From NCBI RefSeq assembly GCF_000685235.1, contig NZ_ARYH01000003.1:62001-126000 (forward strand): a stretch of DNA of 64,000 bases, in the 5' to 3' direction. Under the pieces are notes generated by a model, which made no database searches, was not told the origin of the DNA, and worked only from the letters and a program-made list of their open reading frames with translations. Source of the DNA: Hyphomonas adhaerens MHS-3 (GTDB taxonomy: Bacteria; Pseudomonadota; Alphaproteobacteria; Caulobacterales; Hyphomonadaceae). A program made the position numbers and the translations under genes. Below, one piece after another: positions 1 through 64,000 of this stretch. Each line of letters opens with the position of its first letter. The stretch's first letter is position 1.

Positions 1-131
1 GTACCGCCCATGCGGTATTCTTCCGCCAGGCCCACACGGGCGCCGGCGATGGCTGCGATGCGCGCCGCGCGCACTCCGCCAGAGCCGCCTCCGATCACGA
101 ACAGGTCGAAGTCATAAGCGTGCTCAGCCAT
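1..131 (-). CDS. gor: glutathione-disulfide reductase, N-terminal fragment
   Basis: Only the first 43 codons are in the window; the gene runs off the left edge. The translation opens with [19 protein letters not shown], followed by VRAARIAA and then [11 protein letters not shown]. This is the FAD-binding GxGxxG fold and the lead-in to the redox-active GGTCV(N)xGC motif of class I flavoprotein disulfide reductases. The RAARIAA and AEE..RMGGT spelling is typical of proteobacterial glutathione reductase, which keeps glutathione reduced using NADPH in the cytoplasm. The start is ATG with a GGAAA ribosome site nine bases upstream. It lies 56 bp downstream of rpiA on the same strand and probably shares its transcript. 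Other disulfide reductases (for example mycothione or mercuric reductase) are less likely but cannot be excluded from so short a piece. Confidence 0.8.
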
Positions 132-187
132 AAGTCATTTCCTTGAAAGTCTTGTGCGTGTCTGCGGGCGCATATGGGCGCGCAGGC

Positions 188-886
188 TCAGAATTCAAAC
201 ACTGTCGCCCCGGACTCGTTGCCGATAATGACCGTCCGGGCGATGCCGATAAACAATCCGTGTTCGACGACACCCGGCACGCCGGAGAGGCGCGCAGCCA
301 GGGATTCGGCATCGGGAATTTTCAAGCAATGGCAATCCAGGATGTAGTTTCCGCCATCGGTCACAACCAGCCTGCCGCCCGGCTGGGCCCGCAATTCCAC
401 GCGCGGGCGGTCGATGCCGCTGGAGCAGAGCGCGTCGTAAACCTTCTTCGCGGTGATGGTGTAGCCGAAGGGCGTCACCTCCACCGGAAGGGGGAACTTG
501 CCGAGACGGTCGACCTGTTTCGACGGGTCGGCAATCACAACCATGTGATCGGACGCATTGGCGATAATCTTCTCCCGCAACAGGGCGGCGCCACCGCCTT
601 TGATGAGGAAACCATGCTCGTCCACCTCGTCGGCGCCGTCGACGGTCAGGTGGATCCGTTCGACCTGTTCGGACGGGATCAGGGGGATCCCCAGGCTTTC
701 AGCTTGCCGCCGGGTCTGCTCGCTCGTCTCGATGCACCGCACGACAAGACCGTCAGCAATCTCTTCCGCCAGCATCTCGACGAAGTATTTCGCGGTTGAG
801 CCGGTGCCGAGGCCGATGGTCATGCCGTCTTCGACGAATTCCATCGCCGCGGCGGCCGCGTTCTGCTTTTCCAGCTCATTCGCCAT
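188..886 (-). CDS. rpiA: ribose-5-phosphate isomerase A
   Basis: This is a 232-residue protein of normal RpiA length. It interconverts ribose 5-phosphate and ribulose 5-phosphate in the non-oxidative pentose phosphate pathway (cytoplasm). Family motifs are all present: GLGTGSTAKYF near residue 25, the catalytic DGADEVD near 85, and KGGGAALLREK near 95. The ATG lies 2 bp beyond the glmU stop, so the two genes are almost certainly one transcript (glmU-rpiA-gor). Nothing looks broken or odd. Confidence 0.97.
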   Translation of the reverse strand: MANELEKQNAAAAAMEFVEDGMTIGLGTGSTAKYFVEMLAEEIADGLVVRCIETSEQTRRQAESLGIPLIPSEQVERIHLTVDGADEVDEHGFLIKGGGAALLREKIIANASDHMVVIADPSKQVDRLGKFPLPVEVTPFGYTITAKKVYDALCSSGIDRPRVELRAQPGGRLVVTDGGNYILDCHCLKIPDAESLAARLSGVPGVVEHGLFIGIARTVIIGNESGATVFEF

Positions 887-888
887 GA

Positions 889-2259
889 TCAGCCCCTTTT
901 CGTTTCGGCCTTCTTTGCCGTCATTTTCTCCCGGAACGCCGTCGCCCAGCCTTCGCGTTCCACCTGTCTTCCACGCGCGACGGCCAATGCGCCGGCCGCG
1001 ACATCTTTCGTAACCACGCTGCCGCTGCCGACAATCGCGCCCTCGCCGACGGTCACCGGTGCCACCAGCGCCGAGTTGGACCCGATGAAAGCGCCGTCGC
1101 CAATGGTTGTGCGGTATTTGAAGAAGCCATCATAATTACAAAAGATCGTGCCCGCACCGATATTTGCGCCAGCGCCGATCTCGCCATCGCCCAGATAGGA
1201 CAAATGGCTCGCCTTGGCGCCTTCGGCCATGTGTACGTTCTTCACTTCGACGAAATTGCCGACAAATGCCGCCTGATCCAGCACCGCGCCGGGACGAAGT
1301 CGCGCAAACGGCCCGACGGACGCGAACTGGCCGACCTGCGCGCCTTCGAGATGGCTGAACGCCCGGATCTGCGCGCCAGACCGGACGGTCACACCGGGCC
1401 CGAAAACGACGTTCGGCTCGATCACCACGTCCGGCTCAATCACGGTATCGTACGCAAAGAACACCGTATCCGGCGCGATCAGCGTCACCCCGCCGTCCAG
1501 GGCTTCCCGGCGCCGGCGTGCCTGGAAAATCGCTTCCGCCTCGGCAAGGTCTGCCTTGGAGTCGCAGCCGATGAGGTCTTCTTCACCGCAGCGGACCGCC
1601 TGGCAACGCTTGCCTTCGCCCCGGGCCAGCCCGACCAGGTCGGTCAGGTAATACTCGCCCTTGGCATTGTCGTTTGTCACCTTTTCCAAAAGCCGGAACA
1701 TGTCGTCCGCACCGGCCGCCATGACCCCGGAATTGCAGAGCGTGACCAACAGCTGTTCAGGCGTCGCTTCCCGCGCCTCGACAATCGCTTCCAGCTCACC
1801 ATGGCCCGACGTGATCAGGCGGCCATAGAGGCCCGGGTCACGGGTGTCGAACCCCAACACGCCGACTGTGGCGCCCTCCTCCAGCGACGCAAAGAGTTCC
1901 TCGATGGCGTCCGTCGGAACCAGCGGGGAGTCACCGTAAAGCACGACAAGATCCCCTTGAAATCCGGCAAGCGCATCGGCTGCACAACGCACAGCATGGC
2001 CGGTGCCCATGGGCGGATCCTGAAATGCGACCTGAATGTCTCCGGACAGGCTGGCAACATGTTCGATCAGCAGCCCCTGGGAAGGCTGGCAGACGACCAC
2101 GATTTTGGCACAGCCCGCCTTGCGGGCCAGGTCGACCGACCAATCCACCATGGGGCGTCCACCGACCGGGTGCATCACCTTGGGCAGGCTCGATTTCATC
2201 CGCGTGCCCTTGCCAGCGGCGAGAATTACCGCGGCGCGGGATCTGGAAGTCTGGCTCAT
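889..2259 (-). CDS. glmU: bifunctional UDP-N-acetylglucosamine pyrophosphorylase / glucosamine-1-phosphate N-acetyltransferase
   Basis: This 456-residue enzyme makes UDP-GlcNAc, the precursor of peptidoglycan and lipid A. The N-terminal half carries the nucleotidyltransferase signature LAAGKGTRMKSSLPKV near residues 12-27. The C-terminal half (from about 250) is a left-handed beta-helix acetyltransferase ending in the usual SHLSYLGDGEIG and NIGAGTIFCNYDG block. The open frame extends ten codons further upstream, but the ATG at 2259 has a GAGAGGG ribosome site at the right distance and begins directly before the first beta strand, so it is preferred. It is divergent from gph. Confidence 0.97.
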   Translation of the reverse strand: MSQTSRSRAAVILAAGKGTRMKSSLPKVMHPVGGRPMVDWSVDLARKAGCAKIVVVCQPSQGLLIEHVASLSGDIQVAFQDPPMGTGHAVRCAADALAGFQGDLVVLYGDSPLVPTDAIEELFASLEEGATVGVLGFDTRDPGLYGRLITSGHGELEAIVEAREATPEQLLVTLCNSGVMAAGADDMFRLLEKVTNDNAKGEYYLTDLVGLARGEGKRCQAVRCGEEDLIGCDSKADLAEAEAIFQARRRREALDGGVTLIAPDTVFFAYDTVIEPDVVIEPNVVFGPGVTVRSGAQIRAFSHLEGAQVGQFASVGPFARLRPGAVLDQAAFVGNFVEVKNVHMAEGAKASHLSYLGDGEIGAGANIGAGTIFCNYDGFFKYRTTIGDGAFIGSNSALVAPVTVGEGAIVGSGSVVTKDVAAGALAVARGRQVEREGWATAFREKMTAKKAETKRG

Positions 2260-2344
2260 GACAGGGCCCTCTCGCTTTCTTCTGCCCATTCGCCTAGATC
2301 AAAGGCCGATTCAAGGCGAGGGGCGAGCAGGAATTGGAGCAAGC

Positions 2345-3052
2345 ATGACAGGATCGCTGGACGGCTGGACCGTGGTGTTCGATCTGGACGGGACGCTGGT
2401 GGATACCGCGCCGGACCTGTTGCTTGCGCTGAACCATGTCCTTGATCATGCCGGCCTTGAAACTGTGGACCTGCAGACCGTCGCCGGAATGATCGGCCAT
2501 GGCGCCAAGGCAATGATCCAGAAGGGCATGTCCCATCAGGGGCTGACGCCGTCCGACGCCGAACTGGAAGGCCTCTTCGCCCGCTTCCTTGTGTACTATT
2601 CAGAACACATCGCGATCGGGTCCCGCCCGTTCGACAAGGCGCCGGAAATCCTGGATGGCCTCGCGGCCGACGGCGCAATCCTGTCGGTCTGCACCAACAA
2701 GAAGCAGGATCTCTCCGACAAGCTCCTGGACGCATTGGGCCTTGCGCCCCGCTTTGCCGCCATCATCGGCGCCGACAGCGTTCCGTCGAAGAAACCCGAT
2801 GGGGACCATATCGTGCGCACGGTTCAAGCCGCTGGCGGTGATCCGGCCCGCGCCATCATGGTGGGAGACAGCCGGACAGACGAAAGGGCAGCCCGGAATG
2901 CCGGACTGCCCTTTGTATTTGTACCGTTTGGCTATGAAGCCGAGTCTGTGGAAGCGATTGGCGCGGACGCTGTCGTTTCACACTACTCCCAACTGCCTGC
3001 GGCGCTCTCGCGCCTGATCAGTCAGGCCGTGGCTTCAGCGCGCGGGCGATAG
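2345..3052 (+). CDS. gph: HAD-superfamily phosphoglycolate phosphatase
   Basis: The protein has 235 residues. HAD motif I is FDLDGTLVD (residues 12-20), motif II is around SVCTNK, and motif IV is VGDSRTDERAA near 180. The cap domain lies between motifs I and II, as in Gph, which clears 2-phosphoglycolate produced by DNA repair and oxygenase side reactions. The ATG at 2345 has GGAG upstream. The longer open frame starting inside glmU is a shadow of glmU. HAD phosphatases overlap in specificity, so the exact substrate is inferred. Its 3' end overlaps the opposite-strand gene at 3022-3264 by 31 bp. Confidence 0.85.
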   Translation: MTGSLDGWTVVFDLDGTLVDTAPDLLLALNHVLDHAGLETVDLQTVAGMIGHGAKAMIQKGMSHQGLTPSDAELEGLFARFLVYYSEHIAIGSRPFDKAPEILDGLAADGAILSVCTNKKQDLSDKLLDALGLAPRFAAIIGADSVPSKKPDGDHIVRTVQAAGGDPARAIMVGDSRTDERAARNAGLPFVFVPFGYEAESVEAIGADAVVSHYSQLPAALSRLISQAVASARGR

Positions 3053-3264
3053 CTCGGACGTGCAGCCGACGCATCCGGATTGATCCGGCGGCGGGGCATG
3101 CCGTTAATCATGTTGCTGCGCACGTCGGTCCGGGCGCTGCGCATGGCAGGTACAAAGCCGGCATCGACAAGGTCGACATCCACTTCGTAGCCACGCTCGG
3201 CCCAATAGGCCGCAATTTTTTCTCGCAGGCGCTTAGCGCCTTCTTCGTCACACCAGTCTTTCAT
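3022..3264 (-). CDS. small hypothetical protein (80 aa)
   Basis: I do not recognise a named family. The 80-residue protein is soluble and charged, opening MKDWCDEEGAKRLREKIAAY, with a segment WAERGYEVDVDLVDAGFVPA and an Arg/Pro-rich tail. A good purine-rich ribosome site (GGAGAGAGAG) precedes the ATG. The WAERGYxVxV pattern resembles short conserved alphaproteobacterial proteins of unknown role. The 3' end overlaps the end of gph tail to tail. The ribosome site and alphaproteobacterial codon pattern make it likely real; function is unknown. Confidence 0.65.
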   Translation of the reverse strand: MKDWCDEEGAKRLREKIAAYWAERGYEVDVDLVDAGFVPAMRSARTDVRSNMINGMPRRRINPDASAARPSYRPRAEATA

Positions 3265-3431
3265 TTTCTCTCTCTCCAGGCGTTTTTGTTTTTCAGGGCT
3301 TTAACAGCCCCTGCCTGTCCTTCTTAGGGTCTACATTTCTGCGAACCGTTTTCGGCTCGTCTCGTGTGACTGCAAAATGACAATGTTGGCGCGCAATCTC
3401 AAGACCTATTTCAAATGAAACCAACGTAATG

Positions 3432-3470
3432 TTGTTCGATGAACAAACGTTCAGAATGAACAGCTGTTCA
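3432..3470. promoter_or_regulatory. cluster of three overlapping or adjacent palindromes, likely repressor operators
   Basis: Three dyads lie in 39 bp: TTGTTC-GAT-GAACAA (3432-3446), TGAAC-AAAC-GTTCA (3440-3453) and the perfect 14-mer TGAACAGCTGTTCA (3457-3470). Their shared half-site is TGAAC(A). The last two have centres 17 bp apart. The pattern is that of cooperative dimer binding by a TetR-type regulator. The same half-sites occur upstream of the efflux TetR gene at 58984-59007. They do not match the alphaproteobacterial LexA box GTTC-N7-GTTC. The nearest gene downstream on the minus strand starts 168 bp away. Confidence 0.5.
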
Positions 3471-3722
3471 TATTCCGGAATCTCGCTGCCAATGTTTACG
3501 GTGTTCCTGTACTAAAGCGTAAATCCCTTATACGACGCCTGTCCCGCAGATAGGTGACAGCCTCATTCCCGCCGTAATTGCCGTTCGAATTTTCTGCCCC
3601 CAAACCATGCATTGCAGCATATCTTTGCATAGCTGCTATGACCTGCTTGTCACAAAACTCTCGGGACAATGTAGTCCGATTGGGGGACAGAATGCCGATG
3701 CACACGCTTCAGCTTTCCCCGC

Positions 3723-3750
3723 TTGACCTCTCGACTCAGGCAGATTAACC
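3723..3750 (+). promoter_or_regulatory. possible tRNA promoter
   Basis: TTGACC at 3723-3728 is a good -35 element, followed by the AT-rich stretch GATTAACC at 3743-3750, which could hold a weak -10, about 20 bp before the mature tRNA 5' end. The spacing to a clear -10 hexamer is not ideal, so this is tentative. Confidence 0.35.
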
Positions 3751-3767
3751 CCGCTTTTTTCCGGAAC

Positions 3768-3842
3768 GGGCGATTAGCTCAGTGGTAGAGCACTGCCTTC
3801 ACACGGCAGGGGTCACAAGTTCGAACCTTGTATCGCCCACCA
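3768..3842 (+). tRNA. tRNA-Val (anticodon CAC)
   Basis: A complete 75-nt cloverleaf: acceptor stem GGGCGAT/ATCGCCC, D arm GCTC-AGTGGTAGA-GAGC, anticodon stem CTGCC/GGCAG closing the loop TTCACAC (anticodon CAC, reading GUG valine codons), T arm ACAAG-TTCGAAC-CTTGT, discriminator A and an encoded CCA end. The two genes to its right run in the same direction. No integrase or att-like duplication was seen next to it. Confidence 0.97.
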
Positions 3843-3940
3843 TTTCCGTTCCCTCATTTCGTTTCCCCAGAGATCACCTGAGAGCAGGCCACCTGAGACA
3901 ATACGTGGTCCCCTCAGCAAAGCACGCTATAAGCCGCGCG

Positions 3941-4675
3941 ATGAAATCGCTGCTCCGCTCCTCCATCGTTGCCGCCATCCTTGGCCGCCTGATCTGGGCA
4001 TGGATGGCCATGGTGGCCCACACAATCCGCTGGACGGTCGAGGTGGACCCTGCTGCCCGTCAGGCCTGGCGGGACAATGACGGCGTTGTCGTCGCGTCCT
4101 GGCACTCCCGGATCATGCTCCTGCCAACGGGCTGGATCCGCTTCATCCGCGGCTGGAATGACCGCGTGAACAAAGCGGCGATGCTGATCTCGCTGTCGCC
4201 GGACGGCGAAGCCGTGGCCCGGGCGATCGACCATCTCCACCTGCACGCCATCCGCGGCTCAGCCGCAAACAAGAAAAAGCGCAAGGACAAGGGCGGCGCC
4301 CGCGCCATTGCGGAAGCGGCCCGCCTGCTGAAAAGCGGCAATGCGGTGTGCATTACGCCGGACGGCCCCCGCGGCCCGGCCGAACAGGTCAGCCCGGGCG
4401 CTGTCATGATTGCCCAGCGGGCCGGCGCGCCGATTGTGCCCTACGCCCTGTCGGTCACCCCCTGCTGGCGGCTGAAAACCTGGGACCGGTTCATGATTCC
4501 CTTCCCTTTCACCCGTGGGGCCATCATTCTGGGGCCGCCGGTCGACGCGCCCCGCTCCGCCAGCCCAGAAGCGCTGCGGACAGAATTGCAGGTTCGACTT
4601 GATGAAGCGACGCGCCGGGCTGATATGCTGTGCGGCCGCTCACCGGAAACAGAAACGGATCCCGCTTCCAGATGA
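3941..4675 (+). CDS. DUF374 lysophospholipid acyltransferase family protein
   Basis: The protein has 244 residues. Near the N terminus is a hydrophobic segment, followed by the DUF374 pattern: SWHSRIMLLP near 50, SPDGEAVARAID near 85, RGSAANKKK, RAIAEAARLLKSG, and TPDGPRGPAEQVSPG near 145. The His in SWHSR and the DGPRGP block correspond to the PlsC-type acyltransferase site. It is the first gene of an operon with waaA, lpxK and an LpxL-type acyltransferase, a common alphaproteobacterial arrangement, so it probably acts on lipid A or an envelope lipid. The ATG at 3941 is preferred, because the longer frame would read through the tRNA. The stop overlaps the waaA start (ATGA). Confidence 0.85.
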   Translation: MKSLLRSSIVAAILGRLIWAWMAMVAHTIRWTVEVDPAARQAWRDNDGVVVASWHSRIMLLPTGWIRFIRGWNDRVNKAAMLISLSPDGEAVARAIDHLHLHAIRGSAANKKKRKDKGGARAIAEAARLLKSGNAVCITPDGPRGPAEQVSPGAVMIAQRAGAPIVPYALSVTPCWRLKTWDRFMIPFPFTRGAIILGPPVDAPRSASPEALRTELQVRLDEATRRADMLCGRSPETETDPASR

Positions 4676-5934
4676 CTTTCGCGCTGCACGTGTATCGCGT
4701 CCTCACCAGCGCGCTATCGCCTTTCCTGGGCTTCGTGCTGAGCGCGCGGGTCAAACAAGGCAAGGAAGACTTCTCACGCCGAAATGAACGGATGGCCCGG
4801 CACCTGCCCGTGCTGCGCAATAATGGCGTGCTTGTCTGGCTGCACGGCGCCAGCGTCGGCGAAAGCCGCCTGTTGCTGGAACTCGGCAACCGCCTGCTGG
4901 ACGAACGGCCAGACCTGATGCTCCTGTTCACCAGCCAGACACAGACCTCCGCCAAGCTGATGGGACCGATGCTGCCGGACAATGCCGTCTACACGATGGC
5001 CCCGGTCGACACGCCCGCCGCCGCCCGCCGCTTCATCCGCCACTGGAAACCCAGCCTCTGCATTTTCGGCGAAGGCGAGATCTGGCCGAACCTGATCCTT
5101 GAGGCGGAAAAGGCCGGCGCGAAACGCGCGCTGGTGAATGCCCGCATGACGGAAAAATCCGCGCAGGGCTGGCAGCGCTTCCATCAGACCTTCCGTGCCC
5201 TGGTCGGCCGGTTCGACGCCGTGCTCGCCGCGGACGAGGATACGGCCCGGCGGCTAGCAAACCTGATGGGGAAACCCGTGGTCTGCACGGGCAATCTGAA
5301 ATCCGCCCTGCCGCCGCCCTCCGCCAATGACGTCGAGCTGCGCCGGATGCATGAGGGCTTCAAAGGCCTGCGCAAATGCTATCTCGCCGCCTCCACGCAC
5401 GACGGCGAAGAGGCCCTGTTCCTCGATGCGATGAAAGCGGCCCCGGATGCCGCCCTCATCATCGCACCGCGCCATCCGGAACGCGGCCCGGTGATCGAGG
5501 ACCTGCTGCGCGCCCGCAACATTCCGTTCGCCCGGCGGTCCCGCGGTGAGGCCCCGAACCTGCACACCCGCGTCCTGCTCGCGGATACGATGGGCGAGAT
5601 GGGGGTCTGGTTCCGCCTCGCCGATGCGGTCTATCTCGGCGGCGGGCACACGCCTGACGTTGGTGGACACAATCCGCTGGAACCGATCCGTCTTGGAAAA
5701 CCTGTCGTCTCCGGCCCGGACGTCTTCAATTTCGCCGACATGATGGAAGACCTGTCCGAACGGGGCCTGATCCGCCTGCTCAAGACGCCGAAAGCCATCG
5801 GCCGGGCGCTGGTCACCATGGCGCCGCCCTCCAGTTCTTCGCTCGATCTGCTGGAATACGAGGCCGACGCCCCCATGCAGGCGACGCTGGAGGCGATCCG
5901 TTCGCTCCTGCCCGAAAAGGGACTGCTGGAATGA
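4672..5934 (+). CDS. waaA: 3-deoxy-D-manno-octulosonic acid (Kdo) transferase
   Basis: A 420-residue GT30 enzyme that adds Kdo to lipid IVA on the cytoplasmic face of the inner membrane. The N-terminal glycosyltransferase lobe contains WLHGASVGE with the catalytic-type Glu at about residue 64. Later FGEGEIWPNL, VNARM, STHDGEE, and the C-terminal nucleotide-sugar site GGGHTPDVGGHNPLEP (around 320-335) are all typical of WaaA/KdtA. An N-terminal hydrophobic stretch fits membrane association. The ATG overlaps the stop of the upstream DUF374 gene by 4 bp, which fixes the start over a longer frame. Confidence 0.95.
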   Translation: MTFALHVYRVLTSALSPFLGFVLSARVKQGKEDFSRRNERMARHLPVLRNNGVLVWLHGASVGESRLLLELGNRLLDERPDLMLLFTSQTQTSAKLMGPMLPDNAVYTMAPVDTPAAARRFIRHWKPSLCIFGEGEIWPNLILEAEKAGAKRALVNARMTEKSAQGWQRFHQTFRALVGRFDAVLAADEDTARRLANLMGKPVVCTGNLKSALPPPSANDVELRRMHEGFKGLRKCYLAASTHDGEEALFLDAMKAAPDAALIIAPRHPERGPVIEDLLRARNIPFARRSRGEAPNLHTRVLLADTMGEMGVWFRLADAVYLGGGHTPDVGGHNPLEPIRLGKPVVSGPDVFNFADMMEDLSERGLIRLLKTPKAIGRALVTMAPPSSSSLDLLEYEADAPMQATLEAIRSLLPEKGLLE

Positions 5935-6926
5935 AGGCGCCGCATTTCTGGTCGGCCGGCCTCGACCCGAGATCCCGGGAAGCCGCGCCCCTGACCCGCC
6001 TGTTGCTGACACCGCTGGCGGCACTCTACACGTTCGGCATCCGCCGCAAGCTGGCCCGCGCAAAGCCCGAAGCCATCCCGGCACGGATCGTCTGTGTCGG
6101 CAACCTCACGGTCGGCGGCGTTGGTAAGACTCCGGTCGTCGAGGCCATCCGGCACCGGGCCGCTGAGGCGGGCCTGCGCGCTGCGAGCCTGTCCCGGGGC
6201 TATGGCGGCAAACTGGAGGGTCCGCTGAAGGTCGATCCTGCCAGGCACACGTCCGGCGACGTGGGCGATGAACCGCTGATGCTGGCCGCAACGGGAGAAG
6301 CCTGGATCGGGAAGGACCGCGCCGACGCCGCGCGCGCGATGACCGCAGACGGCGTGCAGCTGATCGTGATGGATGACGGCCACCAGAACCCGTCTGTCGC
6401 CAAGGACCTTTCCCTCATCGTGATCGACGCCGCCGCGCCCTTCGGGAATGGACATGTCCTGCCCAAGGGACCGCTGCGGGAACCGGTCGCCGATGGCCTG
6501 GCGCGCGCCGATGGCGTGATCCTGATGGGGGAAGGCAAGGAACTGTCGGCGGTGCAAAAATCCCGTCTGCCAGTGGTCCGGGCCGGGTTGGCACCTGCCG
6601 GGGACGTGCCGGAGGGGCCGCTGGTGGCCTTTGCCGGGATCGGCCGGCCCGTGAAATTCTTCGACAGCCTGACCGAAGCGGGCGCCGACCTGCAGGACAG
6701 CGTCCCCTATGGCGACCACCATGCCTATACAAGCAGCGATCTCAAATTCCTCCACGATCTCGCCGCAAGCCGCGGTGCCCGCCTGATCACGACATCCAAG
6801 GACCATGTGCGCTTGCCTGCAGAAGAACGCGCGCGCATTCTTGTATTCCCCGTCGAAGCCCGCTTTGAGGATGAGGCAGCACTTGCCGCGCTCCTCGCCC
6901 CCATTCTCGGTCCGAAAGAAGCATGA
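5931..6926 (+). CDS. lpxK: tetraacyldisaccharide 4'-kinase
   Basis: The 331-residue LpxK phosphorylates the 4' position of the lipid A disaccharide at the inner membrane. The P-loop reads CVGNLTVGGVGKTPVVEAIR (about residues 54-73), followed by SRGYGG, the HTSGDVGDEPLMLA block, and MDDGHQNPSVAKDLSLIVID with the family's DDGxQ. The N-terminal part is the usual hydrophobic membrane helix region. ATGA overlaps join it to waaA upstream and to the acyltransferase downstream. Length and motifs are normal. Confidence 0.95.
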   Translation: MKAPHFWSAGLDPRSREAAPLTRLLLTPLAALYTFGIRRKLARAKPEAIPARIVCVGNLTVGGVGKTPVVEAIRHRAAEAGLRAASLSRGYGGKLEGPLKVDPARHTSGDVGDEPLMLAATGEAWIGKDRADAARAMTADGVQLIVMDDGHQNPSVAKDLSLIVIDAAAPFGNGHVLPKGPLREPVADGLARADGVILMGEGKELSAVQKSRLPVVRAGLAPAGDVPEGPLVAFAGIGRPVKFFDSLTEAGADLQDSVPYGDHHAYTSSDLKFLHDLAASRGARLITTSKDHVRLPAEERARILVFPVEARFEDEAALAALLAPILGPKEA

Positions 6927-7888
6927 GCGATCCGCAGCAGAAGACTGGATATGTCCGCCCCAAGGACATCGATAACCGCGCCAGCTTCTGGCAGCGGGTC
7001 CAGTGGCGGCTGGAAACCTTCGCGTGGGACTGGATCTATTGGGCCCCGGTCAAGGCGATGGGCCCCGACCGCGCCTCGAATTTCGGCGGCTGGCTGTTGC
7101 GCAAAATCGGCCCCCGTTTTTCCCAGCACAAGACGATGCGGCGCAATCTGAAGATGGCGTTTCCCGACTGGTCCGAAGCGCAGGTAGAAGAAACGGCCCT
7201 CGCCGCCTGGGAATCGGCCGGGCGGACGGCGGGCGAGTTGCCTCACCTCCCGAAGATCGATCCGTATGCGTCTGGCCGGGTGGAGATTACAGGTCTCGAT
7301 ATTCTCGATCGCATCCGCGACAGCGGCAAGGGCGCGGTGTTCATCTCCGGGCATTTCGCCAACTGGGAAATCATGCCGGCGGCGATCACCAAACGCATCC
7401 CGCAGGCGGTGATGACTTACCGGGCGCTCAACAATCCGCATATCGACCGCCGGATTTCGAAACTGCGCCACGACTACGGCACGGCGATCAACGCCCCGAA
7501 AGGCATCGGCACACGCGAATTGATGCGGGCGCTGGCGAAGGGCGCTCCCATCGCACTGATGAACGACCAGAAATTTAATGAAGGTATTTCGGTGCCCTTT
7601 TTCGGCCGCGAGGCGATGACCGCCCCGGGGCCAACCCGCCTTGCCCTGAAATACCAGGTCCCGATCGTGCCGGTCTCGACCGTTCGAACCGGGCCCGCCC
7701 GGTTCCACATTGAATTCCACGAGCCCTATGTGCCGGAGGATACAGGCGACACCGATGCCGACATCCTCCGCTCGGTGACGCGCATCAACACATTCCTGGA
7801 GGCGCAGGTCCGCGCCCATCCCGGCCAGTGGTTCTGGCAACACCGCCGCTGGCCCAAGGAAGCCTGGAAAGAAGCGGGCGTCACCTGA
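6923..7888 (+). CDS. LpxL/HtrB-type lipid A late acyltransferase
   Basis: The 321-residue protein carries the HX4(D/E) acyltransferase motif as H144-FANW-E149 in ISGHFANWE. Also present are NDQKFNEGISVPFFG with the usual acyl-chain region, the LALKYQVPIVP strand, and a WFWQHRRWP ending typical of LpxL, LpxM and LpxP. It adds a secondary acyl chain to Kdo-lipid A. Which of the two late acylations it performs cannot be told from sequence. It is the last gene of the operon (ATGA overlap with lpxK) and is followed by a 181-bp gap. Confidence 0.9.
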   Translation: MSDPQQKTGYVRPKDIDNRASFWQRVQWRLETFAWDWIYWAPVKAMGPDRASNFGGWLLRKIGPRFSQHKTMRRNLKMAFPDWSEAQVEETALAAWESAGRTAGELPHLPKIDPYASGRVEITGLDILDRIRDSGKGAVFISGHFANWEIMPAAITKRIPQAVMTYRALNNPHIDRRISKLRHDYGTAINAPKGIGTRELMRALAKGAPIALMNDQKFNEGISVPFFGREAMTAPGPTRLALKYQVPIVPVSTVRTGPARFHIEFHEPYVPEDTGDTDADILRSVTRINTFLEAQVRAHPGQWFWQHRRWPKEAWKEAGVT

Positions 7889-8069
7889 AGCCCCCAAATT
7901 CCCCCGAGCCTGTCTTAGCGCATCATGGTTTCCAAGTCGGCAACTCTCCCGTCTGAATTCCCCCGTTTCCGGCACCGCTTGCTTAAAAAAAGCTAATTAT
8001 GTTTCCCGGCAGCTGCCAGGACGGCAGGGGGATTTACTTTTTTGCCAGGCGCTCGCCGGGAGGGCACTG

Positions 8070-9299
8070 ATGAACGCATTCCAACTCGACCCATCCATGT
8101 TGAAAGGTCCGTCGGAGACCTCGCCGCAGATCATCGATTCCTCTCTGAGGGCGATCCGCGAGCACCTCGACATGCCGGTGGCCTACCTGTCGCAATTCGT
8201 GAATGGCCGGGTTGTGTACCGCAACGTCGATGCGCCCGGATACGAACACCTGATCCGCGCCGGCGCCAGCCGCAGCATGGACGAAGGCTATTGCGGCCTC
8301 ATCGTCGCCGGCCGCCTGCCCCAGATGATTGCGGACACGTCCGAAAACCAGCTGGCCGCCTCCCTGCCGATCACCCGTACGCTTCCGATCGGGTCTCACA
8401 TCGCCATTCCGATCCATCTGGAAGACGGCACGATCTATGGCATGTTCGCCTGCCTGAGCCCGAAGCCGAATACGAGCCTGAACTCCCGCGATCTCGAGAC
8501 CATGCGCCTGTTCGCAAACCTCGCGACGCAGCAGATCCATGCCAATCACCGGACTGAACGCGTCATGCGGGAAAAGCGCATCCGCATCGAATCCGTGCTG
8601 GAAGAGAAAGCATTCGAAATCGCCTACCAGCCGATTGTCGACCTTGGCGACATGCAGCCCAAAGGCTTCGAGGCGCTGTCGCGCTTCTCGGCTGAGCCGT
8701 ACCGCACGCCGGACATCTGGTTCGCGGAAGCCGCTGAAGTCGGCCTCGCCGCGGAACTGGAACTGGCCGCGATCCGGCACGCCGTGCGGGCGCTGAACGT
8801 GCTGCCGGCCGACCAGTATGTGTCGGTGAATGCCTCGCCGCAGACCGTGATCAACCCGGCCTTTGCGCCTGCTTTTTCCGGACTGCCGTTGTCGCGCATC
8901 GTGCTTGAGATTACCGAGCACGCGATCATCGAGGACTATGACCTGTTCACGAAATGCCTGGCGCCGCTGCGCAAGCGCGGTCTGCGCATCGCGGTGGATG
9001 ATGCTGGAGCCGGCCACTCGTCGCTGCGCCACATCATCCAGCTGAGCCCGGATTTCGTGAAAGTGGATATCAGCCTGACGCGCAATGTCGATGCCGACCT
9101 TGCCCGCCGCGCGCTGATCTCTGCTCTGCTGCACTATACCCGCGAAACCAGCGCACAGATCGTGGCCGAAGGGATCGAGACCGAAGCAGAACTCCGGACC
9201 CTGAAACTGCTCGGCGTCCGCCGCGGTCAGGGCTACTTCCTCGGCCGGCCCAGCATCAATGCCTTCACCTCCCTCAATGAGGAAGCGCGCGAGGCGTAA
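8070..9299 (+). CDS. GAF-EAL domain cyclic-di-GMP phosphodiesterase
   Basis: The 409-residue cytoplasmic protein has a GAF-type sensor at about 15-160 and an EAL domain at about 175-405. The catalytic signature is intact: GFEALSRF (EAL at 201-203), NASPQTV, EITEHAII, VDDAGAGHSSL (DD metal ligands; usual form DDFGTGYSSL), VKVDISL, AEGIETEAE and GQGYFLGRP. It should therefore hydrolyse c-di-GMP to pGpG, with the GAF domain reading a small ligand or redox state. GGGAGGG lies upstream of the ATG at 8070. It is a single gene closed by a strong terminator. Confidence 0.9.
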   Translation: MNAFQLDPSMLKGPSETSPQIIDSSLRAIREHLDMPVAYLSQFVNGRVVYRNVDAPGYEHLIRAGASRSMDEGYCGLIVAGRLPQMIADTSENQLAASLPITRTLPIGSHIAIPIHLEDGTIYGMFACLSPKPNTSLNSRDLETMRLFANLATQQIHANHRTERVMREKRIRIESVLEEKAFEIAYQPIVDLGDMQPKGFEALSRFSAEPYRTPDIWFAEAAEVGLAAELELAAIRHAVRALNVLPADQYVSVNASPQTVINPAFAPAFSGLPLSRIVLEITEHAIIEDYDLFTKCLAPLRKRGLRIAVDDAGAGHSSLRHIIQLSPDFVKVDISLTRNVDADLARRALISALLHYTRETSAQIVAEGIETEAELRTLKLLGVRRGQGYFLGRPSINAFTSLNEEAREA

Positions 9300-9328
9300 G
9301 CACGGCATTTCACAGAACCCTCTCTCCT

Positions 9329-9358
9329 GCGCCGGTCCGTTTGGGCCGGCGCTTTTTT
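9329..9358 (+). terminator. Rho-independent terminator
   Basis: A 10-bp stem, GCGCCGGTCC/GGGCCGGCGC with one G-U pair, closes the loop GTTT and is followed by TTTTTT at 9353-9358. It lies 30 bp after the EAL gene stop. Confidence 0.9.
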
Positions 9359-9444
9359 GTCCCGCCGCCAAGAGGACTGAAGACACTGTTAGACATGGGC
9401 GAAAAGCATCCTAATGTTCCCGTCTTCTGAAAGGATGGGTCTTC

Positions 9445-9873
9445 ATGCATTACGGCCAGATCATTTCCTGCATCGCGCTTGCGTCCGGCGCCGCCATGGG
9501 GCTCGGGGCGTTGATCTCGCCGCGCTGGGCATCCGGTGTCGTGCGTCTTGTCGAAGATCCGGATCCTGCCCGGCCCGGCGGCTATTCGGAATTCCGCGCC
9601 ACCTATGGCGGCCTGTTCCTGATGGCGCACTTGTCTGCCCTGCTGATCGCGCTGAACCTGCCGGCCATCTATGCCGGCTTCGCCGCCCTGCCATTAGCGC
9701 TTGGCTGGATCGGCGCAGGCATCGGGCGGCTGATCTCCCTGTTTGCGGACCGCGACCGGAACCGGGCTCAGGGCCTCATCCCGGTCTGGATCCCGCTTGA
9801 AATCATCATCGGCCTGGCAATCGGTGCCAACCTGGTTCAGATCTACGACATCATCCGGACCTTCACGAAATGA
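9445..9873 (+). CDS. DUF4345-like four-helix membrane protein
   Basis: A 142-residue protein with four predicted membrane helices (about 5-25, 50-70, 75-95, 115-135). The FRATYGGLFL segment before helix 2 and GWIGAGIGRLISLF are the marks of the DUF4345 family, whose role is unknown. Its stop overlaps the start of the downstream M20 peptidase (ATGA), so the two are translated together. The family call is by pattern and moderately certain. Confidence 0.7.
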   Translation: MHYGQIISCIALASGAAMGLGALISPRWASGVVRLVEDPDPARPGGYSEFRATYGGLFLMAHLSALLIALNLPAIYAGFAALPLALGWIGAGIGRLISLFADRDRNRAQGLIPVWIPLEIIIGLAIGANLVQIYDIIRTFTK

Positions 9874-11252
9874 AACACAAATTCCTCTCCAGCCTCGCCG
9901 CCCTTCTTCTTGTCGGGTGTGTCTCCGCGCCGACCACGGCGAGTGCCGAACAGGTCGATGTCGACAAGGCGACCGAAATCCTCGGCCAGTCTGTCGCGTT
10001 CGACACCGTCGCCGGCCGCGGCAAGGTTCCGGCCTATGCCGAATATCTTGCGGGCGAACTGGAGGCCGGTGGCTTCGCGAAGGAAGACATCGAGATTGTC
10101 CCTCTGGGTGAGACTGCCACGCTGATCGCCACCTATCACGGCAAGAACTCGGACTCCCCGATCCTGCTGAACGCGCATATGGACGTTGTGGAAGCAGACC
10201 CGGCCGACTGGGAACGCGCCCCGTTCACGATGGAAACGGATGGCACCTATTATTTCGGGCGCGGCGTGCTGGACGACAAATTCGGCCTGACCATGCTGGT
10301 CACCACCCTGCTGCGCCTGAAGCGGGAAGGGTTTGAGCCGGAAAACGACATCGTCCTTATCCTGACGGGTGATGAAGAAACCGCGCAGAAGACAGCCGAA
10401 ACAATCGCCCCGCTCTACCGGAATGCGCGTTACGTGCTGAATGCCGATGGCGGCGGCGGCACGCTGAATGAAGACGGCACCTACGGCTTCTACAGCCTGC
10501 AGGCCGGTGAGAAGACCTATGCCGACTTTAAGATTACCATCACCAATCCCGGCGGTCATTCCAGCCGCCCGACCGCGCACAATGCAATTGTCGATATGGC
10601 TGGCGTGCTGGAACGGATCGGCGCCTACAAATTCCCGGTGGAGACAAGTGAACTGACGCTCGCCTTCTTCGCCGAGACGGCCAAGCGCACGGAGGGCGAA
10701 TTGGGCGAAGCGATGGCCCGTTTCGCCGCTGACCCGACGGATATGGCCGCCGCCGACCGGATCGGACAGGAATCTGAGTTCGTCGGCATTACGCGGACGA
10801 CCTGTGTGCCGACCGAGATCACAGGCGGCCATGCGCCAAACGCCCTGCCGCAAAGTGTCGTGGCTAACATCAATTGCCGCATCTTCCCCGGTATCCCGCC
10901 GCGCGACGTGATGGCGAAACTGCAGGAACTGGCCGGCGATGGCGCAGACGTGACCTTTCCGGAGGAGTTCCCGCAGTCCGAAACCTCTCCGCTGCACCCG
11001 GACGTCATGGCCGCGCTGCGCAAGGCTGTGGATGCCCAGGCCCCCGGCCTGCCGATCATCCCCTCCATGTCCGCCGGCACGACGGACGGCCTGTTCTTCC
11101 GCAAGGAAGGCATCGACACCTATGGCGTCACCGGCATCTTCATGAGGCCTTCGGACCAGTACGCTCACGGCCTGAACGAGCGGGTGCCGGTCGCCTCCAT
11201 CCCCGGCGCGCTGGATCATTGGTACGTGCTGATCACGGAGCTGTCGAAGTAA
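9870..11252 (+). CDS. M20/M25/M40 family metallopeptidase, exported
   Basis: The 460-residue protein has an N-terminal signal with LLLVGC (a lipobox-like site), although a signal peptidase I site shortly after (TASA-EQ) is also possible. Family M20 zinc ligands are in place: NAHMDVVEAD (His, Asp), GRGVLDDKFG (bridging Asp), GDEETA (Glu-Glu catalytic base and ligand), GGHSSRP in the dimerisation domain, and the C-terminal YAHGLNE His. M20 enzymes release C-terminal residues or deacylate small peptides. Here it would act in the periplasm or at a membrane surface. Translationally coupled to the DUF4345-like gene. Confidence 0.9.
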   Translation: MKHKFLSSLAALLLVGCVSAPTTASAEQVDVDKATEILGQSVAFDTVAGRGKVPAYAEYLAGELEAGGFAKEDIEIVPLGETATLIATYHGKNSDSPILLNAHMDVVEADPADWERAPFTMETDGTYYFGRGVLDDKFGLTMLVTTLLRLKREGFEPENDIVLILTGDEETAQKTAETIAPLYRNARYVLNADGGGGTLNEDGTYGFYSLQAGEKTYADFKITITNPGGHSSRPTAHNAIVDMAGVLERIGAYKFPVETSELTLAFFAETAKRTEGELGEAMARFAADPTDMAAADRIGQESEFVGITRTTCVPTEITGGHAPNALPQSVVANINCRIFPGIPPRDVMAKLQELAGDGADVTFPEEFPQSETSPLHPDVMAALRKAVDAQAPGLPIIPSMSAGTTDGLFFRKEGIDTYGVTGIFMRPSDQYAHGLNERVPVASIPGALDHWYVLITELSK

Positions 11253-11277
11253 GCGACGGCCAAAATCCCTTGCATCG

Positions 11278-11304
11278 GAGGCCCGGATGACGGATTCGGG
11301 CCTC
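11278..11304 (+). repeat. inverted repeat between M20 peptidase and rluB-like gene
   Basis: GAGGCCCG (11278-11285) and CGGGCCTC (11297-11304) form an 8-bp GC-rich stem with an 11-nt loop, 25 bp after the peptidase stop. No U-tract follows, so it may be a weak terminator or an mRNA 3'-end stabiliser. Confidence 0.4.
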
Positions 11305-11325
11305 TGACATTGAAAGGAAGCCATC

Positions 11326-12459
11326 ATGACGGAGCGTCGAGAGACGGGCCGCCCGCGCCGCAAACCTGTAGGTGCCAAAGGCAAACCGGGCGGCAAGCCC
11401 GGCCCCGGACACAAATCCCCCAAAGCACGCGGTCCTGCCGCTGAGCCTGACTGGAGCGAAGGCGAACGCATCGCGAAATACCTCGCCCGTGCCGGCGTCG
11501 CCTCCCGCCGGGAGGTCGAACGCCTGATCGAAGAGGGCAAGGTCAGCGTCGATGGCAAGAAACTGACCTCTCCGGCCTTCAAGGTGACGGGCAGGGAGCT
11601 GATCCGGGTTGGCCGGCGCACCATCGCCGCACCGGATGCGACCCGCCTCTGGCGGTACCACAAGCCTTCCGGCCTGATCGCGACCAATTCCGATCCCGAA
11701 GGCCGCCGCACGATCTTTGACGAGCTTCCACGTTCCCTGCCCCGCGTCGTGACGGTGGGGCGCCTGGACCTGACGACCGAAGGCTTGCTGCTGCTCACCA
11801 ATGACGGCGAGCTGGCGCGCACGCTGGAGCTTCCATCGAGCGGCCTGGAGCGGACCTACCGGGTGCGCGCCAAGGGCACCGTAACACCCCAGAAGATCGA
11901 GGAACTCGCGAGCGGCCTCACGGTCGAGGGCGTGAAATACCAGCCCATCACCGCCGTTCTGGACCGCGAAATGGGCGCCAATACCTGGCTGACCGTTACC
12001 TTGTCGGAAGGCAAGAAGCGCGAGGTGCGCCGCGCCCTCGAAGCGGTCAACCTGATCGTGAACCGCCTGATCCGCGTGTCCTACGGCCCGTTTGAACTCG
12101 CCGACCTGAAACCAGGCATGGTCGATGAAGTGCCGCCAGACCTTGTCCAGCAGGCCATCGGACACCTGCATTCCGCCACCGGCACGCCTGCCCCGGCCTC
12201 CAGAGGCGCGCCCGCTGGCAACGCCAGGACCGGCTCAGGCCGAGGCAGACCGGATCCGCGCAAAGGGGCGAAACCTGCCTCCAAATCGGGCCCGAAAGCA
12301 GCTGGTAAGCCCAGCGCCCGGTCCCGTGACGGAAAACGTGCCAAACCAAACGAGGAATGGACGACCCAGCCCAAGCCTCCTTCCCCCAAGTCACACCTTG
12401 GCACCAAGCCCCCTTCCGGTAAGCTGTCCGGCAGCAGGAAACGCAACAAGCCACGCTGA
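11326..12459 (+). CDS. rluB: RluB/RsuA-family 23S rRNA pseudouridine synthase
   Basis: The 377-residue protein starts with a basic Gly/Pro tail, then an S4 RNA-binding domain (IAKYLARAGVASRREVERLI, about 45-90), then the pseudouridine synthase core with the catalytic Asp in VGRLDLTTEGLLLLTNDG (about 145-160), and TLSEGKKREVRR. A long low-complexity Lys/Arg/Pro/Ser tail (about 285-377) is common in alphaproteobacterial members. RluB modifies U2605 of 23S rRNA, and the close relatives RluE, RluF and RsuA cannot be ruled out by eye. GAAAGGAAG precedes the ATG. Confidence 0.85.
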   Translation: MTERRETGRPRRKPVGAKGKPGGKPGPGHKSPKARGPAAEPDWSEGERIAKYLARAGVASRREVERLIEEGKVSVDGKKLTSPAFKVTGRELIRVGRRTIAAPDATRLWRYHKPSGLIATNSDPEGRRTIFDELPRSLPRVVTVGRLDLTTEGLLLLTNDGELARTLELPSSGLERTYRVRAKGTVTPQKIEELASGLTVEGVKYQPITAVLDREMGANTWLTVTLSEGKKREVRRALEAVNLIVNRLIRVSYGPFELADLKPGMVDEVPPDLVQQAIGHLHSATGTPAPASRGAPAGNARTGSGRGRPDPRKGAKPASKSGPKAAGKPSARSRDGKRAKPNEEWTTQPKPPSPKSHLGTKPPSGKLSGSRKRNKPR

Positions 12460-12509
12460 GACGGCCATCGGCATGCCGCCCGTGGCGATCGCCAAAAGGG
12501 AGGCAATGC

Positions 12510-13238
12510 ATGTCTGCAGAAGGCAAATCCGTCATCGTTACGGGCGCATCGAGCGGCATCGGCGCCGCCACAGCCAAGCGCCTGGCCGAAGCGGGCGCAC
12601 AGGTCATGCTGGCAGCGCGCCGGGAAGACCGGCTCAAGGAGCTCGCGAAAGAGATCGGACCGAACGCCTCCTGGCGCGTGACAGATGTCACCAATCACAA
12701 CGACATGCTGTCGCTGGGCCAGGCCGCCATGAAGCATTTCGGCAAGGTCGATGTCATCGTCAACAATGCCGGCATCATGCCGCTCTCACCGCTGGCCAAC
12801 CGGCGCGTCGAGGAGTGGGACCGCATGATCGACGTCAACATAAAAGGCGTGCTCTACGGCATCGACGCCGTGCTTTCCCACATGCTGGAGCGCAAGGAGG
12901 GGCACGTCATCAATGTCTCGTCCGTCGCCGGCCTGATGACCAATCCGACCTCCGCCGTCTACAGCGGCACCAAGCATGCGGTGAAGGCCATCTCTGAAGG
13001 CCTGAGAAAGGAAACGGCCGGAATCATCCGTGTCACAACGATCTATCCCGGCAAGGTGAATACGGAACTCGCCCATTCGATCAAGGATCCCGACGTTCTG
13101 GCCGGCATTGGCGACCGGTTCAATTATACCGGCCTCGAAGGGGAAGACATCGCCGAAGCCGTACACTTCGCCATCGCCAGCCCGCGCAACATGGTGCTCA
13201 ACGACATCGTGATCCGCCCCATCGAACAGGTTTTGTGA
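12510..13238 (+). CDS. SDR family oxidoreductase (operon start)
   Basis: A 242-residue classical short-chain dehydrogenase: cofactor motif TGASSGIGAATAKRL (11-25), NNAG at about 87-90, catalytic Ser in NVSSVAG and YSGTK (Tyr/Lys) near 150. The Arg in AARREDRL after beta2 suggests NADP preference. A GGGAGGCAATG ribosome site decides the start. It heads a run of five same-strand genes ending with a CoA-transferase. The next gene, a P450, begins within or just after its stop. Substrate unknown. Confidence 0.9.
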   Translation: MSAEGKSVIVTGASSGIGAATAKRLAEAGAQVMLAARREDRLKELAKEIGPNASWRVTDVTNHNDMLSLGQAAMKHFGKVDVIVNNAGIMPLSPLANRRVEEWDRMIDVNIKGVLYGIDAVLSHMLERKEGHVINVSSVAGLMTNPTSAVYSGTKHAVKAISEGLRKETAGIIRVTTIYPGKVNTELAHSIKDPDVLAGIGDRFNYTGLEGEDIAEAVHFAIASPRNMVLNDIVIRPIEQVL

Positions 13239-13246
13239 GACCCGAC

Positions 13247-14578
13247 ATGACGTTTCAGAATGTAACCGAGACCTATCAACAGGAATCCCCGCCGCACGCA
13301 CCGGCGAACAAGCCGGTTTACGACCTCGACCCGCCGGTCAACCTCACCGATCCGGAAGTGTTCTCCCGGCATGGCGGATACACGCACGAGGCCTTCGCCC
13401 AGATGCGGGAGAAGGCGCCCGTCATGTGGCACCCGGAGGAAGCCGCTGCCGGTTTCTGGGCCGTCACGCCCTACGAGCTGGTCAAGCAGGTCGAGCTGGA
13501 TCCGGCGACATTCTCGTCGCAGCGCGGCGGCATCCTGATGACCTATGGCCTGCCGGATCAGCCCCGCCACCCTCTGCTGCACTCTTCCAGCCTGAACAGC
13601 CTGATCAACCTCGACCGCCCCTATCACACGCCGCTGCGCATGGAGCACATGCACTTCTTCCGTCCCGGTTTCGTGGCGGAGCTGAGAAAGCGCGTCGATG
13701 CCTATGTGACCGAACTGCTGGACACCATGGAGAAACAGGGCCCGGTCGTGGACATGGTTGAAATGTTCTCCGCCGAACTCCCCCTATTCACGCTGTGCGA
13801 AATCCTGGGTGTTCCGCCAGCGGACCGGCCGAAGCTGGTTCACTGGATGCATTTCCTCGAAACGTCCCAATACCAGGCCCAGCAGGAAGGCCTCGGCAAT
13901 GTGACGCCAGAGCAGATGATGGCGTTCATGCAGGAAATCCAGAACATGTTCGAATTCGGCCGTCACCTGCTGGCCGAGCGCCGCAAGGAACCGAAGGAAG
14001 ACCTGCTGTCTGCCATCGCCAATGTCGAAATCGACGGCAAACCGCTGAGCCCCGAATTCCTCGATGGCTCCTGGCTGCTGATCGTGTTCGCCGGCAATGA
14101 CACGACGCGGAATTCCCTCTCCGGAACGATGCGCCTGCTGACGGAATTTCCGGATCAAAAAGCGAAACTCCAGGCCAATGAAGACCTGTTCCCGAACTTC
14201 GTCCATGAAGCCATTCGCATGGTCTCACCGGTGACCTATATGCGCCGCACGGCAACCACCGACACAGAGCTCGGCGGACAACCGATTGCCGAAGGCGAAA
14301 AGGTGGTGATGTACTATGCGGCCGCGAACCGCGATCCGGAAAAATTCCCGGACCCAAACCGTTTCGATATTACCCGCGACAACGCGAAGGAGCACCTTGC
14401 CTTCGGACACGGACCCCATGTCTGCCTTGGGCAGCGCGTCGCCAACATGCAGCTTGAAGCGGCCTACCGGCAGATCCTGTCTCGCTTCCCGAACGTGAAA
14501 TGGACCGGAGAACAGACGATCGCGCCGAACAATTTCGTCCATGCCATTTCCAGCCTGATGGTGGATCTCGGCACATGA
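13247..14578 (+). CDS. cytochrome P450
   Basis: A 443-residue soluble bacterial-type P450. The I-helix oxygen motif is FAGNDTTRNSLSG, the K-helix ExxR is HEAIRMVSP, and the heme loop is FGHGPHVCLGQ with the thiolate Cys at about 393. The FAGNDTTRN spelling and an acidic N-terminal region recall bacterial CYPs of sterol, terpene or alkane chains, but the substrate is not inferable by eye. An alternative GTG start at 13235 would overlap the SDR stop by 4 bp; ATG at 13247 is taken. Redox partners (ferredoxin and reductase) are not encoded nearby. Confidence 0.93.
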   Translation: MTFQNVTETYQQESPPHAPANKPVYDLDPPVNLTDPEVFSRHGGYTHEAFAQMREKAPVMWHPEEAAAGFWAVTPYELVKQVELDPATFSSQRGGILMTYGLPDQPRHPLLHSSSLNSLINLDRPYHTPLRMEHMHFFRPGFVAELRKRVDAYVTELLDTMEKQGPVVDMVEMFSAELPLFTLCEILGVPPADRPKLVHWMHFLETSQYQAQQEGLGNVTPEQMMAFMQEIQNMFEFGRHLLAERRKEPKEDLLSAIANVEIDGKPLSPEFLDGSWLLIVFAGNDTTRNSLSGTMRLLTEFPDQKAKLQANEDLFPNFVHEAIRMVSPVTYMRRTATTDTELGGQPIAEGEKVVMYYAAANRDPEKFPDPNRFDITRDNAKEHLAFGHGPHVCLGQRVANMQLEAAYRQILSRFPNVKWTGEQTIAPNNFVHAISSLMVDLGT

Positions 14579-15333
14579 GCGATACACTTGTTACCCGCGA
14601 GGACCATGATGGCTGTGCCATCCTCACCCTCAACCGTCCGGACAAGCTGAATGCGCTGACCGTTGGCATGTTCCGCGAACTTCGCGCGCATGTGTCCGAT
14701 CTCTACAAGGACGACACGGTCAGCTGCGTGATCCTGCGCGGCGCAGGAAAATGCTTCTCCGCCGGGCACGACCTGGCTGATATCGCCGAGGGCGAAGCGG
14801 TGCCGTCGCGCGGCTGGCACTCGGAAACCCTGCGCCTGATGGAACGCTTGCCAAAGCCGGTGATCGCAGCCGTGCACGGCCACTGCTACACCGGTGCTCT
14901 GGAAGTCGCTCTCGCCGCTGATTTCATCATGGCGGCCGAAAGTGCCCGCTTCGGCGACACGCATGCCAAATGGGCGCTGACACCGATCTGGGGCATGAGC
15001 CAGCGCCTGCCCCGCCGGGTGGGGATCGCAACCGCAAAGCGCCTGATGTTTACCGCCGAAATGATCGGCGCCGAGGAAGCCTTCCGCATTGGTCTGGCTG
15101 AAATGGTCGTGCCGGATGCCGAGTTCGATTCCGCGATCCTGAAACTGGCACAGCAGATCACGGCCAACTCTGCCTTTTCGCACGCCGCCAACAAGCGCCT
15201 TCTGGAAGCCACAGACGCGCGGGACATGGACAGCGGGCTGCAATGGGAAGTCCTCAATAATGAAGGCGTGGGGCCTGACATGCAGGCGCGAATCGGGGCC
15301 TTTACAGGAAAGTCACCGAAAGCGAAAAAATGA
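14575..15333 (+). CDS. enoyl-CoA hydratase/isomerase (crotonase) family protein, atypical active site
   Basis: A 252-residue crotonase fold: NRPDKLNAL near 17-25, oxyanion-hole AGHDLADI (about 64-71) and HGHCYTGALEVALAAD. The Glu matching rat ECH Glu144 is kept (ALEVA). The second catalytic acid (Glu164, in FGQPE) falls in FGDTHAKWAL, where His replaces it. FGDTHA members are common in bacteria but their reaction is not the standard syn-hydration. ATGA overlaps join it to the P450 and to the DUF2855 gene, so it probably handles a CoA ester of the same pathway. Confidence 0.85.
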   Translation: MSDTLVTREDHDGCAILTLNRPDKLNALTVGMFRELRAHVSDLYKDDTVSCVILRGAGKCFSAGHDLADIAEGEAVPSRGWHSETLRLMERLPKPVIAAVHGHCYTGALEVALAADFIMAAESARFGDTHAKWALTPIWGMSQRLPRRVGIATAKRLMFTAEMIGAEEAFRIGLAEMVVPDAEFDSAILKLAQQITANSAFSHAANKRLLEATDARDMDSGLQWEVLNNEGVGPDMQARIGAFTGKSPKAKK

Positions 15334-16400
15334 GCGATTTTCTCATCCGCCGCGACGATCTGCGCGAGGTACACTGGGCCGAACGGCCGCCGGCACCGCT
15401 GGCCGATGGCTGTGCCCGGCTGAAAGTCGATGCCTTCGCCCTGACCGCCAACAATGTCACCTACGCCACGTTCGGCGATGCCATGAAATACTGGGACTTT
15501 TTCCCGGCGTCCGACCCGGCCTTCGGGCGTGTCCCGGTCTGGGGCTTTGCGACCGTGGAAGAGTCCAAGGCTGAAGGTGTGACAGAGGGCCAACGCGTCT
15601 ACGGATACCTTCCGATCTCGGATCGCTTCGATGTGCAGCCCTCAAAAGTTGGCAAGGCCAGCTTTATCGATGGCGCCGCGCATCGCCAGCCGATGGCCGC
15701 CATCTACAACACCTATATCTTCACAGCTGCCGATCCGTCCTATGATGCAGAGTCTGAGGCACAGCAGATGCTGTTCCGCCCGCTGTTCACCACCGGATGG
15801 ATGATCGACGATTCCCTGATGGAAACGGGCGACCCCATCCCCGAAACGGTTGTCATTTCTTCGGCGTCGTCCAAGACGGCCCTGGCGCTCGCGCATTGCC
15901 TGAAACAACGCGGCACTGTGGACACCGTCGCGCTGACGTCGAAAGGCAACAAGTCATTCGTGGAATCCACCGGGCTTTATGGCCGGGTGCGCACCTACGC
16001 CGATGCGGACCGCCTGCACGCGCGCGGCCTGACGGCCTTTGTCGACTTCCTTGGCCGCCCGACCCTGACGGCGGATGTGCATAATGCCCTGAAGGACCGC
16101 CTTGTCCGCAGCCTGGTCATTGGCGTGACCGACTGGGAAGGCAATCGTGCCCCGATCCAGCTGCCAGATCCGCAGCCGGAATTCTTCTTCGTCCCGACCT
16201 ATGCGGCCGAACGCACCAAGCAGTTGGGCGCAAGCACCCTCAACGCCAAGCTCGGCCAATCGCTTCTCAGTTTCTACAAGGCGTCACGCAAATTCGTGAA
16301 ACCGAAACAGGCCAAGGGGCATGAAGCGATTTCCAGCGCCTGGCTGAAGACGCTGGATGCGGATGTAAGCCCGGCGTCCGGCCTGATCCTCACGCCGTGA
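15330..16400 (+). CDS. DUF2855 family protein
   Basis: The 356-residue protein matches the DUF2855 pattern: LTANNVTYATFGDAMKYWDF near residue 45, VPVWGFATVEES, RVYGYLPISD, and LFTTGWMIDDSL with VVISSASSKTALALAHCL. This is a degenerate medium-chain-dehydrogenase-like Rossmann core. The family has no assigned reaction. ATGA overlap with the crotonase gene places it in the same P450 operon, where it may act as a reductase on the pathway intermediate (inference). Confidence 0.85.
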   Translation: MSDFLIRRDDLREVHWAERPPAPLADGCARLKVDAFALTANNVTYATFGDAMKYWDFFPASDPAFGRVPVWGFATVEESKAEGVTEGQRVYGYLPISDRFDVQPSKVGKASFIDGAAHRQPMAAIYNTYIFTAADPSYDAESEAQQMLFRPLFTTGWMIDDSLMETGDPIPETVVISSASSKTALALAHCLKQRGTVDTVALTSKGNKSFVESTGLYGRVRTYADADRLHARGLTAFVDFLGRPTLTADVHNALKDRLVRSLVIGVTDWEGNRAPIQLPDPQPEFFFVPTYAAERTKQLGASTLNAKLGQSLLSFYKASRKFVKPKQAKGHEAISSAWLKTLDADVSPASGLILTP

Positions 16401-16407
16401 GGCATGC

Positions 16408-17667
16408 GTGACGACTGTCCGGGACCTGCTTCTCGACATACGGGGTGCGACGGACGGGGCGCCCCGCATTTATGTCCCTGGCGGCCCCGCTGAGCCGACT
16501 TGCCTCGCAAGCGCCCTTCGTGAAACGCCAGACCTCGCCGACGGCGCCACCTTCATTGGCCACTGGCTGCCGGGCATCAACCGGACGGCATGGACGGATT
16601 TTCATTCCGGCGCGGCCGCCGAGGGAACATTTCTCTATTCCGAATACCGCGCGAGTTTCGAAGCCGGGCGCTATCGCCTGCACCCCGTGCATTATTCCAC
16701 GGCATTCGAATGGCTAAAGAGCGTTCCGCTGGATGCGGCGTTCATCCCCGTGTCAGCGCGTGATGCACGCGGAGATGTCTCCCTCAGCCTGGGCACAGAC
16801 ATGTCGCCTGCCGTTGCGGGCCGTGAGAAAGTCCGCCTGATTGCCGTCATCCGGCCGGACATGCCTTTTCCGGCCGATGCGCCGCGCCTGCCCCTTTCGG
16901 CTTTCACGGATGTTGTCGAAGACGACACGCCGTTGATCACGCTGGCCGACCCGCCCCTGTCCGACGAGGCCACAGCCATCGCTGCGCATGCCGCCACGTT
17001 GATGGGGGATGGATTTACGGTGCAGTCAGGGATCGGAAGTGTGCAGCAGATCGCCATGGCGGCCGCGGCCCACCATCGCAACATCCGTATTCACACAGGC
17101 ATGATCACGGACGCGGCACTCGGTGCAGTGACCGCAGGGGCCATCGGGTCCGAGCCGGGGGCTATCCTTACCGGGACAGCCATCGGCACGCCGCCGCTTT
17201 ACGACGCTGCGGGGACCGATCCGCGGTTCAATTTCCAGCCTGTCAGCGTGACCCATTCGGTGCCGGTACTGGCCGCAATCCCGCGCCTCGCCGCAATCAA
17301 TGGCGGCGTGGAGGTCGACCTGTTCGGACAGCTGAATTCGGAATGGGTGAAGGGACGTCAGGTCGCCTCGACCGGAGGGCTCGGCAATTTCGTGCGCGGA
17401 GCCCAGCTTTCAGCTGGCGGACGCAGCATCATCGCCCTGCCCGCAACGGCCCGCGGCGGCAGCGTTTCCCGCATCGTGGTTCAACTCGCATCCCCGACTG
17501 TCACGCTCAGCCGTGCCGAAGCGGGTTATGTCGTGACGGAGTATGGTGTGGCCGAATTGGCCACGGCAGATATCGACGAGCGCGCCGAAAGGCTGATCGC
17601 GATTGCCGCGCCAGCCTTCCGGGATGATCTTGCCAATCAGTGGGCGAAGCTGCGCGCCAGTCTCTAG
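16408..17667 (+). CDS. acetyl-CoA hydrolase/transferase family protein
   Basis: A 419-residue class I CoA-transferase-like protein. Recognisable parts: GIGSVQQIAMAAA (around 210), IHTGMITDAALG, GGLGNFVRGA and the C-terminal VVTEYGVAELATADI. The usual catalytic Glu sits in an H-T-E-M/V type strand; here the residue at that place reads Gly (HTGM), so transferase chemistry is uncertain. The start is GTG with TGAGG upstream, 7 bp after DUF2855. It is the last gene of the SDR-P450-crotonase-DUF2855 operon. The stop codon overlaps that of the convergent helicase gene. Confidence 0.82.
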   Translation: MTTVRDLLLDIRGATDGAPRIYVPGGPAEPTCLASALRETPDLADGATFIGHWLPGINRTAWTDFHSGAAAEGTFLYSEYRASFEAGRYRLHPVHYSTAFEWLKSVPLDAAFIPVSARDARGDVSLSLGTDMSPAVAGREKVRLIAVIRPDMPFPADAPRLPLSAFTDVVEDDTPLITLADPPLSDEATAIAAHAATLMGDGFTVQSGIGSVQQIAMAAAAHHRNIRIHTGMITDAALGAVTAGAIGSEPGAILTGTAIGTPPLYDAAGTDPRFNFQPVSVTHSVPVLAAIPRLAAINGGVEVDLFGQLNSEWVKGRQVASTGGLGNFVRGAQLSAGGRSIIALPATARGGSVSRIVVQLASPTVTLSRAEAGYVVTEYGVAELATADIDERAERLIAIAAPAFRDDLANQWAKLRASL

Positions 17668-19016
17668 CCGCGCGCGCCTTCCAGGTTGCGCTTCTTCCCG
17701 CCGCGGCTACGGCCGCCCTGCTTGCCGCCATTGCCTGCGCCGTGAGCCTTTGGCTTGCCTTGCGGACGCGAGCCACCCTGCGGGCGCCGTTGGCCAGTGC
17801 GGCCACCGCCACCGGTTCCACGTGCCGGACCTTTCGGCTTGAAGAGGCGTTCGTTCGGGTCAGGGGTCGGCAACAGGTCGACCTTGGAATCCGCCGGCGC
17901 CTTGAGCACGTCGATCTGCATGCCAATGGTCTTCTCGATATCGCGCAGGTAATAGCGCTCATCTTCCGCGACAAAGGACATGGCGAGCCCCGTGCGGCCA
18001 GCCCGGGCTGTACGGCCAATGCGGTGCACATATTGCTCCGACACATTCGGAACTTCGAAGTTCACGACATGGCTGATGCCGTCAATGTCGATACCGCGCG
18101 CGGCGATGTCAGTCGCCACCAGCACTTTGCAATTGCCGTTCTTGAAAGCGTCCAGGGCTTTCTGGCGTTGCGGCTGGGACTTGTTACCGTGAATGGCTTT
18201 CGCGTCCAGCCCCTTGGCGAGCAGCTTGCGGACCACCTTGTCGGCGCCATGCTTCGTCCGGGTAAAGACGAGGGCGCGATCGATCTCCGGATTGTTCAGA
18301 ACGTCGAACAGGAGATCCAGCTTGTCATTGTTGGACACGTGGTAGATGCCCTGGTCCACACGCTCTGCCGTGGTCGATTGCGGTGTTACGGAAACCCGCT
18401 CCGGCTTGTCCAGGAATTGCTGGGCAAGGTCGGAGATAAGCTTCGGCATGGTTGCGGAGAACAGCAGTGTCTGGCGGTCTTTCGGGACCTGCGCCACGAT
18501 CTTTTTCAGGTCATGGATGAAGCCCATGTCCAGCATCTGATCGGCTTCGTCGAGGATGAGGACTTCGACTTCCTTAAGGCTGACAGCCTTCTGGCCAACG
18601 AGGTCGAGCAGACGGCCAGGCGTTGCCACCAGCACATCCGCACCGCCTTGCAGCGCACGGCGCTGGGTGTTGATGTTCACGCCGCCGAACACGGTCTGCA
18701 CGTTGCAGTCCATATGGCGGGAATAGGTGCGGAAACTCTCGGCGATCTGGCCGGCAAGTTCGCGGGTCGGCGCAAGCACCAGAACGCGTGCGCTCCGTGC
18801 CCGGCGTTTCTGCGGATATTCCAGCATGAAGTCGAGCGTGGGCAGCGCGAAGGCGGCCGTTTTGCCTGTACCGGTCTGCGCGATGCCCAGAAGGTCTTTG
18901 TCTTCCAGCAACAGCGGAATGGCCTGTGCCTGAATCGGAGTCGGCGTTTCATAGCCTTCTTCCGCAATTGCCCGCATCAGCAGCGGGTTCAGGCCGAGGT
19001 CTGAAAACTTGGTCAT
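17664..19016 (-). CDS. rhlE: DEAD-box ATP-dependent RNA helicase, RhlE type
   Basis: 450 residues with all helicase motifs in order: Q motif (ETPTPIQAQAIPLLL), AQTGTGKT (I), PTRELAGQ (Ia), TPGRLLDL (Ib), DEAD as VLILDEADQML (II), SAT (III), VFTRTKHGA (IV), TDIAARGIDI (V) and HRIGRTARAG (VI). The last 80 residues form a Gly/Arg/Gln/Lys-rich tail typical of RhlE, used to bind structured RNA in ribosome assembly and RNA decay. The frame opens 51 codons earlier, but MTKFSDLGL at 19016 is the standard family start. Its 5' side has a 267-bp gap. Confidence 0.93.
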   Translation of the reverse strand: MTKFSDLGLNPLLMRAIAEEGYETPTPIQAQAIPLLLEDKDLLGIAQTGTGKTAAFALPTLDFMLEYPQKRRARSARVLVLAPTRELAGQIAESFRTYSRHMDCNVQTVFGGVNINTQRRALQGGADVLVATPGRLLDLVGQKAVSLKEVEVLILDEADQMLDMGFIHDLKKIVAQVPKDRQTLLFSATMPKLISDLAQQFLDKPERVSVTPQSTTAERVDQGIYHVSNNDKLDLLFDVLNNPEIDRALVFTRTKHGADKVVRKLLAKGLDAKAIHGNKSQPQRQKALDAFKNGNCKVLVATDIAARGIDIDGISHVVNFEVPNVSEQYVHRIGRTARAGRTGLAMSFVAEDERYYLRDIEKTIGMQIDVLKAPADSKVDLLPTPDPNERLFKPKGPARGTGGGGRTGQRRPQGGSRPQGKPKAHGAGNGGKQGGRSRGGKKRNLEGARG

Positions 19017-19283
19017 GTATAGTCTTTCATTCGAGCGGGCGCGCGGCATGCCTGCGCGCTGCCTGCCCTGAAGGGTTAAATTTTGTGGAAGCCCCGCGCG
19101 ATCAGGGGCAACGGCATTGATTGAATGCCTGAAGGAGCTGGCCGGTCGCGGCGGGAAAACCCGCTGCACGTTTCACGCTGCCTGCTCCATGCGCCCGTTA
19201 CAGCGCTTCGACACTGGCCACATGGCCTCGTTTGTATGAACAGTCAATGAAGCGAATGAGAAAACCCGACGGCGCAACGCCCC

Positions 19284-20156
19284 TCAGCGTGCGGAAACGG
19301 TAAACTCGGTCCGCTCGTTCCGGTCGCGGGCGGCTGCGGAAGTGCCGCTGTCGACCGGCCGGGATTCGCCATAGCCTTCCGCCGTCAGCACGGCCTCGTC
19401 CACACCATGTTCAATCATGTAGTCGCGGATGGCGTTTGCCCGCTGGCGCGAAAGCTGGAGGTTGTAGCTGTCGGAACCACGCGAGTCCGTATGCTCTGCA
19501 ATCTCGATATTGTAGGCGGAACACAGCCTGGCGATGCCTGTCGCCGTATCGACCACCGGCAGTTCCGCTGCATTCAGCACAGCCATGTTCACCGGGAAAT
19601 CGATATCGTCGACACGCAGGGTCTGATTGAACGCGTCCTGGCAATCGTTCAGCGTCAGGTCGCTGTTCATAAGGCGTGTCAGCCCCGCGCCCAGCGTATC
19701 CTCGCGCCCCTCGACAGCCATCGCGTTCACGATCAGGCTGACCTTTTCGGCGCCTTCAGGGTCGTTCTGAATGGCGGCTTTCGCCGTCAGGAAGCTGACA
19801 TCCCGGGCGGCCAGTCCCGGCGCCGTGCCAACAACAGCTGCAACGCCGTCGCGCACCTGCAGGCCAAGCCAGGGATAGCCGGTCGCCGCGAAGGTCCGCT
19901 CAAGTTTCGCGGCCCAGCCGACCGGCTCGCCGGACACGTCCACAATCGGGGCTGGTTCAGGACGAGACGAGGCGTCCGCCCGCATGACGAGGATCTTGCC
20001 ATCCCGGATCTGGTAGGTGCCATCGGAAATCGGAATACAGTCCGCTTCAGCCGCAGCGGCCGTTTTCTGAACGCCTGGAGCATTTTCCTGCCCCGAACAG
20101 GCGGCCAGTGCGAGGACTGCCGCAGCGCCGGTAACCATACGCGTTGCCAGAGCCAT
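19284..20156 (-). CDS. OmpA-family outer-membrane lipoprotein
   Basis: A 290-residue protein with a lipoprotein signal (MALATRMVTG... ending LALAACSG, lipobox LAAC). A middle region of about 130 residues contains two BON-like or alpha/beta segments, and the C-terminal OmpA peptidoglycan-binding domain (about 190-290) carries EHTDSRGSDSYNLQLSRQRA and EGYGESRPVDSGT. It would tether the outer membrane to peptidoglycan. AAGGAAAG before the ATG at 20156 sets the start over a frame 24 codons longer. Expressed separately from the neighbouring amidohydrolase, 150 bp away. Confidence 0.87.
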   Translation of the reverse strand: MALATRMVTGAAAVLALAACSGQENAPGVQKTAAAAEADCIPISDGTYQIRDGKILVMRADASSRPEPAPIVDVSGEPVGWAAKLERTFAATGYPWLGLQVRDGVAAVVGTAPGLAARDVSFLTAKAAIQNDPEGAEKVSLIVNAMAVEGREDTLGAGLTRLMNSDLTLNDCQDAFNQTLRVDDIDFPVNMAVLNAAELPVVDTATGIARLCSAYNIEIAEHTDSRGSDSYNLQLSRQRANAIRDYMIEHGVDEAVLTAEGYGESRPVDSGTSAAARDRNERTEFTVSAR

Positions 20157-20309
20157 CTTGTCTTTCCTTATGCCTTCAGAAACCGTGCTTCTCACAGCCC
20201 CATGCATGATCCGGGCCGGTTGGCCCATGATCGCTGCGCAGCATCCGGCGTTCGCCCCGCCTTGTCAAAACCCTTCGCGGGCCGGGCGAGGCGCCGCCGG
20301 TGACTGCGG

Positions 20310-21602
20310 TCAGTTCTCGTTCTTGTAGACGACGCCGCCCTTCATCACGAAGTCGACGTCTTCCAGCTCGGCAATGTCCTTCAGCGGGTCCGCGGTAACG
20401 GCGATGATGTCGGCATATTTGCCCGGAACGATCGTGCCAATGTCGGAATCCATCTCGACATGTTCAGAGGCAACCACAGTGGCAGACCGGATCGCTTCTT
20501 CCGGCGTGAAGCCTGCGCCAACCATGAGGGCAAATTCCTGCGCATTGTCGCCATGCTTCGATACGCCGGTATCGGTGCCGAAGGCGACCGTCACGCCACC
20601 TTCATGGGCGCGGCGCAGCATGTCCTGCATCAGCGGACCGACAATGGCGGCCTTCGTACGGCTTGCTGCCGGCAGCCATGGCTCGTCCACCCAGCCTGTC
20701 ACCGTGGCCCCGGCCAGAACGGTCGGCACCAATGTGGCATTGTGCTCCTTGAACAGGGCGATGGTCTCATCATCGGTGTAGGTGCCGTGCTCAATGGAAT
20801 CGATACCGGCCCGCAGGGCGGATTCGATGCCCACCTTGCCATGGGCATGCGCCGTCACCTGGCGGCCCATCGAATGGGCGGTCTCGACGATGGCTTCCAG
20901 CTCCGCATCGGTGAATTGCTGCTCAAGACCGGCCTTCGTGTTGGACAGCACGCCGCCCGTTGCAGTGATCTTGATGACATCGGCGCCCTCTTTCACCTGC
21001 TGGCGAACCGCCCGGCGGCAATCATCCGCGCCGTTGCAGATGTTCTTACCGGTAAACAGCGCCATGACGTCCGGCGCATAGCCGTTGATATCGCCATGAC
21101 CGCCTGTGACCGACACGGCCTGCCCCGCCGCCCGCATGCGCGGACCGGGCACCAGCCCCTTGGCAATCGCATCGCGCAAGCCAAACACGGCATCATTCGA
21201 CCCGCCAACATCCTGCACCGTGGTGAAGCCGGCCAGCAGCGTCTTGTGCGCATAGCCTGCACCATCGAACGCCTGGTCGACCGTTGTGTCCTCAAACGTC
21301 TTGATCCGCTCGCCCGGGCCGGACTCGCCAGTAATGTGGACGTGACTGTCGATCAGGCCCGGCAGCACATAGGCGTTGCGCAGATTGATCACCGGCACGC
21401 CCTTTGGCCCCGGCTTGTAGCCCGCCTCAACCGACACGATCCGGCCGTCCTCAACGACGACCGTCTGCTTGCGGAGATATCCGTCACCCGGCGTGGCAAG
21501 CAGATAGCCTGCGTGGATGACCGCTTCCTGGGCGGCGGCCGTTCCGGCCAGGGCCGTTGCAGCCGCTGCGCCGGCTACCAGTTTCATCAGCTTTGTGTGC
21601 AT
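20310..21602 (-). CDS. amidohydrolase family protein (Xaa-Pro dipeptidase-like), exported
   Basis: 430 residues with a signal peptide ending in GTAAAQEA. The metal-dependent hydrolase fold is marked by GLIDSHVHI (HxH), TAHAHGKVG and SIEHGT (the two later His), and GTDTGVSKHG (Asp). A TTVQDVGG strand and the short N-terminal beta sandwich (VVVEDGRIVSVEAG) fit the prolidase/imidazolonepropionase-like group. The natural substrate is probably an N-acyl or Xaa-Pro dipeptide in the periplasm (inference). A GTG three codons upstream is an alternative start. A second, more distant lipoprotein member lies at 39496-40935. Confidence 0.88.
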   Translation of the reverse strand: MHTKLMKLVAGAAAATALAGTAAAQEAVIHAGYLLATPGDGYLRKQTVVVEDGRIVSVEAGYKPGPKGVPVINLRNAYVLPGLIDSHVHITGESGPGERIKTFEDTTVDQAFDGAGYAHKTLLAGFTTVQDVGGSNDAVFGLRDAIAKGLVPGPRMRAAGQAVSVTGGHGDINGYAPDVMALFTGKNICNGADDCRRAVRQQVKEGADVIKITATGGVLSNTKAGLEQQFTDAELEAIVETAHSMGRQVTAHAHGKVGIESALRAGIDSIEHGTYTDDETIALFKEHNATLVPTVLAGATVTGWVDEPWLPAASRTKAAIVGPLMQDMLRRAHEGGVTVAFGTDTGVSKHGDNAQEFALMVGAGFTPEEAIRSATVVASEHVEMDSDIGTIVPGKYADIIAVTADPLKDIAELEDVDFVMKGGVVYKNEN

Positions 21603-21702
21603 TGTCTTCACTTTCGATCAGAGGTTCAGGATCAATTTCATTGCGCCATCTGGCGCGCGCCGGACGGCAGTATGTGACAGGCAGCCAGGCAGAGGAGCGC
21701 CT

Positions 21703-22626
21703 TCATTCGCTCTCCTCCAGGCCCGTCAGCCGGCCATTTTCATCTCTTGTTTCCGGGCCGAACACGCGGGCGCGTCCGTCGCCGAACGCGGCATCGCGAG
21801 CGCGCAGCGTGGCTTTCAGCCCCTTCTCGGCGACGCTGGCCCGGAACCCGTCGGCGGCGCGCGTATTATGCCCGCGTACATCGTTCTCCACAGCCAGGCG
21901 CTGCAGGGTGCGGGCCCCCATCAGTTCCATGGCAAGGTTCACGATCCGCTTGTTTGCGGACAACAGATCCGGGTCGATCTTTGCCATCCGGCCGGCGAGA
22001 CCGACAACTTCGTTTTCAAGATCATTGCCGGGCACTGCCTTCATGACCAGCCCGATGGCCTGCGCCTCGGTGCCGGTCACCGTGTCGCCGGTCAACAGCA
22101 GGCGCTTGGCCCATTGCGGCCCGCAATTATAGACCCAGAAATTATTGGGCAGAGCCCCAAGGTCCCGCGCCGGGGGAAAGCCAAACGTGGCGTCATCCGC
22201 TGCGATGACCATGTCGGCCAGCAATGCCAGGTCACACCCGCCCGCCAGGCAATACCCGTGCACCTTGGCGATGACCGGCTTGTGCATGTCGAACAGCGCC
22301 ATCCGCCAGCGCTGCTGGCGTTCGAGCTGCCAGGCATCGTCATCAATGCTGCGATGGCCGCGATAGGTTTTCCCGTCCTTGTCCTCCACCGGCGACACCG
22401 GCACCTCTCCGTCTGCACCGGACAGGTCATACCCGGCACAGAAGGCGCGGCCGGCGCCCTCCAGGATCACACAATGCACGGACCGGTCATTGTCCGCTTC
22501 CCACAGCGCGGCAGACAATTCCGCCTGCATGACGAAGGAAAGCGCATTCAGCTTCTCAGGCCGGTTCAGCGTAATACGCGCATGCCCGTCCTGTGTGGCA
22601 TAGAGAATGGTCTCAAACCCGCTCAT
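21703..22626 (-). CDS. enoyl-CoA hydratase/isomerase family protein
   Basis: A 307-residue crotonase: NRPEKLNALSF near 20, oxyanion AGYDLSGADG, HGYCLAGGCDLALLAD near 115, and a long C-terminal helical region. At the Glu144 position there is Asp (GGCDLA) and at the Glu164 position FGFPPA carries no acid, so it is not a standard hydratase. This D-type arrangement is common in uncharacterised actinobacterial and proteobacterial members. The ATG overlaps the stop of the DUF4262 gene (ATGA) and it ends a six-gene minus-strand operon. Confidence 0.83.
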   Translation of the reverse strand: MSGFETILYATQDGHARITLNRPEKLNALSFVMQAELSAALWEADNDRSVHCVILEGAGRAFCAGYDLSGADGEVPVSPVEDKDGKTYRGHRSIDDDAWQLERQQRWRMALFDMHKPVIAKVHGYCLAGGCDLALLADMVIAADDATFGFPPARDLGALPNNFWVYNCGPQWAKRLLLTGDTVTGTEAQAIGLVMKAVPGNDLENEVVGLAGRMAKIDPDLLSANKRIVNLAMELMGARTLQRLAVENDVRGHNTRAADGFRASVAEKGLKATLRARDAAFGDGRARVFGPETRDENGRLTGLEESE

Positions 22627-23117
22627 CCCTTGCCTTTCTCCCAGGACATATCGAGCCTCGGCTGGTCGCGGAACGTATCCGTGCTCTCCGGGTCCCATGG
22701 GAACCGGCCATCGTCGCCCGCCCAGAAAACCTGGATCATTCCCTCAAGCGGCGGACGTCCGGTTTCGCGGCGGATCATGATGTTGATGGCACCGACCTCG
22801 CCCAGATGTTCGTCGTGCACCGGGCGAAGTTCGACTTCCTCCCCCTCCAGCACACCATCCATACGCAAAGGCTGGTCTGTCCAGCTCTTCTCTTTCACCA
22901 GCCGGGCGGCAACATTGTGGATCATGCCTTCCGCCATCGTCCTGTTCAGACCGAACAGGACAAGTTCCGGCAGCCCGAATTTCTCCTGCATCCCGACCGT
23001 TACGGTGAACAGCAACCGGGACTCCGGATCGGCCGGGTCCTTCTGGACAGAAACCATGGCCCAGCCGTCACGATCGACACGGGCCGCAATCGGCTGCAAT
23101 TCCGGGGACAGCGCCAT
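22623..23117 (-). CDS. DUF4262-like protein
   Basis: 164 residues, soluble. The layout DRDGWAMVSVQ, LLFTVTVGMQEKFGLPELVLFGL and WDPESTDTFRDQPRL fits DUF4262 (a small alpha/beta family with an F(T/S)YT-like strand and a C-terminal W(P)...Q.P.L tail), whose function is unknown. It sits 10 bp after the hot-dog protein and overlaps the crotonase start by 4 bp. Family call by pattern only. Confidence 0.7.
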   Translation of the reverse strand: MALSPELQPIAARVDRDGWAMVSVQKDPADPESRLLFTVTVGMQEKFGLPELVLFGLNRTMAEGMIHNVAARLVKEKSWTDQPLRMDGVLEGEEVELRPVHDEHLGEVGAINIMIRRETGRPPLEGMIQVFWAGDDGRFPWDPESTDTFRDQPRLDMSWEKGKG

Positions 23118-23127
23118 CTTGCCCTCC

Positions 23128-24039
23128 TCAGGCCGGCAGCTTGTCGGCGGGGTAGGCCGGATAGCTGGCCTTCAGAACGCCGTGATTGAGCAGCATTTCC
23201 GCAACCTGCGTATTGCCGGTCTGATCGTAGAATTTGGTCCGGATCCAGTAATTCTCCGCGCGGCGGCTTTCCGACAAGGCCACCACTTCACGGCGCAGGA
23301 TGTAGGTCTCCCCCACCAGCAGCGGCCCCTTCACCATGCGCACTTCAAGATCCGCAAACAGGCCGATCGCCGGCTGCTTGACCGGAAATTTCGCCGTGCG
23401 GCTGGAATAATTACCCAGCACACTGACCATTTCCAGCGGCACAATCGGCTTGTCCCACGGCCCGGCGGACGCGTCTGAGTAAACGTCCATTGGCTCGGTG
23501 ATGACTTTCAGCTTCTCTGCCAGCGAGAACGGGTAAAGGTTGCCCATGTTCTGGTCCATGCCCATGGTCACGGTTTCATCCGCGATGCCTGTCATGCCGA
23601 CTTTCATGTCTTCGAGGATGACCAGGTCACTCGGCGGGCGCAGCTTCTTCATCCGGCCTTCCAGCAGCGTTTCGCCATGATCCGGCCCGATAGAGGCGCT
23701 TGCTTCCAGCACGGGCGTACCATCTTCCTTGAAGGCGCGGCACATCGTGCGGGTTTCGCCGGGCGCTGGCCGGTCGACCTCAACGCGCACCTTCTCGCCT
23801 TCGAACACCATGTTCAGGAAGTGGCTGGAGAAGCAGCCGCGCTCGAACCAGTCATTGCCCCAGATATCAGCAAGGTAGGGCACGAATTGCGAGAAATGCG
23901 TCGGCCCCTCAATCGGACCGGCCTTGATGCCAAGGCGTTCAGCCTCGCTGTCATCGTGCAGGCTCTTGTGCCCGTCATAGGATTGTTCCTGAAGCATCTG
24001 TACGGGCGCGCGCAGTGGCCCCTTGATCGTCTCGGTCAT
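23128..24039 (-). CDS. MaoC/double hot-dog-like hypothetical protein
   Basis: 303 residues. I do not recognise an exact family. Two halves each look like a hot-dog unit: LGIKAGPIEGPTHFSQFVPYL and GEKVRVEVDRPAPGETRT in the first, ETVTMGMDQNMGNLYPFSLA and LLVGETYILRREVVAL in the second. The pattern (H..F......W...WFERG.....F...V..GE.VR) resembles MaoC-type hydratase or acyl-thioester-binding proteins. It lies in an operon with a crotonase and a phosphotransferase, consistent with acyl-CoA metabolism. The function is inference. Confidence 0.6.
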   Translation of the reverse strand: MTETIKGPLRAPVQMLQEQSYDGHKSLHDDSEAERLGIKAGPIEGPTHFSQFVPYLADIWGNDWFERGCFSSHFLNMVFEGEKVRVEVDRPAPGETRTMCRAFKEDGTPVLEASASIGPDHGETLLEGRMKKLRPPSDLVILEDMKVGMTGIADETVTMGMDQNMGNLYPFSLAEKLKVITEPMDVYSDASAGPWDKPIVPLEMVSVLGNYSSRTAKFPVKQPAIGLFADLEVRMVKGPLLVGETYILRREVVALSESRRAENYWIRTKFYDQTGNTQVAEMLLNHGVLKASYPAYPADKLPA

Positions 24040-24069
24040 GGCGTCTCCTTTTCCTGAAGTTTGCCACCA

Positions 24070-25281
24070 TCATGGCGCGGCGTCACCCTGCGGTGTCGCG
24101 AGTTCCATATCGATGGCGTGTTGAATTGCCTTGTAGAATCCTTTCCGGGCTTCCCATTCGCCGCCCGTGTCGCCCAATGCCGAGGTCCAGCTGGCGTTCG
24201 AGGCGATGACGAGATTGCGGTTCGGATCGATAAAGATGCCCTGCCCGAAGATGCCATCGGCCTGGTACGACCCGTCATCCCAGGTCCACCACTGATACCC
24301 ATAGCCCTCGCCGGGTGAGCCGATGTCGGCCTGTTTCACCGTGGCCGCCGCGATCCAGCCTTCCGGCAGCACATCCGAGCCGCCTTCAAGCATGAACTGG
24401 CCGAAACGGGCAAAATCCCGCACCGAAGCCTGGATACAGCATCCGCTGATTTCATGACCGTCATGGCCAAGCAGCCACGTCGCGTCCCTTTCCATGCCGT
24501 AGGGCGTCCAGATCTTTTCGGACAGATACCCGGCCAGCTCCCGGCCTGTCGAACGGCTGACCAGCACGCCGATAAGGTTTGTCTCGCCGGTCGAATAGTT
24601 CCACACCTCACCCGCAGGATGCGCGCGGCCGAGGCCAGCCATATAAGTCGCAAGTGCGCTCTTGCCGGGCGCCGCCTCCTGCAGATCGAACTGCGCGACA
24701 TCGGAGGCCGGATCACTGTAGTCCTCGTTCCAGTCGATGCCTGACGTCATGGTCAACACCTGCTCGACCGTCACGCCGTCATAGGCAGACCCCTTCAGCT
24801 CGTCGATATAGTCCGACACCGGATCATCAAGGCTCTTGATCGCGCCATCCCTCACCGCCCCGCCGACCAGGGTGGAGGTCAGGGATTTGGCGACAGAGAA
24901 GCTGGTCCAGCGGCCATCCGGACGGAAGCCCATTTCATAGCGTTCGAGCCGGACTTTCCCGTCCTGCAGAATGACAATGCCTGCCGTCCGGTTGGCCGCA
25001 AGATAGGCGTCCAGGTCGATGCCGGTATCCAGTGGTTCACCTTCCGGCAATTCACGCACGTCTCCCCCGGCCTCAATCGTGTGGGACTCGATCACGAATG
25101 GAATGCGGTCGATCATGCGGAAACCGGCATCGCGCTGCGCCTGGTTCCAGAACAGGATGTCCCGGCCATAGGGCTGGTGGGCCAGCAGGGCGCGCCAGTC
25201 CGGCCCGATCAGAATCCAGCCGATCCCCGCCGCCACGATCAGCGCAGCAAGGAAGACGCTCACGCGTTTCAGAATCGCCAT
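24070..25281 (-). CDS. serine hydrolase of the beta-lactamase/class C (esterase) family, membrane-anchored
   Basis: 403 residues with an N-terminal membrane anchor or uncleaved signal (about 5-25). The active-site SxxK is SFSVAKSLTS (around residue 132), the YxN-equivalent Tyr is in WNYSTGETNLIG, and the third box lies near the C terminus around WTWDDGSYQADGIFGQG. Such proteins act as periplasmic esterases or D-amino-acid peptidases rather than true beta-lactamases. The ATG at 25281 lies 1 bp before the MFS stop codon, so a longer frame is rejected. Confidence 0.87.
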   Translation of the reverse strand: MAILKRVSVFLAALIVAAGIGWILIGPDWRALLAHQPYGRDILFWNQAQRDAGFRMIDRIPFVIESHTIEAGGDVRELPEGEPLDTGIDLDAYLAANRTAGIVILQDGKVRLERYEMGFRPDGRWTSFSVAKSLTSTLVGGAVRDGAIKSLDDPVSDYIDELKGSAYDGVTVEQVLTMTSGIDWNEDYSDPASDVAQFDLQEAAPGKSALATYMAGLGRAHPAGEVWNYSTGETNLIGVLVSRSTGRELAGYLSEKIWTPYGMERDATWLLGHDGHEISGCCIQASVRDFARFGQFMLEGGSDVLPEGWIAAATVKQADIGSPGEGYGYQWWTWDDGSYQADGIFGQGIFIDPNRNLVIASNASWTSALGDTGGEWEARKGFYKAIQHAIDMELATPQGDAAP

Positions 25282-25282
25282 G

Positions 25283-26533
25283 TCATTCTCCAGTTGCGAA
25301 TTTTCCACGACGCTCCGGTCCAAACCACCAGCCGAGGAAACACAATGTCATCAACAGAGCCGACAGGCACAGCGTCAGCGTTGTCGTGCCGTGCCAGCCG
25401 GCATGCTCATAGGCAAAGGTCGCGCCCCAGCTGGCCAGGCCGCCGCCCGTGAACATCAGCACGATGTAGACCGTCATCAGGCGGGTGCGCACGTCTGCCG
25501 GCAAGCTGAGGAAGGTCATCCGCCCGGTGATGTCGATCAACGGCCCCACGACGTTCATGAACATGATCGGGATCAGCAGGAGCCACAGGCTGTGGCCGAA
25601 CAGGCCCAGCAGGCAGACCGCGCAGAACTGGATCATGGAAACGAACACCCGCGCCTTGCGCGGCCCGACCCGATCGGCAATGCCTCCCAGGAACGGCGTG
25701 GTCATGAGGTTCAGCAGCGACACCGCCGCAAGATAGCCCACCGTATCGGCGCCATAGCCCATGGCCGGGCTGGTCAGGTACAGGCCAAGGCCCAGCCAGA
25801 CGGACAGGAAGATGCCGAAACCCAGCCCCTGGATCGTACCGGACAGCAGCACTTCAGGATGCTTCCGGATAATCGGGAACACCGACAGGACCAGACCGGC
25901 ATAAGTGTGCCTGGGTGCGTCTGCCTCTGCTTTTTCGCGTTCGTCCATGATCCGCGGCAACATGAACGTGACCGCCGCCATCACCGTCGCTGCGATGAAA
26001 TAGACCGTTCGCCAGCCAAGGTGTTCGCCGACCCAGCCGGCCCCGACGCGCGCCAGCAGGATACCGCCGATCACGCCGGTGGTCAGCGTCGCCGTGACCT
26101 GCCCCAGCCGTTCCGGCGCCACCCGTTTGGACGCATAAGCCGGCAGGAGGTAAGGCGTGATGGTCGAGAAGCCCAGGAATGTGGACCCGGCGACAAACAC
26201 CCAGAACTTTGTCGCCAAAGCCATCACGATCAGCCCGGCCAGCTGTCCGGTCGCGAAGATCGTCGCCAGCTTGCGGTTCGAGACCCGGTCGCCGAGTGGC
26301 AGCAACAACAGGATGCCCAGCGCCAGCGCAATCTGGTTCAGGGCCGGAACAAGCCCGATCTCGGACGGCGAGACTCCAAAGTCCTTTGCCACAAGCGCAA
26401 TGATCGGATGGATGTAGTAGGCGTTCGCCGTCACCACGGCCCCCGCCAGGGTCAGCAGGATCAGGTCCCGCCGCCCGAGGCGGTGTGTCTGTGGAGCTGG
26501 GTTTTCCCCGTCACCGGATGGCTCAGGTGTCAC
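25283..26533 (-). CDS. MFS transporter
   Basis: 416 residues with 12 predicted membrane helices. The loop 2-3 region contains GDRVSNRKL (MFS A-motif form GxxxDRxGRR), and a long middle loop with a charged stretch (MDEREKAEADAPRH) separates the halves. It starts with GTG, overlapping by 4 bp the TGA of the phosphotransferase upstream. The substrate is unknown; the neighbourhood (acyl-CoA genes, esterase) suggests export or import of a small organic acid or xenobiotic. No clear drug or sugar signature. Confidence 0.9.
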   Translation of the reverse strand: MTPEPSGDGENPAPQTHRLGRRDLILLTLAGAVVTANAYYIHPIIALVAKDFGVSPSEIGLVPALNQIALALGILLLLPLGDRVSNRKLATIFATGQLAGLIVMALATKFWVFVAGSTFLGFSTITPYLLPAYASKRVAPERLGQVTATLTTGVIGGILLARVGAGWVGEHLGWRTVYFIAATVMAAVTFMLPRIMDEREKAEADAPRHTYAGLVLSVFPIIRKHPEVLLSGTIQGLGFGIFLSVWLGLGLYLTSPAMGYGADTVGYLAAVSLLNLMTTPFLGGIADRVGPRKARVFVSMIQFCAVCLLGLFGHSLWLLLIPIMFMNVVGPLIDITGRMTFLSLPADVRTRLMTVYIVLMFTGGGLASWGATFAYEHAGWHGTTTLTLCLSALLMTLCFLGWWFGPERRGKFATGE

Positions 26534-27618
26534 CCCGGCATCCCGGCACGGCGCGCATAGTCGGCGGCAAACTTCGCAAGCGGCACGACGCGCGCGGCGT
26601 TGCTTTCAGCATTGGCGCTGTTGGCGGTGCCGTCGCGGACACGTCCGATGATGCCCTGCAGAATGCCCGCGAGGCGGAAGCCGTTATAAGCGAAGTAATA
26701 GTCGAGCTCCGGCAGGCCATCGCGGCCGGTATGCTTGCAGTAGAGATCGACATATTCGTCCATGGTCGGGATGCCCCAGGCCTTGAGGTCGTCAATCGCC
26801 ATGATGGACCCGCGCGTGCTGTCGCCCGGCGGCATCACCCAGTTCATCAGGTGGTAGGAAAAGTCCGCCAGCGGATCGCCCAGTGTGCACAGCTCCCAGT
26901 CGAGCACGGCAATCACTTTCGGCTCGGTCGGGTGCAGCACCATATTGTCGAGCCGGTAGTCGCCATGCACGATCGTGGTCTTGTCGCCCGGCGGAATGTT
27001 CTTCGGCAGCCATTCGATCAGCTGCTCCATCTCCGGAATGTGCTGGGTCTCGGAAGCCTTGTACTGCTTCGTCCAGCGGTGAATCTGGCGGGCAACATAG
27101 TCGCCCTCCTTGCCGAAGCCTTCGAGGCCGGCGGCGCGCCAGTCGACATTGTGAAGATCGGCAAAGGTCTTCACCTTGGCCTCATAGATGGCGCGGCGCT
27201 CGGCGGGCTCACAGTCAGGCAGGGTGCCGTCCCACAGGATGCGGCCTTCCACCATGTCCATGACATAAAACATTGTGCCGACCACGCTCTCATCGGTGCA
27301 CAGGCCGTAGGGCCGGGCGACCGGATAGCCGAGCGGATAGAGCGCCGAGATCACCCGGTATTCCCGGTCGACGGCATGGGCGCTGGGCAACAGTTTGCCC
27401 GGCGGCTTGCGGCGCATCACATATTTCTTGTTCGGGGTCACCAGCTGGTAGGTCGGATTGGACTGACCGCCCTTGAACTGGCGTACTTCCAGCGGGCCTT
27501 TATAGCCCTCGACATTTTCCTCCATCCAGGCGGCCAGCGCGGCCTCATCGAACCGGTGTGACTCGGCGACTTCTTTGGTGCCACTGAACAGATCGCTAGC
27601 TTTCGGCGCGTCGGCCAT
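26530..27618 (-). CDS. phosphotransferase family protein (ACAD10/11-kinase-like APH fold)
   Basis: 362 residues with the aminoglycoside phosphotransferase-type kinase fold: FKGGQSNPTY (glycine loop), YVMRRKPPGKLL (Lys region), TTIVHGDYRLDNMVLH with the catalytic HGDxxxxN, and AVLDWELCTLGDPLADF (DFG-like metal ligand). RRKPPGxLLPSAHAVDREYR is the marker of the group that acts with acyl-CoA dehydrogenases, phosphorylating hydroxyacyl-CoA in beta-oxidation of hydroxy acids. First gene of the six-gene minus operon; GCAGGAAA lies before the ATG at 27618. Substrate inferred, not shown. Confidence 0.88.
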   Translation of the reverse strand: MADAPKASDLFSGTKEVAESHRFDEAALAAWMEENVEGYKGPLEVRQFKGGQSNPTYQLVTPNKKYVMRRKPPGKLLPSAHAVDREYRVISALYPLGYPVARPYGLCTDESVVGTMFYVMDMVEGRILWDGTLPDCEPAERRAIYEAKVKTFADLHNVDWRAAGLEGFGKEGDYVARQIHRWTKQYKASETQHIPEMEQLIEWLPKNIPPGDKTTIVHGDYRLDNMVLHPTEPKVIAVLDWELCTLGDPLADFSYHLMNWVMPPGDSTRGSIMAIDDLKAWGIPTMDEYVDLYCKHTGRDGLPELDYYFAYNGFRLAGILQGIIGRVRDGTANSANAESNAARVVPLAKFAADYARRAGMPG

Positions 27619-27730
27619 TTTCCTGCCCTCATTTCCGCAATTTCTCAGAAGATACAATACTCACGGGCCACGCTGCGCCAAGGCCTTCCGCGACGTCCGC
27701 GTATGCCCGTCTGAAAGAAAGACGTGCGCC

Positions 27731-27919
27731 ATGCTGCAGATCAAAACCCTGATGACCGCAATCACCATCATCTGTATCGCCAGTGTATGTCTGGCGGGGC
27801 TTGTCACCTTTATGCTCTGGCGCGAAGCTGGTAGAATGCTGCATCATAGCAAGGCAACTTCCCTAACGGCAAAGCCTGCTTCACTTGTCGCACCTGTAAG
27901 GAAAGGAAAAGCCCCATGA
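27731..27919 (+). CDS. small single-TM membrane protein (62 aa)
   Basis: 62 residues: a membrane helix at about 8-30 (TAITIICIASVCLAGLVTFM) followed by a basic, Ser/Ala-rich tail. No known family. ATGA overlap with the L,D-transpeptidase gene indicates coupled translation and supports it as real. It could be a membrane partner or leader gene for the transpeptidase. The frame extends further 5', but an ATG at the start of the hydrophobic protein fits better. Spaced 112 bp from the divergent phosphotransferase gene. Confidence 0.6.
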   Translation: MLQIKTLMTAITIICIASVCLAGLVTFMLWREAGRMLHHSKATSLTAKPASLVAPVRKGKAP

Positions 27920-28515
27920 AGCGTTTCCCAACCCGTGCCGCGGCCTGTCTGGCTGCGCTCTGCCTCACCGCCCTGCCCGCCGCCGCGATTCCCGTCGATC
28001 CGCAGGGCCTGATCCGGCCGGACCTGCTCGGCAAGGCCCTCGCTTCCCTGAAGGCGCATGGCGATACGGCCGACCCGACGCATCTCGTCATCGTGGACTA
28101 TGCCCGCCGGTCCAGCGAAAAGCGCGCCTATCTAGTCAATCTGGAGACCGGGCTGGTGGAAGAGGCCTTCCGCGCCGCCCATGGCTCCGGCTCCGATCCT
28201 GACCATGACGGCTTTCTCGACAAATTCTCCGATGTGCCCGGCTCTTCTGCCAGCCCGCAAGGCGCCTACCTCCTCGCCGAACAATATGTCGGCAAGCACG
28301 GCAAGTCGCTCCGCCTCGACGGGCTGGACCCGACCAATGCCAATGCCCGCAACCGGGCAATCGTGATCCATGCCGCCGACTATGCGGAACCCACCTTCCT
28401 GCAGAAATGGGGCAAGCTCGGCCGTTCGAACGGCTGCATCGTCTTCTCGAAGAAAGACCTCGCCACCTTCCTGAAAGACGTGCCCCGCCGCACGCTGGTG
28501 TACGTCGGCAAGTGA
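27916..28515 (+). CDS. murein L,D-transpeptidase catalytic-domain (YkuD_2-type) protein
   Basis: 199 residues with a signal peptide (cleavage after PAAA). The YkuD_2-type pattern is present: AAHGSGSDPDHDG, GSSASPQGAYLLAEQYVGKHG, LRLDGLDPTNANARNR, AIVIHAADYAEP (catalytic His) and GRSNGCIVF (catalytic Cys at about 174). It would form or trim 3-3 cross-links in periplasmic peptidoglycan. Part of a short plus-strand run, coupled to the 62-aa gene upstream. The family usually has SxGC(P); here Asn-Gly-Cys-Ile, a mild variation. Confidence 0.87.
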   Translation: MKRFPTRAAACLAALCLTALPAAAIPVDPQGLIRPDLLGKALASLKAHGDTADPTHLVIVDYARRSSEKRAYLVNLETGLVEEAFRAAHGSGSDPDHDGFLDKFSDVPGSSASPQGAYLLAEQYVGKHGKSLRLDGLDPTNANARNRAIVIHAADYAEPTFLQKWGKLGRSNGCIVFSKKDLATFLKDVPRRTLVYVGK

Positions 28516-28523
28516 CAGCCTGA

Positions 28524-28583
28524 CTGACATTTTGTTGTCAGCCCAACAAAACCGCTTAGGATGACCTCAAGCCTTTGAGCTTG
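28524..28583 (+). repeat. overlapping alternative hairpins ahead of the DUF6090-like genes
   Basis: Four inverted repeats lie in 60 bp: CTGACA/TGTCAG (28524-28541) overlaps TTTTGTTG/CAACAAAA (28530-28551), and CTCAA/TTGAG (28566-28579) overlaps CAAGC/GCTTG (28568-28583). Each pair is mutually exclusive in RNA. It may be the terminator of the transpeptidase gene, an operator region, or a switchable leader. No U-tract follows any of them. Confidence 0.4.
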
Positions 28584-28631
28584 GGGGACAATCAGAATGC
28601 GGCTCTGTCTATCCACACCAGAGGATTCCTT

Positions 28632-29420
28632 GTGATCCTCCAGCGCCTCGCCACTTCGATCCGCAAGCAGGATTGGTTCACCGTCTTCATCGAGACGCTG
28701 ATTGTTGTCTTCGGCGTGTTCATCGGTCTGCAAGTCAACAACTGGAATGAGGCGCGGAAGGATCGGATTCAGGCGGAGACTTCGCGTGAGAGGCTAATTG
28801 CCGATTTGCGCGCCGATCTTGATGCCTTTGCCATTCGTCGGCAGTGGTACGAGGAAGTCCTGGAAGCCGCCCTGCGCGTTGATGACGCTCTGCAGTCCGA
28901 TCCGCCCGATACGGTCGATGAGACGTGGCGCTTTGTCCGGGACAGCTGGATTGCCGGCGGCGAATGGCCGTTCGCGCCGTCGGCGCAGATATACAAAGAG
29001 CTTCAGAACGCTGGCGATCTGGACCTCATCGCCAGCGGATCGATGCAGCGCCGGCTGCGCGACTATTATGAAGACTCCGCGCACGAGATTGAGATATCGC
29101 TGACATTCAGGTCCGCCTATGCCGATCTGGTGCACCAATTAATCGAAGGCCGCGTTGGCATGCTTATGGCCGACTGTCTGTCAGCGGCCAGTCTCGAGCC
29201 CAGCTCGCCAGGTACAACCCCCGCTACATTCTACAAGGACTGTCAGCCGCCAGAAGACTTTGCTCTCGTTATGCGCTCAGTCACAAGCCTCCGGGAGTCG
29301 GCGGCACTCCGATCCCAGCTGAATGCGCGACTGAACAGACTTTCGGGGCTCCGGTCACTGCTTGAGTATCTTGATCGACAGGCAGCATCTCTGGTGTCGG
29401 ATCTGGAGACAACACGATGA
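28632..29420 (+). CDS. DUF6090-like single-TM protein, paralog 1
   Basis: 262 residues. It starts with a short amphipathic leader (MILQRLATSIRKQDWFTV), then a membrane helix (IETLIVVFGVFIGLQ) ending in the hallmark VNNWN, then about 220 mostly helical, charged periplasmic-side residues. The LQVNNWNxAR block is shared with DUF6090-type proteins. Function unknown. GTG at 28632 is chosen because it aligns with the paralog's start and has GAGG upstream; a TTG 57 bp earlier would add an unconserved extension. The stop overlaps the start of paralog 2. Confidence 0.72.
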   Translation: MILQRLATSIRKQDWFTVFIETLIVVFGVFIGLQVNNWNEARKDRIQAETSRERLIADLRADLDAFAIRRQWYEEVLEAALRVDDALQSDPPDTVDETWRFVRDSWIAGGEWPFAPSAQIYKELQNAGDLDLIASGSMQRRLRDYYEDSAHEIEISLTFRSAYADLVHQLIEGRVGMLMADCLSAASLEPSSPGTTPATFYKDCQPPEDFALVMRSVTSLRESAALRSQLNARLNRLSGLRSLLEYLDRQAASLVSDLETTR

Positions 29421-30208
29421 TCCTCCGCCGCCTGACAGAAGCCTTTCGCAAGCAGGACTGGTTCACCGTGGTGATCGAAACCCTGATCGTGGTCTTCGGC
29501 GTTTTCATCGGGCTTCAAGTCAATAACTGGAACGCGGCGCGGGTTGAGCGAAACAGCGAGCAGGTCCTCCTCCTGCGCCTGCAGGAGGAGACCCGCTCAC
29601 TTCTGGACACACAGAAAGAAGAGCTGGCCGTACATAGCCCTCGCCTTGGGCTGGCCACAGACGCTAATTCCGTCATGTTCTCGCTCGCGCCATCACGGCC
29701 ACTCACCAATGAAGAGTGCTGGGCTCTGCTCGTCTCACACTGGATACCCTCGCCCACCGAAGCATTGTCGAGCCTTGATGAGCTCATTTCATCCGGCCGG
29801 TTTGACCTGATTTCCAACCCTTCCGTGAAGTCGGCCCTGCGCGACTATGCTGTTGTGCAGGAACGTTCCCGTGCTGCGCGGGCAGAAGCGGTCAACGAAC
29901 TTTTCCGGCTTCACACCCGGTATCCGGACGCCATCTGGCTCGAAGTGGGGCGTGCTGAAGATGCAGGCTACGTTTCTCCAAGTGCGGGCCGTGACGACAA
30001 GGGCCTGGTGTGGCGATATAATTGTGACATCGACCAGATACGCGGGAATAAGGGCCTCCTCAGCGAGTACAGCGACAACATTGCACGCTTGGAGTCATTC
30101 CTCGACCGGTACGAAGACCGCATTGCGGTCCTGACCGTGCTGGATGCTGAACTGGCGAAGGAACTGGGCACGCCAGACTCACAGCGCAAGAGCGAGGCCG
30201 CCCCATGA
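29417..30208 (+). CDS. DUF6090-like single-TM protein, paralog 2
   Basis: 263 residues; start MILRRLTEAFRKQDWFTVVI. The first 45 residues are nearly identical to paralog 1 in protein and close in DNA (for example GTTCACCGT, TCGGCGT and CAAGTCAA shared), while the remaining 215 diverge strongly. Membrane helix at about 18-35 ending LQVNNWNAAR. No enzyme motif is visible. ATGA overlaps at both ends tie it to paralog 1 and to the 28-codon remnant. Tandem duplication with fast-evolving C termini suggests a surface or interaction role (inference). Confidence 0.72.
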   Translation: MILRRLTEAFRKQDWFTVVIETLIVVFGVFIGLQVNNWNAARVERNSEQVLLLRLQEETRSLLDTQKEELAVHSPRLGLATDANSVMFSLAPSRPLTNEECWALLVSHWIPSPTEALSSLDELISSGRFDLISNPSVKSALRDYAVVQERSRAARAEAVNELFRLHTRYPDAIWLEVGRAEDAGYVSPSAGRDDKGLVWRYNCDIDQIRGNKGLLSEYSDNIARLESFLDRYEDRIAVLTVLDAELAKELGTPDSQRKSEAAP

Positions 30209-30291
30209 TCCTGCGCCGCATCACCCTCGCGTTCCCGTCATACCTTGAAAGCCGGGCAACTGACCTGGTCACGGAATTGGAGACCCAATGA
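30205..30291 (+). pseudogene. internally deleted third DUF6090-like copy (28 codons)
   Basis: Reads MILRRITLAF, then PSYLESRATDLVTELETQ and stop. The first 10 residues match the start of paralog 2 (MILRRLTEAF), and the last part matches the extreme C terminus of paralog 1 (LEYLDRQAASLVSDLETTR). The roughly 235 codons between are missing, so one in-frame internal deletion explains it. It is too short to fold as the family protein, but it keeps ATGA overlaps with both neighbours (30205-30208 and 30288-30291), preserving the translational chain to the next gene. Confidence 0.65.
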
Positions 30292-30776
30292 CTCTTGAGC
30301 AGATTGCCTATGTTGCCCAGATCGCCGGTGTCATTGTCGTTGCGGCGACCCTGATCTTCCTTACGATACAGGTCCGGCAGGGTACCGTATTGCTGCGCTC
30401 GGAGTCGCGGCAGACACAGCTCGCGAACGACCAGACCGGCGTTTACAAATTTGTCGAGTTCCCGGAACTCGGCCGCATACTCTCGCAAGCCGAAACACCC
30501 AGTTTCGAAGAGAAGACAAAAGTGATCTTCTGGATGATCGGCCAGATGCGCGCCCGCGAATATGAATGGCTGCAATACAAGTCCGGCGCCATGGACAAGG
30601 AGTCCTGGGAAACCTATCGCGGTGTGATCTATTTCGTGCTCGGCACTGAACGGGCCCGCGCGCTGTGGGGCCTGACCGCCGGATATTTCAATGCCGGATT
30701 CGCTGCAATGGTCGAAGAGATGGTCCGCGAGGTGCCACCGATCGAATACTGGAACGAGCTGCAGGCGATAAAATAG
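30288..30776 (+). CDS. hypothetical single-TM protein (162 aa)
   Basis: Begins MTLEQIAYVAQIAGVIVVAA; one membrane helix at about 8-28 followed by LTIQVRQGTVLLRSESRQTQ, then a helical soluble domain with WMIGQMRAREYEWLQYKSG and SWETYRGVIYFVLG. This layout recurs as uncharacterised proteins in marine and aquatic proteobacteria. No enzymatic motif. The start overlaps the deleted DUF6090-like copy, so translation probably depends on the upstream genes. The hairpin array follows its stop. Confidence 0.7.
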   Translation: MTLEQIAYVAQIAGVIVVAATLIFLTIQVRQGTVLLRSESRQTQLANDQTGVYKFVEFPELGRILSQAETPSFEEKTKVIFWMIGQMRAREYEWLQYKSGAMDKESWETYRGVIYFVLGTERARALWGLTAGYFNAGFAAMVEEMVREVPPIEYWNELQAIK

Positions 30777-30884
30777 GCCAGCGGCCCGTTGCGCGCCTCA
30801 GATTAAACTTCCGACACAATTCAGATTTCTGCGACGGGAAATGCCCGGCGACACGTTTGACCTGTATGCGGTTCGCCGCAACCG

Positions 30885-30999
30885 GTCCCGTTCGCTGTGG
30901 TTTCCTCCCCTGAAAATGACACGGCGAACCGCCCGCCATGCCGTCTGTCTTGACCCCCTGAGCCCCAACAGACGGCATGGCGGGCACCTCCATTTCTCT
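30885..30999 (+). ncRNA. hairpin-array unit 1 (cuckoo-type sRNA candidate)
   Basis: Begins with GTCCCGTTC (30885). Hairpin A: TTCGCTGTG (30891-30899) pairs with CACGGCGAA (30920-30928) with an inner TTTC/GAAA stem presenting the loop CTCCCCT (30905-30911). Hairpin B: a perfect 18-bp inverted repeat, GCCCGCCATGCCGTCTGT (30931-30948) with its complement at 30968-30985; loop with GACCCCC and GCCCC. A pyrimidine-rich tail follows. C-rich loops resemble anti-Shine-Dalgarno motifs. No protein frame. Confidence 0.55.
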
Positions 31000-31103
31000 G
31001 GCCCTTTTCCGGCCCGGATTCCTTACCGGAATTTCACCTCTCACGAACGCGTGAGCCGCATGGAAACTGCCCCCCTTTTACCCATATGAACAGGACGAGA
31101 GAG

Positions 31104-31206
31104 GTCCCGTTCGAAACGTTTCTTCCCCCTGGAAACCGAACGGCGAACCGCCCGCCATGTCGCCCCGTCCTCACCCCCCTAGATGGACGACATGGCGGGT
31201 TTTCTC
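31104..31206 (+). ncRNA. hairpin-array unit 2 (cuckoo-type sRNA candidate)
   Basis: Begins with GTCCCGTTC (31104). Hairpin A: CCGTTCG (31107-31113)/CGAACGG (31137-31143) plus inner GTTTC/GAAAC, loop TTCCCCCTG (31123-31131). Hairpin B: CCCGCCATGTCG (31151-31162)/CGACATGGCGGG (31188-31199), loop with CACCCCCCT, followed at once by TTTTCTCT, so hairpin B looks like a Rho-independent terminator. CCATAT at 31082-31087 lies about 20 bp before the unit. Confidence 0.55.
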
Positions 31207-31258
31207 TCGGTCCTGATCATTTTGGATAAACGACCTCGGCCCGACGTCTTACAGGCGA

Positions 31259-31350
31259 GTCCCGTTCACTCCGGCACCCCTGAAACAGCCGGAATTGAAC
31301 AGCCCGCCGAGCCAATCGGACCCCGGTCTGGCCCGGCGGGCACCTTTATT
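31259..31350 (+). ncRNA. hairpin-array unit 3 (degenerate)
   Basis: Begins with GTCCCGTTC (31259). Hairpin A: GTTCA (31264-31268)/TGAAC (31296-31300) and CCGGC/GCCGG (31271-31275, 31288-31292), loop ACCCCTGAAACA. Hairpin B: GCCCGCCG (31302-31309)/CGGCGGGC (31334-31341), inner loop with GGACCCCGG; short tail ACCTTTATT. More diverged than units 1, 2 and 4, lacking the CATG part of the B stem. Confidence 0.45.
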
Positions 31351-31418
31351 CATCATCCGCTGAAATTTTCTGGATAAAGCGCCGGACTGGCACGTCTTGT
31401 CTTTGAAGCCCGCACGCG

Positions 31419-31535
31419 GGCCTCTTCGCTGTGGATACCATTTCCCCATTCTCCCACCGCACTTTGGGGACAGCGAAACCGCCCGCCATGCCAGGTCCAG
31501 CCCCCCGGACCAACGGCATGGCGGGCCCCTTTTCC
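31419..31535 (+). ncRNA. hairpin-array unit 4 (cuckoo-type sRNA candidate)
   Basis: Hairpin A: TTCGCTGT (31425-31432)/ACAGCGAA (31470-31477), sharing TTCGCTGTGG with unit 1, inner CCCCA/TGGGG, loop with TTCTCCCACC. Hairpin B: GCCCGCCATGCC (31481-31492)/GGCATGGCGGGC (31515-31526) with inner GGTCC/GGACC and loop AGCCCCCC; then CCCTTTTCC. Ends 55 bp before the ABC-F start. Confidence 0.5.
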
Positions 31536-31590
31536 GGGTCTACCGCAGCCTGCCCTTGCATTCACCACAGGCCCGGTTACACCCCCGCCC

Positions 31591-33465
31591 ATGCTCACCA
31601 TTACCAACCTCGATTTTCAGGTCGAAGCCCGGCCCCTGTTCGAATCTGCCTCCGCGCAGATCTCGGCCGGCTGGAAAGTCGGCCTTGTCGGCCGCAACGG
31701 CACCGGCAAGTCCACCCTGCTGCGCCTGATCCGCGAGGATGTGGAACATCCGACAAATGATGCCGCGATCCGGCTGAACACCGGCGCCCGGCTCGGCTGG
31801 GTCGCGCAGGAAGTCGCGCCGACCGACGAGACGGTGCTCGACGTTGTCCTCGCAGCGGATACCGAGCGCCACGCCCTCATGCAGGAGGCCGAGACCGCGA
31901 CCGATCCGAACCGGATCGGCGAGATCCATGAACGCCTGGTCGACATCGACGCCTGGTCGGCAGAAGCGCGTGCGGCCGAAGTGCTGCACGGGCTCGGCTT
32001 TTCAGATGACGACCTTGCCCGCGCGACGAAGGAATTCTCCGGCGGCTGGCGCATGCGTGCGGCGATTGCCGGCGTCCTCTTCTCGCAACCGGACTTCCTG
32101 CTGCTGGACGAGCCGACCAACTATCTGGACCTTGAAGGCGCCGCCTGGCTGGAAACCTATATCAGAAAGTATCCGTACACGGTCCTGATCGTCAGCCACG
32201 ACCGCGAAATGCTGAACCGCTGTGTGACGCACACAATGGCACTGGAGCACAAGAAGCTCTCCATCACGCCGGGCGGCTATGACGACTGGCTGAAACTGCG
32301 CGCCGCCAAGCTGGCCCAGCTGGAATCCCAGCAGGCGAAACAGGCCAAGGAACGCGCCCACCTGCAGAGCTTTGTCGACCGCTTCCGCGCCAAGGCCTCC
32401 AAGGCCCGGCAGGCGCAATCGCGCATCAAGATGCTGGAGAAGATGCAGGACATCTCCATCCCGGTTGCCGACCGCACGACGCCGTTCCACTTCCCGCCGC
32501 CCGCCGACAAGCTGGCCCCGCCCATGCTGGAACTGAAGGACGCCGATCTCGGCTATGGCGAAGACGCGCGTATCCTGTCGAAGGTGAACCTCCGCCTCGA
32601 TCCGGACGACCGCATCGCCATTGTCGGCGCCAACGGACAGGGCAAGACGACGCTGGTCAAATCGATCGCCGAACGCCTGCCGCTGATGGCGGGCAAGCGC
32701 GTCACGCCGAAAGCCGTGCGCATCGGCTATTTCTCGCAGGACCAGCTGGACGAGCTGTCCGAGGGCGACAGCGTGCTGGACCATGTGCGCCGCCTGTTGC
32801 CGCCTGACACACCGCCGGCGAAAGTCCGCGCCGCCGCGGCCGCCATGGGCTTTTCCGCCGAGAAGGTGGAAACCAAGGTCGAGAAACTATCGGGCGGCGA
32901 GAAAGTGCGGTTGCTGCTGGGCCTCATGTCCCACAGCGCGCCGCACATCCTGATCCTCGACGAACCGACGTCCCACCTCGACATCGACAGCCGCGAGGCG
33001 CTGATCTACGCGCTGAACGATTTCCCTGGCGCCGTCCTGCTGATCACCCACGATGTCTATCTCGCCGAAGCGACAGCCGACCGGCTGTGGCTGGTCAAGG
33101 ATGGCCGCGCCACGATGTATGACGGGGACCTCGAAGACTACCGCGCCCTCGTCATGAAGGCCGACCGGGCCGAAGGAAAAGCCGCGAAAGCGAAAGAGGC
33201 AAAACCAAAACAGGCCGCGGCAAAGCCTGCCGCCTCGCCGGAAGACAAGAAACGCCTCTCCGCCCTCAAGAAGCGGGCCCGCGAAGCCGAGGAACGGATG
33301 GAAAAGGCCAACGCCGCCATCGCACGGATCGACGCAAAGCTGGCCGAAGGCACCCCGCCGCCGGACCAGCTTGAAAAGCTCCTGAAGGACCGCGCGGCTT
33401 ACGCCGAAACGGCCGAAGAGGCTGAACACGCCTGGCTCGAAGCGGCAGAAGAGATGGATGCGTAG
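31591..33465 (+). CDS. ABC-F family ATP-binding protein
   Basis: 624 residues with two ABC domains and no membrane helices. Domain 1: GRNGTGKST (Walker A, about 36), FSGGWRMR, LLLDEPTNYLD. The linker with KQAKERAHLQSFVDRFRAKA is the ABC-F interdomain helix. Domain 2: GANGQGKTT, LSGGEKVRLLLG, LILDEPTSHLD. A Lys/Ala/Glu-rich coiled-coil C terminus (about 525-624) resembles Uup/YheS-type members that act on ribosomes or resolve stalled translation. The upstream sequence before ATG shows no Shine-Dalgarno motif. The hairpin array ends directly upstream and may affect its expression. Confidence 0.92.
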   Translation: MLTITNLDFQVEARPLFESASAQISAGWKVGLVGRNGTGKSTLLRLIREDVEHPTNDAAIRLNTGARLGWVAQEVAPTDETVLDVVLAADTERHALMQEAETATDPNRIGEIHERLVDIDAWSAEARAAEVLHGLGFSDDDLARATKEFSGGWRMRAAIAGVLFSQPDFLLLDEPTNYLDLEGAAWLETYIRKYPYTVLIVSHDREMLNRCVTHTMALEHKKLSITPGGYDDWLKLRAAKLAQLESQQAKQAKERAHLQSFVDRFRAKASKARQAQSRIKMLEKMQDISIPVADRTTPFHFPPPADKLAPPMLELKDADLGYGEDARILSKVNLRLDPDDRIAIVGANGQGKTTLVKSIAERLPLMAGKRVTPKAVRIGYFSQDQLDELSEGDSVLDHVRRLLPPDTPPAKVRAAAAAMGFSAEKVETKVEKLSGGEKVRLLLGLMSHSAPHILILDEPTSHLDIDSREALIYALNDFPGAVLLITHDVYLAEATADRLWLVKDGRATMYDGDLEDYRALVMKADRAEGKAAKAKEAKPKQAAAKPAASPEDKKRLSALKKRAREAEERMEKANAAIARIDAKLAEGTPPPDQLEKLLKDRAAYAETAEEAEHAWLEAAEEMDA

Positions 33466-33545
33466 GGTTTTCCGGATACGGAAAGCCAACGCCTTATATC
33501 TGTAGCCGGCACAACAGGCGAGCATCTATTCCGGCATCTGATTTT

Positions 33546-33581
33546 CGATCCGTCCGTAGATTTTTATTTGCTTACGGATCG
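33546..33581. repeat. inverted repeat in the gap after the ABC-F gene
   Basis: CGATCCGT (33546-33553) and ACGGATCG (33574-33581) flank an AT-rich 20-nt core (CCGTAGATTTTTATTTGCTT). It lies in the 219-bp gap before the secreted-protein gene and may be a regulator site or promoter-proximal element. No further support. Confidence 0.35.
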
Positions 33582-33684
33582 TGTTTCACTTGCTTGGAAT
33601 ACCAGATTTCATTACGGTGCCTTAATGATGGCTATTGGGCCACGTAAGCGCACACAAGCGCTCCAGATGTCTTGGAGACATACA

Positions 33685-34149
33685 ATGTACATTAAGGGAC
33701 TACTCATGTCAGCGGCGCTGACGGCTTTCGCGACTCCGGCACTCGCACAACTGGAAGTCTACGAGGACTACACAGTCAGCGATTCCGTCTGGGAAATTTC
33801 GACCATCAAGGTCGATGCAAATATGGGGGACTATTACCTCGAAGGGCTCAAATCGACCTGGATTGAATCAAACGAGGTCGCGAAATCTCTCGGCCATATC
33901 CAGGATTACAGGATCCTCGTCAGTACCCTGCCGGAAAGCGGCGACTTCAACATGCTCCTGTCGGTGAAGTATGCCAGCATGGCGGACCTTGGCCCGTCCA
34001 AGGAAAAATACGATGCCTTCATGACCGCCTGGGGCAATGCCAACGAGGACAGCTCCCGCGAAACCGCCAAGACGTATCCGGAGCTTCGCAAGATCACCGG
34101 TCAGTACCTGATGAATGAAGTGACAATGCTGGACTCCGCAGACGAATGA
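33685..34149 (+). CDS. secreted hypothetical protein (154 aa)
   Basis: 154 residues: signal peptide MYIKGLLMSAALTAFA with cleavage near ALAQ-LE. The mature part opens EVYEDYTVSDSVWEISTIKV and includes YLEGLKSTWIESNEVAKSLGHI and DYRILVST, a layout like a small dimeric alpha/beta-barrel (NIPSNAP/EthD-like) but not diagnostic. Function unknown, periplasmic. GGAGA lies 7 bp before ATG 33685; the longer frame upstream has no ribosome site or conserved features. Confidence 0.65.
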   Translation: MYIKGLLMSAALTAFATPALAQLEVYEDYTVSDSVWEISTIKVDANMGDYYLEGLKSTWIESNEVAKSLGHIQDYRILVSTLPESGDFNMLLSVKYASMADLGPSKEKYDAFMTAWGNANEDSSRETAKTYPELRKITGQYLMNEVTMLDSADE

Positions 34150-34242
34150 TCCAGAGGCCGTGGAGCCTGTCGATCTGACGGGGTCCACGGCAGCCTCCGG
34201 GCTGCCATAGCGCAGCGCCGGAACCTGCCTGACAGCATCGAC

Positions 34243-34269
34243 TGTCACAAAACCGCGCGCTGTCTCGTC
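34243..34269 (+). promoter_or_regulatory. ECF41-type promoter
   Basis: TGTCACA (34243-34249), exactly 16 bp, then CGTC (34266-34269). This is the published ECF41 consensus (TGTCACA-N16-CGTC) in full. It lies 25 bp before the start of the 128-aa gene, first of the operon that encodes the ECF41 sigma factor itself, so the factor very probably activates its own operon. Confidence 0.85.
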
Positions 34270-34294
34270 ATGTCCCTGAAACAGGAGACATGAC

Positions 34295-34681
34295 ATGTGG
34301 CGACCAATCCTTTTCCTCATCGCTGCGGTACATTCCGCGAATGCTCTGACCATGTGGTTTGCGCCGCATTTCTGGTACGGCGCAGTGCCCGGTGTTGCGA
34401 TGATGGGCCCCTTCAACCTGCACTTCGTACGAGACATCGCCCTCGCTTTCGGGATGAGCGCCGGGGCGCTTGCGTATGGCGCGCTGAAGGTCGACCGCTC
34501 AGCCGCCATCTGCGGCGCGGCATGGCCAGCCCTGCATGCGATTTTCCACATCTGGATCTGGTTCGCCCGCGGTCTGCCATTCGATCAGATCGCCTTGGTG
34601 AACCTCGCCGGTATCCAGCTTCCGGCCTGGCTCGCCCTCTCCGCAGCCCTCACGTTTACCCGAAAGGAGATCAGAGCATGA
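34295..34681 (+). CDS. small four-TM membrane protein (128 aa)
   Basis: 128 residues, four hydrophobic segments (about 3-20, 45-62, 68-88, 105-122), with HxWIWFARGLPF near the third. No named family is recognised; DoxX-like or related four-helix proteins are possible. First gene of the ECF41 operon, 25 bp downstream of the ECF41 promoter. Its stop overlaps the AhpD-like gene start (ATGA). The membrane gene may be the output or sensor partner of the sigma factor (inference). Confidence 0.7.
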   Translation: MWRPILFLIAAVHSANALTMWFAPHFWYGAVPGVAMMGPFNLHFVRDIALAFGMSAGALAYGALKVDRSAAICGAAWPALHAIFHIWIWFARGLPFDQIALVNLAGIQLPAWLALSAALTFTRKEIRA

Positions 34682-35214
34682 TCCGCAAATTCCTCCGCAG
34701 CAAAGCCCGCAAGATGGGCCAGCACTACAATTACGATGTCAGCTATATGCACGGCCTGATCGACATCAGCCCGGCGGCGGCCATCGGGCTCGGCCGCCTG
34801 CCCCAATTCTACAAATATCGCGGCCCGGCCGCCGGACAGGCCGCCTGGACCGGCGCCCTCCTCGCCTCCACACTGGAAGGCGATTGCGGCCCGTGCGCCC
34901 AGCTGGTCGTCGACATGGCCCTTGAGGGCGGCGCCGATCCGGCCAGCCTTCAGGCCTGCGCCGAAGGCCGTCCTCAGGAGGCTGGCGTGACCGGACTCGG
35001 CTTCCGCTTTGCCATGATGGCGATCACGGGTGACCCGCGCGCTGACGACCTCCGCCGCGAGATTGAGAGCGCGTTCGGAAAGAAGGCTGCCGTCTCGTGC
35101 GCTTTCGCCGCCGCGTCCGGCCGCATCTATCCCGTTCTCAAACGTGGCCTCGGCCACGGGCAGGCCTGCCAGAGGCTGGACTTTGGCGGCAAGGTCGTGA
35201 AGCTCGCCGCATGA
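34678..35214 (+). CDS. carboxymuconolactone decarboxylase/AhpD-like protein
   Basis: 178 residues, helical. The core LASTLEGDCGPCAQLVVDMAL has the CxxC of AhpD/CMD-type alkylhydroperoxidases, but the His normally four residues after the second Cys is Val here. CMD genes next to ECF41 sigma factors are the standard pairing for this group. The ATG at 34678 overlaps the upstream stop; its own stop overlaps the sigma factor start. Probably a redox-active partner whose activity triggers or is controlled by the ECF41 system (known association, exact role inferred). Confidence 0.82.
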   Translation: MIRKFLRSKARKMGQHYNYDVSYMHGLIDISPAAAIGLGRLPQFYKYRGPAAGQAAWTGALLASTLEGDCGPCAQLVVDMALEGGADPASLQACAEGRPQEAGVTGLGFRFAMMAITGDPRADDLRREIESAFGKKAAVSCAFAAASGRIYPVLKRGLGHGQACQRLDFGGKVVKLAA

Positions 35215-36080
35215 CTGCCGACACTGCCCTGTTCGAAGCCGAGCGCCCGGCCCTGACAGCCCTGTGCTATCGCATGCTGGGCGAGCGGGCGGGCGCGGAA
35301 GACGCGGTGCAGGACACCTGGCTGCGCTGGGAGCGGGCCGACCACGAGGCCATCGAGAACCCCAGCGCCTGGCTGCGCCGCACCGCCACGCGCATTGCGA
35401 TCGATGCCCTGCGCTCGGCCCGGGCGCGTCGCGAGACCTATCCCGGCCCGTGGCTGCCGGAGCCGTTGGTGGAGAGCGAAAGCCTCGGTATCGAAGCGCG
35501 CTTCGAACTCGCGCAGGAATGCGAGTTGGCCCTGCTCTGGGCGATGGAGCGCCTGTCGCCGACAGAACGCGCCGCCTTCATTCTGCGCGAGGCCTTCGAT
35601 GCCGGTTATGACGAGATCTCCGCCGTCACAGGAAAGTCCCAGGCTGCCTGCCGCCAGATGGTCAGCCGGGCGCACCGGCGCCTGCAGGAAAACGGCCCGC
35701 GCTTCGATGCCCCGCCCGCCGAAGTGGCGGACCTGCTGCAGCGCTTCGTTGCGGCGGCCAATGCGCTGGACCATGACGCGGCGCTCTCCCTCTTTGCGCC
35801 AGCCGCGGCGGCCTATACCGACGGCGGCAAGAAGGCCCGTGCAGCGCTCCGTCCACTGATCGGTCCGGAAGACATCACCCAGGTGCTGATGGCGGTCATG
35901 GCCAAGGCCGCGCAAGCAACGACCCAATGGTCGGTGGAGCCGAGCCTCGCCAATGGTGCGCCCGCGATCGTGCGGCGGCTGGACGGCCGGGTGGACCTTG
36001 TCCTGACGCTGGCGCCGTCCTCTGATGGCCGCATCGGCTGGCTCTACGCCATGCGCAATCCGGACAAGCTGCCTGGCTAA
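35211..36080 (+). CDS. ECF41-family RNA polymerase sigma factor
   Basis: 289 residues. Sigma2 region (about 12-75: ALCYRMLGERAGAEDAVQDTW), linker with YPGPWLPEPLV, a hallmark of ECF41, then sigma4 (about 110-165: ERAAFILREAFDAGYDEIS, SQAACRQMVSRAHRRL). The C-terminal 115 residues form the fused SnoaL-like domain (TDGGKKA matches the DGGGK motif region) that acts as an internal anti-sigma or activity switch instead of a separate anti-sigma factor. Start ATG at 35211 (ATGA with CMD). The matched promoter is at 34243. Confidence 0.92.
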   Translation: MTADTALFEAERPALTALCYRMLGERAGAEDAVQDTWLRWERADHEAIENPSAWLRRTATRIAIDALRSARARRETYPGPWLPEPLVESESLGIEARFELAQECELALLWAMERLSPTERAAFILREAFDAGYDEISAVTGKSQAACRQMVSRAHRRLQENGPRFDAPPAEVADLLQRFVAAANALDHDAALSLFAPAAAAYTDGGKKARAALRPLIGPEDITQVLMAVMAKAAQATTQWSVEPSLANGAPAIVRRLDGRVDLVLTLAPSSDGRIGWLYAMRNPDKLPG

Positions 36081-36712
36081 GCCGGGTCCGACAGCATCCG
36101 GTCGCAGAAAGCGTCGTGGGACGCGCGGATTTCGTCCAGGGCATGGTGGATAACCTGGCGCTCCGGATCGAACATGAGTTCCAGCGTCATGCCCCGCAGC
36201 GACAGGATCAGCATGCGCGTATGAACCACCAGTGCGTCGGGGTCATTCACGCCGGCTTCGGCACCGAGACGCCGGGTATTGGTATCCAGCTCGATATCGA
36301 TCTCCCGCGTCACGCGGATCAGCATCGCGGCCAGTTCGGTGTCCCAGCGCGCAGCGAGCAGCACTTCTGTCACGGCCGCGGACATCGGCAGGCTCAGCGT
36401 CTCCCAATACAGGTCACACAGCCGCCGCAATCGCTCGACCGGGTCGGCAATGCGATCGAACCGGGCGCGCGTATCGGCCATCATGGCGCGCATGGCCGCC
36501 TCGATGGTCGCAGCCATCAGGTCCAGCCGGGTCGGGAACTGGTTCAGAACGGAGCCGCGGCTGATCCCGGACTTCGACATCACCGCCTCGATCGAGGTCC
36601 CCGCACAGCCGCGCTCGTTCAGGCAATCGATGCAGGCCTGGATCAGCTGTTTGCGGGTTTCCTCCCCGCGGCGTGTCCGCCGCCGTCCCCCGTGCACATT
36701 TGTTTCGGTCAT
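36077..36712 (-). CDS. TetR/AcrR family transcriptional regulator
   Basis: 211 residues. Helix-turn-helix near 15-60: RGEETRKQLIQACIDCLNER, TSIEAVMSKSGISRGSVLNQ, FPTRLDLMAATI. The C-terminal helical ligand domain is undefined. Divergent from a cupin-SDR-ADH operon 200 bp away; the shared gap has a palindromic operator, so it probably represses that operon and itself. Start MTETNVHG at 36712 is taken over a frame 28 codons longer. Its stop overlaps the ECF41 gene stop tail to tail. Confidence 0.9.
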   Translation of the reverse strand: MTETNVHGGRRRTRRGEETRKQLIQACIDCLNERGCAGTSIEAVMSKSGISRGSVLNQFPTRLDLMAATIEAAMRAMMADTRARFDRIADPVERLRRLCDLYWETLSLPMSAAVTEVLLAARWDTELAAMLIRVTREIDIELDTNTRRLGAEAGVNDPDALVVHTRMLILSLRGMTLELMFDPERQVIHHALDEIRASHDAFCDRMLSDPA

Positions 36713-36789
36713 TCCGTTCGCCGCTTCCTGCCCTGCCGGCGCCGATAATGGCCAGCGCCCTGCGCGCGTCAACCGCGCCGGCCTAATAC

Positions 36790-36826
36790 TAGTCAATGTT
36801 GACTATTTATGTTTTCCAAGCATATT
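36790..36826 (+). promoter_or_regulatory. promoter with overlapping TetR-type operator
   Basis: TAGTCAA-TG-TTGACTA (36790-36805) is a perfect 7-bp-arm dyad. Its right arm contains TTGACT (36799-36804), a good -35, followed 16 bp later by CATATT (36821-36826) as -10. A repressor bound to the dyad would block the -35. It serves the cupin operon (start 36913) and lies 78 bp before the TetR start. Confidence 0.65.
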
Positions 36827-36912
36827 GGCACCCGCAGGTAGACACGGTCATGAGACCGGCGCCTGCAGGCGTGCCCCGCAACGCACTTGCGGCTTCTTGG
36901 AGGAACACAGAC

Positions 36913-37446
36913 ATGACCGACGCACCCGCTGCCGAAAAACCGGCAGCAACCGGCTACCAGATTTTTCGCACATCCGAAGCGCTCTCGCTGGACGAGACGG
37001 CGCATATGGAAGTGGCGGACATAACCCCCGACCTCGAAGCCGGCATCGGCGCAGCGCTGGAAGCCGGTTTTGCCGAGGGCAATGTGGTCAAGACCCTGTT
37101 CTCGCAGCCGGGATTCAGCCTCACCCATGCCTGGTTCAAGAGCGGCTTCCCGCTCCCTCTGCACACGCACAGTTCCGATTGTCTCTACTATATCGTCGCT
37201 GGCAGCCTCCAACTGGGCACAGACACGCTGGGCCCGGGCGACGGTTTCTTCCTGGATGCGGGCAAGGCCTACCGCTACACGCCCGGCCCCGACGGCGTGG
37301 AAGTGCTTGAATTCCGCACCCAGGAAGACTTCGACATCAAGTTCCTCGCGAAGACGCTGCCTGCCTGGCAGAAAATTTCGGGGGTGATCTCCGAGCGCCG
37401 CTCCGCATGGGCAGATGAGTCTCCTCCCAGCTCAGTCCTGTCCTGA
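36913..37446 (+). CDS. cupin domain protein
   Basis: 177 residues. Cupin motif 1 is PLPLHTHSSDCLYYIVAGSLQ (HxH, then the usual Glu position lost to Asp/Cys), motif 2 around GPGDGFFLDAGKAYRYTPGP. The metal-binding site is probably partial. No catalytic class can be named; enzymes and sugar- or small-molecule-binding proteins share the fold. GGAGG lies 8 bp before the ATG. First gene of the TetR-controlled cupin-SDR-ADH operon. Confidence 0.8.
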   Translation: MTDAPAAEKPAATGYQIFRTSEALSLDETAHMEVADITPDLEAGIGAALEAGFAEGNVVKTLFSQPGFSLTHAWFKSGFPLPLHTHSSDCLYYIVAGSLQLGTDTLGPGDGFFLDAGKAYRYTPGPDGVEVLEFRTQEDFDIKFLAKTLPAWQKISGVISERRSAWADESPPSSVLS

Positions 37447-37461
37447 CGGAGCGGCAAACGG

Positions 37462-38250
37462 ATGACGCATAAACGCTTCGACAACAAAGTCGCCATCATC
37501 ACCGGCGCCGCCTCCGGCATCGGCGCGGCCACCGCGCGCCTGATGGCAAGCGAAGGCGCAAAGGTCGTGCTGGCAGACATTTCCGGAGACGCGGCAAATG
37601 CCCTTGCCGCGGCGCTCGGTCCGGATGCCATGGCGGTGACCTGCGATGTCTCGAAAGAGGCAGAGGTCGGCGCCCTCATCAAGGCTGCCGCCGACACGCA
37701 CGGACGGATCGACATCCTGTTCAACAATGCCGGTATCGGCAGTTTCGCGAACACAGTGGAATTGCCGCCGGACCAGTGGGAACAGGTGATCGCGGTTGAC
37801 CTGCACAGCGTCTATTATGCCTGCCACCATGCCATTCCGCATATGCCCCGCGGCAGCGCAATCGTGAACACAGCATCCATTTCAGGCCTGGGCGGGGACT
37901 ACAGGTTTGCCGCCTACAACGCCGCCAAAGGGGCCGTGATCAACTACACAAAGGCGCTTGCGGTGGACCATGCCCGCGACGGCATTCGCGTAAATGCCTT
38001 GTGCCCCGGTCTCGTCGAAACACCGATTACAGCCGGGTTGAACCAGATGCCCGGCCTGCCGGAGGAATGGCACAAGCGCATTCCGTTGGGCCGCGGCGCC
38101 CAGCCGGAGGAAATGGCAAACGTGGTCGCCTTCCTCGCCTCGGACGCCGCCTCTTACATGACCGGCTCCATTATCGTGGCGGACGGCGGCACCACAGCGC
38201 ATACCGGCCAGCCGGAAGTGGCGCAGTTCGCCGGCATGCCGGAGGCTTGA
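37462..38250 (+). CDS. SDR family oxidoreductase (FabG-like)
   Basis: 262 residues: TGAASGIGAATARLM, NNAG at about 89-92, Ser in NTASISGLGG, YNAAKGAVI (Tyr/Lys about 153-157) and the C-terminal GSIIVADGGTTAHTG. The DISGD after beta2 favours NAD(H). Probably oxidises a secondary alcohol together with the next gene; substrate unknown. The stop TGA is immediately followed by the ADH ATG. Confidence 0.92.
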   Translation: MTHKRFDNKVAIITGAASGIGAATARLMASEGAKVVLADISGDAANALAAALGPDAMAVTCDVSKEAEVGALIKAAADTHGRIDILFNNAGIGSFANTVELPPDQWEQVIAVDLHSVYYACHHAIPHMPRGSAIVNTASISGLGGDYRFAAYNAAKGAVINYTKALAVDHARDGIRVNALCPGLVETPITAGLNQMPGLPEEWHKRIPLGRGAQPEEMANVVAFLASDAASYMTGSIIVADGGTTAHTGQPEVAQFAGMPEA

Positions 38251-39312
38251 ATGCGCGCGCTCACCCTGCAGGGAAAATCGTTTCGCATTGCGGACCTGCC
38301 TGACCCGTCCCCCGACGCCGGACAGCTGCTGGTCCAGCCTCTTTTCACCGGCATCTGCGGCAGCGATCTCAGCCTGCGCAAGCAGATGGCGGAGCTGGCC
38401 GATGAGACCCCGTCAGAGGCGCAAGACCAGTTGCCCATCATCGTGCCCGGCCACGAATTCTCGGCAGTTATTGTCGGCATCGGTCCGGGTACGGAGACTG
38501 AGTTAAAGCCGGGCGACCGGGTGACCGGCCTGCCCTTCACGCACAGCCATGACGGCCCGGCCTGTATCGGCCTCTCGCCCGACCACAGCGGCGGACTGGC
38601 GACACTCTCCTGCATTGATGCCGTGCGCACCTTCCGTATTCCGGACGGGATCCCGAACGATCTGGCCGCGCTGACAGAACCACTCTCGGTAGGCCTGCAC
38701 GCAGCGAACCTCGCCAATCGCAATGATGGCCCGAACATGGTGATCGGCTGCGGCCCGGTGGGGCTCGCCGTCATCCTTGCGCTCAGAATCGCCGGACGCG
38801 GCCCCATCCTCGCAGCGGATTTCTCTGCCGAACGCCGCGCCGTCGCCGCCAGCCTCGGCGCTGACATCGTGCTCGATCCGGCCACCGACAGCCCGTATGA
38901 CCGCTGGAGTGACCTCGGCCACGCGCCTGCCCAGATGTCACCGCTGCTGGCGCGGGATTTCCGTGGCCGGCCGCCGGGGCTGAACATTTTCGAGTGCACC
39001 GGCGCGCCCGGCGTCATGGGCCAGATTGTCCAGTCCGCCCCGGTGCATTCCCACATCATCGTGGTCGGCGTCTGCCCCCATGATGAGACAATCACGCCGG
39101 TGGAAGGCATCGCGCGGGAACTGGCGCTGGAGTTCAGCTTCGCCTACCGGCCCGAGGAATTCCGCACCGCGCTCGCCCTCATCGAGGCCCATGCCGATCA
39201 GGCCGCACGCCTGATCACCAGCCGCCAGCCTCTGGCCGGCACCGAAGCGGCGTTCGACGCGCTCGCCAAGGATCCCCATGAAATCAAGATCCTGATCGAC
39301 CCGAACACCTGA
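38251..39312 (+). CDS. zinc-binding alcohol dehydrogenase-like MDR protein lacking the structural zinc lobe
   Basis: 353 residues. N-terminal GroES-like catalytic domain: FTGICGSDLSLR (Cys ligand region), VPGHEFSAVI (His-Glu), PGDRV; then Rossmann part VIGCGPVGLAVILALRIAG and DFSAERRAVAASLGAD. The usual four-Cys structural zinc lobe is absent: the stretch where it should sit reads THSHDGPACIGLSPDHSG. Members of this kind (threonine/sorbitol dehydrogenase-like, structural-zinc-free) exist. Last gene of the TetR-controlled operon; substrate unknown. Confidence 0.87.
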   Translation: MRALTLQGKSFRIADLPDPSPDAGQLLVQPLFTGICGSDLSLRKQMAELADETPSEAQDQLPIIVPGHEFSAVIVGIGPGTETELKPGDRVTGLPFTHSHDGPACIGLSPDHSGGLATLSCIDAVRTFRIPDGIPNDLAALTEPLSVGLHAANLANRNDGPNMVIGCGPVGLAVILALRIAGRGPILAADFSAERRAVAASLGADIVLDPATDSPYDRWSDLGHAPAQMSPLLARDFRGRPPGLNIFECTGAPGVMGQIVQSAPVHSHIIVVGVCPHDETITPVEGIARELALEFSFAYRPEEFRTALALIEAHADQAARLITSRQPLAGTEAAFDALAKDPHEIKILIDPNT

Positions 39313-39411
39313 GGCGGGCCGGGTCACAAAAAATATCGAGCGTCAGGCCAGATTTCTGCGACGGATTCCGGGCGCTCGCGCGTTTCAATAACAGGACGCA
39401 ACGCCGCGTTC

Positions 39412-39464
39412 CGCGCTTTGCCTGCCGCACAAGCCCAAATCGACCCGGCGGCAGGCGAAGCGCG
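39412..39464. terminator. 17-bp inverted repeat between convergent genes
   Basis: CGC-GCTTTGCCTGCCGC (39412-39428) pairs with GCGGCAGGCGAAGC-GCG (39448-39464); one G-U pair, 19-nt loop. It lies between the ADH (plus) and amidohydrolase (minus) stops. It lacks U-tracts, so a factor-dependent or bidirectional terminator is the best guess; a protein-binding or REP-like site is possible. Confidence 0.5.
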
Positions 39465-39495
39465 ATTCCTGAAATTCAGATGCCTGCCGGGGCGG

Positions 39496-40935
39496 CTAGT
39501 CTTCCATCAACGCGCTGACATCGACGCCGTATTCGGCCATGCCGCCCATGACGTTCGTGATGGTGCGGTCCACATTTTGCACCGCCGCATCGGTCCGCAG
39601 CGCATCCAGCGCGGCCCGGTCCAGCCAGGCACCGCGATAAATCAGGCCCGCCGGTTCCGTTGCGCAGGCGATGTCCGCCAGTGGATCGCAGGGCAACAGG
39701 ACGAGATCCGCCACACACCCGGCCTCGAGACAGCCATCCTGCCCCGCCGTACCCAGCACGACAGACGGCGAATAGGTCGCCGACCGCAGCGCTTCGTAGG
39801 GCGACAGGCCCGCGCCGGTCAGCAGGAGGAGTTCCTCGCCCAGCGACTTGCCCGGAATGTTCGTGAAGATGCCCGCATCCGTACCGGCCAGAAGCATCAC
39901 GCCTTCTTGCTGGAAGATGTCCGCCACGCGCGCATAGAAAGCCGCATCCTCTGCAACCGGCGCCGGATCATACCCGGCCCAGAACGCGAAATTTTCGCCC
40001 TCTGTCTGTTGCTCCACAGCGTTCAGGATGTCCGTTCCCGGACGGGTCGTTGCCGCGCCGTCGGTCTCCGCCACCAGCAACAGGTTACGGTGCGCCAGCA
40101 GCGTCGCCGTCACCGGAACGTCCTCTATCGCGATCTTCCGCGCCAGCGCCCGGGCGGCGTCTTCATCATGCCGGTTGCGCAGGCCATGCCAGACCACCGA
40201 CTCGATATGCTCGATGGTCTCGAAATGGTCGGCAAGGACCTCCTCAAAGGCGATGTTGAAGGGCTTCTCCATCGGCATGCCGTCTTCGCGCACGCCCTCC
40301 GGCGTGTGGCCGGATACGGGCATGCCGCGTGCGGCAGCTTCCTCGATGATCGCCTCATAGGCCGGACGCGTGAGGTTGGAATAGACCTTGATCCGGTCAA
40401 AGCCTGCCTCGGCCTGCCACGTCACCGCCGCCCGCGCCTCGTCGGCCGTTTCAACGAACTGGTGATTGATCTGGGCGTTCGGCCCCGGACTGTTCAGGAT
40501 CGGCCCGGTGGTGATCAGGTGCGGCCCCATTACCTCCCCCGCTTCGATCTGCTTCGCCAGCGGCAGGTGGAACGGCAGGCCGGACATGTTGCGCACCCGT
40601 GTCACGCCCCAGGAGAGATAGGCGCCCAACTCGGCCTGATCCCAGATATGGACGTGCATGTCGGTCAGGCCCGGCACCAACGTCTGCCCGCCGCCGTCCA
40701 CCGTGTCCGGTGCGGAGAGGCCCTCTACCGTGTCGCGTACCGCCAGGATCTTCCCATCCTTCACCAGCACATAGGCATGTTCCCGGATCGCAGGCGTCTC
40801 GCCCTCAAAGCCGATAGTACGCACATCGCGGATCAGCAGGTCTCCGGCAAGCGGTTCCGGCGATGGTGCAGAAGCACATGCCACCAGCGCAGCCATGGCC
40901 AGCGCGGCACCAGCTCCCATCAAGGCATGTTTCAT
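39496..40935 (-). CDS. amidohydrolase family lipoprotein
   Basis: 479 residues with a lipoprotein signal (...ALAMAALVACASAP, lipobox LVAC). Metal-dependent hydrolase motifs: GLTDMHVHI (HxH), MPVSGHTPEG (His), TIEHIES (His) and LLAGTDAGIF (Asp). An extra middle region of about 80 residues (IRVKVYSNLTRPAYEAII) is typical of the periplasmic imidazolonepropionase-like group. The likely substrate is an N-acyl or cyclic amide. GGAGGGACGA precedes ATG 40935, 35 bp after purD. Confidence 0.87.
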   Translation of the reverse strand: MKHALMGAGAALAMAALVACASAPSPEPLAGDLLIRDVRTIGFEGETPAIREHAYVLVKDGKILAVRDTVEGLSAPDTVDGGGQTLVPGLTDMHVHIWDQAELGAYLSWGVTRVRNMSGLPFHLPLAKQIEAGEVMGPHLITTGPILNSPGPNAQINHQFVETADEARAAVTWQAEAGFDRIKVYSNLTRPAYEAIIEEAAARGMPVSGHTPEGVREDGMPMEKPFNIAFEEVLADHFETIEHIESVVWHGLRNRHDEDAARALARKIAIEDVPVTATLLAHRNLLLVAETDGAATTRPGTDILNAVEQQTEGENFAFWAGYDPAPVAEDAAFYARVADIFQQEGVMLLAGTDAGIFTNIPGKSLGEELLLLTGAGLSPYEALRSATYSPSVVLGTAGQDGCLEAGCVADLVLLPCDPLADIACATEPAGLIYRGAWLDRAALDALRTDAAVQNVDRTITNVMGGMAEYGVDVSALMED

Positions 40936-40969
40936 TCGTCCCTCCACATTCCCCCTGCGCTGGCCAGGC

Positions 40970-42265
40970 CTACCCCCGCTCCAGCGCGCGCCAGCCGATG
41001 TCGCGGCGGCAGAAACCTTCCGGCCAGTCGATCGCCTCAACGCCCGCATAGGCCCGGTCGATCGCCTCGCGCAGGGTCGCCCCGCTGGCCGTAACGTTCA
41101 GCACGCGTCCGCCATTCGCGGTCAGCATACCCAGATCGTTGCGGTCTGTCCCGGCATGGAAGACGTGCACGCCCGGCAGATCGTTTGCCTTGCCGACATG
41201 CTTGATGACCGAGCCCTTCTCGACGGATCCGGGATAGCCCGTCATTGCCATCACCACGGTCGCGGTCGGCTCGAAGCCATCCAGCTCCAGCAGCGCCTCG
41301 AACGCCTCTTCATTGCCTTTCAGGCCGCTGGTCGCAGAGGCCAGCAGCGCCGGAACGATGTCGCCCTTCAGGCCCTTCATCAGCACCTGGCATTCCGGGT
41401 CGCCGAAGCGCGCGTTGAACTCCACCACTTTCGGGCCGTCTTCGGTCACCATGACGCCGATATAGAGCACGCCCTGATAGGGCATCCCGTCCTTCGCCAT
41501 ACCCTTCAGCATCGGCTCGGCGATCTCGGCTTTCACACGGGCCATGATCTCGTCCGTCACCACCGGCGCCGGGGCGTAGGCGCCCATGCCGCCGGTGTTC
41601 GGCCCGGTGTCGCCATCGCCGACGCGCTTATGGTCCTGCGCGGCGGGCAGATAGATCGCGCCTTCGCCATCGGTGATCACGAAGATGCTGGCTTCCTCGC
41701 CATGCATGAACTCCTCGATCACCAGCGTGGCGGAGGCGTCGCCGAAGCGCCCGTCCAGCATTTCCTCAACGGCAGCGTCCGCATCGTCCAGCGTTTCGGC
41801 GATCACGACGCCCTTGCCGCCGGCCAGCCCGTCGGCCTTCAGCACGTAAGGTGCCTGCATTTTGCGCAAGAAGGCTTTCGCAAGCCCAGGTTCCGTGAAT
41901 TCGCCATAAGCGGCTGTCGGCACGCCATAGGCGGTCATGCGTGCCTTTGAAAAAGATTTTGATGCTTCCAGCTGCGCTGCCTCGCGGCTCGGCCCGAACA
42001 CGTCGAAGCCGCGCGCCCGCAACAGGTCCGCCAGACCGGCCGCCAGGGGGGCCTCCGGCCCGATCACGACGAGGTCCGGTTCAATCTGAAGTGTAAGCTT
42101 TTCAAGGTTTTCGATGTCGGTCGGGCCGACATCGAAGCACGGGCCAACTTCGTCCATGCCGGGATTTCCCGGCGTCGAATGAACCACGTCGACCAGCGGC
42201 GACTGGGCCATTTTCCAGGCCAGCGCATGCTCGCGGCCGCCCGATCCGATGAGGAGAATGTTCAT
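40970..42265 (-). CDS. purD: phosphoribosylamine-glycine ligase
   Basis: 431 residues. N-terminal GSGGREHALAWKMA, ATP-grasp core with SKSFSKARMTAYGVPTA, LKADGLAGGKGVVIAETL, and EEFMHGEEASI, then DHKRVGDGDTGPNTGGMGAY (the purD signature), and metal ligand EFNARFGDPECQ. Second step of de novo purine synthesis. The start MNILLIG at 42265 is standard; a frame 33 codons longer is rejected. Confidence 0.96.
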   Translation of the reverse strand: MNILLIGSGGREHALAWKMAQSPLVDVVHSTPGNPGMDEVGPCFDVGPTDIENLEKLTLQIEPDLVVIGPEAPLAAGLADLLRARGFDVFGPSREAAQLEASKSFSKARMTAYGVPTAAYGEFTEPGLAKAFLRKMQAPYVLKADGLAGGKGVVIAETLDDADAAVEEMLDGRFGDASATLVIEEFMHGEEASIFVITDGEGAIYLPAAQDHKRVGDGDTGPNTGGMGAYAPAPVVTDEIMARVKAEIAEPMLKGMAKDGMPYQGVLYIGVMVTEDGPKVVEFNARFGDPECQVLMKGLKGDIVPALLASATSGLKGNEEAFEALLELDGFEPTATVVMAMTGYPGSVEKGSVIKHVGKANDLPGVHVFHAGTDRNDLGMLTANGGRVLNVTASGATLREAIDRAYAGVEAIDWPEGFCRRDIGWRALERG

Positions 42266-42306
42266 GCGGCGCTTGATGCGCGGCTCCGGGTCTGAGATCA
42301 AGAGGA

Positions 42307-42720
42307 ATGAGCGGACTAAAAAACATGAGCGGACTGTGGAGCGGTGAGTACCGCTACAACGCAAATGGCGAGTGCGTCAGCTTCACGGCCATGCTCACTG
42401 AAATCGACGGCAAACTGTGTGGCACGACGCTGGAACCGGTGACGTTCGGCCCACTGCTGGGCTATGAACCTGAATATGATGCGACCATCCGGGGCGACCG
42501 GTGCGGCCAGCACGTTCTCCTGTCCAAGCGCTATGTGCCGGAAACGGGCATCATCCAGCCGGACCTGATCTATTGCGGCGCCGTCGATGCCAGCTTCATG
42601 CTGTTCACTGGCCGGTGGTCTTTCTCGGAAGATGCGCGAATCACCGGCACCTTCTCGCTCAGCCGCGTTGCCAGCCGCACCGGCGCCTCGCTCGCCGTCC
42701 AACTGGCTGCCGGGGCCTAG
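42307..42720 (+). CDS. hypothetical protein (137 aa)
   Basis: A beta-rich soluble protein of 137 residues with GLWSGEYRYNANGE, FTGRWSFSEDARITGTFSL and a small lipocalin-like repeat (GxWxGxYxY, TGxFxL) but no recognised family. An 11-bp direct repeat ATGAGCGGACT (42307-42317 and 42325-42335) gives two in-frame ATGs six codons apart; an AGAGGA immediately precedes the first. It is divergent from purD with a 41-bp gap, so promoters overlap. Confidence 0.6.
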   Translation: MSGLKNMSGLWSGEYRYNANGECVSFTAMLTEIDGKLCGTTLEPVTFGPLLGYEPEYDATIRGDRCGQHVLLSKRYVPETGIIQPDLIYCGAVDASFMLFTGRWSFSEDARITGTFSLSRVASRTGASLAVQLAAGA

Positions 42721-42867
42721 CGGGTCTCCTAGAACAGGATGAAACCGGTCCCTCCTTCCTGAAAGAGGGTGGACAGCCGCGCCGGTATCCCCACGGCTTT
42801 CCCTTTGTCTTCAACAGGACCGGCCTTGCCGATCCACCCCGATTCCCGCCGCAAGCATGCTGGCGGC

Positions 42868-43509
42868 ATGAACTTTCCCGTCCCATCCCGAACCCGCGGC
42901 CTGATCAGCCACTGGTGGCACGCCGTGCAGGACGCGGTGGAGAATCTGCTGTTGCGCTGCCACCCGGCTGACGCACCGGCAGGCGCCGCAGCACAGGCCG
43001 CGGAGGCGCCGCGTCTGCCGCGTGTGGAGGCGGGCGCCATCTCGCTCGCCATCGGCATTTTCGAGGCGCTGGTCCGCCGCATGCTGGTGGTCATGTGCGC
43101 CGAATACGGCCCGATGGCCTCGCCGCCGGGGGACGCGAAGCTGCTGTTCCGTCTCGATGAATGCCCGCCTGTTCCCGTGATCCGGACGCCCCGCGCAGGC
43201 GATCCGGACTATTGCCTGAAGGCGCCAACGGCCGGGCCGCTGCGCGCTGATCGGCCTACGGATGGCCTTGTCTCCTCCGCGCCCCTGCTGAAGCGCCTCG
43301 CAGCACTGGTCCATGTGTTTGAAAATGGCGAACTTTACCTGCAAGCCATGCACGCCCGGCTGCTGGCGCCGCTGAAGCCCCTGCTGGCACCCCAGCCCAA
43401 AGCCTTCCTGGATGCGGCCCTCTCGCCGGAACAGGCCGACAATATGCGCCACCTGCATGAAGTGGCGCTCGACGCCCAGTCTTTCGACAAGCCCTTCGAC
43501 ACTTCCTGA
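42868..43509 (+). CDS. hypothetical protein (213 aa)
   Basis: A 213-residue soluble helical protein without known motifs; includes LPRVEAGAISLAIGIFEALV, RRMLVVMCAEYG and LKRLAALVHVFENGELYLQA. Start MNFPVPSR at 42868 is chosen over a frame 33 codons longer lacking a ribosome site. It precedes xseA by 115 bp on the same strand. Function unknown. Confidence 0.6.
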   Translation: MNFPVPSRTRGLISHWWHAVQDAVENLLLRCHPADAPAGAAAQAAEAPRLPRVEAGAISLAIGIFEALVRRMLVVMCAEYGPMASPPGDAKLLFRLDECPPVPVIRTPRAGDPDYCLKAPTAGPLRADRPTDGLVSSAPLLKRLAALVHVFENGELYLQAMHARLLAPLKPLLAPQPKAFLDAALSPEQADNMRHLHEVALDAQSFDKPFDTS

Positions 43510-43624
43510 CGGCGCCCGGAAAATCCGGCCTGTCCCGCTCCCTCACGCCCGTGACGGGAGGCTAACGCGCTGGCAGGCGCCACACCCCCTTGCCCCGCCT
43601 CGCAACCGCGTCCAGAAAAGGGCC

Positions 43625-45025
43625 ATGTCAGATGCCCCCGCCTCCAATGATGCCGCCATCAGCGTTTCCGATCTCGCCGCCAGCCTGAAGCGGACGATCG
43701 AGACGAATTACGATCATGTCGTCGTGCGCGGCGAACTGGGCCGGGTCACCATCGCACGCTCCGGCCACATGTATGCCGATATCAAGGACGACAAGGCCGT
43801 GCTCAACACGGTGATGTGGAAAGGCCAGGTCGACCGGCTGCCCTTCCGTCCGGAAGAAGGCCTGGAAGTGATCGCGACGGGCAAGCTGTCGATCTATGCC
43901 GGCCGCTCGAACTATCAGATGATCGCGTCGTCCATGCGCCCGGCCGGTGCCGGGGCGCTGATGGCCCTGCTGGAGGAGCGGAAGAAAAAGCTCGCCGCCG
44001 AGGGCCTCTTCGCGGCCGAGCACAAGAAGACGCTGCCCTTCCTGCCGCGCACCATCGGCGTGGTCACCAGCCCCACGGGCGCCGTCATCCGCGATATCCT
44101 GCACCGGATCCGCGACCGTTTCCCGGTGCGCGTCATCGTCTGGCCCGCGCTGGTGCAGGGGGATCAGGCCGCCGGGCAGATCACCGCCGGGATCAAGGGC
44201 TTCAACGCCATGACCGGCGCCGACCGGCCGGACGTGCTGATCGTCGCCCGCGGTGGCGGCTCGATCGAGGACCTCTGGCCCTTCAATGAAGAAAGCGTCG
44301 TCCGCGCCGCTTTCGAGAGCGAGATCCCGCTGATTTCCGCCGTCGGCCATGAGACCGATACGACGCTGATCGACTATGTCTCCGACGCCCGTGCGCCAAC
44401 GCCGACCGGCGCCGCCGAGATCGCCGTGCCGGTACGCCAGGAATTGCTGCTGCAAACCGGCGAGGCCAGCGAGCGCCTGAAACGCGCCCTCGCCCGCCGC
44501 ACCGCGCAGGCCAAGGACAAGCTGACCGCCGCCCGCCTGCCGCGCCCGGAATCCCTGCTGCAAACGAAACGCCAGCGGCTGGACTATGCCGCGGCCACCC
44601 TGCCGCGCGCCGCCCTCGCCCTGACGCAGAAGGCGCGTGTCCGCCTCTCGCGCCTGACCATCAGCCCGGCCAGCCTGCGCAGCGAAATCCGCACCTCGAA
44701 ACAGCGCCTGCGCGATGTCGCCGTGCGCGCCCGTCCCGCGCTGGCGCGCCTGATGCAACAGCGCGAAACCGCGCTCGCCACGCAAGGCAAGCTGCTGGAA
44801 ACCCTGTCCTACCAGTCGACGCTGAAGCGCGGCTACGCCCTCGTGCGGGACGCGGACGGAAAACTCGTCCGCTCCGCCGGCCCGGCCGCCAGTGCCGGCA
44901 GCCTGAAGATCAGCTTCGCCGATGGCGACGTCACCGCCGTGCCCGAAGGCAGCCCCGGTACACCGCCCACTGCCGCAAAACCGGTCAAGGCAAAACCAAA
45001 AGGCCAGCAGGGCTCGCTGTTCTGA
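43625..45025 (+). CDS. xseA: exodeoxyribonuclease VII large subunit
   Basis: 466 residues. N-terminal OB fold (SVSDLAASLKRTIETNYDHV, VVRGELGRV), then the catalytic core with VVTSPTGAVIRDILH, ARGGGSIEDLWPFNEE (DxD-like metal region), SAVGHETDTTLIDYVSD and RAPTPTGAAE, and a long C-terminal coiled coil of about 150 residues. With XseB (not in the window) it degrades single-stranded DNA in repair. The frame opens 71 codons earlier, but the family start MSDAPASN is at 43625. A terminator lies 180 bp downstream. Confidence 0.95.
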   Translation: MSDAPASNDAAISVSDLAASLKRTIETNYDHVVVRGELGRVTIARSGHMYADIKDDKAVLNTVMWKGQVDRLPFRPEEGLEVIATGKLSIYAGRSNYQMIASSMRPAGAGALMALLEERKKKLAAEGLFAAEHKKTLPFLPRTIGVVTSPTGAVIRDILHRIRDRFPVRVIVWPALVQGDQAAGQITAGIKGFNAMTGADRPDVLIVARGGGSIEDLWPFNEESVVRAAFESEIPLISAVGHETDTTLIDYVSDARAPTPTGAAEIAVPVRQELLLQTGEASERLKRALARRTAQAKDKLTAARLPRPESLLQTKRQRLDYAAATLPRAALALTQKARVRLSRLTISPASLRSEIRTSKQRLRDVAVRARPALARLMQQRETALATQGKLLETLSYQSTLKRGYALVRDADGKLVRSAGPAASAGSLKISFADGDVTAVPEGSPGTPPTAAKPVKAKPKGQQGSLF

Positions 45026-45204
45026 CGGCGTCTCCGCCTACGGATAAATACGAGCTTGCCATCTGCGGACGGACTCGCTAACCGGACCTCATGCACACGC
45101 ACGCGATCACCCTGCAGCAACAGACCCGGCTTCTCCAGCCGGCGCGCGCTTGTGCCTGGCGATTGCCTGACTGACCCGAGCGTCACGACAGCATTCGACC
45201 TGAC

Positions 45205-45236
45205 AAGCCCCGCCACCCGGCGGGGCTTTTGTTTTT
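45205..45236 (+). terminator. Rho-independent terminator after xseA
   Basis: AAGCCCCGCC (45205-45214)/GGCGGGGCTT (45219-45228) with loop ACCC and TTTTGTTTTT (45227-45236). A 27-codon frame (MHTHAITL..., 45091-45174) lies before it, too weak in ribosome site to call a gene. Confidence 0.9.
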
Positions 45237-45262
45237 GGACCGGAGAAAAAAGGAACCGGAAA

Positions 45263-45697
45263 ATGCACTTTGAAACCGATGCGGAGATCGCCGCACTGCT
45301 CGATGGCTTCCGAAGCCGTACGCTGCCGAAGGAGAAATGGACCCACGCCGCCCACTGGGCCGCCGCACTGGGCCTGATCGCGGAGGACGCCGCCGCCGCG
45401 CATCGCGACATGCCCGGCATGATCCGCGCCTATAATGAATCCGTCGGCGGCCGGAACACCGACACGGAAGGCTATCACGAGACGATCACCATCGCCTCGC
45501 TGAAAGCTGCCGAACACGCGCTCGGCGCCGCGCCCGAGGGCACACCGCTGCACGCTGTGTTGTCGGATCTTCTGGCCGGTCCCTGCGGGAAGCCGGACTG
45601 GATTCTCGATTACTGGCGGCGGGAAACGCTGTTCAGCGTAAAAGCCCGGCGCGAATGGGTCGCGCCGGACATACGCGCCCTGCCCTTCGGGGCGTAG
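45263..45697 (+). CDS. conserved hypothetical protein (WTHAAHW/GYHET pattern, 144 aa)
   Basis: 144 residues, helical. Signature-like blocks are LPKEKWTHAAHWAAALGLI and TEGYHETITIASLKAAEHAL: two His pairs that could bind a metal. This pattern recurs in unnamed proteobacterial and bacteroidetal proteins; no function is known to me. AAAGGAACC before ATG 45263 gives the start. The gene is placed after the xseA terminator and is convergent with DUF3126. Confidence 0.7.
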   Translation: MHFETDAEIAALLDGFRSRTLPKEKWTHAAHWAAALGLIAEDAAAAHRDMPGMIRAYNESVGGRNTDTEGYHETITIASLKAAEHALGAAPEGTPLHAVLSDLLAGPCGKPDWILDYWRRETLFSVKARREWVAPDIRALPFGA

Positions 45698-45705
45698 CGC
45701 GCGAT

Positions 45706-45748
45706 GCCTGGAAAGGGACCGTTCCGGCGAAGGGACGGTCCCACAGGC
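45706..45748. terminator. bidirectional terminator-like hairpin
   Basis: GCCTG-GAAA-GGGACCGT (45706-45722) pairs with ACGGTCCC-A-CAGGC (45735-45748). It fills the 51-bp gap between the convergent 144-aa gene and the DUF3126 gene and abuts the latter's stop. No U-tract is obvious. Confidence 0.5.
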
Positions 45749-45958
45749 TTAGCCGTTGATGTCTTCTTCCAGAACGGTCATCTGGAACTGATAGGAGGTC
45801 TCGCCTTCATCGACATCCTTGTAGATGACGGCAATGAACTCGGCGCCGAGATAGACTTCGACAGAATCGTCCGTCTTGTCGCGCGGCAGCAGGCGCAGGC
45901 CGGGGTTCAGCTTCTCTTTGAGATAGGCTTCAAGGCGGAGCGTTTCTTCGCGGTTCAT
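45749..45958 (-). CDS. DUF3126 family protein
   Basis: 69 residues; the family's pattern RLEAYLKEKLNPGLRLLPR, SVEVYLGAEFIAVIYKDVDEGE and SYQFQMTVLE is complete. DUF3126 is a small alphaproteobacterial family without known function. AAGGA lies seven bases before ATG 45958, preferred over GTG 45961. Confidence 0.9.
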   Translation of the reverse strand: MNREETLRLEAYLKEKLNPGLRLLPRDKTDDSVEVYLGAEFIAVIYKDVDEGETSYQFQMTVLEEDING

Positions 45959-46026
45959 CACAGTGTCCTTTTCTTAGCGAGGCGCAACCTAGTTGGTTTC
46001 GCTTGCGGTTCAACAGCAAGGCTGCA

Positions 46027-47409
46027 TCAAATCCCGCCCGATTCCACAAGGCAATGCGCCGCGAGCTCGTCAACTTCATCGGAATAGGTCTGCGGCAACA
46101 GGCGCATCAGCTCTGCCTTGTCGATCTGGCCGCAGTCCATCAGCGACAGAACCATGGCCGTATCGTTCTGGATACGCTTCATTTCCCGCACCGCTTCGCG
46201 GCTGGCGCCCGCCCGTTTCAGCGCAGCCTCATTTTCCCGCGCTGCAATGTTCCGCACGGTCAGGTTCCAGGCCAGCGGCAGGATATTATCGATGTTTTCG
46301 GTATGGGACAGCGCCGCCGTCCAGTCTTCCTCAAGGATATAGATGAAGCCCATGTTTTCTTCCGTGTACGCCACGCCGACACGGGTGGAACCACGGTCTG
46401 CCCGGATCTTGGCCGCAATGCGCAGCTCCGACAGGGCCTCCTGCAGCGCCAGGTTCTTTTCCTGCCCTTCCGGCAATTGCGACTGAGCGGCCAATGCAAT
46501 CAGCGTGGTGCCCACGCCATGGTGCGCCATCTGGGATTGTTCCAGCGTGATGTCTTCCGGATCCCGCTCCATCAGCGTGGCGGCATCGCTGAACGCTTCA
46601 TAGGCCAGCAGGGCATCGCCCCGCTTGCGCAGGCACTGGCCTTTCCACAGCAGCAGCATCGGTTCGTTCAGGCCCCGCGCCACGGCCTGGTTCACATAGT
46701 CCACCACGGTGGAGCAGCCCTGATTCCAGCCGAGGGAGTTACCGTCCGCCTTGCGGTATTCGAGCATGGCGAGCCCCGCTGCGCCGATCCCCTGATCGGT
46801 CAGCCCGGCACTGTCATCCAGCAGGGTCTGGAACTCGCTGCGCACGGTGGCGGACTCGACCTGACCGCCCCAATCGTCCAGCGCCGACTGCATCAGAATA
46901 CGCTCGCCATTTGTCAGCAGGCTGACGCTGCCGGTCAGGTCGGCGCGCAGCACCATGGCGACGACCTGCGACGTCACCTCGTTCATCGTCTTGCCGAGAA
47001 TGTGCCCGCGCGCGATGGACACGGCGCGGTCCTTGTAGGAGGCGATCTGGCCGGGCGAGCCGGCCTGTTGCAGCTCCCGCGACAGCTCGGCCTGACGGCG
47101 GGCGGATTCGTTCTCTTCGCGGATCGCGACAAGCTGGGCCTGAGTGGATTCCCGCTGGCGGCTGGCCTCGCCTGCCACAATGCGGAGGTTCACCTCATTC
47201 AGCTGCGCCTGCCGCGCATATTCCGCGCGCAGGCCCTGAAGCTCGAAATAGAAATAGATCACGCTGCCAACCGCGATCACCGCCGCGGTGGCGAGCAGCG
47301 CCGACAATGCCCGCACAAGAAAGCGGAAGGATTGCTGCTCCCCCTGCAATTCCATCAGCAGGTCCAGCGATGTGACCGGCGACCGGCTCGGCTCGTTTTC
47401 CGTGCTCAC
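46027..47409 (-). CDS. inner-membrane protein with periplasmic TPR-like region
   Basis: 460 residues. A short cytoplasmic tail, one membrane helix (about 33-53: LLATAAVIAVGSVIYFYF), a coiled-coil segment (about 55-115), then helical repeats resembling TPRs (MLLLWKGQCLRKRGDALLAY, YILEEDWTAALSHTE). By the positive-inside rule the TPRs face the periplasm. It forms, with ATGA/GTGA coupling, an operon with the 2-TM protein and caspase-FGE protein upstream. Start GTG 47409 (GTGA) or GTG 47412. No known full-length homolog recognised. Confidence 0.72.
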   Translation of the reverse strand: MSTENEPSRSPVTSLDLLMELQGEQQSFRFLVRALSALLATAAVIAVGSVIYFYFELQGLRAEYARQAQLNEVNLRIVAGEASRQRESTQAQLVAIREENESARRQAELSRELQQAGSPGQIASYKDRAVSIARGHILGKTMNEVTSQVVAMVLRADLTGSVSLLTNGERILMQSALDDWGGQVESATVRSEFQTLLDDSAGLTDQGIGAAGLAMLEYRKADGNSLGWNQGCSTVVDYVNQAVARGLNEPMLLLWKGQCLRKRGDALLAYEAFSDAATLMERDPEDITLEQSQMAHHGVGTTLIALAAQSQLPEGQEKNLALQEALSELRIAAKIRADRGSTRVGVAYTEENMGFIYILEEDWTAALSHTENIDNILPLAWNLTVRNIAARENEAALKRAGASREAVREMKRIQNDTAMVLSLMDCGQIDKAELMRLLPQTYSDEVDELAAHCLVESGGI

Positions 47410-47813
47410 CACTCTGTCCCCCCTGCATCCTTCAGCTTCGTCCCGCGCCAGACGTCCGGGCCGAACATCGGCTCCAGCAACAGGCGCAGCCCTGTCTCTT
47501 CTTCATCCTCGCGCAGGAAGGCCTCCGCGATCAGCAGCTTGATCCGCGTCTGGCGCATCCGCCACATGCGGAGCGCCGCGCCGATGGCCGTGGCGACGAA
47601 GAAGTTCGATGCCCCCAGAACACGTTCGGGATTTCCGGCAAATATGCGCTCGCCCACCGGCAAAGGATAATGCCCGAACAGGGTCAGCAGGAACACGCTG
47701 AACGCCACCAGGGCCGCCAGAATCGCGCCGATCAGAAGGGTCCGGTTTAGCCGGGACTCGGCTTTCAGCTGGTCCCGGTGATGGCTGATCAGGGGGCTGA
47801 TGGACTTGATCAT
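47406..47813 (-). CDS. two-TM membrane protein (135 aa)
   Basis: 135 residues: two hydrophobic segments (about 27-46 and 70-88) with both termini predicted cytoplasmic and an acidic C-terminal tail ([20 protein letters not shown]). No known family. It is sandwiched by 4-bp overlaps between the caspase-FGE and TM-TPR genes, suggesting one complex. Confidence 0.72.
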
Positions 47814-49543
47814 GACGGGTCAGGATCTCTCGCCACGCGGAACCCGATGGCATCGTCGCGCCCGCCGGGCGGGTAGGCGTCGCGCACCGCAGAGCGCACA
47901 TAGGACGGGATCTTTTCCCAGCTGCCACCGCGCACGGCGCGTGAGCATTTCTCGGCGCCCGGTTCGGCGTCCGCCTTGCCGACACGGCCCATATAGTCAT
48001 GGCCCCAGCAGTCCGCGACCCACTCGGCCACATTGCCGTGCATGTCGTACAGGCCGAACGCGTTCGGCGGATAGGACCCGACCGGCAGCGGCTGGCGCGG
48101 GAACTTGCCTTTCGGCCCGCCATTATACTGGCGCCCGCCGGCATTGAAGTTCGCGTCCTTGTCGGTGAGATAGTCGCCGGTATTGAACGCCGTCGTCGTG
48201 CCCGCGCGGGCGGCATATTCCCACTCGGCCTCGTTCAGCAGGCGATAAGGCTCGCCTTCCACCTGATTGTTCAGCCAGCGGACATAGTCCATCGCCTCCC
48301 ACCAGGTGATGTTGATGGCAGGCATCGCGCCCCGCTTCCAGCGGTCGGAGCGGGTTTCCGCCTTCGCCTTGTTTCCGGCGCAGCCACCGGCCGCGATACA
48401 GGCATCGAGGTCGGCCCAGCTGATTTCCTTTTCAGACGCCGCAAGCATGGAGACCTGCGGTTCCCATTGCGGGCCCTCGGTGTCCTTGCGTTCCGGCTCG
48501 CTCTCCGGTGAGCCCATCAGGAAACTGCCCGCCGGAATGGCGACCATTTGCGGACAGTCGGCGCAATCGCTGAACCTGCGCGCATCGACCGGGCCGCCAT
48601 TCGCCGCCGCCGCGAAGGCGCCCTGACGCAAGAGGCCGGACACGGTGCCGGCTGCGGGCGACGCCGCAGGGCCAGCAACAGGCGCCTCACCGGTCGATGC
48701 GGTAGAGCGCGTCCCGGCTGGCAGGCGGGTCGAAAGCACCGAATCCAAGATCACGGTGGGCGCAGGTGCTGGCGCGCCGCTGCAGCCGGCAAAGCAGAAA
48801 TCAGCCCCGGTCAGGCCGGAATTGTAGAACGGGGTCTGCAGCCCGCCGGTCGCCGCATTCACGCTGTCCGCCACGCGCTTGAACACCTGTTCCGCGATCA
48901 GGTTCTCCCGGGTCAGCGTTTGCGCCAGCGCGACGGCGAACGCGGAATTCCCGCCCTCCCCGTCATAGGCCACATAGCCGGGCGCCGTGGAGTACGAGAT
49001 CAGCAGGCCACGCGCAGGCTTCACCTCCGCCAGCCCGCCGGCTGCACTACGCGTTGCGCTCGGCAGCGGATTGTCCCGGCAGGCATCGAGGATCACGAAA
49101 TTCACCGCATTGCCCGCATCCTCGACATAGCGCAGCGCATCGCCGAGGCGCGGCGCCTGGCGCCAGATGTCCTGTTCGGAGCGGGCATTGGCATCCACCG
49201 GCACCAGATAGTTCAGCCCCTGCGACTGCACGCCGTGCCCGGCATAATAGATCAGGCCGACCGCTTTCTGCCCGCCCGCCTTGAGCCGCGCGCCATGCGC
49301 AGCGAACGCCTCCTCCATCCGGTCCTCGCTGGCGTTCAGGACAAGATCGACCTGAAAGCCCACATCGGCGAGGGAATCGGCCATCAGGCGGGCATCATTT
49401 GCGGGATTGGAGAGCTGCCATCCCCTTTGCTGGTAGTCGGAATTTCCGATCACCAACGCATAGCGCGGCGGCTGGGCCGTATCGGCCTGCACTGTGAGAA
49501 CGGCAAAAAACCCTGCAATTCCAAGCAGGAATAGGCGAAGCAT
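47810..49543 (-). CDS. periplasmic caspase-like (C14) / formylglycine-generating-enzyme-like fusion protein
   Basis: 577 residues with a signal peptide (cleavage near VQA-DT). Domain 1 (about 25-245): caspase/metacaspase fold, [11 protein letters not shown], catalytic His103 in YYAGHGVQ and Cys155 in LDACRDNP. A Pro/Ala/Ser linker (about 255-325). Domain 2 (about 333-570): FGE-sulfatase fold, [57 protein letters not shown]. Such fusions in bacteria are thought to be proteolytic/sensor proteins; the FGE part may only bind. Export places it in the periplasm. AAGGGGA before ATG. Heads a three-gene coupled operon. Confidence 0.87.
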
Positions 49544-49659
49544 GGCACGTGTCCCCTTCCCTTGAGATCGACACCTTCATCCCCAGCACTGAACGCTAAC
49601 CTAACCGCAATTCGGCGGAGGGGAAAAGGGGGAGATAAGGACCGTGCGCGCAGAGTTGA

Positions 49660-51462
49660 TCAGCTGGCCGGATGCTTTGCAGATGTGGGCAGTTTGGCCA
49701 GTTCCTTTGCCTGCGAGACCCATTCGTCCCGCTCGATCCGGCCCTTGAAATGTTCCAGCTTGTTGTCGACCCATTCGATCTCTGCCGGGCCCCATTCGGC
49801 GATCTGCCAGTAATAGTACACGCCGATCTCGTTCAGCAGCTCGCCCAGCATCGGTCCGATGCCGTTGACGACTTCCAGGTCGTCCTCATTGCCGAAGGCC
49901 GGTTCGACCAGCAGATTGGCCTTGTCGCCGGGGCGCAGGGCGATTTCCAGCGGATGGGCCGGCGCTTCGGACTTTGCCTCAGGCTCTGGCGCGGCCTCCG
50001 GCTCAGCCGGGCGCTGCGGCGGCGGGGCTTTCGGGAACACCTGATCGATCGGGGCGAATGCCGGTTGTTCCACCCGCGGCGCCGGGGCGGCCGGCTGGCG
50101 GTAGACATATTCGCCTTCCCCGCGCAGATGGCTGAAATCCCGCGCGCGCAGGATGTGGTTCAAAGCCGCCAGCGTGTACTCGATGGAGGCGAGACGGCTG
50201 TCCATCACCCCCATGTCGAGCCGGGCATCCAGCTTGCGCATGGACGAGAGCACCGGCGACAGGTCCGGCTCGCGCATGGCCATCATGGAGTCCTGCAAGG
50301 CGGCGAGGCGGCGCTCCATCGGGCCGAAATCGGGCAGCGACTGCAGCTCGACCCGCAAGGACGCGAGCGCGGATTCGACATTCGACAGGCGCGTCTGCAC
50401 CGGCGTCAGGTCCACGCCGGACCGGGCCAGCATCGACACCGTGTGCTCCACTCCGGACAGTTTGGAATGCAGGGACGCGCTGCCGCCCTCGATGTCGGAC
50501 AGTTTCGTATGCATCACGCGCATGTCTTCAGACGGCGCCCGCAGCATGCCTTCGATATTGCGGAACTCGTTGACCAGCGGGGTGAAGTCCGTCTCCGGCA
50601 GTTCGATATTGGCGACCGCCTCCTCGATCTTCGACAGACGCTCCTTGACCGAGTCGAGATCCGGCACACGCAGGCCCGCCAACGAGGACGACAGGGTCGA
50701 CATGCGGATCATCAATTCCTCTATGTCGGCCTTGCGGGCGGTGTCGATCCGGTCAGCGAACTCGGCGAGCCGCGCTTCCATCGCCGCCATATGCGTGCGC
50801 ACAGGTTCGAGGGCCTCCGTCGGGAACTCGATGTTCTCGATGGCAAGCTCCAGCCGGGCGAGGCCGGAATGTACCGGGCCGAGGTCAACCTCCGGCAAGG
50901 TCTGCCCACGGACCAGTTCTTCCAGTTGCGACAGACGGATATCGACGGGGTCCAGATCCGTGTTCTGCAGGCCGTTGACTTCGTTCGAGACGGACAGCAG
51001 CGAGCTTTCGATATCCGACAGGCGGCTGAGCACGCCTTCCAGAGAGTCGTCCGGCTGTTGCATCAGCGTTTCCAGCCGTCCCAGCCGGTCTTCGAGCCGG
51101 CCTTCCAGCCCGTTCATGCCGGTTTCGCGCACATCCGTGATCAGGCCGCGCATTTCGGAGAACCGGTCATTGATCGCGCCAAGGCCTGCGCTGCCGGTCA
51201 GCGACAGGGCGCTTTCGATTTTCGCGAGGCGCTCCTGCACAGGCGACAGGTCCGGCGGGGCGAGGCTGGCCAGGCTCGCCTTCAGCTCTTCCTTCGTCAC
51301 CGGCGCAGGCTGGTCCTTCGCGGCGTCGGCGGTGGCCGCGAGGCTTTCATGATAGGTGGTGACATCTTCATAGTTCCGGCGGAACCACCACCAGGCAAGG
51401 CCCGCCCCGCACGCGGCGGCGAGGACCATCAGCAGGAAAATCTGGAGCAGCAGGAACAGCAT
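49660..51462 (-). CDS. membrane-anchored coiled-coil repeat protein with C-terminal helix-hairpin-helix domain
   Basis: 600 residues. One N-terminal membrane helix (about 3-26) followed by WWWFRRN, so the rest is predicted cytoplasmic. Residues 70-430 are coiled coil carrying about nine copies of a D-(L/F)-x-P-V-x-x-R-L-x-x-(I/L)-E unit (starts near 71, 169, 193, 217, 268, 292, 351, 378, 400). A Pro/Glu/Ala linker (455-505) leads to a C-terminal HhH-like domain (LEVVNGIGPMLGELLNEIG, 529-575) like the COG3743-type domain. Function unknown. Downstream of the OmpA-like gene and just upstream of the caspase-FGE gene on the same strand. Confidence 0.75.
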   Translation of the reverse strand: MLFLLLQIFLLMVLAAACGAGLAWWWFRRNYEDVTTYHESLAATADAAKDQPAPVTKEELKASLASLAPPDLSPVQERLAKIESALSLTGSAGLGAINDRFSEMRGLITDVRETGMNGLEGRLEDRLGRLETLMQQPDDSLEGVLSRLSDIESSLLSVSNEVNGLQNTDLDPVDIRLSQLEELVRGQTLPEVDLGPVHSGLARLELAIENIEFPTEALEPVRTHMAAMEARLAEFADRIDTARKADIEELMIRMSTLSSSLAGLRVPDLDSVKERLSKIEEAVANIELPETDFTPLVNEFRNIEGMLRAPSEDMRVMHTKLSDIEGGSASLHSKLSGVEHTVSMLARSGVDLTPVQTRLSNVESALASLRVELQSLPDFGPMERRLAALQDSMMAMREPDLSPVLSSMRKLDARLDMGVMDSRLASIEYTLAALNHILRARDFSHLRGEGEYVYRQPAAPAPRVEQPAFAPIDQVFPKAPPPQRPAEPEAAPEPEAKSEAPAHPLEIALRPGDKANLLVEPAFGNEDDLEVVNGIGPMLGELLNEIGVYYYWQIAEWGPAEIEWVDNKLEHFKGRIERDEWVSQAKELAKLPTSAKHPAS

Positions 51463-51508
51463 GGATTTTACTCGTGGCGGGGGCGCCAGCCCCCTGTTGG
51501 GTTAAACT

Positions 51509-52711
51509 TCATTCGGACGCCCGCACGACGCGGATCTCGATCCGGCGGTTGCGCGCGCGCCCCTCCGGCGTGGTATTTCCGGCGAGCGGACGGGTCGCGC
51601 CATAGCCTTCGGCGATCAGGCGTTGCGGGTCGACATTGCGGGCCACCAGCGCGTTACGCACGGCCAGCGCCCGGTTACGGCTCAGCGTTTCGTTCTCGTC
51701 TTCCGGGCCGGTGGAATCGGTGTGGCCTTCAATGCGCAGCGTGCCGGGGCATTTCCTCACCGCGGCCGCGACGGCATCAAGCAGCGCATTGCTGGAGGCG
51801 TCGATGACGGAGCTTGAAGAGTCAAACTCGATGCGCGCATCCATCAGTAAATCGGTCAGTTCCGCCTCACAGGTGACGACTGCATCGTGCGGCAGGATAT
51901 CGACCGTATCGACTGTGCCGAACGGCATTGACGCAATCGCCTCGCGGCGGACTTCGGCCGCATCGGAATCCGGCAGTTCGCAGCGCAGGCTGAAGCGTCC
52001 GTTCTCGAACCCGGCGCGGCCGGTGTCGCACCGGGTGATGGTGTTCACGCCGCGCATCGCCACCTGGATATATCCTTCCGGCGCTTCAACGCCTGTGATG
52101 TCCAGCTGGTCGTCGACCCCCGTGATCCGCGGTGGAGAAATCTTGTTGAAGGCATGGCGGACGACCGTGTCTTTCGTTGCCTGGTCAGGCATCGCTCCGT
52201 TCAGGGTCAGCACGCCGTGGGACAGGGCGAAATGCCAGGCGGGCGATGCGGCGGCCTCGTCGGTGACATCCTTGAGCGGCGCGACGGCAGAGACCTCCTT
52301 CGTCTCCTGGGCGTCCGGCCGGGCCTTGTACGGCCCTTGCGGCACGGTCACGCGCCTCGCCGGTCTGGCCAGGCCGAACGGCGTGGCCGAGGCGGCCTCC
52401 TTGGCGATCAGCCGCGCCTTGTGCGCCTCCGCTCCAGACGGCGGTTCCCCCGAAAGACGGACCGATTGTCCGCTGACGGAGGTCCGCGCCCAGTCCACGC
52501 CATTGGCGGCCAGCGCCTCGCTGACGGCACGCTTGGTCGCGCTCTGGACGCCAAAAGCAAAAGGACCAAGCGCAATCAGGAACAGCACGCCCAATCCGAC
52601 CAGCGGGACCAGGCCAAAGGGAATGAAAGGCAGGTGCCCTGTCCTGCGGACAAGCCGGCGCGCCTGCACAACGTGCACGCCTTCTTCCCCGTCGACGGTC
52701 TCAAAGCTCAC
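51509..52711 (-). CDS. inner-membrane-anchored OmpA-domain protein
   Basis: 400 residues. An N-terminal cytoplasmic tail (VQARRLVRRTGHLPF) and one membrane helix (about 31-52), a periplasmic middle region with BON-like segments (SVRLSGEPPS, HFALSHGVLTLNGAMPD), then a C-terminal OmpA domain (about 280-400) with EGHTDSTGPEDENETLSRNRA and EGYGATRPLAGNTTPEGRARNRRIE. It anchors to the inner membrane and would bind peptidoglycan. Start GTG 52711 has a perfect AAGGAGG eight bases upstream; the GTG at 52759 lacks one. First gene of the 52.7-46.0 kb cluster. Confidence 0.85.
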   Translation of the reverse strand: MSFETVDGEEGVHVVQARRLVRRTGHLPFIPFGLVPLVGLGVLFLIALGPFAFGVQSATKRAVSEALAANGVDWARTSVSGQSVRLSGEPPSGAEAHKARLIAKEAASATPFGLARPARRVTVPQGPYKARPDAQETKEVSAVAPLKDVTDEAAASPAWHFALSHGVLTLNGAMPDQATKDTVVRHAFNKISPPRITGVDDQLDITGVEAPEGYIQVAMRGVNTITRCDTGRAGFENGRFSLRCELPDSDAAEVRREAIASMPFGTVDTVDILPHDAVVTCEAELTDLLMDARIEFDSSSSVIDASSNALLDAVAAAVRKCPGTLRIEGHTDSTGPEDENETLSRNRALAVRNALVARNVDPQRLIAEGYGATRPLAGNTTPEGRARNRRIEIRVVRASE

Positions 52712-53050
52712 CCCGGCCGCCTCCTTCTGACGCGGAAATTTCTCATGGAATGCGAACACATTAGCCCGGCAAGTTTAGTCGAAACGTTTCGGAGCAACAA
52801 CATTGCGCATCGGTGCAGGCCCCTCAGGCATGAAGAAAAGCGCTCGCGGGGGGGCCGGGTTCGTGCGGCACACGAATTCCGGCCGGGGTCAGTCCCGCCG
52901 GGCGGGAACTGGCCTGCCATGAAACTGGAAAAGACGGGAATGGGGCCTGAACCAGCGAAACGCCGGAATCACCGGCATTTCAGCGGGGCTCGCGGGATTT
53001 TCAGGCCGGGTCTTCCGGGAACGGAAGACTGCAGCCGCCCAATGGATGCC
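52712..53050. other. intergenic region upstream of the OmpA-like gene
   Basis: 339 bp with no credible gene. It includes the perfect 12-bp palindrome CGAAACGTTTCG at 52780-52791 (70 bp before the OmpA-like start), which resembles LacI/GalR-type operators, and a hairpin-prone TTCCGGGAACGGAAG near 53020. Probably the promoter region of the envelope cluster; no clear -35/-10 pair was found. Confidence 0.5.
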
Positions 53051-53866
53051 TCAGTCGTCAGCGGCGTCCGGCAGCGACTGGTCCATCGTCCGGGCCGGCT
53101 GGCAACAGGACGGGCCAGACACGATCTTCGCCGGAACGCCTGCCACGGTGCAGTGCGCCGGCACGTCTTTCAGGACGACCGACCCGGCAGCGACCTTGGC
53201 CTCGTCGCCAACATGGATATTGCCCAGCACTTTCGCCCCGACGGAAACCAGCACGCCGCGCCCGATCTTCGGGTGGCGGTCGCCGACTTCCTTGCCGGTG
53301 CCGCCAAGGGTCACGCCCTGCAGGATGGAGCAGCCATCGCCGACCACGGTCGTCTCACCGATGGTGATGTCTGTGGCGTGGTCCAGCATCACGCCCCGGC
53401 CGATGCGGGCGGCGGGGTGGATGTCGACGCCGAAAAGCTCGGAGCCCCTGGACTGGAAGTGGAAGGCCAGCGTCTCGCGGCCCTCGCGCCACAGCACATT
53501 GGCGATGCGATGTGTCTGAAGGGCCTGGAAGCCTTTGAAGAACAGGAAGGGCTGCAGCAGGCCGCGGCACGCCGGGTCGCGCTCCAGAACAGCCATCATG
53601 TCGGCCTCGGCCGCATCGACAAGCTCGTCATGGGAGTCGCAGGCATCCGACAGGATATCCCGCACCTGCTGGGTACCGATGGTGGAATCCCCGATCTTTT
53701 CGGCCAGGTGATAGGCCAGCGCATCGCACAGCGTGTCGTGGGCCAGGATGGCGGCATTGATATAGCCGGCCAGCGAGGGCTCATCTGCAGCAGCGGCAGC
53801 AGCTTCGAAGCGCAAACGCTTCCAGGCGGGCGGCGGGGCGCCGATGTCGGGATTGGTGTCTGGCAT
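53051..53866 (-). CDS. cysE: serine O-acetyltransferase
   Basis: 271 residues. N-terminal helical domain (YINAAILAHDTLCDALAYHL) and a left-handed beta-helix with hexapeptide repeats (GVDIHPAARIGRGVMLDHAT, VVGDGCSILQGVTLGG) and the CysE signature GTGKEVGDRHPKIGRGVLVS. Acetylates serine for cysteine synthesis. AGAGGGA precedes ATG 53866. The C-terminal tail (SCCQPARTMDQSLPDAADD) is normal in length; its feedback-inhibition motif is not obvious. Confidence 0.95.
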   Translation of the reverse strand: MPDTNPDIGAPPPAWKRLRFEAAAAAADEPSLAGYINAAILAHDTLCDALAYHLAEKIGDSTIGTQQVRDILSDACDSHDELVDAAEADMMAVLERDPACRGLLQPFLFFKGFQALQTHRIANVLWREGRETLAFHFQSRGSELFGVDIHPAARIGRGVMLDHATDITIGETTVVGDGCSILQGVTLGGTGKEVGDRHPKIGRGVLVSVGAKVLGNIHVGDEAKVAAGSVVLKDVPAHCTVAGVPAKIVSGPSCCQPARTMDQSLPDAADD

Positions 53867-53950
53867 TCCGGGTCCCTCTTGCTCAGGGTGTGGGCTTCAC
53901 ATGGGGCAGCTTGCCGCAGGCATCAAGCCCTGCCCCGTTCACAATCCGGT

Positions 53951-56900
53951 TTACTCGCCGGAGGTCTCCGGTACGGCGGGGCGGTAGCCGAAAAGGCGGC
54001 GCACCGGCTTGTAGGTCATGATCCGGAAAATCGCGGGCGTGAAATACAGCGAAAGCAGGGCCGATCCGGCCACGCCGCCGGAGATTCCCGCCGCCAGCGG
54101 CAGCCAGAAATTGTCCCCCGACAGGAGGATCGGGATGAAGCCGCCCATCGTCGTCAGCGTCGTCGCCACGATATGGCGCGTGGCGTCCACGACGATCTCG
54201 CGCTGGCGGATCACATCGTCGGCCATCGCCCACGGATCTGCCTTCAGCAGGCTCAGCACCACGATCGACGCGTTGATGGATATGCCGAGCAGGCCCAGGC
54301 TGCCGACAATGGCGTTGAAGCCCATGGGCAGGTTGAACAGCCACACGCCGAAGAAGGCGAGCCCGATCGACAGGAACCCCGTCGACAGGATCAGCACCAT
54401 CATGCGGAAGGAGTTGAACACCAGCATGATCGCCCCGGCCATCACGAGGATCAGCGGCACGCCCACGCTGGCGAGGTCCGTCACCGCCTCGGCGGAGTTC
54501 TCTGCTTCCCCGCCGACCACGACGCGGTAGCCCGCCGGAACGGTGAAGCCCGTCGCGTCGAGCCGCGCCTGATAATCGGCCAGCACCGGCGCGGGGATCG
54601 TGTAGGGTTCGAGATAGGCGAGGATCTGGTTCATGCGCTGCCCATCCCAGCGGGTGATGACCGCCGTCTCCGGATCGAGCGACAGCTGGCCCAGCGCCGA
54701 CAGCGGCGTGCCGCCCGAGCCTGAGCCAACCGTGGCCGAGCGCAGGTTCGACAGCTCCTGTCGGCGGCTGTCCGGCGCGATGACCATGACCGGCAGCTCC
54801 TCGGTGCCTTCAAGGACGGAGCCCGCGCGCACCCCTTCCAGTTCGGCATTGAGGTCGGCCGCAATGTCGGTCAGGCGCTCCCCTGTCAGGGCAGCGGCCG
54901 TCTCGTCGGCATCGAGTCTCATGGTCGGTGCACCAAGCTGCAGCGAGGCCACCGTATAGGTCACGCCGGGCGTCTGGGCGAGCACGGCGCGCGTCTCGTC
55001 GCCAAGCCGGTTCAGCGTTTCGAAATCATCGCCGAGGATGCGAAATTCGACCGGCGCATCGGCAGGCGGGCCCTGCTCGTAGGGCAACGCCAGGAAGCGG
55101 GCCGACGGGAACTCGCTCCGGACCAGCCGCTGCACGTCCGCCACGATCTGGCGTGTACGGAGGTTGTTATCCAGCTGGACCCAACCGGAGGCCAGCCCCT
55201 CCACGCCGCGCGTATTGTTGATGGCGTTGTAATAGACCCGCGGCGCCGGTTCCCCCAGAACCCAGGTCACATCCTTCACGCCCTCGAGCGAGCGGATCAG
55301 TTCGGTTGCCCGCTGCGTGGCGGCTTCGGTATCGGACAGGCTCGCCTCGGGCGGCAGCTGCAGCGTCAGCTGGAACTGGTCGCGTTCCGTTTGCGGGAAG
55401 AACTGGTTCGGCAACTGGCCCGCCAGCCAGAAGCCGAGAAGGGCCGGGGCAATGCCGAGCACAATGCCCAGCGGCGGGAAGCGCAGCACGGCTTCGACCG
55501 TCGCCCGGTAACCGTCGGATATGTAGTTGATGGTGATGCCGTCCCGCCACCAGCGGCGCGGACGGGTCGCCTCGCCCCGCTCCCAGCCGCGTGTCCGGTC
55601 AAACCAGCCCGCCATGGCCGGGATCACCGTCATCGAAATCAGAAAAGAGGAACAGATTGCAAAGACGACCGACAGGCCGATCATGCCGATAAACTCCCCC
55701 GCCGCGCCGGGCAGCATGGCAATCGGCGCAAAGGCCAGCGCCGTGGTCAGCGTGGAGGCGCCGAGCGGCGCAAACAGGTGCTTGAGGCTGCGTTCGATGG
55801 CGTCCAGCCGGTTCAGCCCGCGCACCCGCCACTGGTCGAAATCGTCCACCACCACGATGGCATTGTCGATCAGCAGGCCGAGCGAAATGACAAGGCCGGT
55901 CACCGACATCTGATGCAGCGGATGGCCGAACACCTTGAACAGGATCAGCACCAGCGCCACCGTCAGCGGCAGGGCCATGCCGACCACGAAGGCAGACCGC
56001 CAGCCCATTGTCAGGAACAGCACGCAGAAGACGATCCCGGCCGAGATCAGCAGGTTCTGCGCCAACCCGTTGAGGCGCGCATTCGTATAGGTGCTCTGGT
56101 CGAAAATGGTGCGGATGGTCAGGCCCGGCGGCGTATCGCGCGCGAAATCCTCAACCACGGCATGCGCCGTGTCTGCCCATTTGTCCACGCGCTGGCCGGG
56201 CGAGATATAAACGCCGATCAGGATCGCCCGGTGCCCATTCTCGAACGCCATGTTCACCGGCGGATCGGCCAGTCCCTTGCGCACGTCCGCGATGTCACCG
56301 AGACGCACCGCCGTGCCATCCGCCCGTTGCACGATGGGCACAGACCGCACGCGGGAAATGGAGTCGAACTCCCCGCCGATCTGGAAGCCGACATTGCCGC
56401 CCTCGGCGCGCAATCGCCCTGCCGGGGCCTTGGAATCCCCGGCCGCGAGCGCCACGGCCGCCTGCCGGAAAGACAGCCCCGTCGCCGCCAGCGCGTCCGG
56501 ATCCATGACCACGCGCACTTCTTCCGCCGGCAGGCCGAACGTCTCCGTCAGTTCCGTCCCCGGAAGGCGCTCGAACCGGTCCTGCAGGTCCAGCGCCAGG
56601 CGGCGCATCACCGCCATGGGCGGGTCTTCCTCGCTGTCCCAGCGGATGCCGACCACCATGGTTGCGGCGCCGACATATTGCTGTGTCACTTCGGGCGGTG
56701 AGACACCTTCAGGAAACTCTCCCTGTGCCTGGCTCACCTTCTGGCGAACCAGCGTCCAGGCATTGTCCACTTCGGTGGCGTTCAGATCCTCGCGCACATT
56801 CAGCGAGATCTGGGACACACCCGCACGGGACGTGGAGTGGACCTCTTCCAACTCCGGCAATTCCATCAGCGCCGATTCCAGCGGTTCGGTCACAAGCGCT

Positions 56901-57082
56901 TCCATCCGCTCGGCGTCGGCGCCCGGCATGAACGCCACGACCGTGCCGTACCGCTCGATCAGCGTCGGGTCTTCCTGGCGGCCCAGCGTGAACATCGCTC
57001 CAAGCCCGCCGATCAGCATGATCAGCATGGACAGCACCGTCAGGCGCGGCAGGCGGTAGAAGAGACTGAGCGCCTTGATCAT
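53951..57082 (-). CDS. RND efflux transporter, inner-membrane permease
   Basis: 1043 residues with the 12-TM, two-porter-loop layout of RND pumps (N-terminal TM MIKALSLFYRLPRLTVLSML, TM4 motif SLGLLIDNAIVVVDDF with proton-relay Asp, middle GLxxxM in the second half). Together with the adaptor it forms a tripartite efflux pump; the outer-membrane channel is not encoded here. The C-terminal half shows normal symmetry. Starts 6 bp after the adaptor's stop. Substrate unknown. Upstream genes order: TetR - MFP - RND. Confidence 0.95.
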   Translation of the reverse strand: MIKALSLFYRLPRLTVLSMLIMLIGGLGAMFTLGRQEDPTLIERYGTVVAFMPGADAERMEALVTEPLESALMELPELEEVHSTSRAGVSQISLNVREDLNATEVDNAWTLVRQKVSQAQGEFPEGVSPPEVTQQYVGAATMVVGIRWDSEEDPPMAVMRRLALDLQDRFERLPGTELTETFGLPAEEVRVVMDPDALAATGLSFRQAAVALAAGDSKAPAGRLRAEGGNVGFQIGGEFDSISRVRSVPIVQRADGTAVRLGDIADVRKGLADPPVNMAFENGHRAILIGVYISPGQRVDKWADTAHAVVEDFARDTPPGLTIRTIFDQSTYTNARLNGLAQNLLISAGIVFCVLFLTMGWRSAFVVGMALPLTVALVLILFKVFGHPLHQMSVTGLVISLGLLIDNAIVVVDDFDQWRVRGLNRLDAIERSLKHLFAPLGASTLTTALAFAPIAMLPGAAGEFIGMIGLSVVFAICSSFLISMTVIPAMAGWFDRTRGWERGEATRPRRWWRDGITINYISDGYRATVEAVLRFPPLGIVLGIAPALLGFWLAGQLPNQFFPQTERDQFQLTLQLPPEASLSDTEAATQRATELIRSLEGVKDVTWVLGEPAPRVYYNAINNTRGVEGLASGWVQLDNNLRTRQIVADVQRLVRSEFPSARFLALPYEQGPPADAPVEFRILGDDFETLNRLGDETRAVLAQTPGVTYTVASLQLGAPTMRLDADETAAALTGERLTDIAADLNAELEGVRAGSVLEGTEELPVMVIAPDSRRQELSNLRSATVGSGSGGTPLSALGQLSLDPETAVITRWDGQRMNQILAYLEPYTIPAPVLADYQARLDATGFTVPAGYRVVVGGEAENSAEAVTDLASVGVPLILVMAGAIMLVFNSFRMMVLILSTGFLSIGLAFFGVWLFNLPMGFNAIVGSLGLLGISINASIVVLSLLKADPWAMADDVIRQREIVVDATRHIVATTLTTMGGFIPILLSGDNFWLPLAAGISGGVAGSALLSLYFTPAIFRIMTYKPVRRLFGYRPAVPETSGE

Positions 57083-57088
57083 GGCCCG

Positions 57089-58270
57089 TCAGCCGTCCGA
57101 AAGGTCGGCCCGCTGGGACTCGCGGGGCGTCACCGGCATGCCGGGCGTGATACGCTGCAGCCCGTCGACGATGATCCGCTCTCCCGGCTGGATCGGGCCG
57201 CGCACATAGGCACGGTCGCCATCGCTGTGCACCATTTCGACCGGACGCGGCACAGCGGTCCAGCCGGTATCGGACGGATCGGCAACATACACCGTCCACA
57301 AGCCGCGGGAGGCCGCCGACAGCGCCTTCACCGGAACCCAGAAGCCCGCTTCGCCGACACTGCGGTCCAGCGCCAGCCGCACGACGGCACCGGCTGCGAC
57401 GGTGTCCGGATTCTCGATGTCGAAGATCGCGCCGACCGTGCGCTGGTTGGCATCGATGACGCCGGTGATATTGCGCAGGCGCGCCGTCACTTCGCCCGTA
57501 TCGGCGACCAGCGTGTATTCCTTGCCCGGTTCCAGCAACGCCGCACTGGCGGCCGGCAGGCCAAGGCGGGCTTCCAGATGGCTCTTCTCCACCAGTTCCA
57601 GGATCGGCTGGCCGGCGGCGGCAATGGCGCCCTCATCGGTCAGGCGCTGGGTCACCACGCCGTTGAACGGGGCCGTGATGGCGGCAAGGTCGATCTGCAC
57701 GCGGAGCGTGTCGGCCTGCGCCTTGGCGGCCTCGACCCTGGCCAGTGCCGTGTTCGCCTGCGCTTCGGCCTCGTCGACGCGCTGTTGCGAGACATGGCCC
57801 TGCAGCTTCAGCTGCCTTTGGCGCTGCACCGTACTGAGGGCCAGGTCATGCGAGGCGCGGGCTTCCTGCACCTGGGCACGGGCCGAGGCGAGTTGTGCCT
57901 GCAGGCTGCGCGTGTCGAGTTTCGCCAACAGGTCGCCGGTCTTCACCTGATCACCGACATCGGCACGGATCTCGGCGATGCGTCCGCTGGACGCAAAGCC
58001 CAGCATGCTGGTGCGGCGTGCTTCGGCAAGGCCGGTATAGCTTTCCTTCAGGTCGAATGCGTCCGTCGGTTCGACCTTGACGACCGCAACGGTCAGCGGC
58101 GCCGGGGCGTCATGGGCGACTTTCGGACCTTCTGCACTCCGCAGGCGCGTGGCGGCGTAGAACAGGCCGGCGCCGAACGCGACGAGCAGCAGCAGGAAGA
58201 CCAGGCCTTTCAGCACGGTCGGCTTCTTCTCCCTGATCTCATTGCCCTCGTAAGGGTGCGAATGGGTCAT
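57089..58270 (-). CDS. RND efflux periplasmic adaptor (MFP)
   Basis: 393 residues. N-terminal membrane anchor (about 18-38: GLVFLLLLVAFGAGLF), then barrel-sandwich with the lipoyl-like GRIAEIRADVGDQVKTGDLL, a helical hairpin (QLASARAQVQEARASHDLAL), and beta-barrel AITAPFNGVVTQRLTDEGA and GAVVRLALDR. Bridges the RND permease and an outer-membrane channel. The ATG overlaps the TetR stop by 1 bp (TGATG). Confidence 0.93.
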   Translation of the reverse strand: MTHSHPYEGNEIREKKPTVLKGLVFLLLLVAFGAGLFYAATRLRSAEGPKVAHDAPAPLTVAVVKVEPTDAFDLKESYTGLAEARRTSMLGFASSGRIAEIRADVGDQVKTGDLLAKLDTRSLQAQLASARAQVQEARASHDLALSTVQRQRQLKLQGHVSQQRVDEAEAQANTALARVEAAKAQADTLRVQIDLAAITAPFNGVVTQRLTDEGAIAAAGQPILELVEKSHLEARLGLPAASAALLEPGKEYTLVADTGEVTARLRNITGVIDANQRTVGAIFDIENPDTVAAGAVVRLALDRSVGEAGFWVPVKALSAASRGLWTVYVADPSDTGWTAVPRPVEMVHSDGDRAYVRGPIQPGERIIVDGLQRITPGMPVTPRESQRADLSDG

Positions 58271-58965
58271 CAGCGTGTTCCGTTCTTGTGCGGAGGTTCA
58301 GCAGGTACGGCGAGGCCGCGCATGACGATATCTGCATGATACGCGACAAAGTCGCCATCGGTCTGGGTGGGACAGGGCTGGACGTCCGGCAGGATCGGCA
58401 TGTGGATCATCAGGAGGGCCAGCCCGTGGGACGAGGCCCAGATGGATTTGGCCGTCTTGATCGGCTCCAGCGCCTGGTCAAACACGCCGAGCGCCTGACC
58501 GTCTTCGACAAGGTCCACCAGGATCTTGAACGCCTGCCCTTTGGGGGTGGCGATGAAATCTTCCCAGCTGAGCTGCCGGCGCGCCGCCAGTTCCTCCGGC
58601 GTCGGGATCGAGGAGAACGCCGCCGCATAATGGTGCGGCCGGGCGGTCGCGGTGGCGACATAGGTGGTGACGCAGGCGCGGGCGCGCTGGTGAAAATCCA
58701 TATTGGCGGCGGATACCCGGTCCACCTGGTCCAGAAGGCGCTCGAAGAAACTGTCCTTCAGCTCCTCCAGCAGCTCTTCCTTTGACCCGAAATATTTGTA
58801 GATCGCCGAGGGAGAGTAATCGATCTCCTCGGCCAGCCGCCGGATCGACAGGCCGCTCTCGCCCTCTTTCGCGAACATGCGCTCGGCTGCCGCAAGGATT
58901 GCCTCACGCACCTTGTTGCGCCGGCGCGACGCCGGGGTCTGTTCAAGAGGGTAGTCTGAATCCAT
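58270..58965 (-). CDS. TetR/AcrR family regulator of the RND efflux operon
   Basis: 231 residues: HTH region RRNKVREAILAAAERMFAK, GLSIRRLAEEIDYSPSAIYKYF (about 20-60), then a helical ligand domain. It is first in the operon TetR-MFP-RND and so is likely an autorepressor induced by the pump's substrates. The palindromes at 58984-59007 lie 20-40 bp before its start. MDSDYPLE at 58965 is the natural start. Confidence 0.92.
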   Translation of the reverse strand: MDSDYPLEQTPASRRRNKVREAILAAAERMFAKEGESGLSIRRLAEEIDYSPSAIYKYFGSKEELLEELKDSFFERLLDQVDRVSAANMDFHQRARACVTTYVATATARPHHYAAAFSSIPTPEELAARRQLSWEDFIATPKGQAFKILVDLVEDGQALGVFDQALEPIKTAKSIWASSHGLALLMIHMPILPDVQPCPTQTDGDFVAYHADIVMRGLAVPAEPPHKNGTR

Positions 58966-58983
58966 GCCGCGACCACGATCATC

Positions 58984-59007
58984 GTTCAAAAAGTGAACAC
59001 TGTTCAC
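58984..59007. promoter_or_regulatory. TetR operator of the efflux operon
   Basis: GTGAACA-C-TGTTCAC (58993-59007, perfect 7-bp arms) plus an overlapping GTTCA-AAAAG-TGAAC dyad (58984-58998). Half-site TGAACA. It lies between the TetR start (58965) and the divergent nitroreductase start (59094), so one site could control both directions. Similar half-sites occur at 3432-3470. Confidence 0.7.
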
Positions 59008-59093
59008 CAAAATAGACTGCCATCGCCCTCCCGGCAAGCACAGAGTCTGAAAGCCCGCTTTTCGCCCGGTGCAGTTCAATGTAGGGACGTCAT

Positions 59094-59717
59094 ATGACGA
59101 AAAGGTTTCCTCCCGCCCCGCCGCTCGGTGAACCGATGCTTCCTGTCAGGCCCAGCGCAGAGGCGCGCACCCTGCTTGCCCTGCGCCGGTCGGCCAACAA
59201 GCAGTTCATCGGCCCGCCCGGCCCCTCGCCGGACGATCTGGACGAATTGCTGCAGATCGCGGCCCGCGTACCGGATCACCGCAAGCTCGCCCCCTGGCGC
59301 TTTGTCGTGTTTGAAGGGGACGCCCGTGCCCGCTTTGGCATTGGCCTGGCGGAGATTCGCGCCGGCCGCGGTGACCCGGAACCGGAAGTCGAAAATGCTC
59401 GCAAACTGCTGCTGCGCGCGCCTGTCGTAGTCGCTGTGATTTCCTCACCGGTGGACGATGGCAAAACGCCCGTCTGGGAACAGGAGCTTTCCACCGGCGC
59501 GGTCTGCTACAATCTCCTGTTGGCCGCCAATGCCAGCGGCTGGGCCGGGAACTGGCTGTCGGAATGGCCCGCCTTCGATGATGACGCCGGCAAGCTGCTT
59601 GGCCTGGAAGACGGCGAACGCGTTGCCGGATTCATTTATCTGGGAACAGCGACCTGCGATCCGCCTGAGCGCCCCCGCGCCGACATGGCAGAGAAAATCA
59701 CGAGGTGGGAGGGCTGA
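59094..59717 (+). CDS. nitroreductase family protein
   Basis: 207 residues. NfsA/YdjA-like small nitroreductase: RRSANKQFIGPPGPSPDDL, AARVPDHRKLAPWRFVV (FMN contact), TGAVCYNLLLAANASGWAG and FIYLGTATCDPPERP. FMN-dependent, using NAD(P)H to reduce nitro groups or quinones. It is divergent from the efflux TetR operon and shares the control region, so may be co-regulated. Start ATG 59094. Confidence 0.92.
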   Translation: MTKRFPPAPPLGEPMLPVRPSAEARTLLALRRSANKQFIGPPGPSPDDLDELLQIAARVPDHRKLAPWRFVVFEGDARARFGIGLAEIRAGRGDPEPEVENARKLLLRAPVVVAVISSPVDDGKTPVWEQELSTGAVCYNLLLAANASGWAGNWLSEWPAFDDDAGKLLGLEDGERVAGFIYLGTATCDPPERPRADMAEKITRWEG

Positions 59718-59721
59718 CGCC

Positions 59722-60189
59722 CTAGCCGCGTCCCCGGTAAGACGCGACGCCGGTGTCCGGCACATACAGCCCCGCAGGCACCTCACCCGACTGCCAGAAC
59801 ACGTCGATCGGGATGCCGCCGCGCGGATACCAGTAGCCGCTGATGCGCAGCCATTTGGCCTCGGTAAACTCGAAGATGCGCTTGCCGATGGAGACGGTGC
59901 AGTCCTCGTGGAAGGCGCCATGATTGCGGAAACTGGTGAGGTAGAGCTTCAGGCTCTTGGACTCCACCAGCCAGTCGCCCGGTGCATAGTCGATCACGAG
60001 GTGGGCAAAATCCGGCTGGCCGGTCACCGGGCAGAGCGAGGTGAATTCCGGCGCCACAAAGCGCGTCAGGTACAGCGTGCCGGCATGCGGGTTGGGCACG
60101 CGCTCCAGCTGAGCCTCTTCCGGGCTTTGCGGTTGCGCGGTGTGTTGGCCGAGCTGGCCGAGGTTCTGGTAGATCGGATTGTCAGACAT
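59722..60189 (-). CDS. queF: NADPH-dependent 7-cyano-7-deazaguanine reductase (preQ0 reductase)
   Basis: 155 residues, short (unimodular) QueF. Catalytic Cys53 and Asp60 lie in [20 protein letters not shown], followed by [20 protein letters not shown] (QueF motif). It converts preQ0 to preQ1 in queuosine synthesis. The ATG 60189 overlaps the antiporter stop by 8 bp; the longer frame reads out of the antiporter gene. Confidence 0.95.
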
Positions 60190-61210
60190 TTGAAAACAGG
60201 GCCGGCACCGGGATGAGATTGAACAGGAGTCCCATGTAAAGCACGTAGCCTGCCAGAAGAAGGCCCCCTTCCCAGCGGGCAATCCGCTTCCCGGTGATGC
60301 CGAACAGGAAGAGGAGGAACAGCGACAGGATCACCGCCCCGATATCGGTGGAGCTGACAATGCTTTGCGCGCCCGCCTGCATGGCCTCGCCCGCAATGTC
60401 ACCGGTGTGGCTCTGCATCACGCTGAACGGGTGCACGAGCGCCGTCACGCCGAGGATCCCGAGGATGTTGAAGATGTTGGAGCCGATAATGTTGCCCATC
60501 GCCACATCCGCCTTGCCGGACCGGGCTGCGGCCAGCGAGGTGGCAAGTTCCGGCAGGCTGGTACCGATGGCGACGATTGACATGCCGATCACCGCCTCGC
60601 TGACGCCGATATCGCGCGCGATGCCGACAGCGCCGTCGACCATGAACCGGGCGCCGAACACGATGCCTGCCAGCCCGGCGAGCGCAATCAGCAGCCCCTT
60701 CACGATGCCATAGGGCGCCTCGACGATCTCGCCTTCGCCGACATGCATCTCGGCCTCGGGCGTGTCGCCTCTCTGGTCCGCGATCAGCGACAGGGCGATG
60801 TAGAGGACCAGCACCGTCAGTAGCAGGAAGCCGCTGAGCCGCGTGAATGCGTCCAGCCAGATCAGCCAGCACAGCGCCGCCGTGGCAACGATGACGACTG
60901 CGGCGTCCCGTTTCAGGGCGCTCGGATTGGTCAGGATCGGGCGCACCAGCGCCGCCGCGCCCAGCACCAGCAGGATGTTTGCCACATTGGACCCCATCAC
61001 GTTACCGATGGAGATGCCCACCGCGCCGGTGTCGATCGCACGCAGGCTGGTCACCAGTTCCGGCATCGATGTGCCGCACCCCACCAGGGTCAGCCCGATC
61101 ACCAGTTCTGATATGTTGAGCTTGCGGGCAACCGCGACCGAACCGCGAACGAGCCCCTCGCCGCCGAAAATCAGCAGGACGAGGCCCGCCACCACCATCA
61201 GATAGTCCAT
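60182..61210 (-). CDS. calcium/sodium antiporter (CaCA family)
   Basis: 342 residues, ten TM segments in two inverted repeats. The alpha-repeats read [20 protein letters not shown] and [20 protein letters not shown], with [12 protein letters not shown] and [13 protein letters not shown] after them: the four acidic and polar residues for Na/Ca exchange are kept. Typical YrbG-like size. The start MDYLMVV at 61210 is taken over a longer frame. It shares an 8-bp overlap with queF and likely one transcript. Confidence 0.93.
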
Positions 61211-61378
61211 TAGGGGCCCTTTCGGAGATCCGGACAAACATAGTTTACGGGCCGCACCGCACAATGGCCTCGTATCAGCGCCATCCACCTAACAGGAAGT
61301 TACCGCAGTTCATGCAGGATTCAGGCAATCTCAGCCCCCATATTCACGAGATACAGAGGAATATGGTCCAGAACTCGC

Positions 61379-63226
61379 ATGGTTAAATCGATGGCCAGCC
61401 GTCACTTATCTTCCCGCCCGCGTCAGACGGGCACGGGCCTCGCCCGTTGTGCCGCCAGCCTGGCGCTGGCTGGCAGCCTTTCGGCATGCTCGCTGCTGGG
61501 TGGAAACGGCGCGAATGGCGGCGTAACCGGGACCGTCTACACGCCGGCCGACCTGGACGGCATCCCCGACAATCTCGCCGACCGCGCGGATTCGGTCCTG
61601 CAGACCTATCAGGCCCCGCCTGCCTCCCTGCTGGAGGCCCGGCGCCGGGCTGACCGCGCCGCCGGGACGGTCGAGGAATTCCTCGCCTCCGAAGGCTATC
61701 TCGCCGCCCGTGCCGTGCCGCAACGGATCGAACAGTCCACCAGTACGCCCCGGATCGAGATCACCCCCGGCAAACGCTTCCGCATCGCCTCCGTCACGGT
61801 GGATTTCGTTGGCGACATCGACGCCGGCACGCGGGAGGAGGTCAACAAGGCCCAAAAGGGTCTGCTGATCGGCGGTCCCGCGCACACCAGTTCCATCGAA
61901 CGGATGGACGCATTGCTGGTGAGCCATATGAAGAATGCGGGCTACGCCTTTGCCATCAGCGGCGACATCGACGTTCTGGCGTCCCGCGCGGATGCGAACG
62001 TCGAGGTCACCTACACGCTGATCCCCGGCCCGCGCGTCAAGCTCGGCGAGCTTGTGCTGCCAGACGAAATCTCCACGCGCCCTCGGGCCGTCCGCGTCAT
62101 GCGCACCTGGCAGCCGGGCGAGTATTATACGCCGGACAAGATCCGGACGCTGAGAACGCGCCTGCGCTCGTCCGGCCTGTATGACGGGATCGGCATCGAA
62201 ATATCCGAGACGCCGGACGCGGACGGCACCTATCCGGTCGAGCTGTTGCTGGCGGAATCGAAACCGCGCTCTGTCGGCGTCGGCGCATCGCTGTCCACGA
62301 CGGAAGGCGCCGGGATCGACACCTATTGGGAGAAGCGCAACATCACGGGCCGCGGCGACAAGGTGCGCGTGGAAGGCGCCGTCGCCAATATCAGCCGCAA
62401 CCTGACCGCCAAGTACGAACTGCCCAATATCGGCCGCTATGGGCGGACGCTGGATGCGGAAATTGGTGCCCGGCAGCTGGAGACCGATGCCTACGACCTG
62501 ACCGGCCTGAAAACCGGCGCAACCCTGTCACAGCCGTTCAACAAGAATTTCACCATCTCGGCCGGTGCCTATGTCGATGTAACCCGCACCGTCGAATACG
62601 CCCTGACGCGCTCCGGCCCCTCGGACCCGATTGATCAGGTCACCTTCTTCACGCCGCTCAGCGCCACCTACAACACGGTCAAGAACACGCTGGACCCGCA
62701 GGACGGCAACCGCCTGTTCCTGACGCTGGAACCCAGTGTCTCCACCGGCACCGTGAATGCCGTCTACACCCGCTATCTGTCCAATGCGACGACCTACCAT
62801 TCGTTTACGGACAGCCTGGTCGCCGCAGCACGCGTCGAAGCGGGCGGCTTCCTCGGCGATACGGACGTCCCGGCCGACCGCCTCTTCTTCGCAGGCGGTG
62901 GTGGCACGGTACGCGGCTATGCCTACCAGTCCCTGTCGCCGCAGAACGCCGATGGCGACTATGTCGGTGGCGAAGCGCTGTTCGATGCGTCGCTTGAACT
63001 GCGCTGGCGCAAGTCGAAGCGCTGGGGCTACGCCGCCTTTGTCGACACGGGCGCTGCCGCCGCTGATTTCGGCGAAGTCTTCGGAGACCTGCGCAGCGCC
63101 TTCGGTCTTGGCGTGCGCTACTATCCGGGTTTCGGCCCGATCCGGCTCGACATCGCCACGCCGATCAGTCCGCGTGACGGGGACGACCCGGTGCAGGTCT
63201 ATATCTCCATCGGGCAGGCCTTCTGA
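61379..63226 (+). CDS. tamA: BamA/TamA-family outer-membrane assembly factor, with lipoprotein-like signal
   Basis: 615 residues. POTRA-type repeats at about 75-300 (RFRIASVTVDFVG, RVKLGELVLPDEIS) and a C-terminal 16-strand barrel with YEKRNITGRGDKVR-like and VRGYAYQSLSP (the VRGY/F motif), ending in ISIGQAF. TamA with TamB inserts outer-membrane autotransporters. The signal region ends GSLSACSLLGG, with LSAC matching a lipobox, unusual for the family. ATG 61391 is an alternative start. The stop overlaps the tamB start by one base (TGATG). Confidence 0.88.
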   Translation: MVKSMASRHLSSRPRQTGTGLARCAASLALAGSLSACSLLGGNGANGGVTGTVYTPADLDGIPDNLADRADSVLQTYQAPPASLLEARRRADRAAGTVEEFLASEGYLAARAVPQRIEQSTSTPRIEITPGKRFRIASVTVDFVGDIDAGTREEVNKAQKGLLIGGPAHTSSIERMDALLVSHMKNAGYAFAISGDIDVLASRADANVEVTYTLIPGPRVKLGELVLPDEISTRPRAVRVMRTWQPGEYYTPDKIRTLRTRLRSSGLYDGIGIEISETPDADGTYPVELLLAESKPRSVGVGASLSTTEGAGIDTYWEKRNITGRGDKVRVEGAVANISRNLTAKYELPNIGRYGRTLDAEIGARQLETDAYDLTGLKTGATLSQPFNKNFTISAGAYVDVTRTVEYALTRSGPSDPIDQVTFFTPLSATYNTVKNTLDPQDGNRLFLTLEPSVSTGTVNAVYTRYLSNATTYHSFTDSLVAAARVEAGGFLGDTDVPADRLFFAGGGGTVRGYAYQSLSPQNADGDYVGGEALFDASLELRWRKSKRWGYAAFVDTGAAAADFGEVFGDLRSAFGLGVRYYPGFGPIRLDIATPISPRDGDDPVQVYISIGQAF

Positions 63227-64000
63227 TGGCAGCCCTGCGGACCTTCCTTGCCCCAATCCGGAAACACCCGTGGCTGACGGCAGCTGCGGCCCTGCTGCTG
63301 GCCGTGACGATCGCCGTCATCTCCGCGCGCCTCTGGATCGCCAGCGATGGCGGACGCGCCTGGCTCTTGTCGCAAATCGACGGACGCAAGGCGGGCGCCT
63401 ATGGCACGATCGACGCCGAAGGCCTTTCCGGTGACCCGCTGGGCAAGATGCATCTGCGCCGCCTGGCCGTGCGCGATGCAGAGGGCGAATGGGTCGTCGC
63501 GCAGAACGTGTCGGTTGACTGGGCCCCCATGGCCCTCATCTCCGGCCTCGTTGACGTGAAGGCCCTGTCCGCCGGGGAGCTCAACTTCATCCGCCGCCCA
63601 GTGACAGAAGACCAGGCGCCCTCCAGCGGCGGCAGTTCAGACATTCGCATCAAGCTCCGTAGCCTGAGAATTCCCGACCTTGCTTTCCAGGAAGGGTTTG
63701 CCGGACCGGAAGCACATTTCGATGTCACCGGCCGGTATGACCAGGCCGGACGCACGCTGGCCGCCCGCCTTGATGCCTCGCCGCGCGACACCGGCAGCGA
63801 CCGCTTCCTGATCGACCTGCGCCGCGACGACACCGGCCCCTTCAGCCTGGATGCCGACATCAATGGCGCCCCCGGCGGCGTGATCGCAAACCTGATCGGC
63901 CTCGACACCGGCACGGGCGTCTCACTGAAGGCAACCGCGTCCGGCACGCCCGAAGCCGCGACCGGCGACGCCACGCTGATCATTGGCGACCAGCCCGCCG
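63226..64000 (+). CDS. tamB: translocation and assembly module TamB, N-terminal part
   Basis: The window holds 258 codons; the gene continues past the right edge. An N-terminal membrane anchor (about 14-35) is followed by a long series of beta strands, including RAWLLSQIDG, GTIDAEGLSG and LRRLAVRDAEGEWVVAQNV, as in the AsmA-like/TamB N-terminal domain that bridges to TamA across the periplasm. It directly follows tamA (one-base overlap), the usual order. Only the start of the domain is visible. Confidence 0.9.
   Translation, partial: MAALRTFLAPIRKHPWLTAAAALLLAVTIAVISARLWIASDGGRAWLLSQIDGRKAGAYGTIDAEGLSGDPLGKMHLRRLAVRDAEGEWVVAQNVSVDWAPMALISGLVDVKALSAGELNFIRRPVTEDQAPSSGGSSDIRIKLRSLRIPDLAFQEGFAGPEAHFDVTGRYDQAGRTLAARLDASPRDTGSDRFLIDLRRDDTGPFSLDADINGAPGGVIANLIGLDTGTGVSLKATASGTPEAATGDATLIIGDQPA

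Follow-up and report, generated by a model that had tools for sequence, protein, structure and literature searches.

Small RNAs (sRNAs) with C-rich hairpin loops that resemble anti-Shine-Dalgarno sequences are known from several Alphaproteobacteria. The cuckoo RNAs belong to this kind, namely CcsR1-4 of Rhodobacter sphaeroides, which form a tandem cluster of four, and alpha-r14/NfeR1 (SmelA075) of rhizobia. In alpha-r14 the loop motif is ultraconserved and the stems are highly variable (PMC3927594, PMC10746234). Another group, alpha-R8 (MmgR; SisA-D), carries the core UUUCCUCCCU, a sequence that in C. crescentus pairs with an mRNA and represses it (PMC12559287), and GsrN of Caulobacteraceae is an sRNA whose C-rich 5' hairpin loop pairs with G-rich mRNA sites (PMC5869019).

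The present work deals with a locus of Hyphomonas, a budding relative of Caulobacter; no sRNA study of this genus was found in the literature searched. The DNA analysed, called the window below, is a stretch of 64,000 nucleotides from the 3.67-Mb genome of H. adhaerens MHS-3 (G000), in which a first-pass annotation had pointed out four two-hairpin units in tandem and had proposed that they form a cuckoo-type small RNA family. We argue that the array probably represents four sibling sRNA genes on the + strand, specific to Hyphomonas and with promoters of their own, whose C-rich loops would block the Shine-Dalgarno sequences of mRNAs encoded in trans.

Structure of the array

The units occupy positions 30885-31535 of the window and are placed on the + strand, between a small ORF (30288-30776) and the gene of an ABC-F ATPase. 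The hairpins and the elements that surround them are as follows.

30831-30857, + strand: P1, GCGACGG-N16-CGTT before unit 1, promoter-like, spacing identical in 9/9 species that have this unit
30890-30929, + strand: hairpin A of unit 1, loop GUUUCCUCCCCUGAAAAUGA, containing UUUCCUCCC
30931-30985, + strand: hairpin B of unit 1, perfect 18-bp stem GCCCGCCATGCCGTCTGT, loop with CCCCC and CCCC
31040-31055, + strand: palindrome CTCACGAACGCGTGAG, likely transcription-factor site upstream of unit 2, TCACRAANGCGTGA kept in 14/14 species
31061-31087, + strand: P2, putative core promoter of unit 2, TGGAAAC...CCCATAT, position-fixed in 14 species
31097-31104, + strand: leader of unit 2, GAGAGAGG, predicted to pair with a CUCUC tail 3' of hairpin B
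31103-31149, + strand: hairpin A of unit 2, loop in the region of UUCUUCCCCCUGGAA
31150-31200, + strand: hairpin B of unit 2, loop CACCCCCC, then TTTTCTCTC
31223-31248, + strand: P3, promoter-like element of unit 3, TGGATAA-N15-CGTC, exact in 6/6 four-unit species
31264-31300, + strand: hairpin A of unit 3, loop ACCCCUGAAAC
31302-31341, + strand: hairpin B of unit 3, diverged, shorter form
31371-31396, + strand: P4, TGGATAA-N15-CGTC before unit 4, promoter-like, exact in 7 species, namely G031 and the six with four units
31425-31477, + strand: hairpin A of unit 4, big loop with UUCCCC and CUCCCACC
31481-31526, + strand: hairpin B of unit 4, loop CCCCCC, then CCCTTTTCC
31555-31583, + strand: candidate promoter of the ABC-F gene itself (CTTGCATTC...GGTTACAC), similar elements in relatives without the array
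31591-33465, + strand: ABC-F family ATPase gene, syntenic anchor, outside the array

Folding gave z-scores of -6.8, -6.3, -5.0 and -5.9 for units 1 to 4, and 0, 0, 1 and 0 of 200 shuffles, respectively, folded as well as the real unit, which bears out the original division into four units with a hairpin A and a hairpin B each. A covariance model built from 15 units found exactly four units in the H. adhaerens genome, all on the + strand (105.5, 81.6, 42.2 and 57.4 bits for units 1 to 4), unit 3 being the most diverged, with 42 bits against 57-105 for the others. Weaker matches in this genome came solely from noise below the threshold and from these hairpins read on the opposite strand. In unit 2 the predicted pairing joins GAGAG of the leader to the CUCUC tail; of the two, the leader is the better conserved, and not every species keeps the pairing (G019 does not). 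The TTTTCT annotated directly 3' of hairpin B of unit 2 is indeed present, but that hairpin found no support in the terminator scan, in which hairpin B of units 1, 2 and 4 was not scored as an intrinsic terminator, the scan's loop limit of 8 nt excluding large loops. Its sole call on the + strand was a partial stem at unit 3 (31326-31341), and a canonical U-tract is missing after hairpin B in most units.

The description of the loops as C-rich holds for the whole family: a run of at least four C is found in 30 of 35 A loops and 33 of 35 B loops, compared with 6-7% of the 19-22-nt stretches in the window. Most loop C-runs are predicted to be unpaired, with mean probabilities of 0.85-1.0; units 2 and 3 each have one run that is predicted to be half paired (~0.5 unpaired), and the CCCC in hairpin A of unit 4 is predicted to be mostly paired (unpaired p=0.17). 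Within G000 the exact motif CCUCC occurs in an A loop in unit 1 only; among the 35 family units, 12 have it in the A loop and 5 in the B loop. Between close species the loops vary in length by one or two bases, which speaks against a coding region.

Covariation and conservation of the stems

Covariation was assessed on 35 aligned units. Base changes on both sides were present in 15 of the 27 pairs, and the cells with such changes numbered 62, compared with 27.8 +/- 4.1 in shuffles and 8-18 with the partners slid by 1-3 columns, figures that come from an alignment fitted to the model and hence leaning towards structure. Compensatory stems could also be seen by eye, as in GTTCGCTGTGG/CCACAGCGAAC (G024), GTTCGCTGCGTC/GACGCAGCGAAC (G025), GCCCGTCATGCC/GGCATGACGGGC (G019) and GCCCGCCATGTCATC/GATGACATGGCGGGT (G036). 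The stems had been reported to covary between units, and they do, much more strongly between species; a lack of compensatory changes in relatives, considered at that stage as a point against selected structure, is excluded by the same 15 pairs. Judged by comparison of these sequences, the structure of the units is under selection. A strand test gave G-U counts of 33 vs A-C counts of 42, which speaks for neither strand.

Across the 35 units the bases of the basal stem are invariant or nearly so and the loops are variable in length and sequence; five pairs of hairpin B never vary. The basal stem CCCGCCAUG/CAUGGCGGG (30931-30985, 31150-31200 and 31481-31526) is near-invariant across paralogues and species, beyond what base pairing needs, and is a possible protein or sequence-specific site.

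Distribution

A DNA similarity search of relatives gave close copies only, and synteny together with the covariance model, run on genomes of the genus, the order and the class, was needed for the rest. Conservation in related genomes, which the first-pass annotation had put forward as a check, was found: the model matches in 16 of the 42 Hyphomonas genomes searched, truly in 15 of them and spuriously in one (G005), the match at G005:C19 (E=0.0017) being rejected as a hairpin-B look-alike only. There is one locus per genome, bearing 1, 2 or 4 units. At this syntenic place, upstream of the ABC-F gene, G000, G018, G036, G006, G004 and G032 have four units. Two units occur in G064 and G035, where they are of types 1 and 2, and in G031, where they are of types 2 and 4. 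G027, in which a contig break cuts the locus, has at least two, and G024, G019, G025, G003 and G063 have a single one. In an ABC-F tree that did not include G003 and G063, all the unit-bearing species placed fall into one clade, which also has members without units (G026, G016, G008 and G012). All single-unit species share with unit 2 its palindrome and its putative core promoter, and unit 2 is therefore probably the one nearest to the ancestral unit.

Hyphomonas was the sole genus in which the covariance model gave matches, among the 54 genera in 299 genomes of the order and the 276 genera in 385 genomes of the class, in searches with stricter filters that strongly diverged relatives could escape. 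A scan of Rfam at gathering cut-offs gave no match for the array, and at E<=10 it gave chance matches only, for instance F6, which hit hairpin B at its long stem on either strand. By these searches the family is conserved in one branch of Hyphomonas and absent from Rfam.

Upstream elements

In single-unit species 46 of 101 columns are invariant in the upstream 100 nt, compared with 3 of 172 in the downstream 100 nt, and a conserved flank found solely upstream indicates that the direction of the units is +. Over 163 kb of homologous upstream DNA, P1 has just 9 copies, each of them at unit 1. The region of P2 has a common makeup at unit 2 and at the single units (14 species), consisting of the palindrome, then TTGG or ATGG, boxes resembling CC(C/T)ATAT and the leader GAGAGAG; G024 and G019 have weaker boxes, and the counterpart in the single-unit species G003 is CTTGGACAC...CCTATAT. 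The palindrome, as TCACGAANGCGTGA, has one exact copy in the genome, copies with one mismatch are near control level (8 vs 4), and one species has the variant TCACAAACGCGTGA. A conserved TTACC..TTTCAC stretch lies 5' of it. P3 and P4 are exact in 13/13 cases although the spacer diverges. Their pattern, TGGATAA-N15-CGTC, has two copies in the whole genome, P3 and P4 themselves (reversed-pattern control 0), so that a genome search for a regulon gave no copies beyond those in the array.

The CGTC and CGTT boxes recall the -10 elements of ECF sigma factors. The EcfG/sigma-T consensus is GGAAC-N16/17-CGTT; it was not seen at the array when the upstream alignments were inspected by eye, P1 having the CGTT and a GGAA-like box only at 12-nt spacing. 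From conservation and spacing, we infer that P1-P4 act as promoters. Units 1, 2 and 3+4 carry three distinct conserved promoter-like elements, and the siblings are therefore probably made under different conditions.

Comparison with known sRNAs

The array shares with the cuckoo RNAs its C-rich, anti-Shine-Dalgarno-like hairpin loops, and "cuckoo-type" holds as a working analogy in that there are two hairpins, C-rich loops and four units in tandem. The likeness to CcsR is one of architecture only, a tandem cluster of four with C-rich hairpin loops. In G003 the promoter of unit-2 type, CTTGGAC-N16-CTATAT, is similar to that of NfeR1, CTTAGAC-N17-CTATAT (PMC10746234). Membership of the cuckoo family is unsupported. 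The motif CCUCCUCCC is found in 0 of 35 family units; the G000 genome has no DUF1127 (PF06568) match at E<=0.1, the control giving matches in E. coli and Caulobacter; and conservation is reversed, the array family having conserved stems and variable loops, in contrast to alpha-r14, which also has three hairpins rather than two. The suhB model RF00519, suggested as a test of the assignment, misses the array (no match at E<=10) and has its hit at another locus of the genome. What survives of the proposed cuckoo-type family is thus the tandem structured RNAs with C-rich loops, for which folding, covariation, synteny and the promoter-like elements speak, and not the family name.

The RF00519 copy, at G000:C1:1210528-1210601 (L220; 54.9 bits), carries GUUUCCUCCCU, with the alpha-R8 core, and a U-tract terminator, and RF00519 is above cut-off in 55 of the 61 relatives searched, which suggests that RF00519 and alpha-R8/MmgR describe the same RNA. 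In the array, the loop UUUCCUCCC of unit 1 followed by C has 9 of the 10 letters of the core; units 2-4 lack this, and the full single-stranded core is absent from the units. In C. crescentus, alpha-R8 likewise has four sibling RNAs, whose promoters are unrelated (PMC12559287), but SisA-D are dispersed in Caulobacter whereas the Hyphomonas units are in tandem. An alpha-R8 RNA also differs in having a single core, which is unpaired, and a terminator of the Rho-independent type. GsrN is likewise an sRNA with a C-rich loop, but it is a single gene with a sigma-T promoter and with BLASTn homologues within Caulobacteraceae only (PMC5869019). OmrA/OmrB and Qrr are also paralogous sRNAs, OmrA/B in tandem; they are co-regulated (PMC12559287, discussion), whereas the upstream elements of the array differ.

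Interpretation of the array

The four RNAs could come from one precursor that RNase E cuts, as with CcsR1-4, and that starts at a single promoter or belongs to the upstream ORF as its 3' UTR. The tandem arrangement and the weak terminators in the scan would agree with this, as would the precedent of CcsR, which is cut from the ccaF1 3' UTR (PMC10253847, PMC8625941). CcsR, however, has one RpoHI/RpoHII promoter before its processed precursor (PMC10253847), and the three kinds of upstream element at the array speak against such an arrangement. We regard it as unlikely, since every unit has its own conserved element at fixed spacing, the unit-2 promoter alone is kept in single-unit species and the genome is without a DUF1127 gene. 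It is extremely improbable that the array is a cis-acting leader or attenuator of the ABC-F gene. Some antibiotic-resistance ABC-F genes do have attenuating leaders, and 64 nt separate the end of unit 4 from the ABC-F start; however, a promoter-like element stands right before that start, also in species without the array, the unit lies 1.2 kb upstream of the gene in G019 and 1.9 kb in G003 (measured from the ABC-F start given by the protein search), and many relatives keep the gene without any unit. With a promoter-like element of its own for the gene and such distant units, the array would not be its leader.

Activity of the minus strand is very unlikely. Its G-rich loops (GGGGAGGAAAC) would mimic Shine-Dalgarno sequences and sponge the alpha-R8-like sRNA of this genome, as CrfA does with SisA-D (PMC12559287), and for the minus-strand loop of unit 1 and the RF00519/alpha-R8-like copy a pairing energy of -23.4 kcal/mol is predicted; yet the full complement is found in unit 1 only, not in units 2-4, and the conserved flank and promoter-like elements are on the + side of the units. 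The invariance of the CCCGCCAUG/CAUGGCGGG stem and of the five hairpin B pairs would fit structured RNAs that work by protein binding at this stem, the loops being secondary. This is highly improbable, as C-runs are kept in nearly all loops despite changes in loop length and sequence. Least probable of all are DNA-level repeats (REP-like elements or transposon remnants) without RNA function. Palindromes with invariant stem bases would suit them, but compensatory changes at the species level and conserved promoter-like elements would not, and there is one locus in every genome with no further copy. Genome-wide dispersal as REP-type elements, raised by the first-pass annotation against its own proposal, is excluded, and REP-like repeats or chance are ruled out, by the presence of only four genomic copies, all at one locus.

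With the array read as four sibling sRNA genes, we infer transcription, transcript ends, strand, promoter function, base pairing with mRNAs and a physiological role for the units as follows. Each unit would give a separate small RNA of about 100-135 nt from the + strand and from its own promoter, with two hairpins and with C-runs (UUUCCUCCC in unit 1) mostly in single-stranded loops. The loops would most likely pair with G-rich Shine-Dalgarno regions of trans-encoded mRNAs, and this pairing would block ribosome binding or translation, as described for alpha-r14 and the alpha-R8 sRNA SisA. The candidate target pattern GGGGAGGA-N3-11-ATG has 10 sites in the genome and 5 in the reversed-pattern control, too weak a difference for targets to be named from one Shine-Dalgarno pattern, and this was dropped. 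One of the ten sites precedes a TonB-dependent-receptor-like gene, where the candidate site GGGGAGGAAAAATTAGATG has a predicted pairing of ~-21 kcal/mol with the loop of unit 1.

More tentatively, and as a possibility that we hold with some doubt, one ancestral sRNA gene may have given rise to four tandem siblings with three promoter types, through which different stress regulators might feed one output of C-rich, anti-Shine-Dalgarno loops; the locus would then be a compact signal-integration array and a new family unrelated by descent to the cuckoo RNAs. Related species have 1, 2 or 4 units at one and the same place; along this series one can trace how sibling sRNAs and their separate promoters arose, which bears on why bacteria keep several near-equal sRNAs. 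The array would add another case of C-rich, anti-Shine-Dalgarno-like loops in Alphaproteobacteria, with different stems and partners.

Neighbouring features

Upstream of the array lie two adjacent, similar genes (28575-29420 and 29417-30208) with weak DUF6090 matches and an N-terminal LIVVFGVFIGLQVNNWN; genes similar to this pair are also found near the unit in G063. Further along the window, a perfect TGTCACA-N16-CGTC, which we take to be the ECF41-type promoter consensus, is present at 34243-34269. Downstream of it come a probable carboxymuconolactone-decarboxylase-like ORF and the gene (35097-36077) of an ECF sigma factor with a long C-terminal extension, and the whole looks like a standard ECF41 module.

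Follow-up and report, generated by a model that had tools for sequence, protein, structure and literature searches.

The window analysed here, a stretch of 64,000 nucleotides from Hyphomonas adhaerens MHS-3 (contig NZ_ARYH01000003.1), contains a compact operon of three genes chained by ATGA overlaps, which encode a small membrane protein (hereafter TM), a CxxC protein predicted to adopt an AhpD-type fold and a sigma factor of the ECF41 group (Table 1). ECF41 is a widely distributed group of ECF factors, for which some 400 proteins in 10 phyla were counted in 2012 (PMC3426412). The nearest named relatives of the three products are found in Hyphomonas, with H. jannaschiana sharing 88, 95 and 91% identity in TM, the CxxC protein and the sigma factor, respectively. 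At the 3' side of the sigma gene lies a convergent TetR-type gene (36077-36709, minus strand), and cupin-like, SDR and zinc-type alcohol dehydrogenase genes occupy the plus strand up to 39312; no ECF41 motif was found ahead of any of these genes (36077-39312).

Table 1. Features of the ECF41 operon, numbered from the first base of the window.
Feature	Position	Strand	Remarks
ECF41-type promoter: -35 TGTCACA, 16-base spacer, -10 CGTC	34243..34269	+	Exact, unique in the genome; conserved 5' of TM in relatives
Predicted transcription start (G), 23-base leader	34272	+	Placed by comparison with starts mapped in R. sphaeroides and B. licheniformis (PMC3426412)
Inverted repeat across the -10 end, leader and ribosome site	34267..34294	+	RNA fold z -3.94; close Hyphomonas-like relatives only
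Ribosome-binding site AGGAG	34283..34287	+	Read from sequence
TM, 128-aa four-helix membrane protein	34295..34681	+	Invariant H43, D47, H81, H85
Class B AhpD-fold protein, 178 aa	34678..35214	+	C70-G-P-C73 and C164; relay His absent
ECF41 sigma factor (SigJ-like), 289 aa	35211..36080	+	SnoaL-like C-terminal extension

The published ECF41 motif comprises TGTCACA and CGTC separated by 16±1 bases, with a G as the start of transcription and a leader of 22 or 23 bases (PMC3426412), and the promoter ahead of the operon agrees with this consensus. An earlier reading of the locus, made from the sequence only, had placed an exact TGTCACA-N16-CGTC 25 bp before the operon; this is borne out, with 25 bases between CGTC and the ATG of TM, and the genome search that it proposed, once run, returned a single exact copy in 3.67 Mb and none of the reversed pattern. 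Within the window, the one exact match compares with 0.05 expected from shuffling, and further sites at up to two mismatches occur at background level (19 found vs 15.4 expected). A leader hairpin was considered as a general ECF41 feature and rejected, since the inverted repeat is present only in close Hyphomonas-like loci. In one of these (L049), an A-T pair of the repeat has become T-A through changes on both sides, and another change is unpaired.

The identification of the third gene product as an ECF41 sigma factor with a fused SnoaL-like domain likewise stands. Sigma-70 regions 2 and 4 score over their Pfam cut-offs (PF04542, 52 bits; PF08281, 41 bits), the NCBIfam SigJ cut-off is passed (283 vs 271 bits) and the alignment with Mycobacterium tuberculosis SigJ (5xe7) spans residues 4-289, SnoaL part included (E 6.5e-40). 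By itself, Pfam SnoaL_2 remains below cut-off on this protein (18.8 vs 27). The WLPEP linker motif, as defined for ECF41 (PMC3426412), is present (GPWLPEPLV), and the C-terminal end reads NPDKLPG. The curated cut-off of TIGR02957, a library threshold and no published criterion of ECF41, is missed by the window sigma factor (292 vs 323 bits), as it is by most members of its bacterial class, being passed in 12 of 48 matching genomes. One promoter ahead of a COE gene followed by the sigma gene is the commonest COE-bearing arrangement on record (107 of 373; Wecke et al. 2012, PMC3426412), and hypothetical genes between promoter and COE had already been noted in the same work. Sigma domains, SigJ match, published gene order, motif and predicted 23-base leader all agree; in its regulatory core the module is thus ordinary for ECF41, with a gene order that is common in print, and the novelty sits in its partners.

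The first of these partners, the CxxC protein, is encoded at the place where published ECF41 modules often have a COE gene (CMD, oxidoreductase or epimerase). It had been described as CMD/AhpD-like, with a CxxC and without the usual His, and this description holds for the CxxC itself (CGPC, residues 70-73), for position 77, which is a Val, and for the predicted AhpD fold; as a CMD protein in the family sense it does not hold, for none of the Pfam and NCBIfam families, CMD (PF02627) included, matches the 178-aa protein at E 0.1 and the protein falls in a distinct class. Among its close relatives, PF02627 was reached by 1 of 15 (E 0.63). The predicted structure (pLDDT 86.1) aligns with 6e8l over 163 residues (Z 12.0, rmsd 3.6) in an all-helical AhpD/CMD fold, and the first 17 ranks of the fold comparison are all of AhpD/CMD type at Z of at least 8.1, with the debrominase Bmp8 among the nearest, the next being sestrin 2 (Z 6.5). 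Profile-profile comparison with ordinary ECF41-linked CMD proteins sets CxxC on CxxC at an hhalign probability of 91.4, the class profiles leaving out six rows (two loci in three overlapping copies each) that fit neither CxxC class pattern. Among PDB sequences, the CxxC profile returned chance-like matches only (E at least 0.08) and the best Foldseek E was 0.2; hence, the AhpD assignment stands on the fold comparison and the profile-profile alignment.

In AhpD, a Glu before and a His after the CxxC make up the proton relay. The ECF41-linked CxxC proteins split into two classes, of which class A keeps the usual Glu and His in the pattern ELVKxRASQxNGCxxCxxMH. Class B, to which the window protein belongs, comprises 36 distinct sequences with DCGxC and a third cysteine, C164, in every one of the 35 not gapped at that position; not one of the 36 has His at position 77 or Glu at 58-59. 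The loss of the relay His implies that peroxidase activity may be lacking in class B, and the retention of DCGxC and C164 across the 36 sequences argues that this class is no mere product of drift. On the predicted fold, the CxxC protein is thus of AhpD type yet of a separate class, rather than a slightly altered CMD. Class B was found in 22 of 289 genomes of the bacterial class, and all 22 are ECF41 carriers, which, defined at E 1e-40, number 48 of the 289 (hypergeometric 5e-20, to be taken as a guide only, since the relatedness of the genomes is ignored). In one genome (G027, regions L016 and L146), the class B gene next to the TM and sigma genes is interrupted by an in-frame stop, and the sigma factor is matched in part only; this copy is possibly decaying, or else reflects an assembly error.

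The second partner is the membrane protein. The four transmembrane segments read earlier from its sequence recur in the AlphaFold2 model (pLDDT 90.6) as four membrane helices joined by short loops, with no soluble domain. H43, D47, H81 and H85 are invariant in all 58 TM proteins compared, and the model places HxxxD and HxxxH on two successive helices, a set of residues that could bind a metal or a redox cofactor. TM was assigned to no known family, no match having been found for the window protein in Pfam, NCBIfam or the PDB sequences; weak Pfam matches among its relatives go to DUF4345 (3 of 18) and DoxX_2 (1 of 18). The best rows of the fold search, CD53 (Z 12.0), CD9 (11.2) and NACHO/TMEM35A (10.1), were discarded as relatives because their Z values lie within the chance range of common four-helix bundles, and rows for VKOR and EBP (Z ~8) were also set aside.

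The distribution of TM ties it to ECF41. The set of 58 TM proteins, no two of them identical but from related lineages, combines 21 from a sample of the bacterial class, 12 more from a phylum sample, 17 from a scan of named genomes and 8 from plasmid records. The phylum sample of 398 genomes yielded a TM match in 15, all of the same class, and 29 plasmid records had a match, of which 8 entered the set and one further record (L228) was examined besides. TM precedes a sigma gene in 37 of the 58 places, with a CMD gene in between in 34 and with none in three (L066, L067 and L218), an arrangement also seen in L228, outside the set. The sequence-only reading had staked its case on conservation of the promoter in relatives, and upstream DNA is available for 36 of these 37 loci: all 36 carry the motif within one mismatch, and 29 carry it exactly. 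By comparison, random 240-base windows from the same loci contain a motif at up to one mismatch in 403 of 23,200 cases, a rate of 1.7% at most, the real promoters being included in the draw. Conservation of the 128-aa gene with ECF41, also proposed as a check, is further seen in the 289 genomes of the class, 19 of which have TM, 18 of these being ECF41 carriers. Among fetched ECF41 regions, TM stands directly ahead of CMD and sigma genes in 11 of 47, or 12 of 48 counting the window. Its occurrence is patchy: TM is absent from one genome of the same genus and two of the same family.

No sigma gene follows TM in the remaining 21 of the 58 places. Three of these nonetheless carry the motif: in L147 an exact copy precedes TM and a class B CMD gene, the sigma gene detected there lying on another contig, and in L148 (exact) and L149 (one mismatch), from the same genus, TM stands alone under a motif conserved between the two despite their different spacers. 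The other 18 have neither sigma gene nor motif, and TM thus also lives outside ECF41. In L153 (1865-2817) and L154, TM is followed by a class A CMD gene in the absence of a sigma gene and of any motif within one mismatch, so that this pair too exists without ECF41.

These data bear on what TM does in the operon. It might be a chance passenger under the promoter of an ordinary ECF41 module, with the CxxC protein as a drifted plain CMD. Such a reading would accord with the published prevalence of CMD-sigma pairs behind one front promoter and the hypothetical genes recorded in between (PMC3426412), and with the absence of TM from 7 of 18 fetched class B-sigma operons other than that of the window. 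We regard it as improbable nonetheless, given that TM stands ahead of sigma in 37 of the 58 places, across many families and with the promoter moved ahead of TM each time, that the motif is found on TM in trans, that all 58 proteins share the four invariant residues, and that class B keeps its own cysteine pattern. TM might also be a membrane sensor or an anti-sigma-like brake, which would bind the sigma factor and let it go when a signal arrives, in the manner of classical ECF factors, for which membrane anti-sigma factors are frequent (PMC3426412). Its presumed co-transcription with the sigma gene and the four TM-sigma pairs devoid of a CMD gene speak for such a role, which we hold to be unlikely, because the model of four helices and short loops appears to leave no sigma-binding soluble domain, because TM occurs in 18 places with neither sigma gene nor motif and under the motif away from sigma in L147-L149, and because the ECF41 factor of B. 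licheniformis is described as functional in B. subtilis without partner proteins (PMC3426412). That TM is an output rather than a sensor is the interpretation we infer, and the occurrence of the motif in front of TM and of the CxxC protein, in trans too, leads us to read both as outputs. The membrane gene had been deemed an unusual ECF41 partner, which remains true of the literature, as no publication was found that names the TM family with ECF41 (it may hide unnamed among the hypothetical genes of Wecke et al., Figure 2/Table S1), but not of the genomes, where it is recurrent. The accompanying hunch of a new output gains strength from the TM-sigma pairs and the motif-bearing TM genes away from sigma.

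At the level of ECF41 loci at large, the motif occurs within one mismatch near the operon in 44 of the 47 fetched regions; it is missing in L131 and L138, and L103 is truncated at the contig edge. The 48 ECF41-bearing genomes contain 92 exact motifs vs 42 of the reversed pattern, and hence about half of the exact sites may be due to chance. This share of chance sites is what favours a third explanation, in which the promoter string and gene order of the window are accidental or hitch-hiking, a housekeeping promoter drives the operon and the sigma factor acts elsewhere. The uniqueness of the motif in its genome, its position, kept in all 36 loci, the ECF41 dependence of the same motif demonstrated in two species (PMC3426412) and the start mapped from it in S. 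meliloti (PMC6180224) make that explanation exceedingly improbable.

Several loci carry more than one putative promoter. A 658-kb plasmid of Methylobacterium radiotolerans (L066) has four exact motifs, all inside ~4.1 kb: one precedes the TM-sigma pair, and the other three lie before the gene of an MBL-fold protein, that of an NmrA-like NAD(P)-binding protein and that of a class A CMD. Shuffling of the 10-kb locus gives an expectation of 0.02. Three exact motifs are present in L218, ahead of TM-sigma, an MBL gene (product 80% identical to that of L066) and an NmrA-like gene (79%). In Novosphingobium resinovorum the motif is followed by the gene of an NAD(P)H-binding protein, then by TM and then by the sigma gene, and in another genome (G211) a class B gene lies under an exact motif with the sigma gene on a different contig. 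Judged by its sequence, L129 is another multi-promoter ECF41 locus, in which a CMD gene (one-mismatch motif) and an NmrA-like frame (exact motif with a 17-base spacer) are followed by a cupin-like frame ahead of the sigma gene. Stand-alone TM genes on plasmids of Skermanella (L063, 4073-6400) and Bosea (L068, 4905-8381) have in their vicinity MBL and NmrA-like/SDR genes related to the motif-bearing ones of L066 and L218, here without motif or sigma gene. Away from the ECF41 locus, exact motifs occur in two genomes of one genus (L186, 2078-2104; L187, 2826-2852) with a partly diverged spacer, some 480-500 bases ahead of an MBL-like gene, and four further exact sites fetched from the 48 genomes (L188-L191) gave no clear reading. 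Sites before MBL-like genes in G009 and G143 lie some 480-500 bases 5' of the gene and were not counted as targets. According to Wecke et al. (PMC3426412), each ECF41 factor generally controls a single gene or operon, and loci with the motif on both COE and sigma genes are noted in the same study. An Azospirillum ECF41 factor is cited in a review for motility and lateral flagella, so that one target is not universal in print either. The multi-motif loci suggest a wider ECF41 regulon in some lineages, against the one-target rule.

The locus is probably best understood as a SnoaL-gated, self-amplifying ECF41 operon making a membrane and thiol-redox pair, the chemistry of which we infer. This scheme builds on what is plain from the DNA (gene layout, promoter, conservation of that promoter, sigma family and invariant residues) and on the predicted fold class of the CxxC protein. 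The sigma factor would be made at a low level and restrained by its own SnoaL-like C-terminal domain, until a ligand, probably a small one, or a chemical insult shifts that domain; the freed factor would then load RNA polymerase on the single TGTCACA-N16-CGTC promoter, yielding more sigma factor and more output. Autoinhibition through the ECF41 extension has been published (PMC3426412), and its operation in the window sigma factor, like autoregulation, is presumed by analogy with the studied members of the group. The output would consist of TM, with its His/Asp/His/His set and possible metal or redox cofactor, and of the AhpD-fold CxxC protein with its third cysteine, which together might act on an electrophilic or peroxidic compound, reducing or detoxifying it through combined membrane and thiol chemistry. 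That the two proteins share one reaction is a tentative guess from their co-conservation and redox-type residues. Deletion of ECF41 in R. sphaeroides and B. licheniformis is described as giving no oxidant phenotype (PMC3426412), so the substrate may be something else, although those loci are not known to carry TM; the presence of Bmp8 among the nearest folds makes a halogenated or otherwise electrophilic compound a candidate. A bolder and rather doubtful extension is that alphaproteobacterial ECF41 commands a multi-gene membrane-redox pathway under one motif, with TM as the core enzyme bearing an intramembrane metal site (H43, D47, H81, H85) and, as its partner, an AhpD-fold protein with three cysteines, joined in some lineages by an NmrA-like reductase and an MBL hydrolase. 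If true, the ECF41 signal would be the substrate of the TM membrane enzyme.

The main ECF41 study reports neither a phenotype nor an inducing signal (PMC3426412). New here are the TM family as an ECF41 partner, the class B protein, which in the 289 genomes sampled is confined to ECF41 carriers, and the loci with several promoters; all three provide concrete genes for probing ECF41 function, with the four invariant residues of TM and the third cysteine of its partner as exact targets for mutation. The recurrence of TM under the same promoter points to a new output of this regulator, and the rule of one target operon may not hold everywhere.

M. tuberculosis SigJ, an ECF41 factor, resembles the window sigma factor in its architecture over residues 4-289, in the WLPEP linker and in NPDK near the end; its gene neighbourhood appears to be different. 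DUF4345 and DoxX-like proteins are small membrane proteins, as TM is, but the window TM itself reaches neither family. Proteins of the AhpD/CMD fold (PF02627; 6e8l, Bmp8 6ohi, 1gu9) are like the CxxC protein in fold, with CxxC aligned on CxxC, whereas the window protein has no Pfam match, lacks the Glu/His relay and possesses an extra invariant C-terminal cysteine. The closest parallels in layout are the RSP_0606-ecf41 module of R. sphaeroides and the SMb20029-rpoE9 module of S. meliloti, whose start sites have been mapped (PMC3426412 and PMC6180224, respectively) and which share with the window a CMD-type gene before the sigma gene, a single promoter in front and the same -35 and -10 elements. 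The window module differs in having a membrane gene in first position and perhaps also in the class B nature of its CxxC protein.
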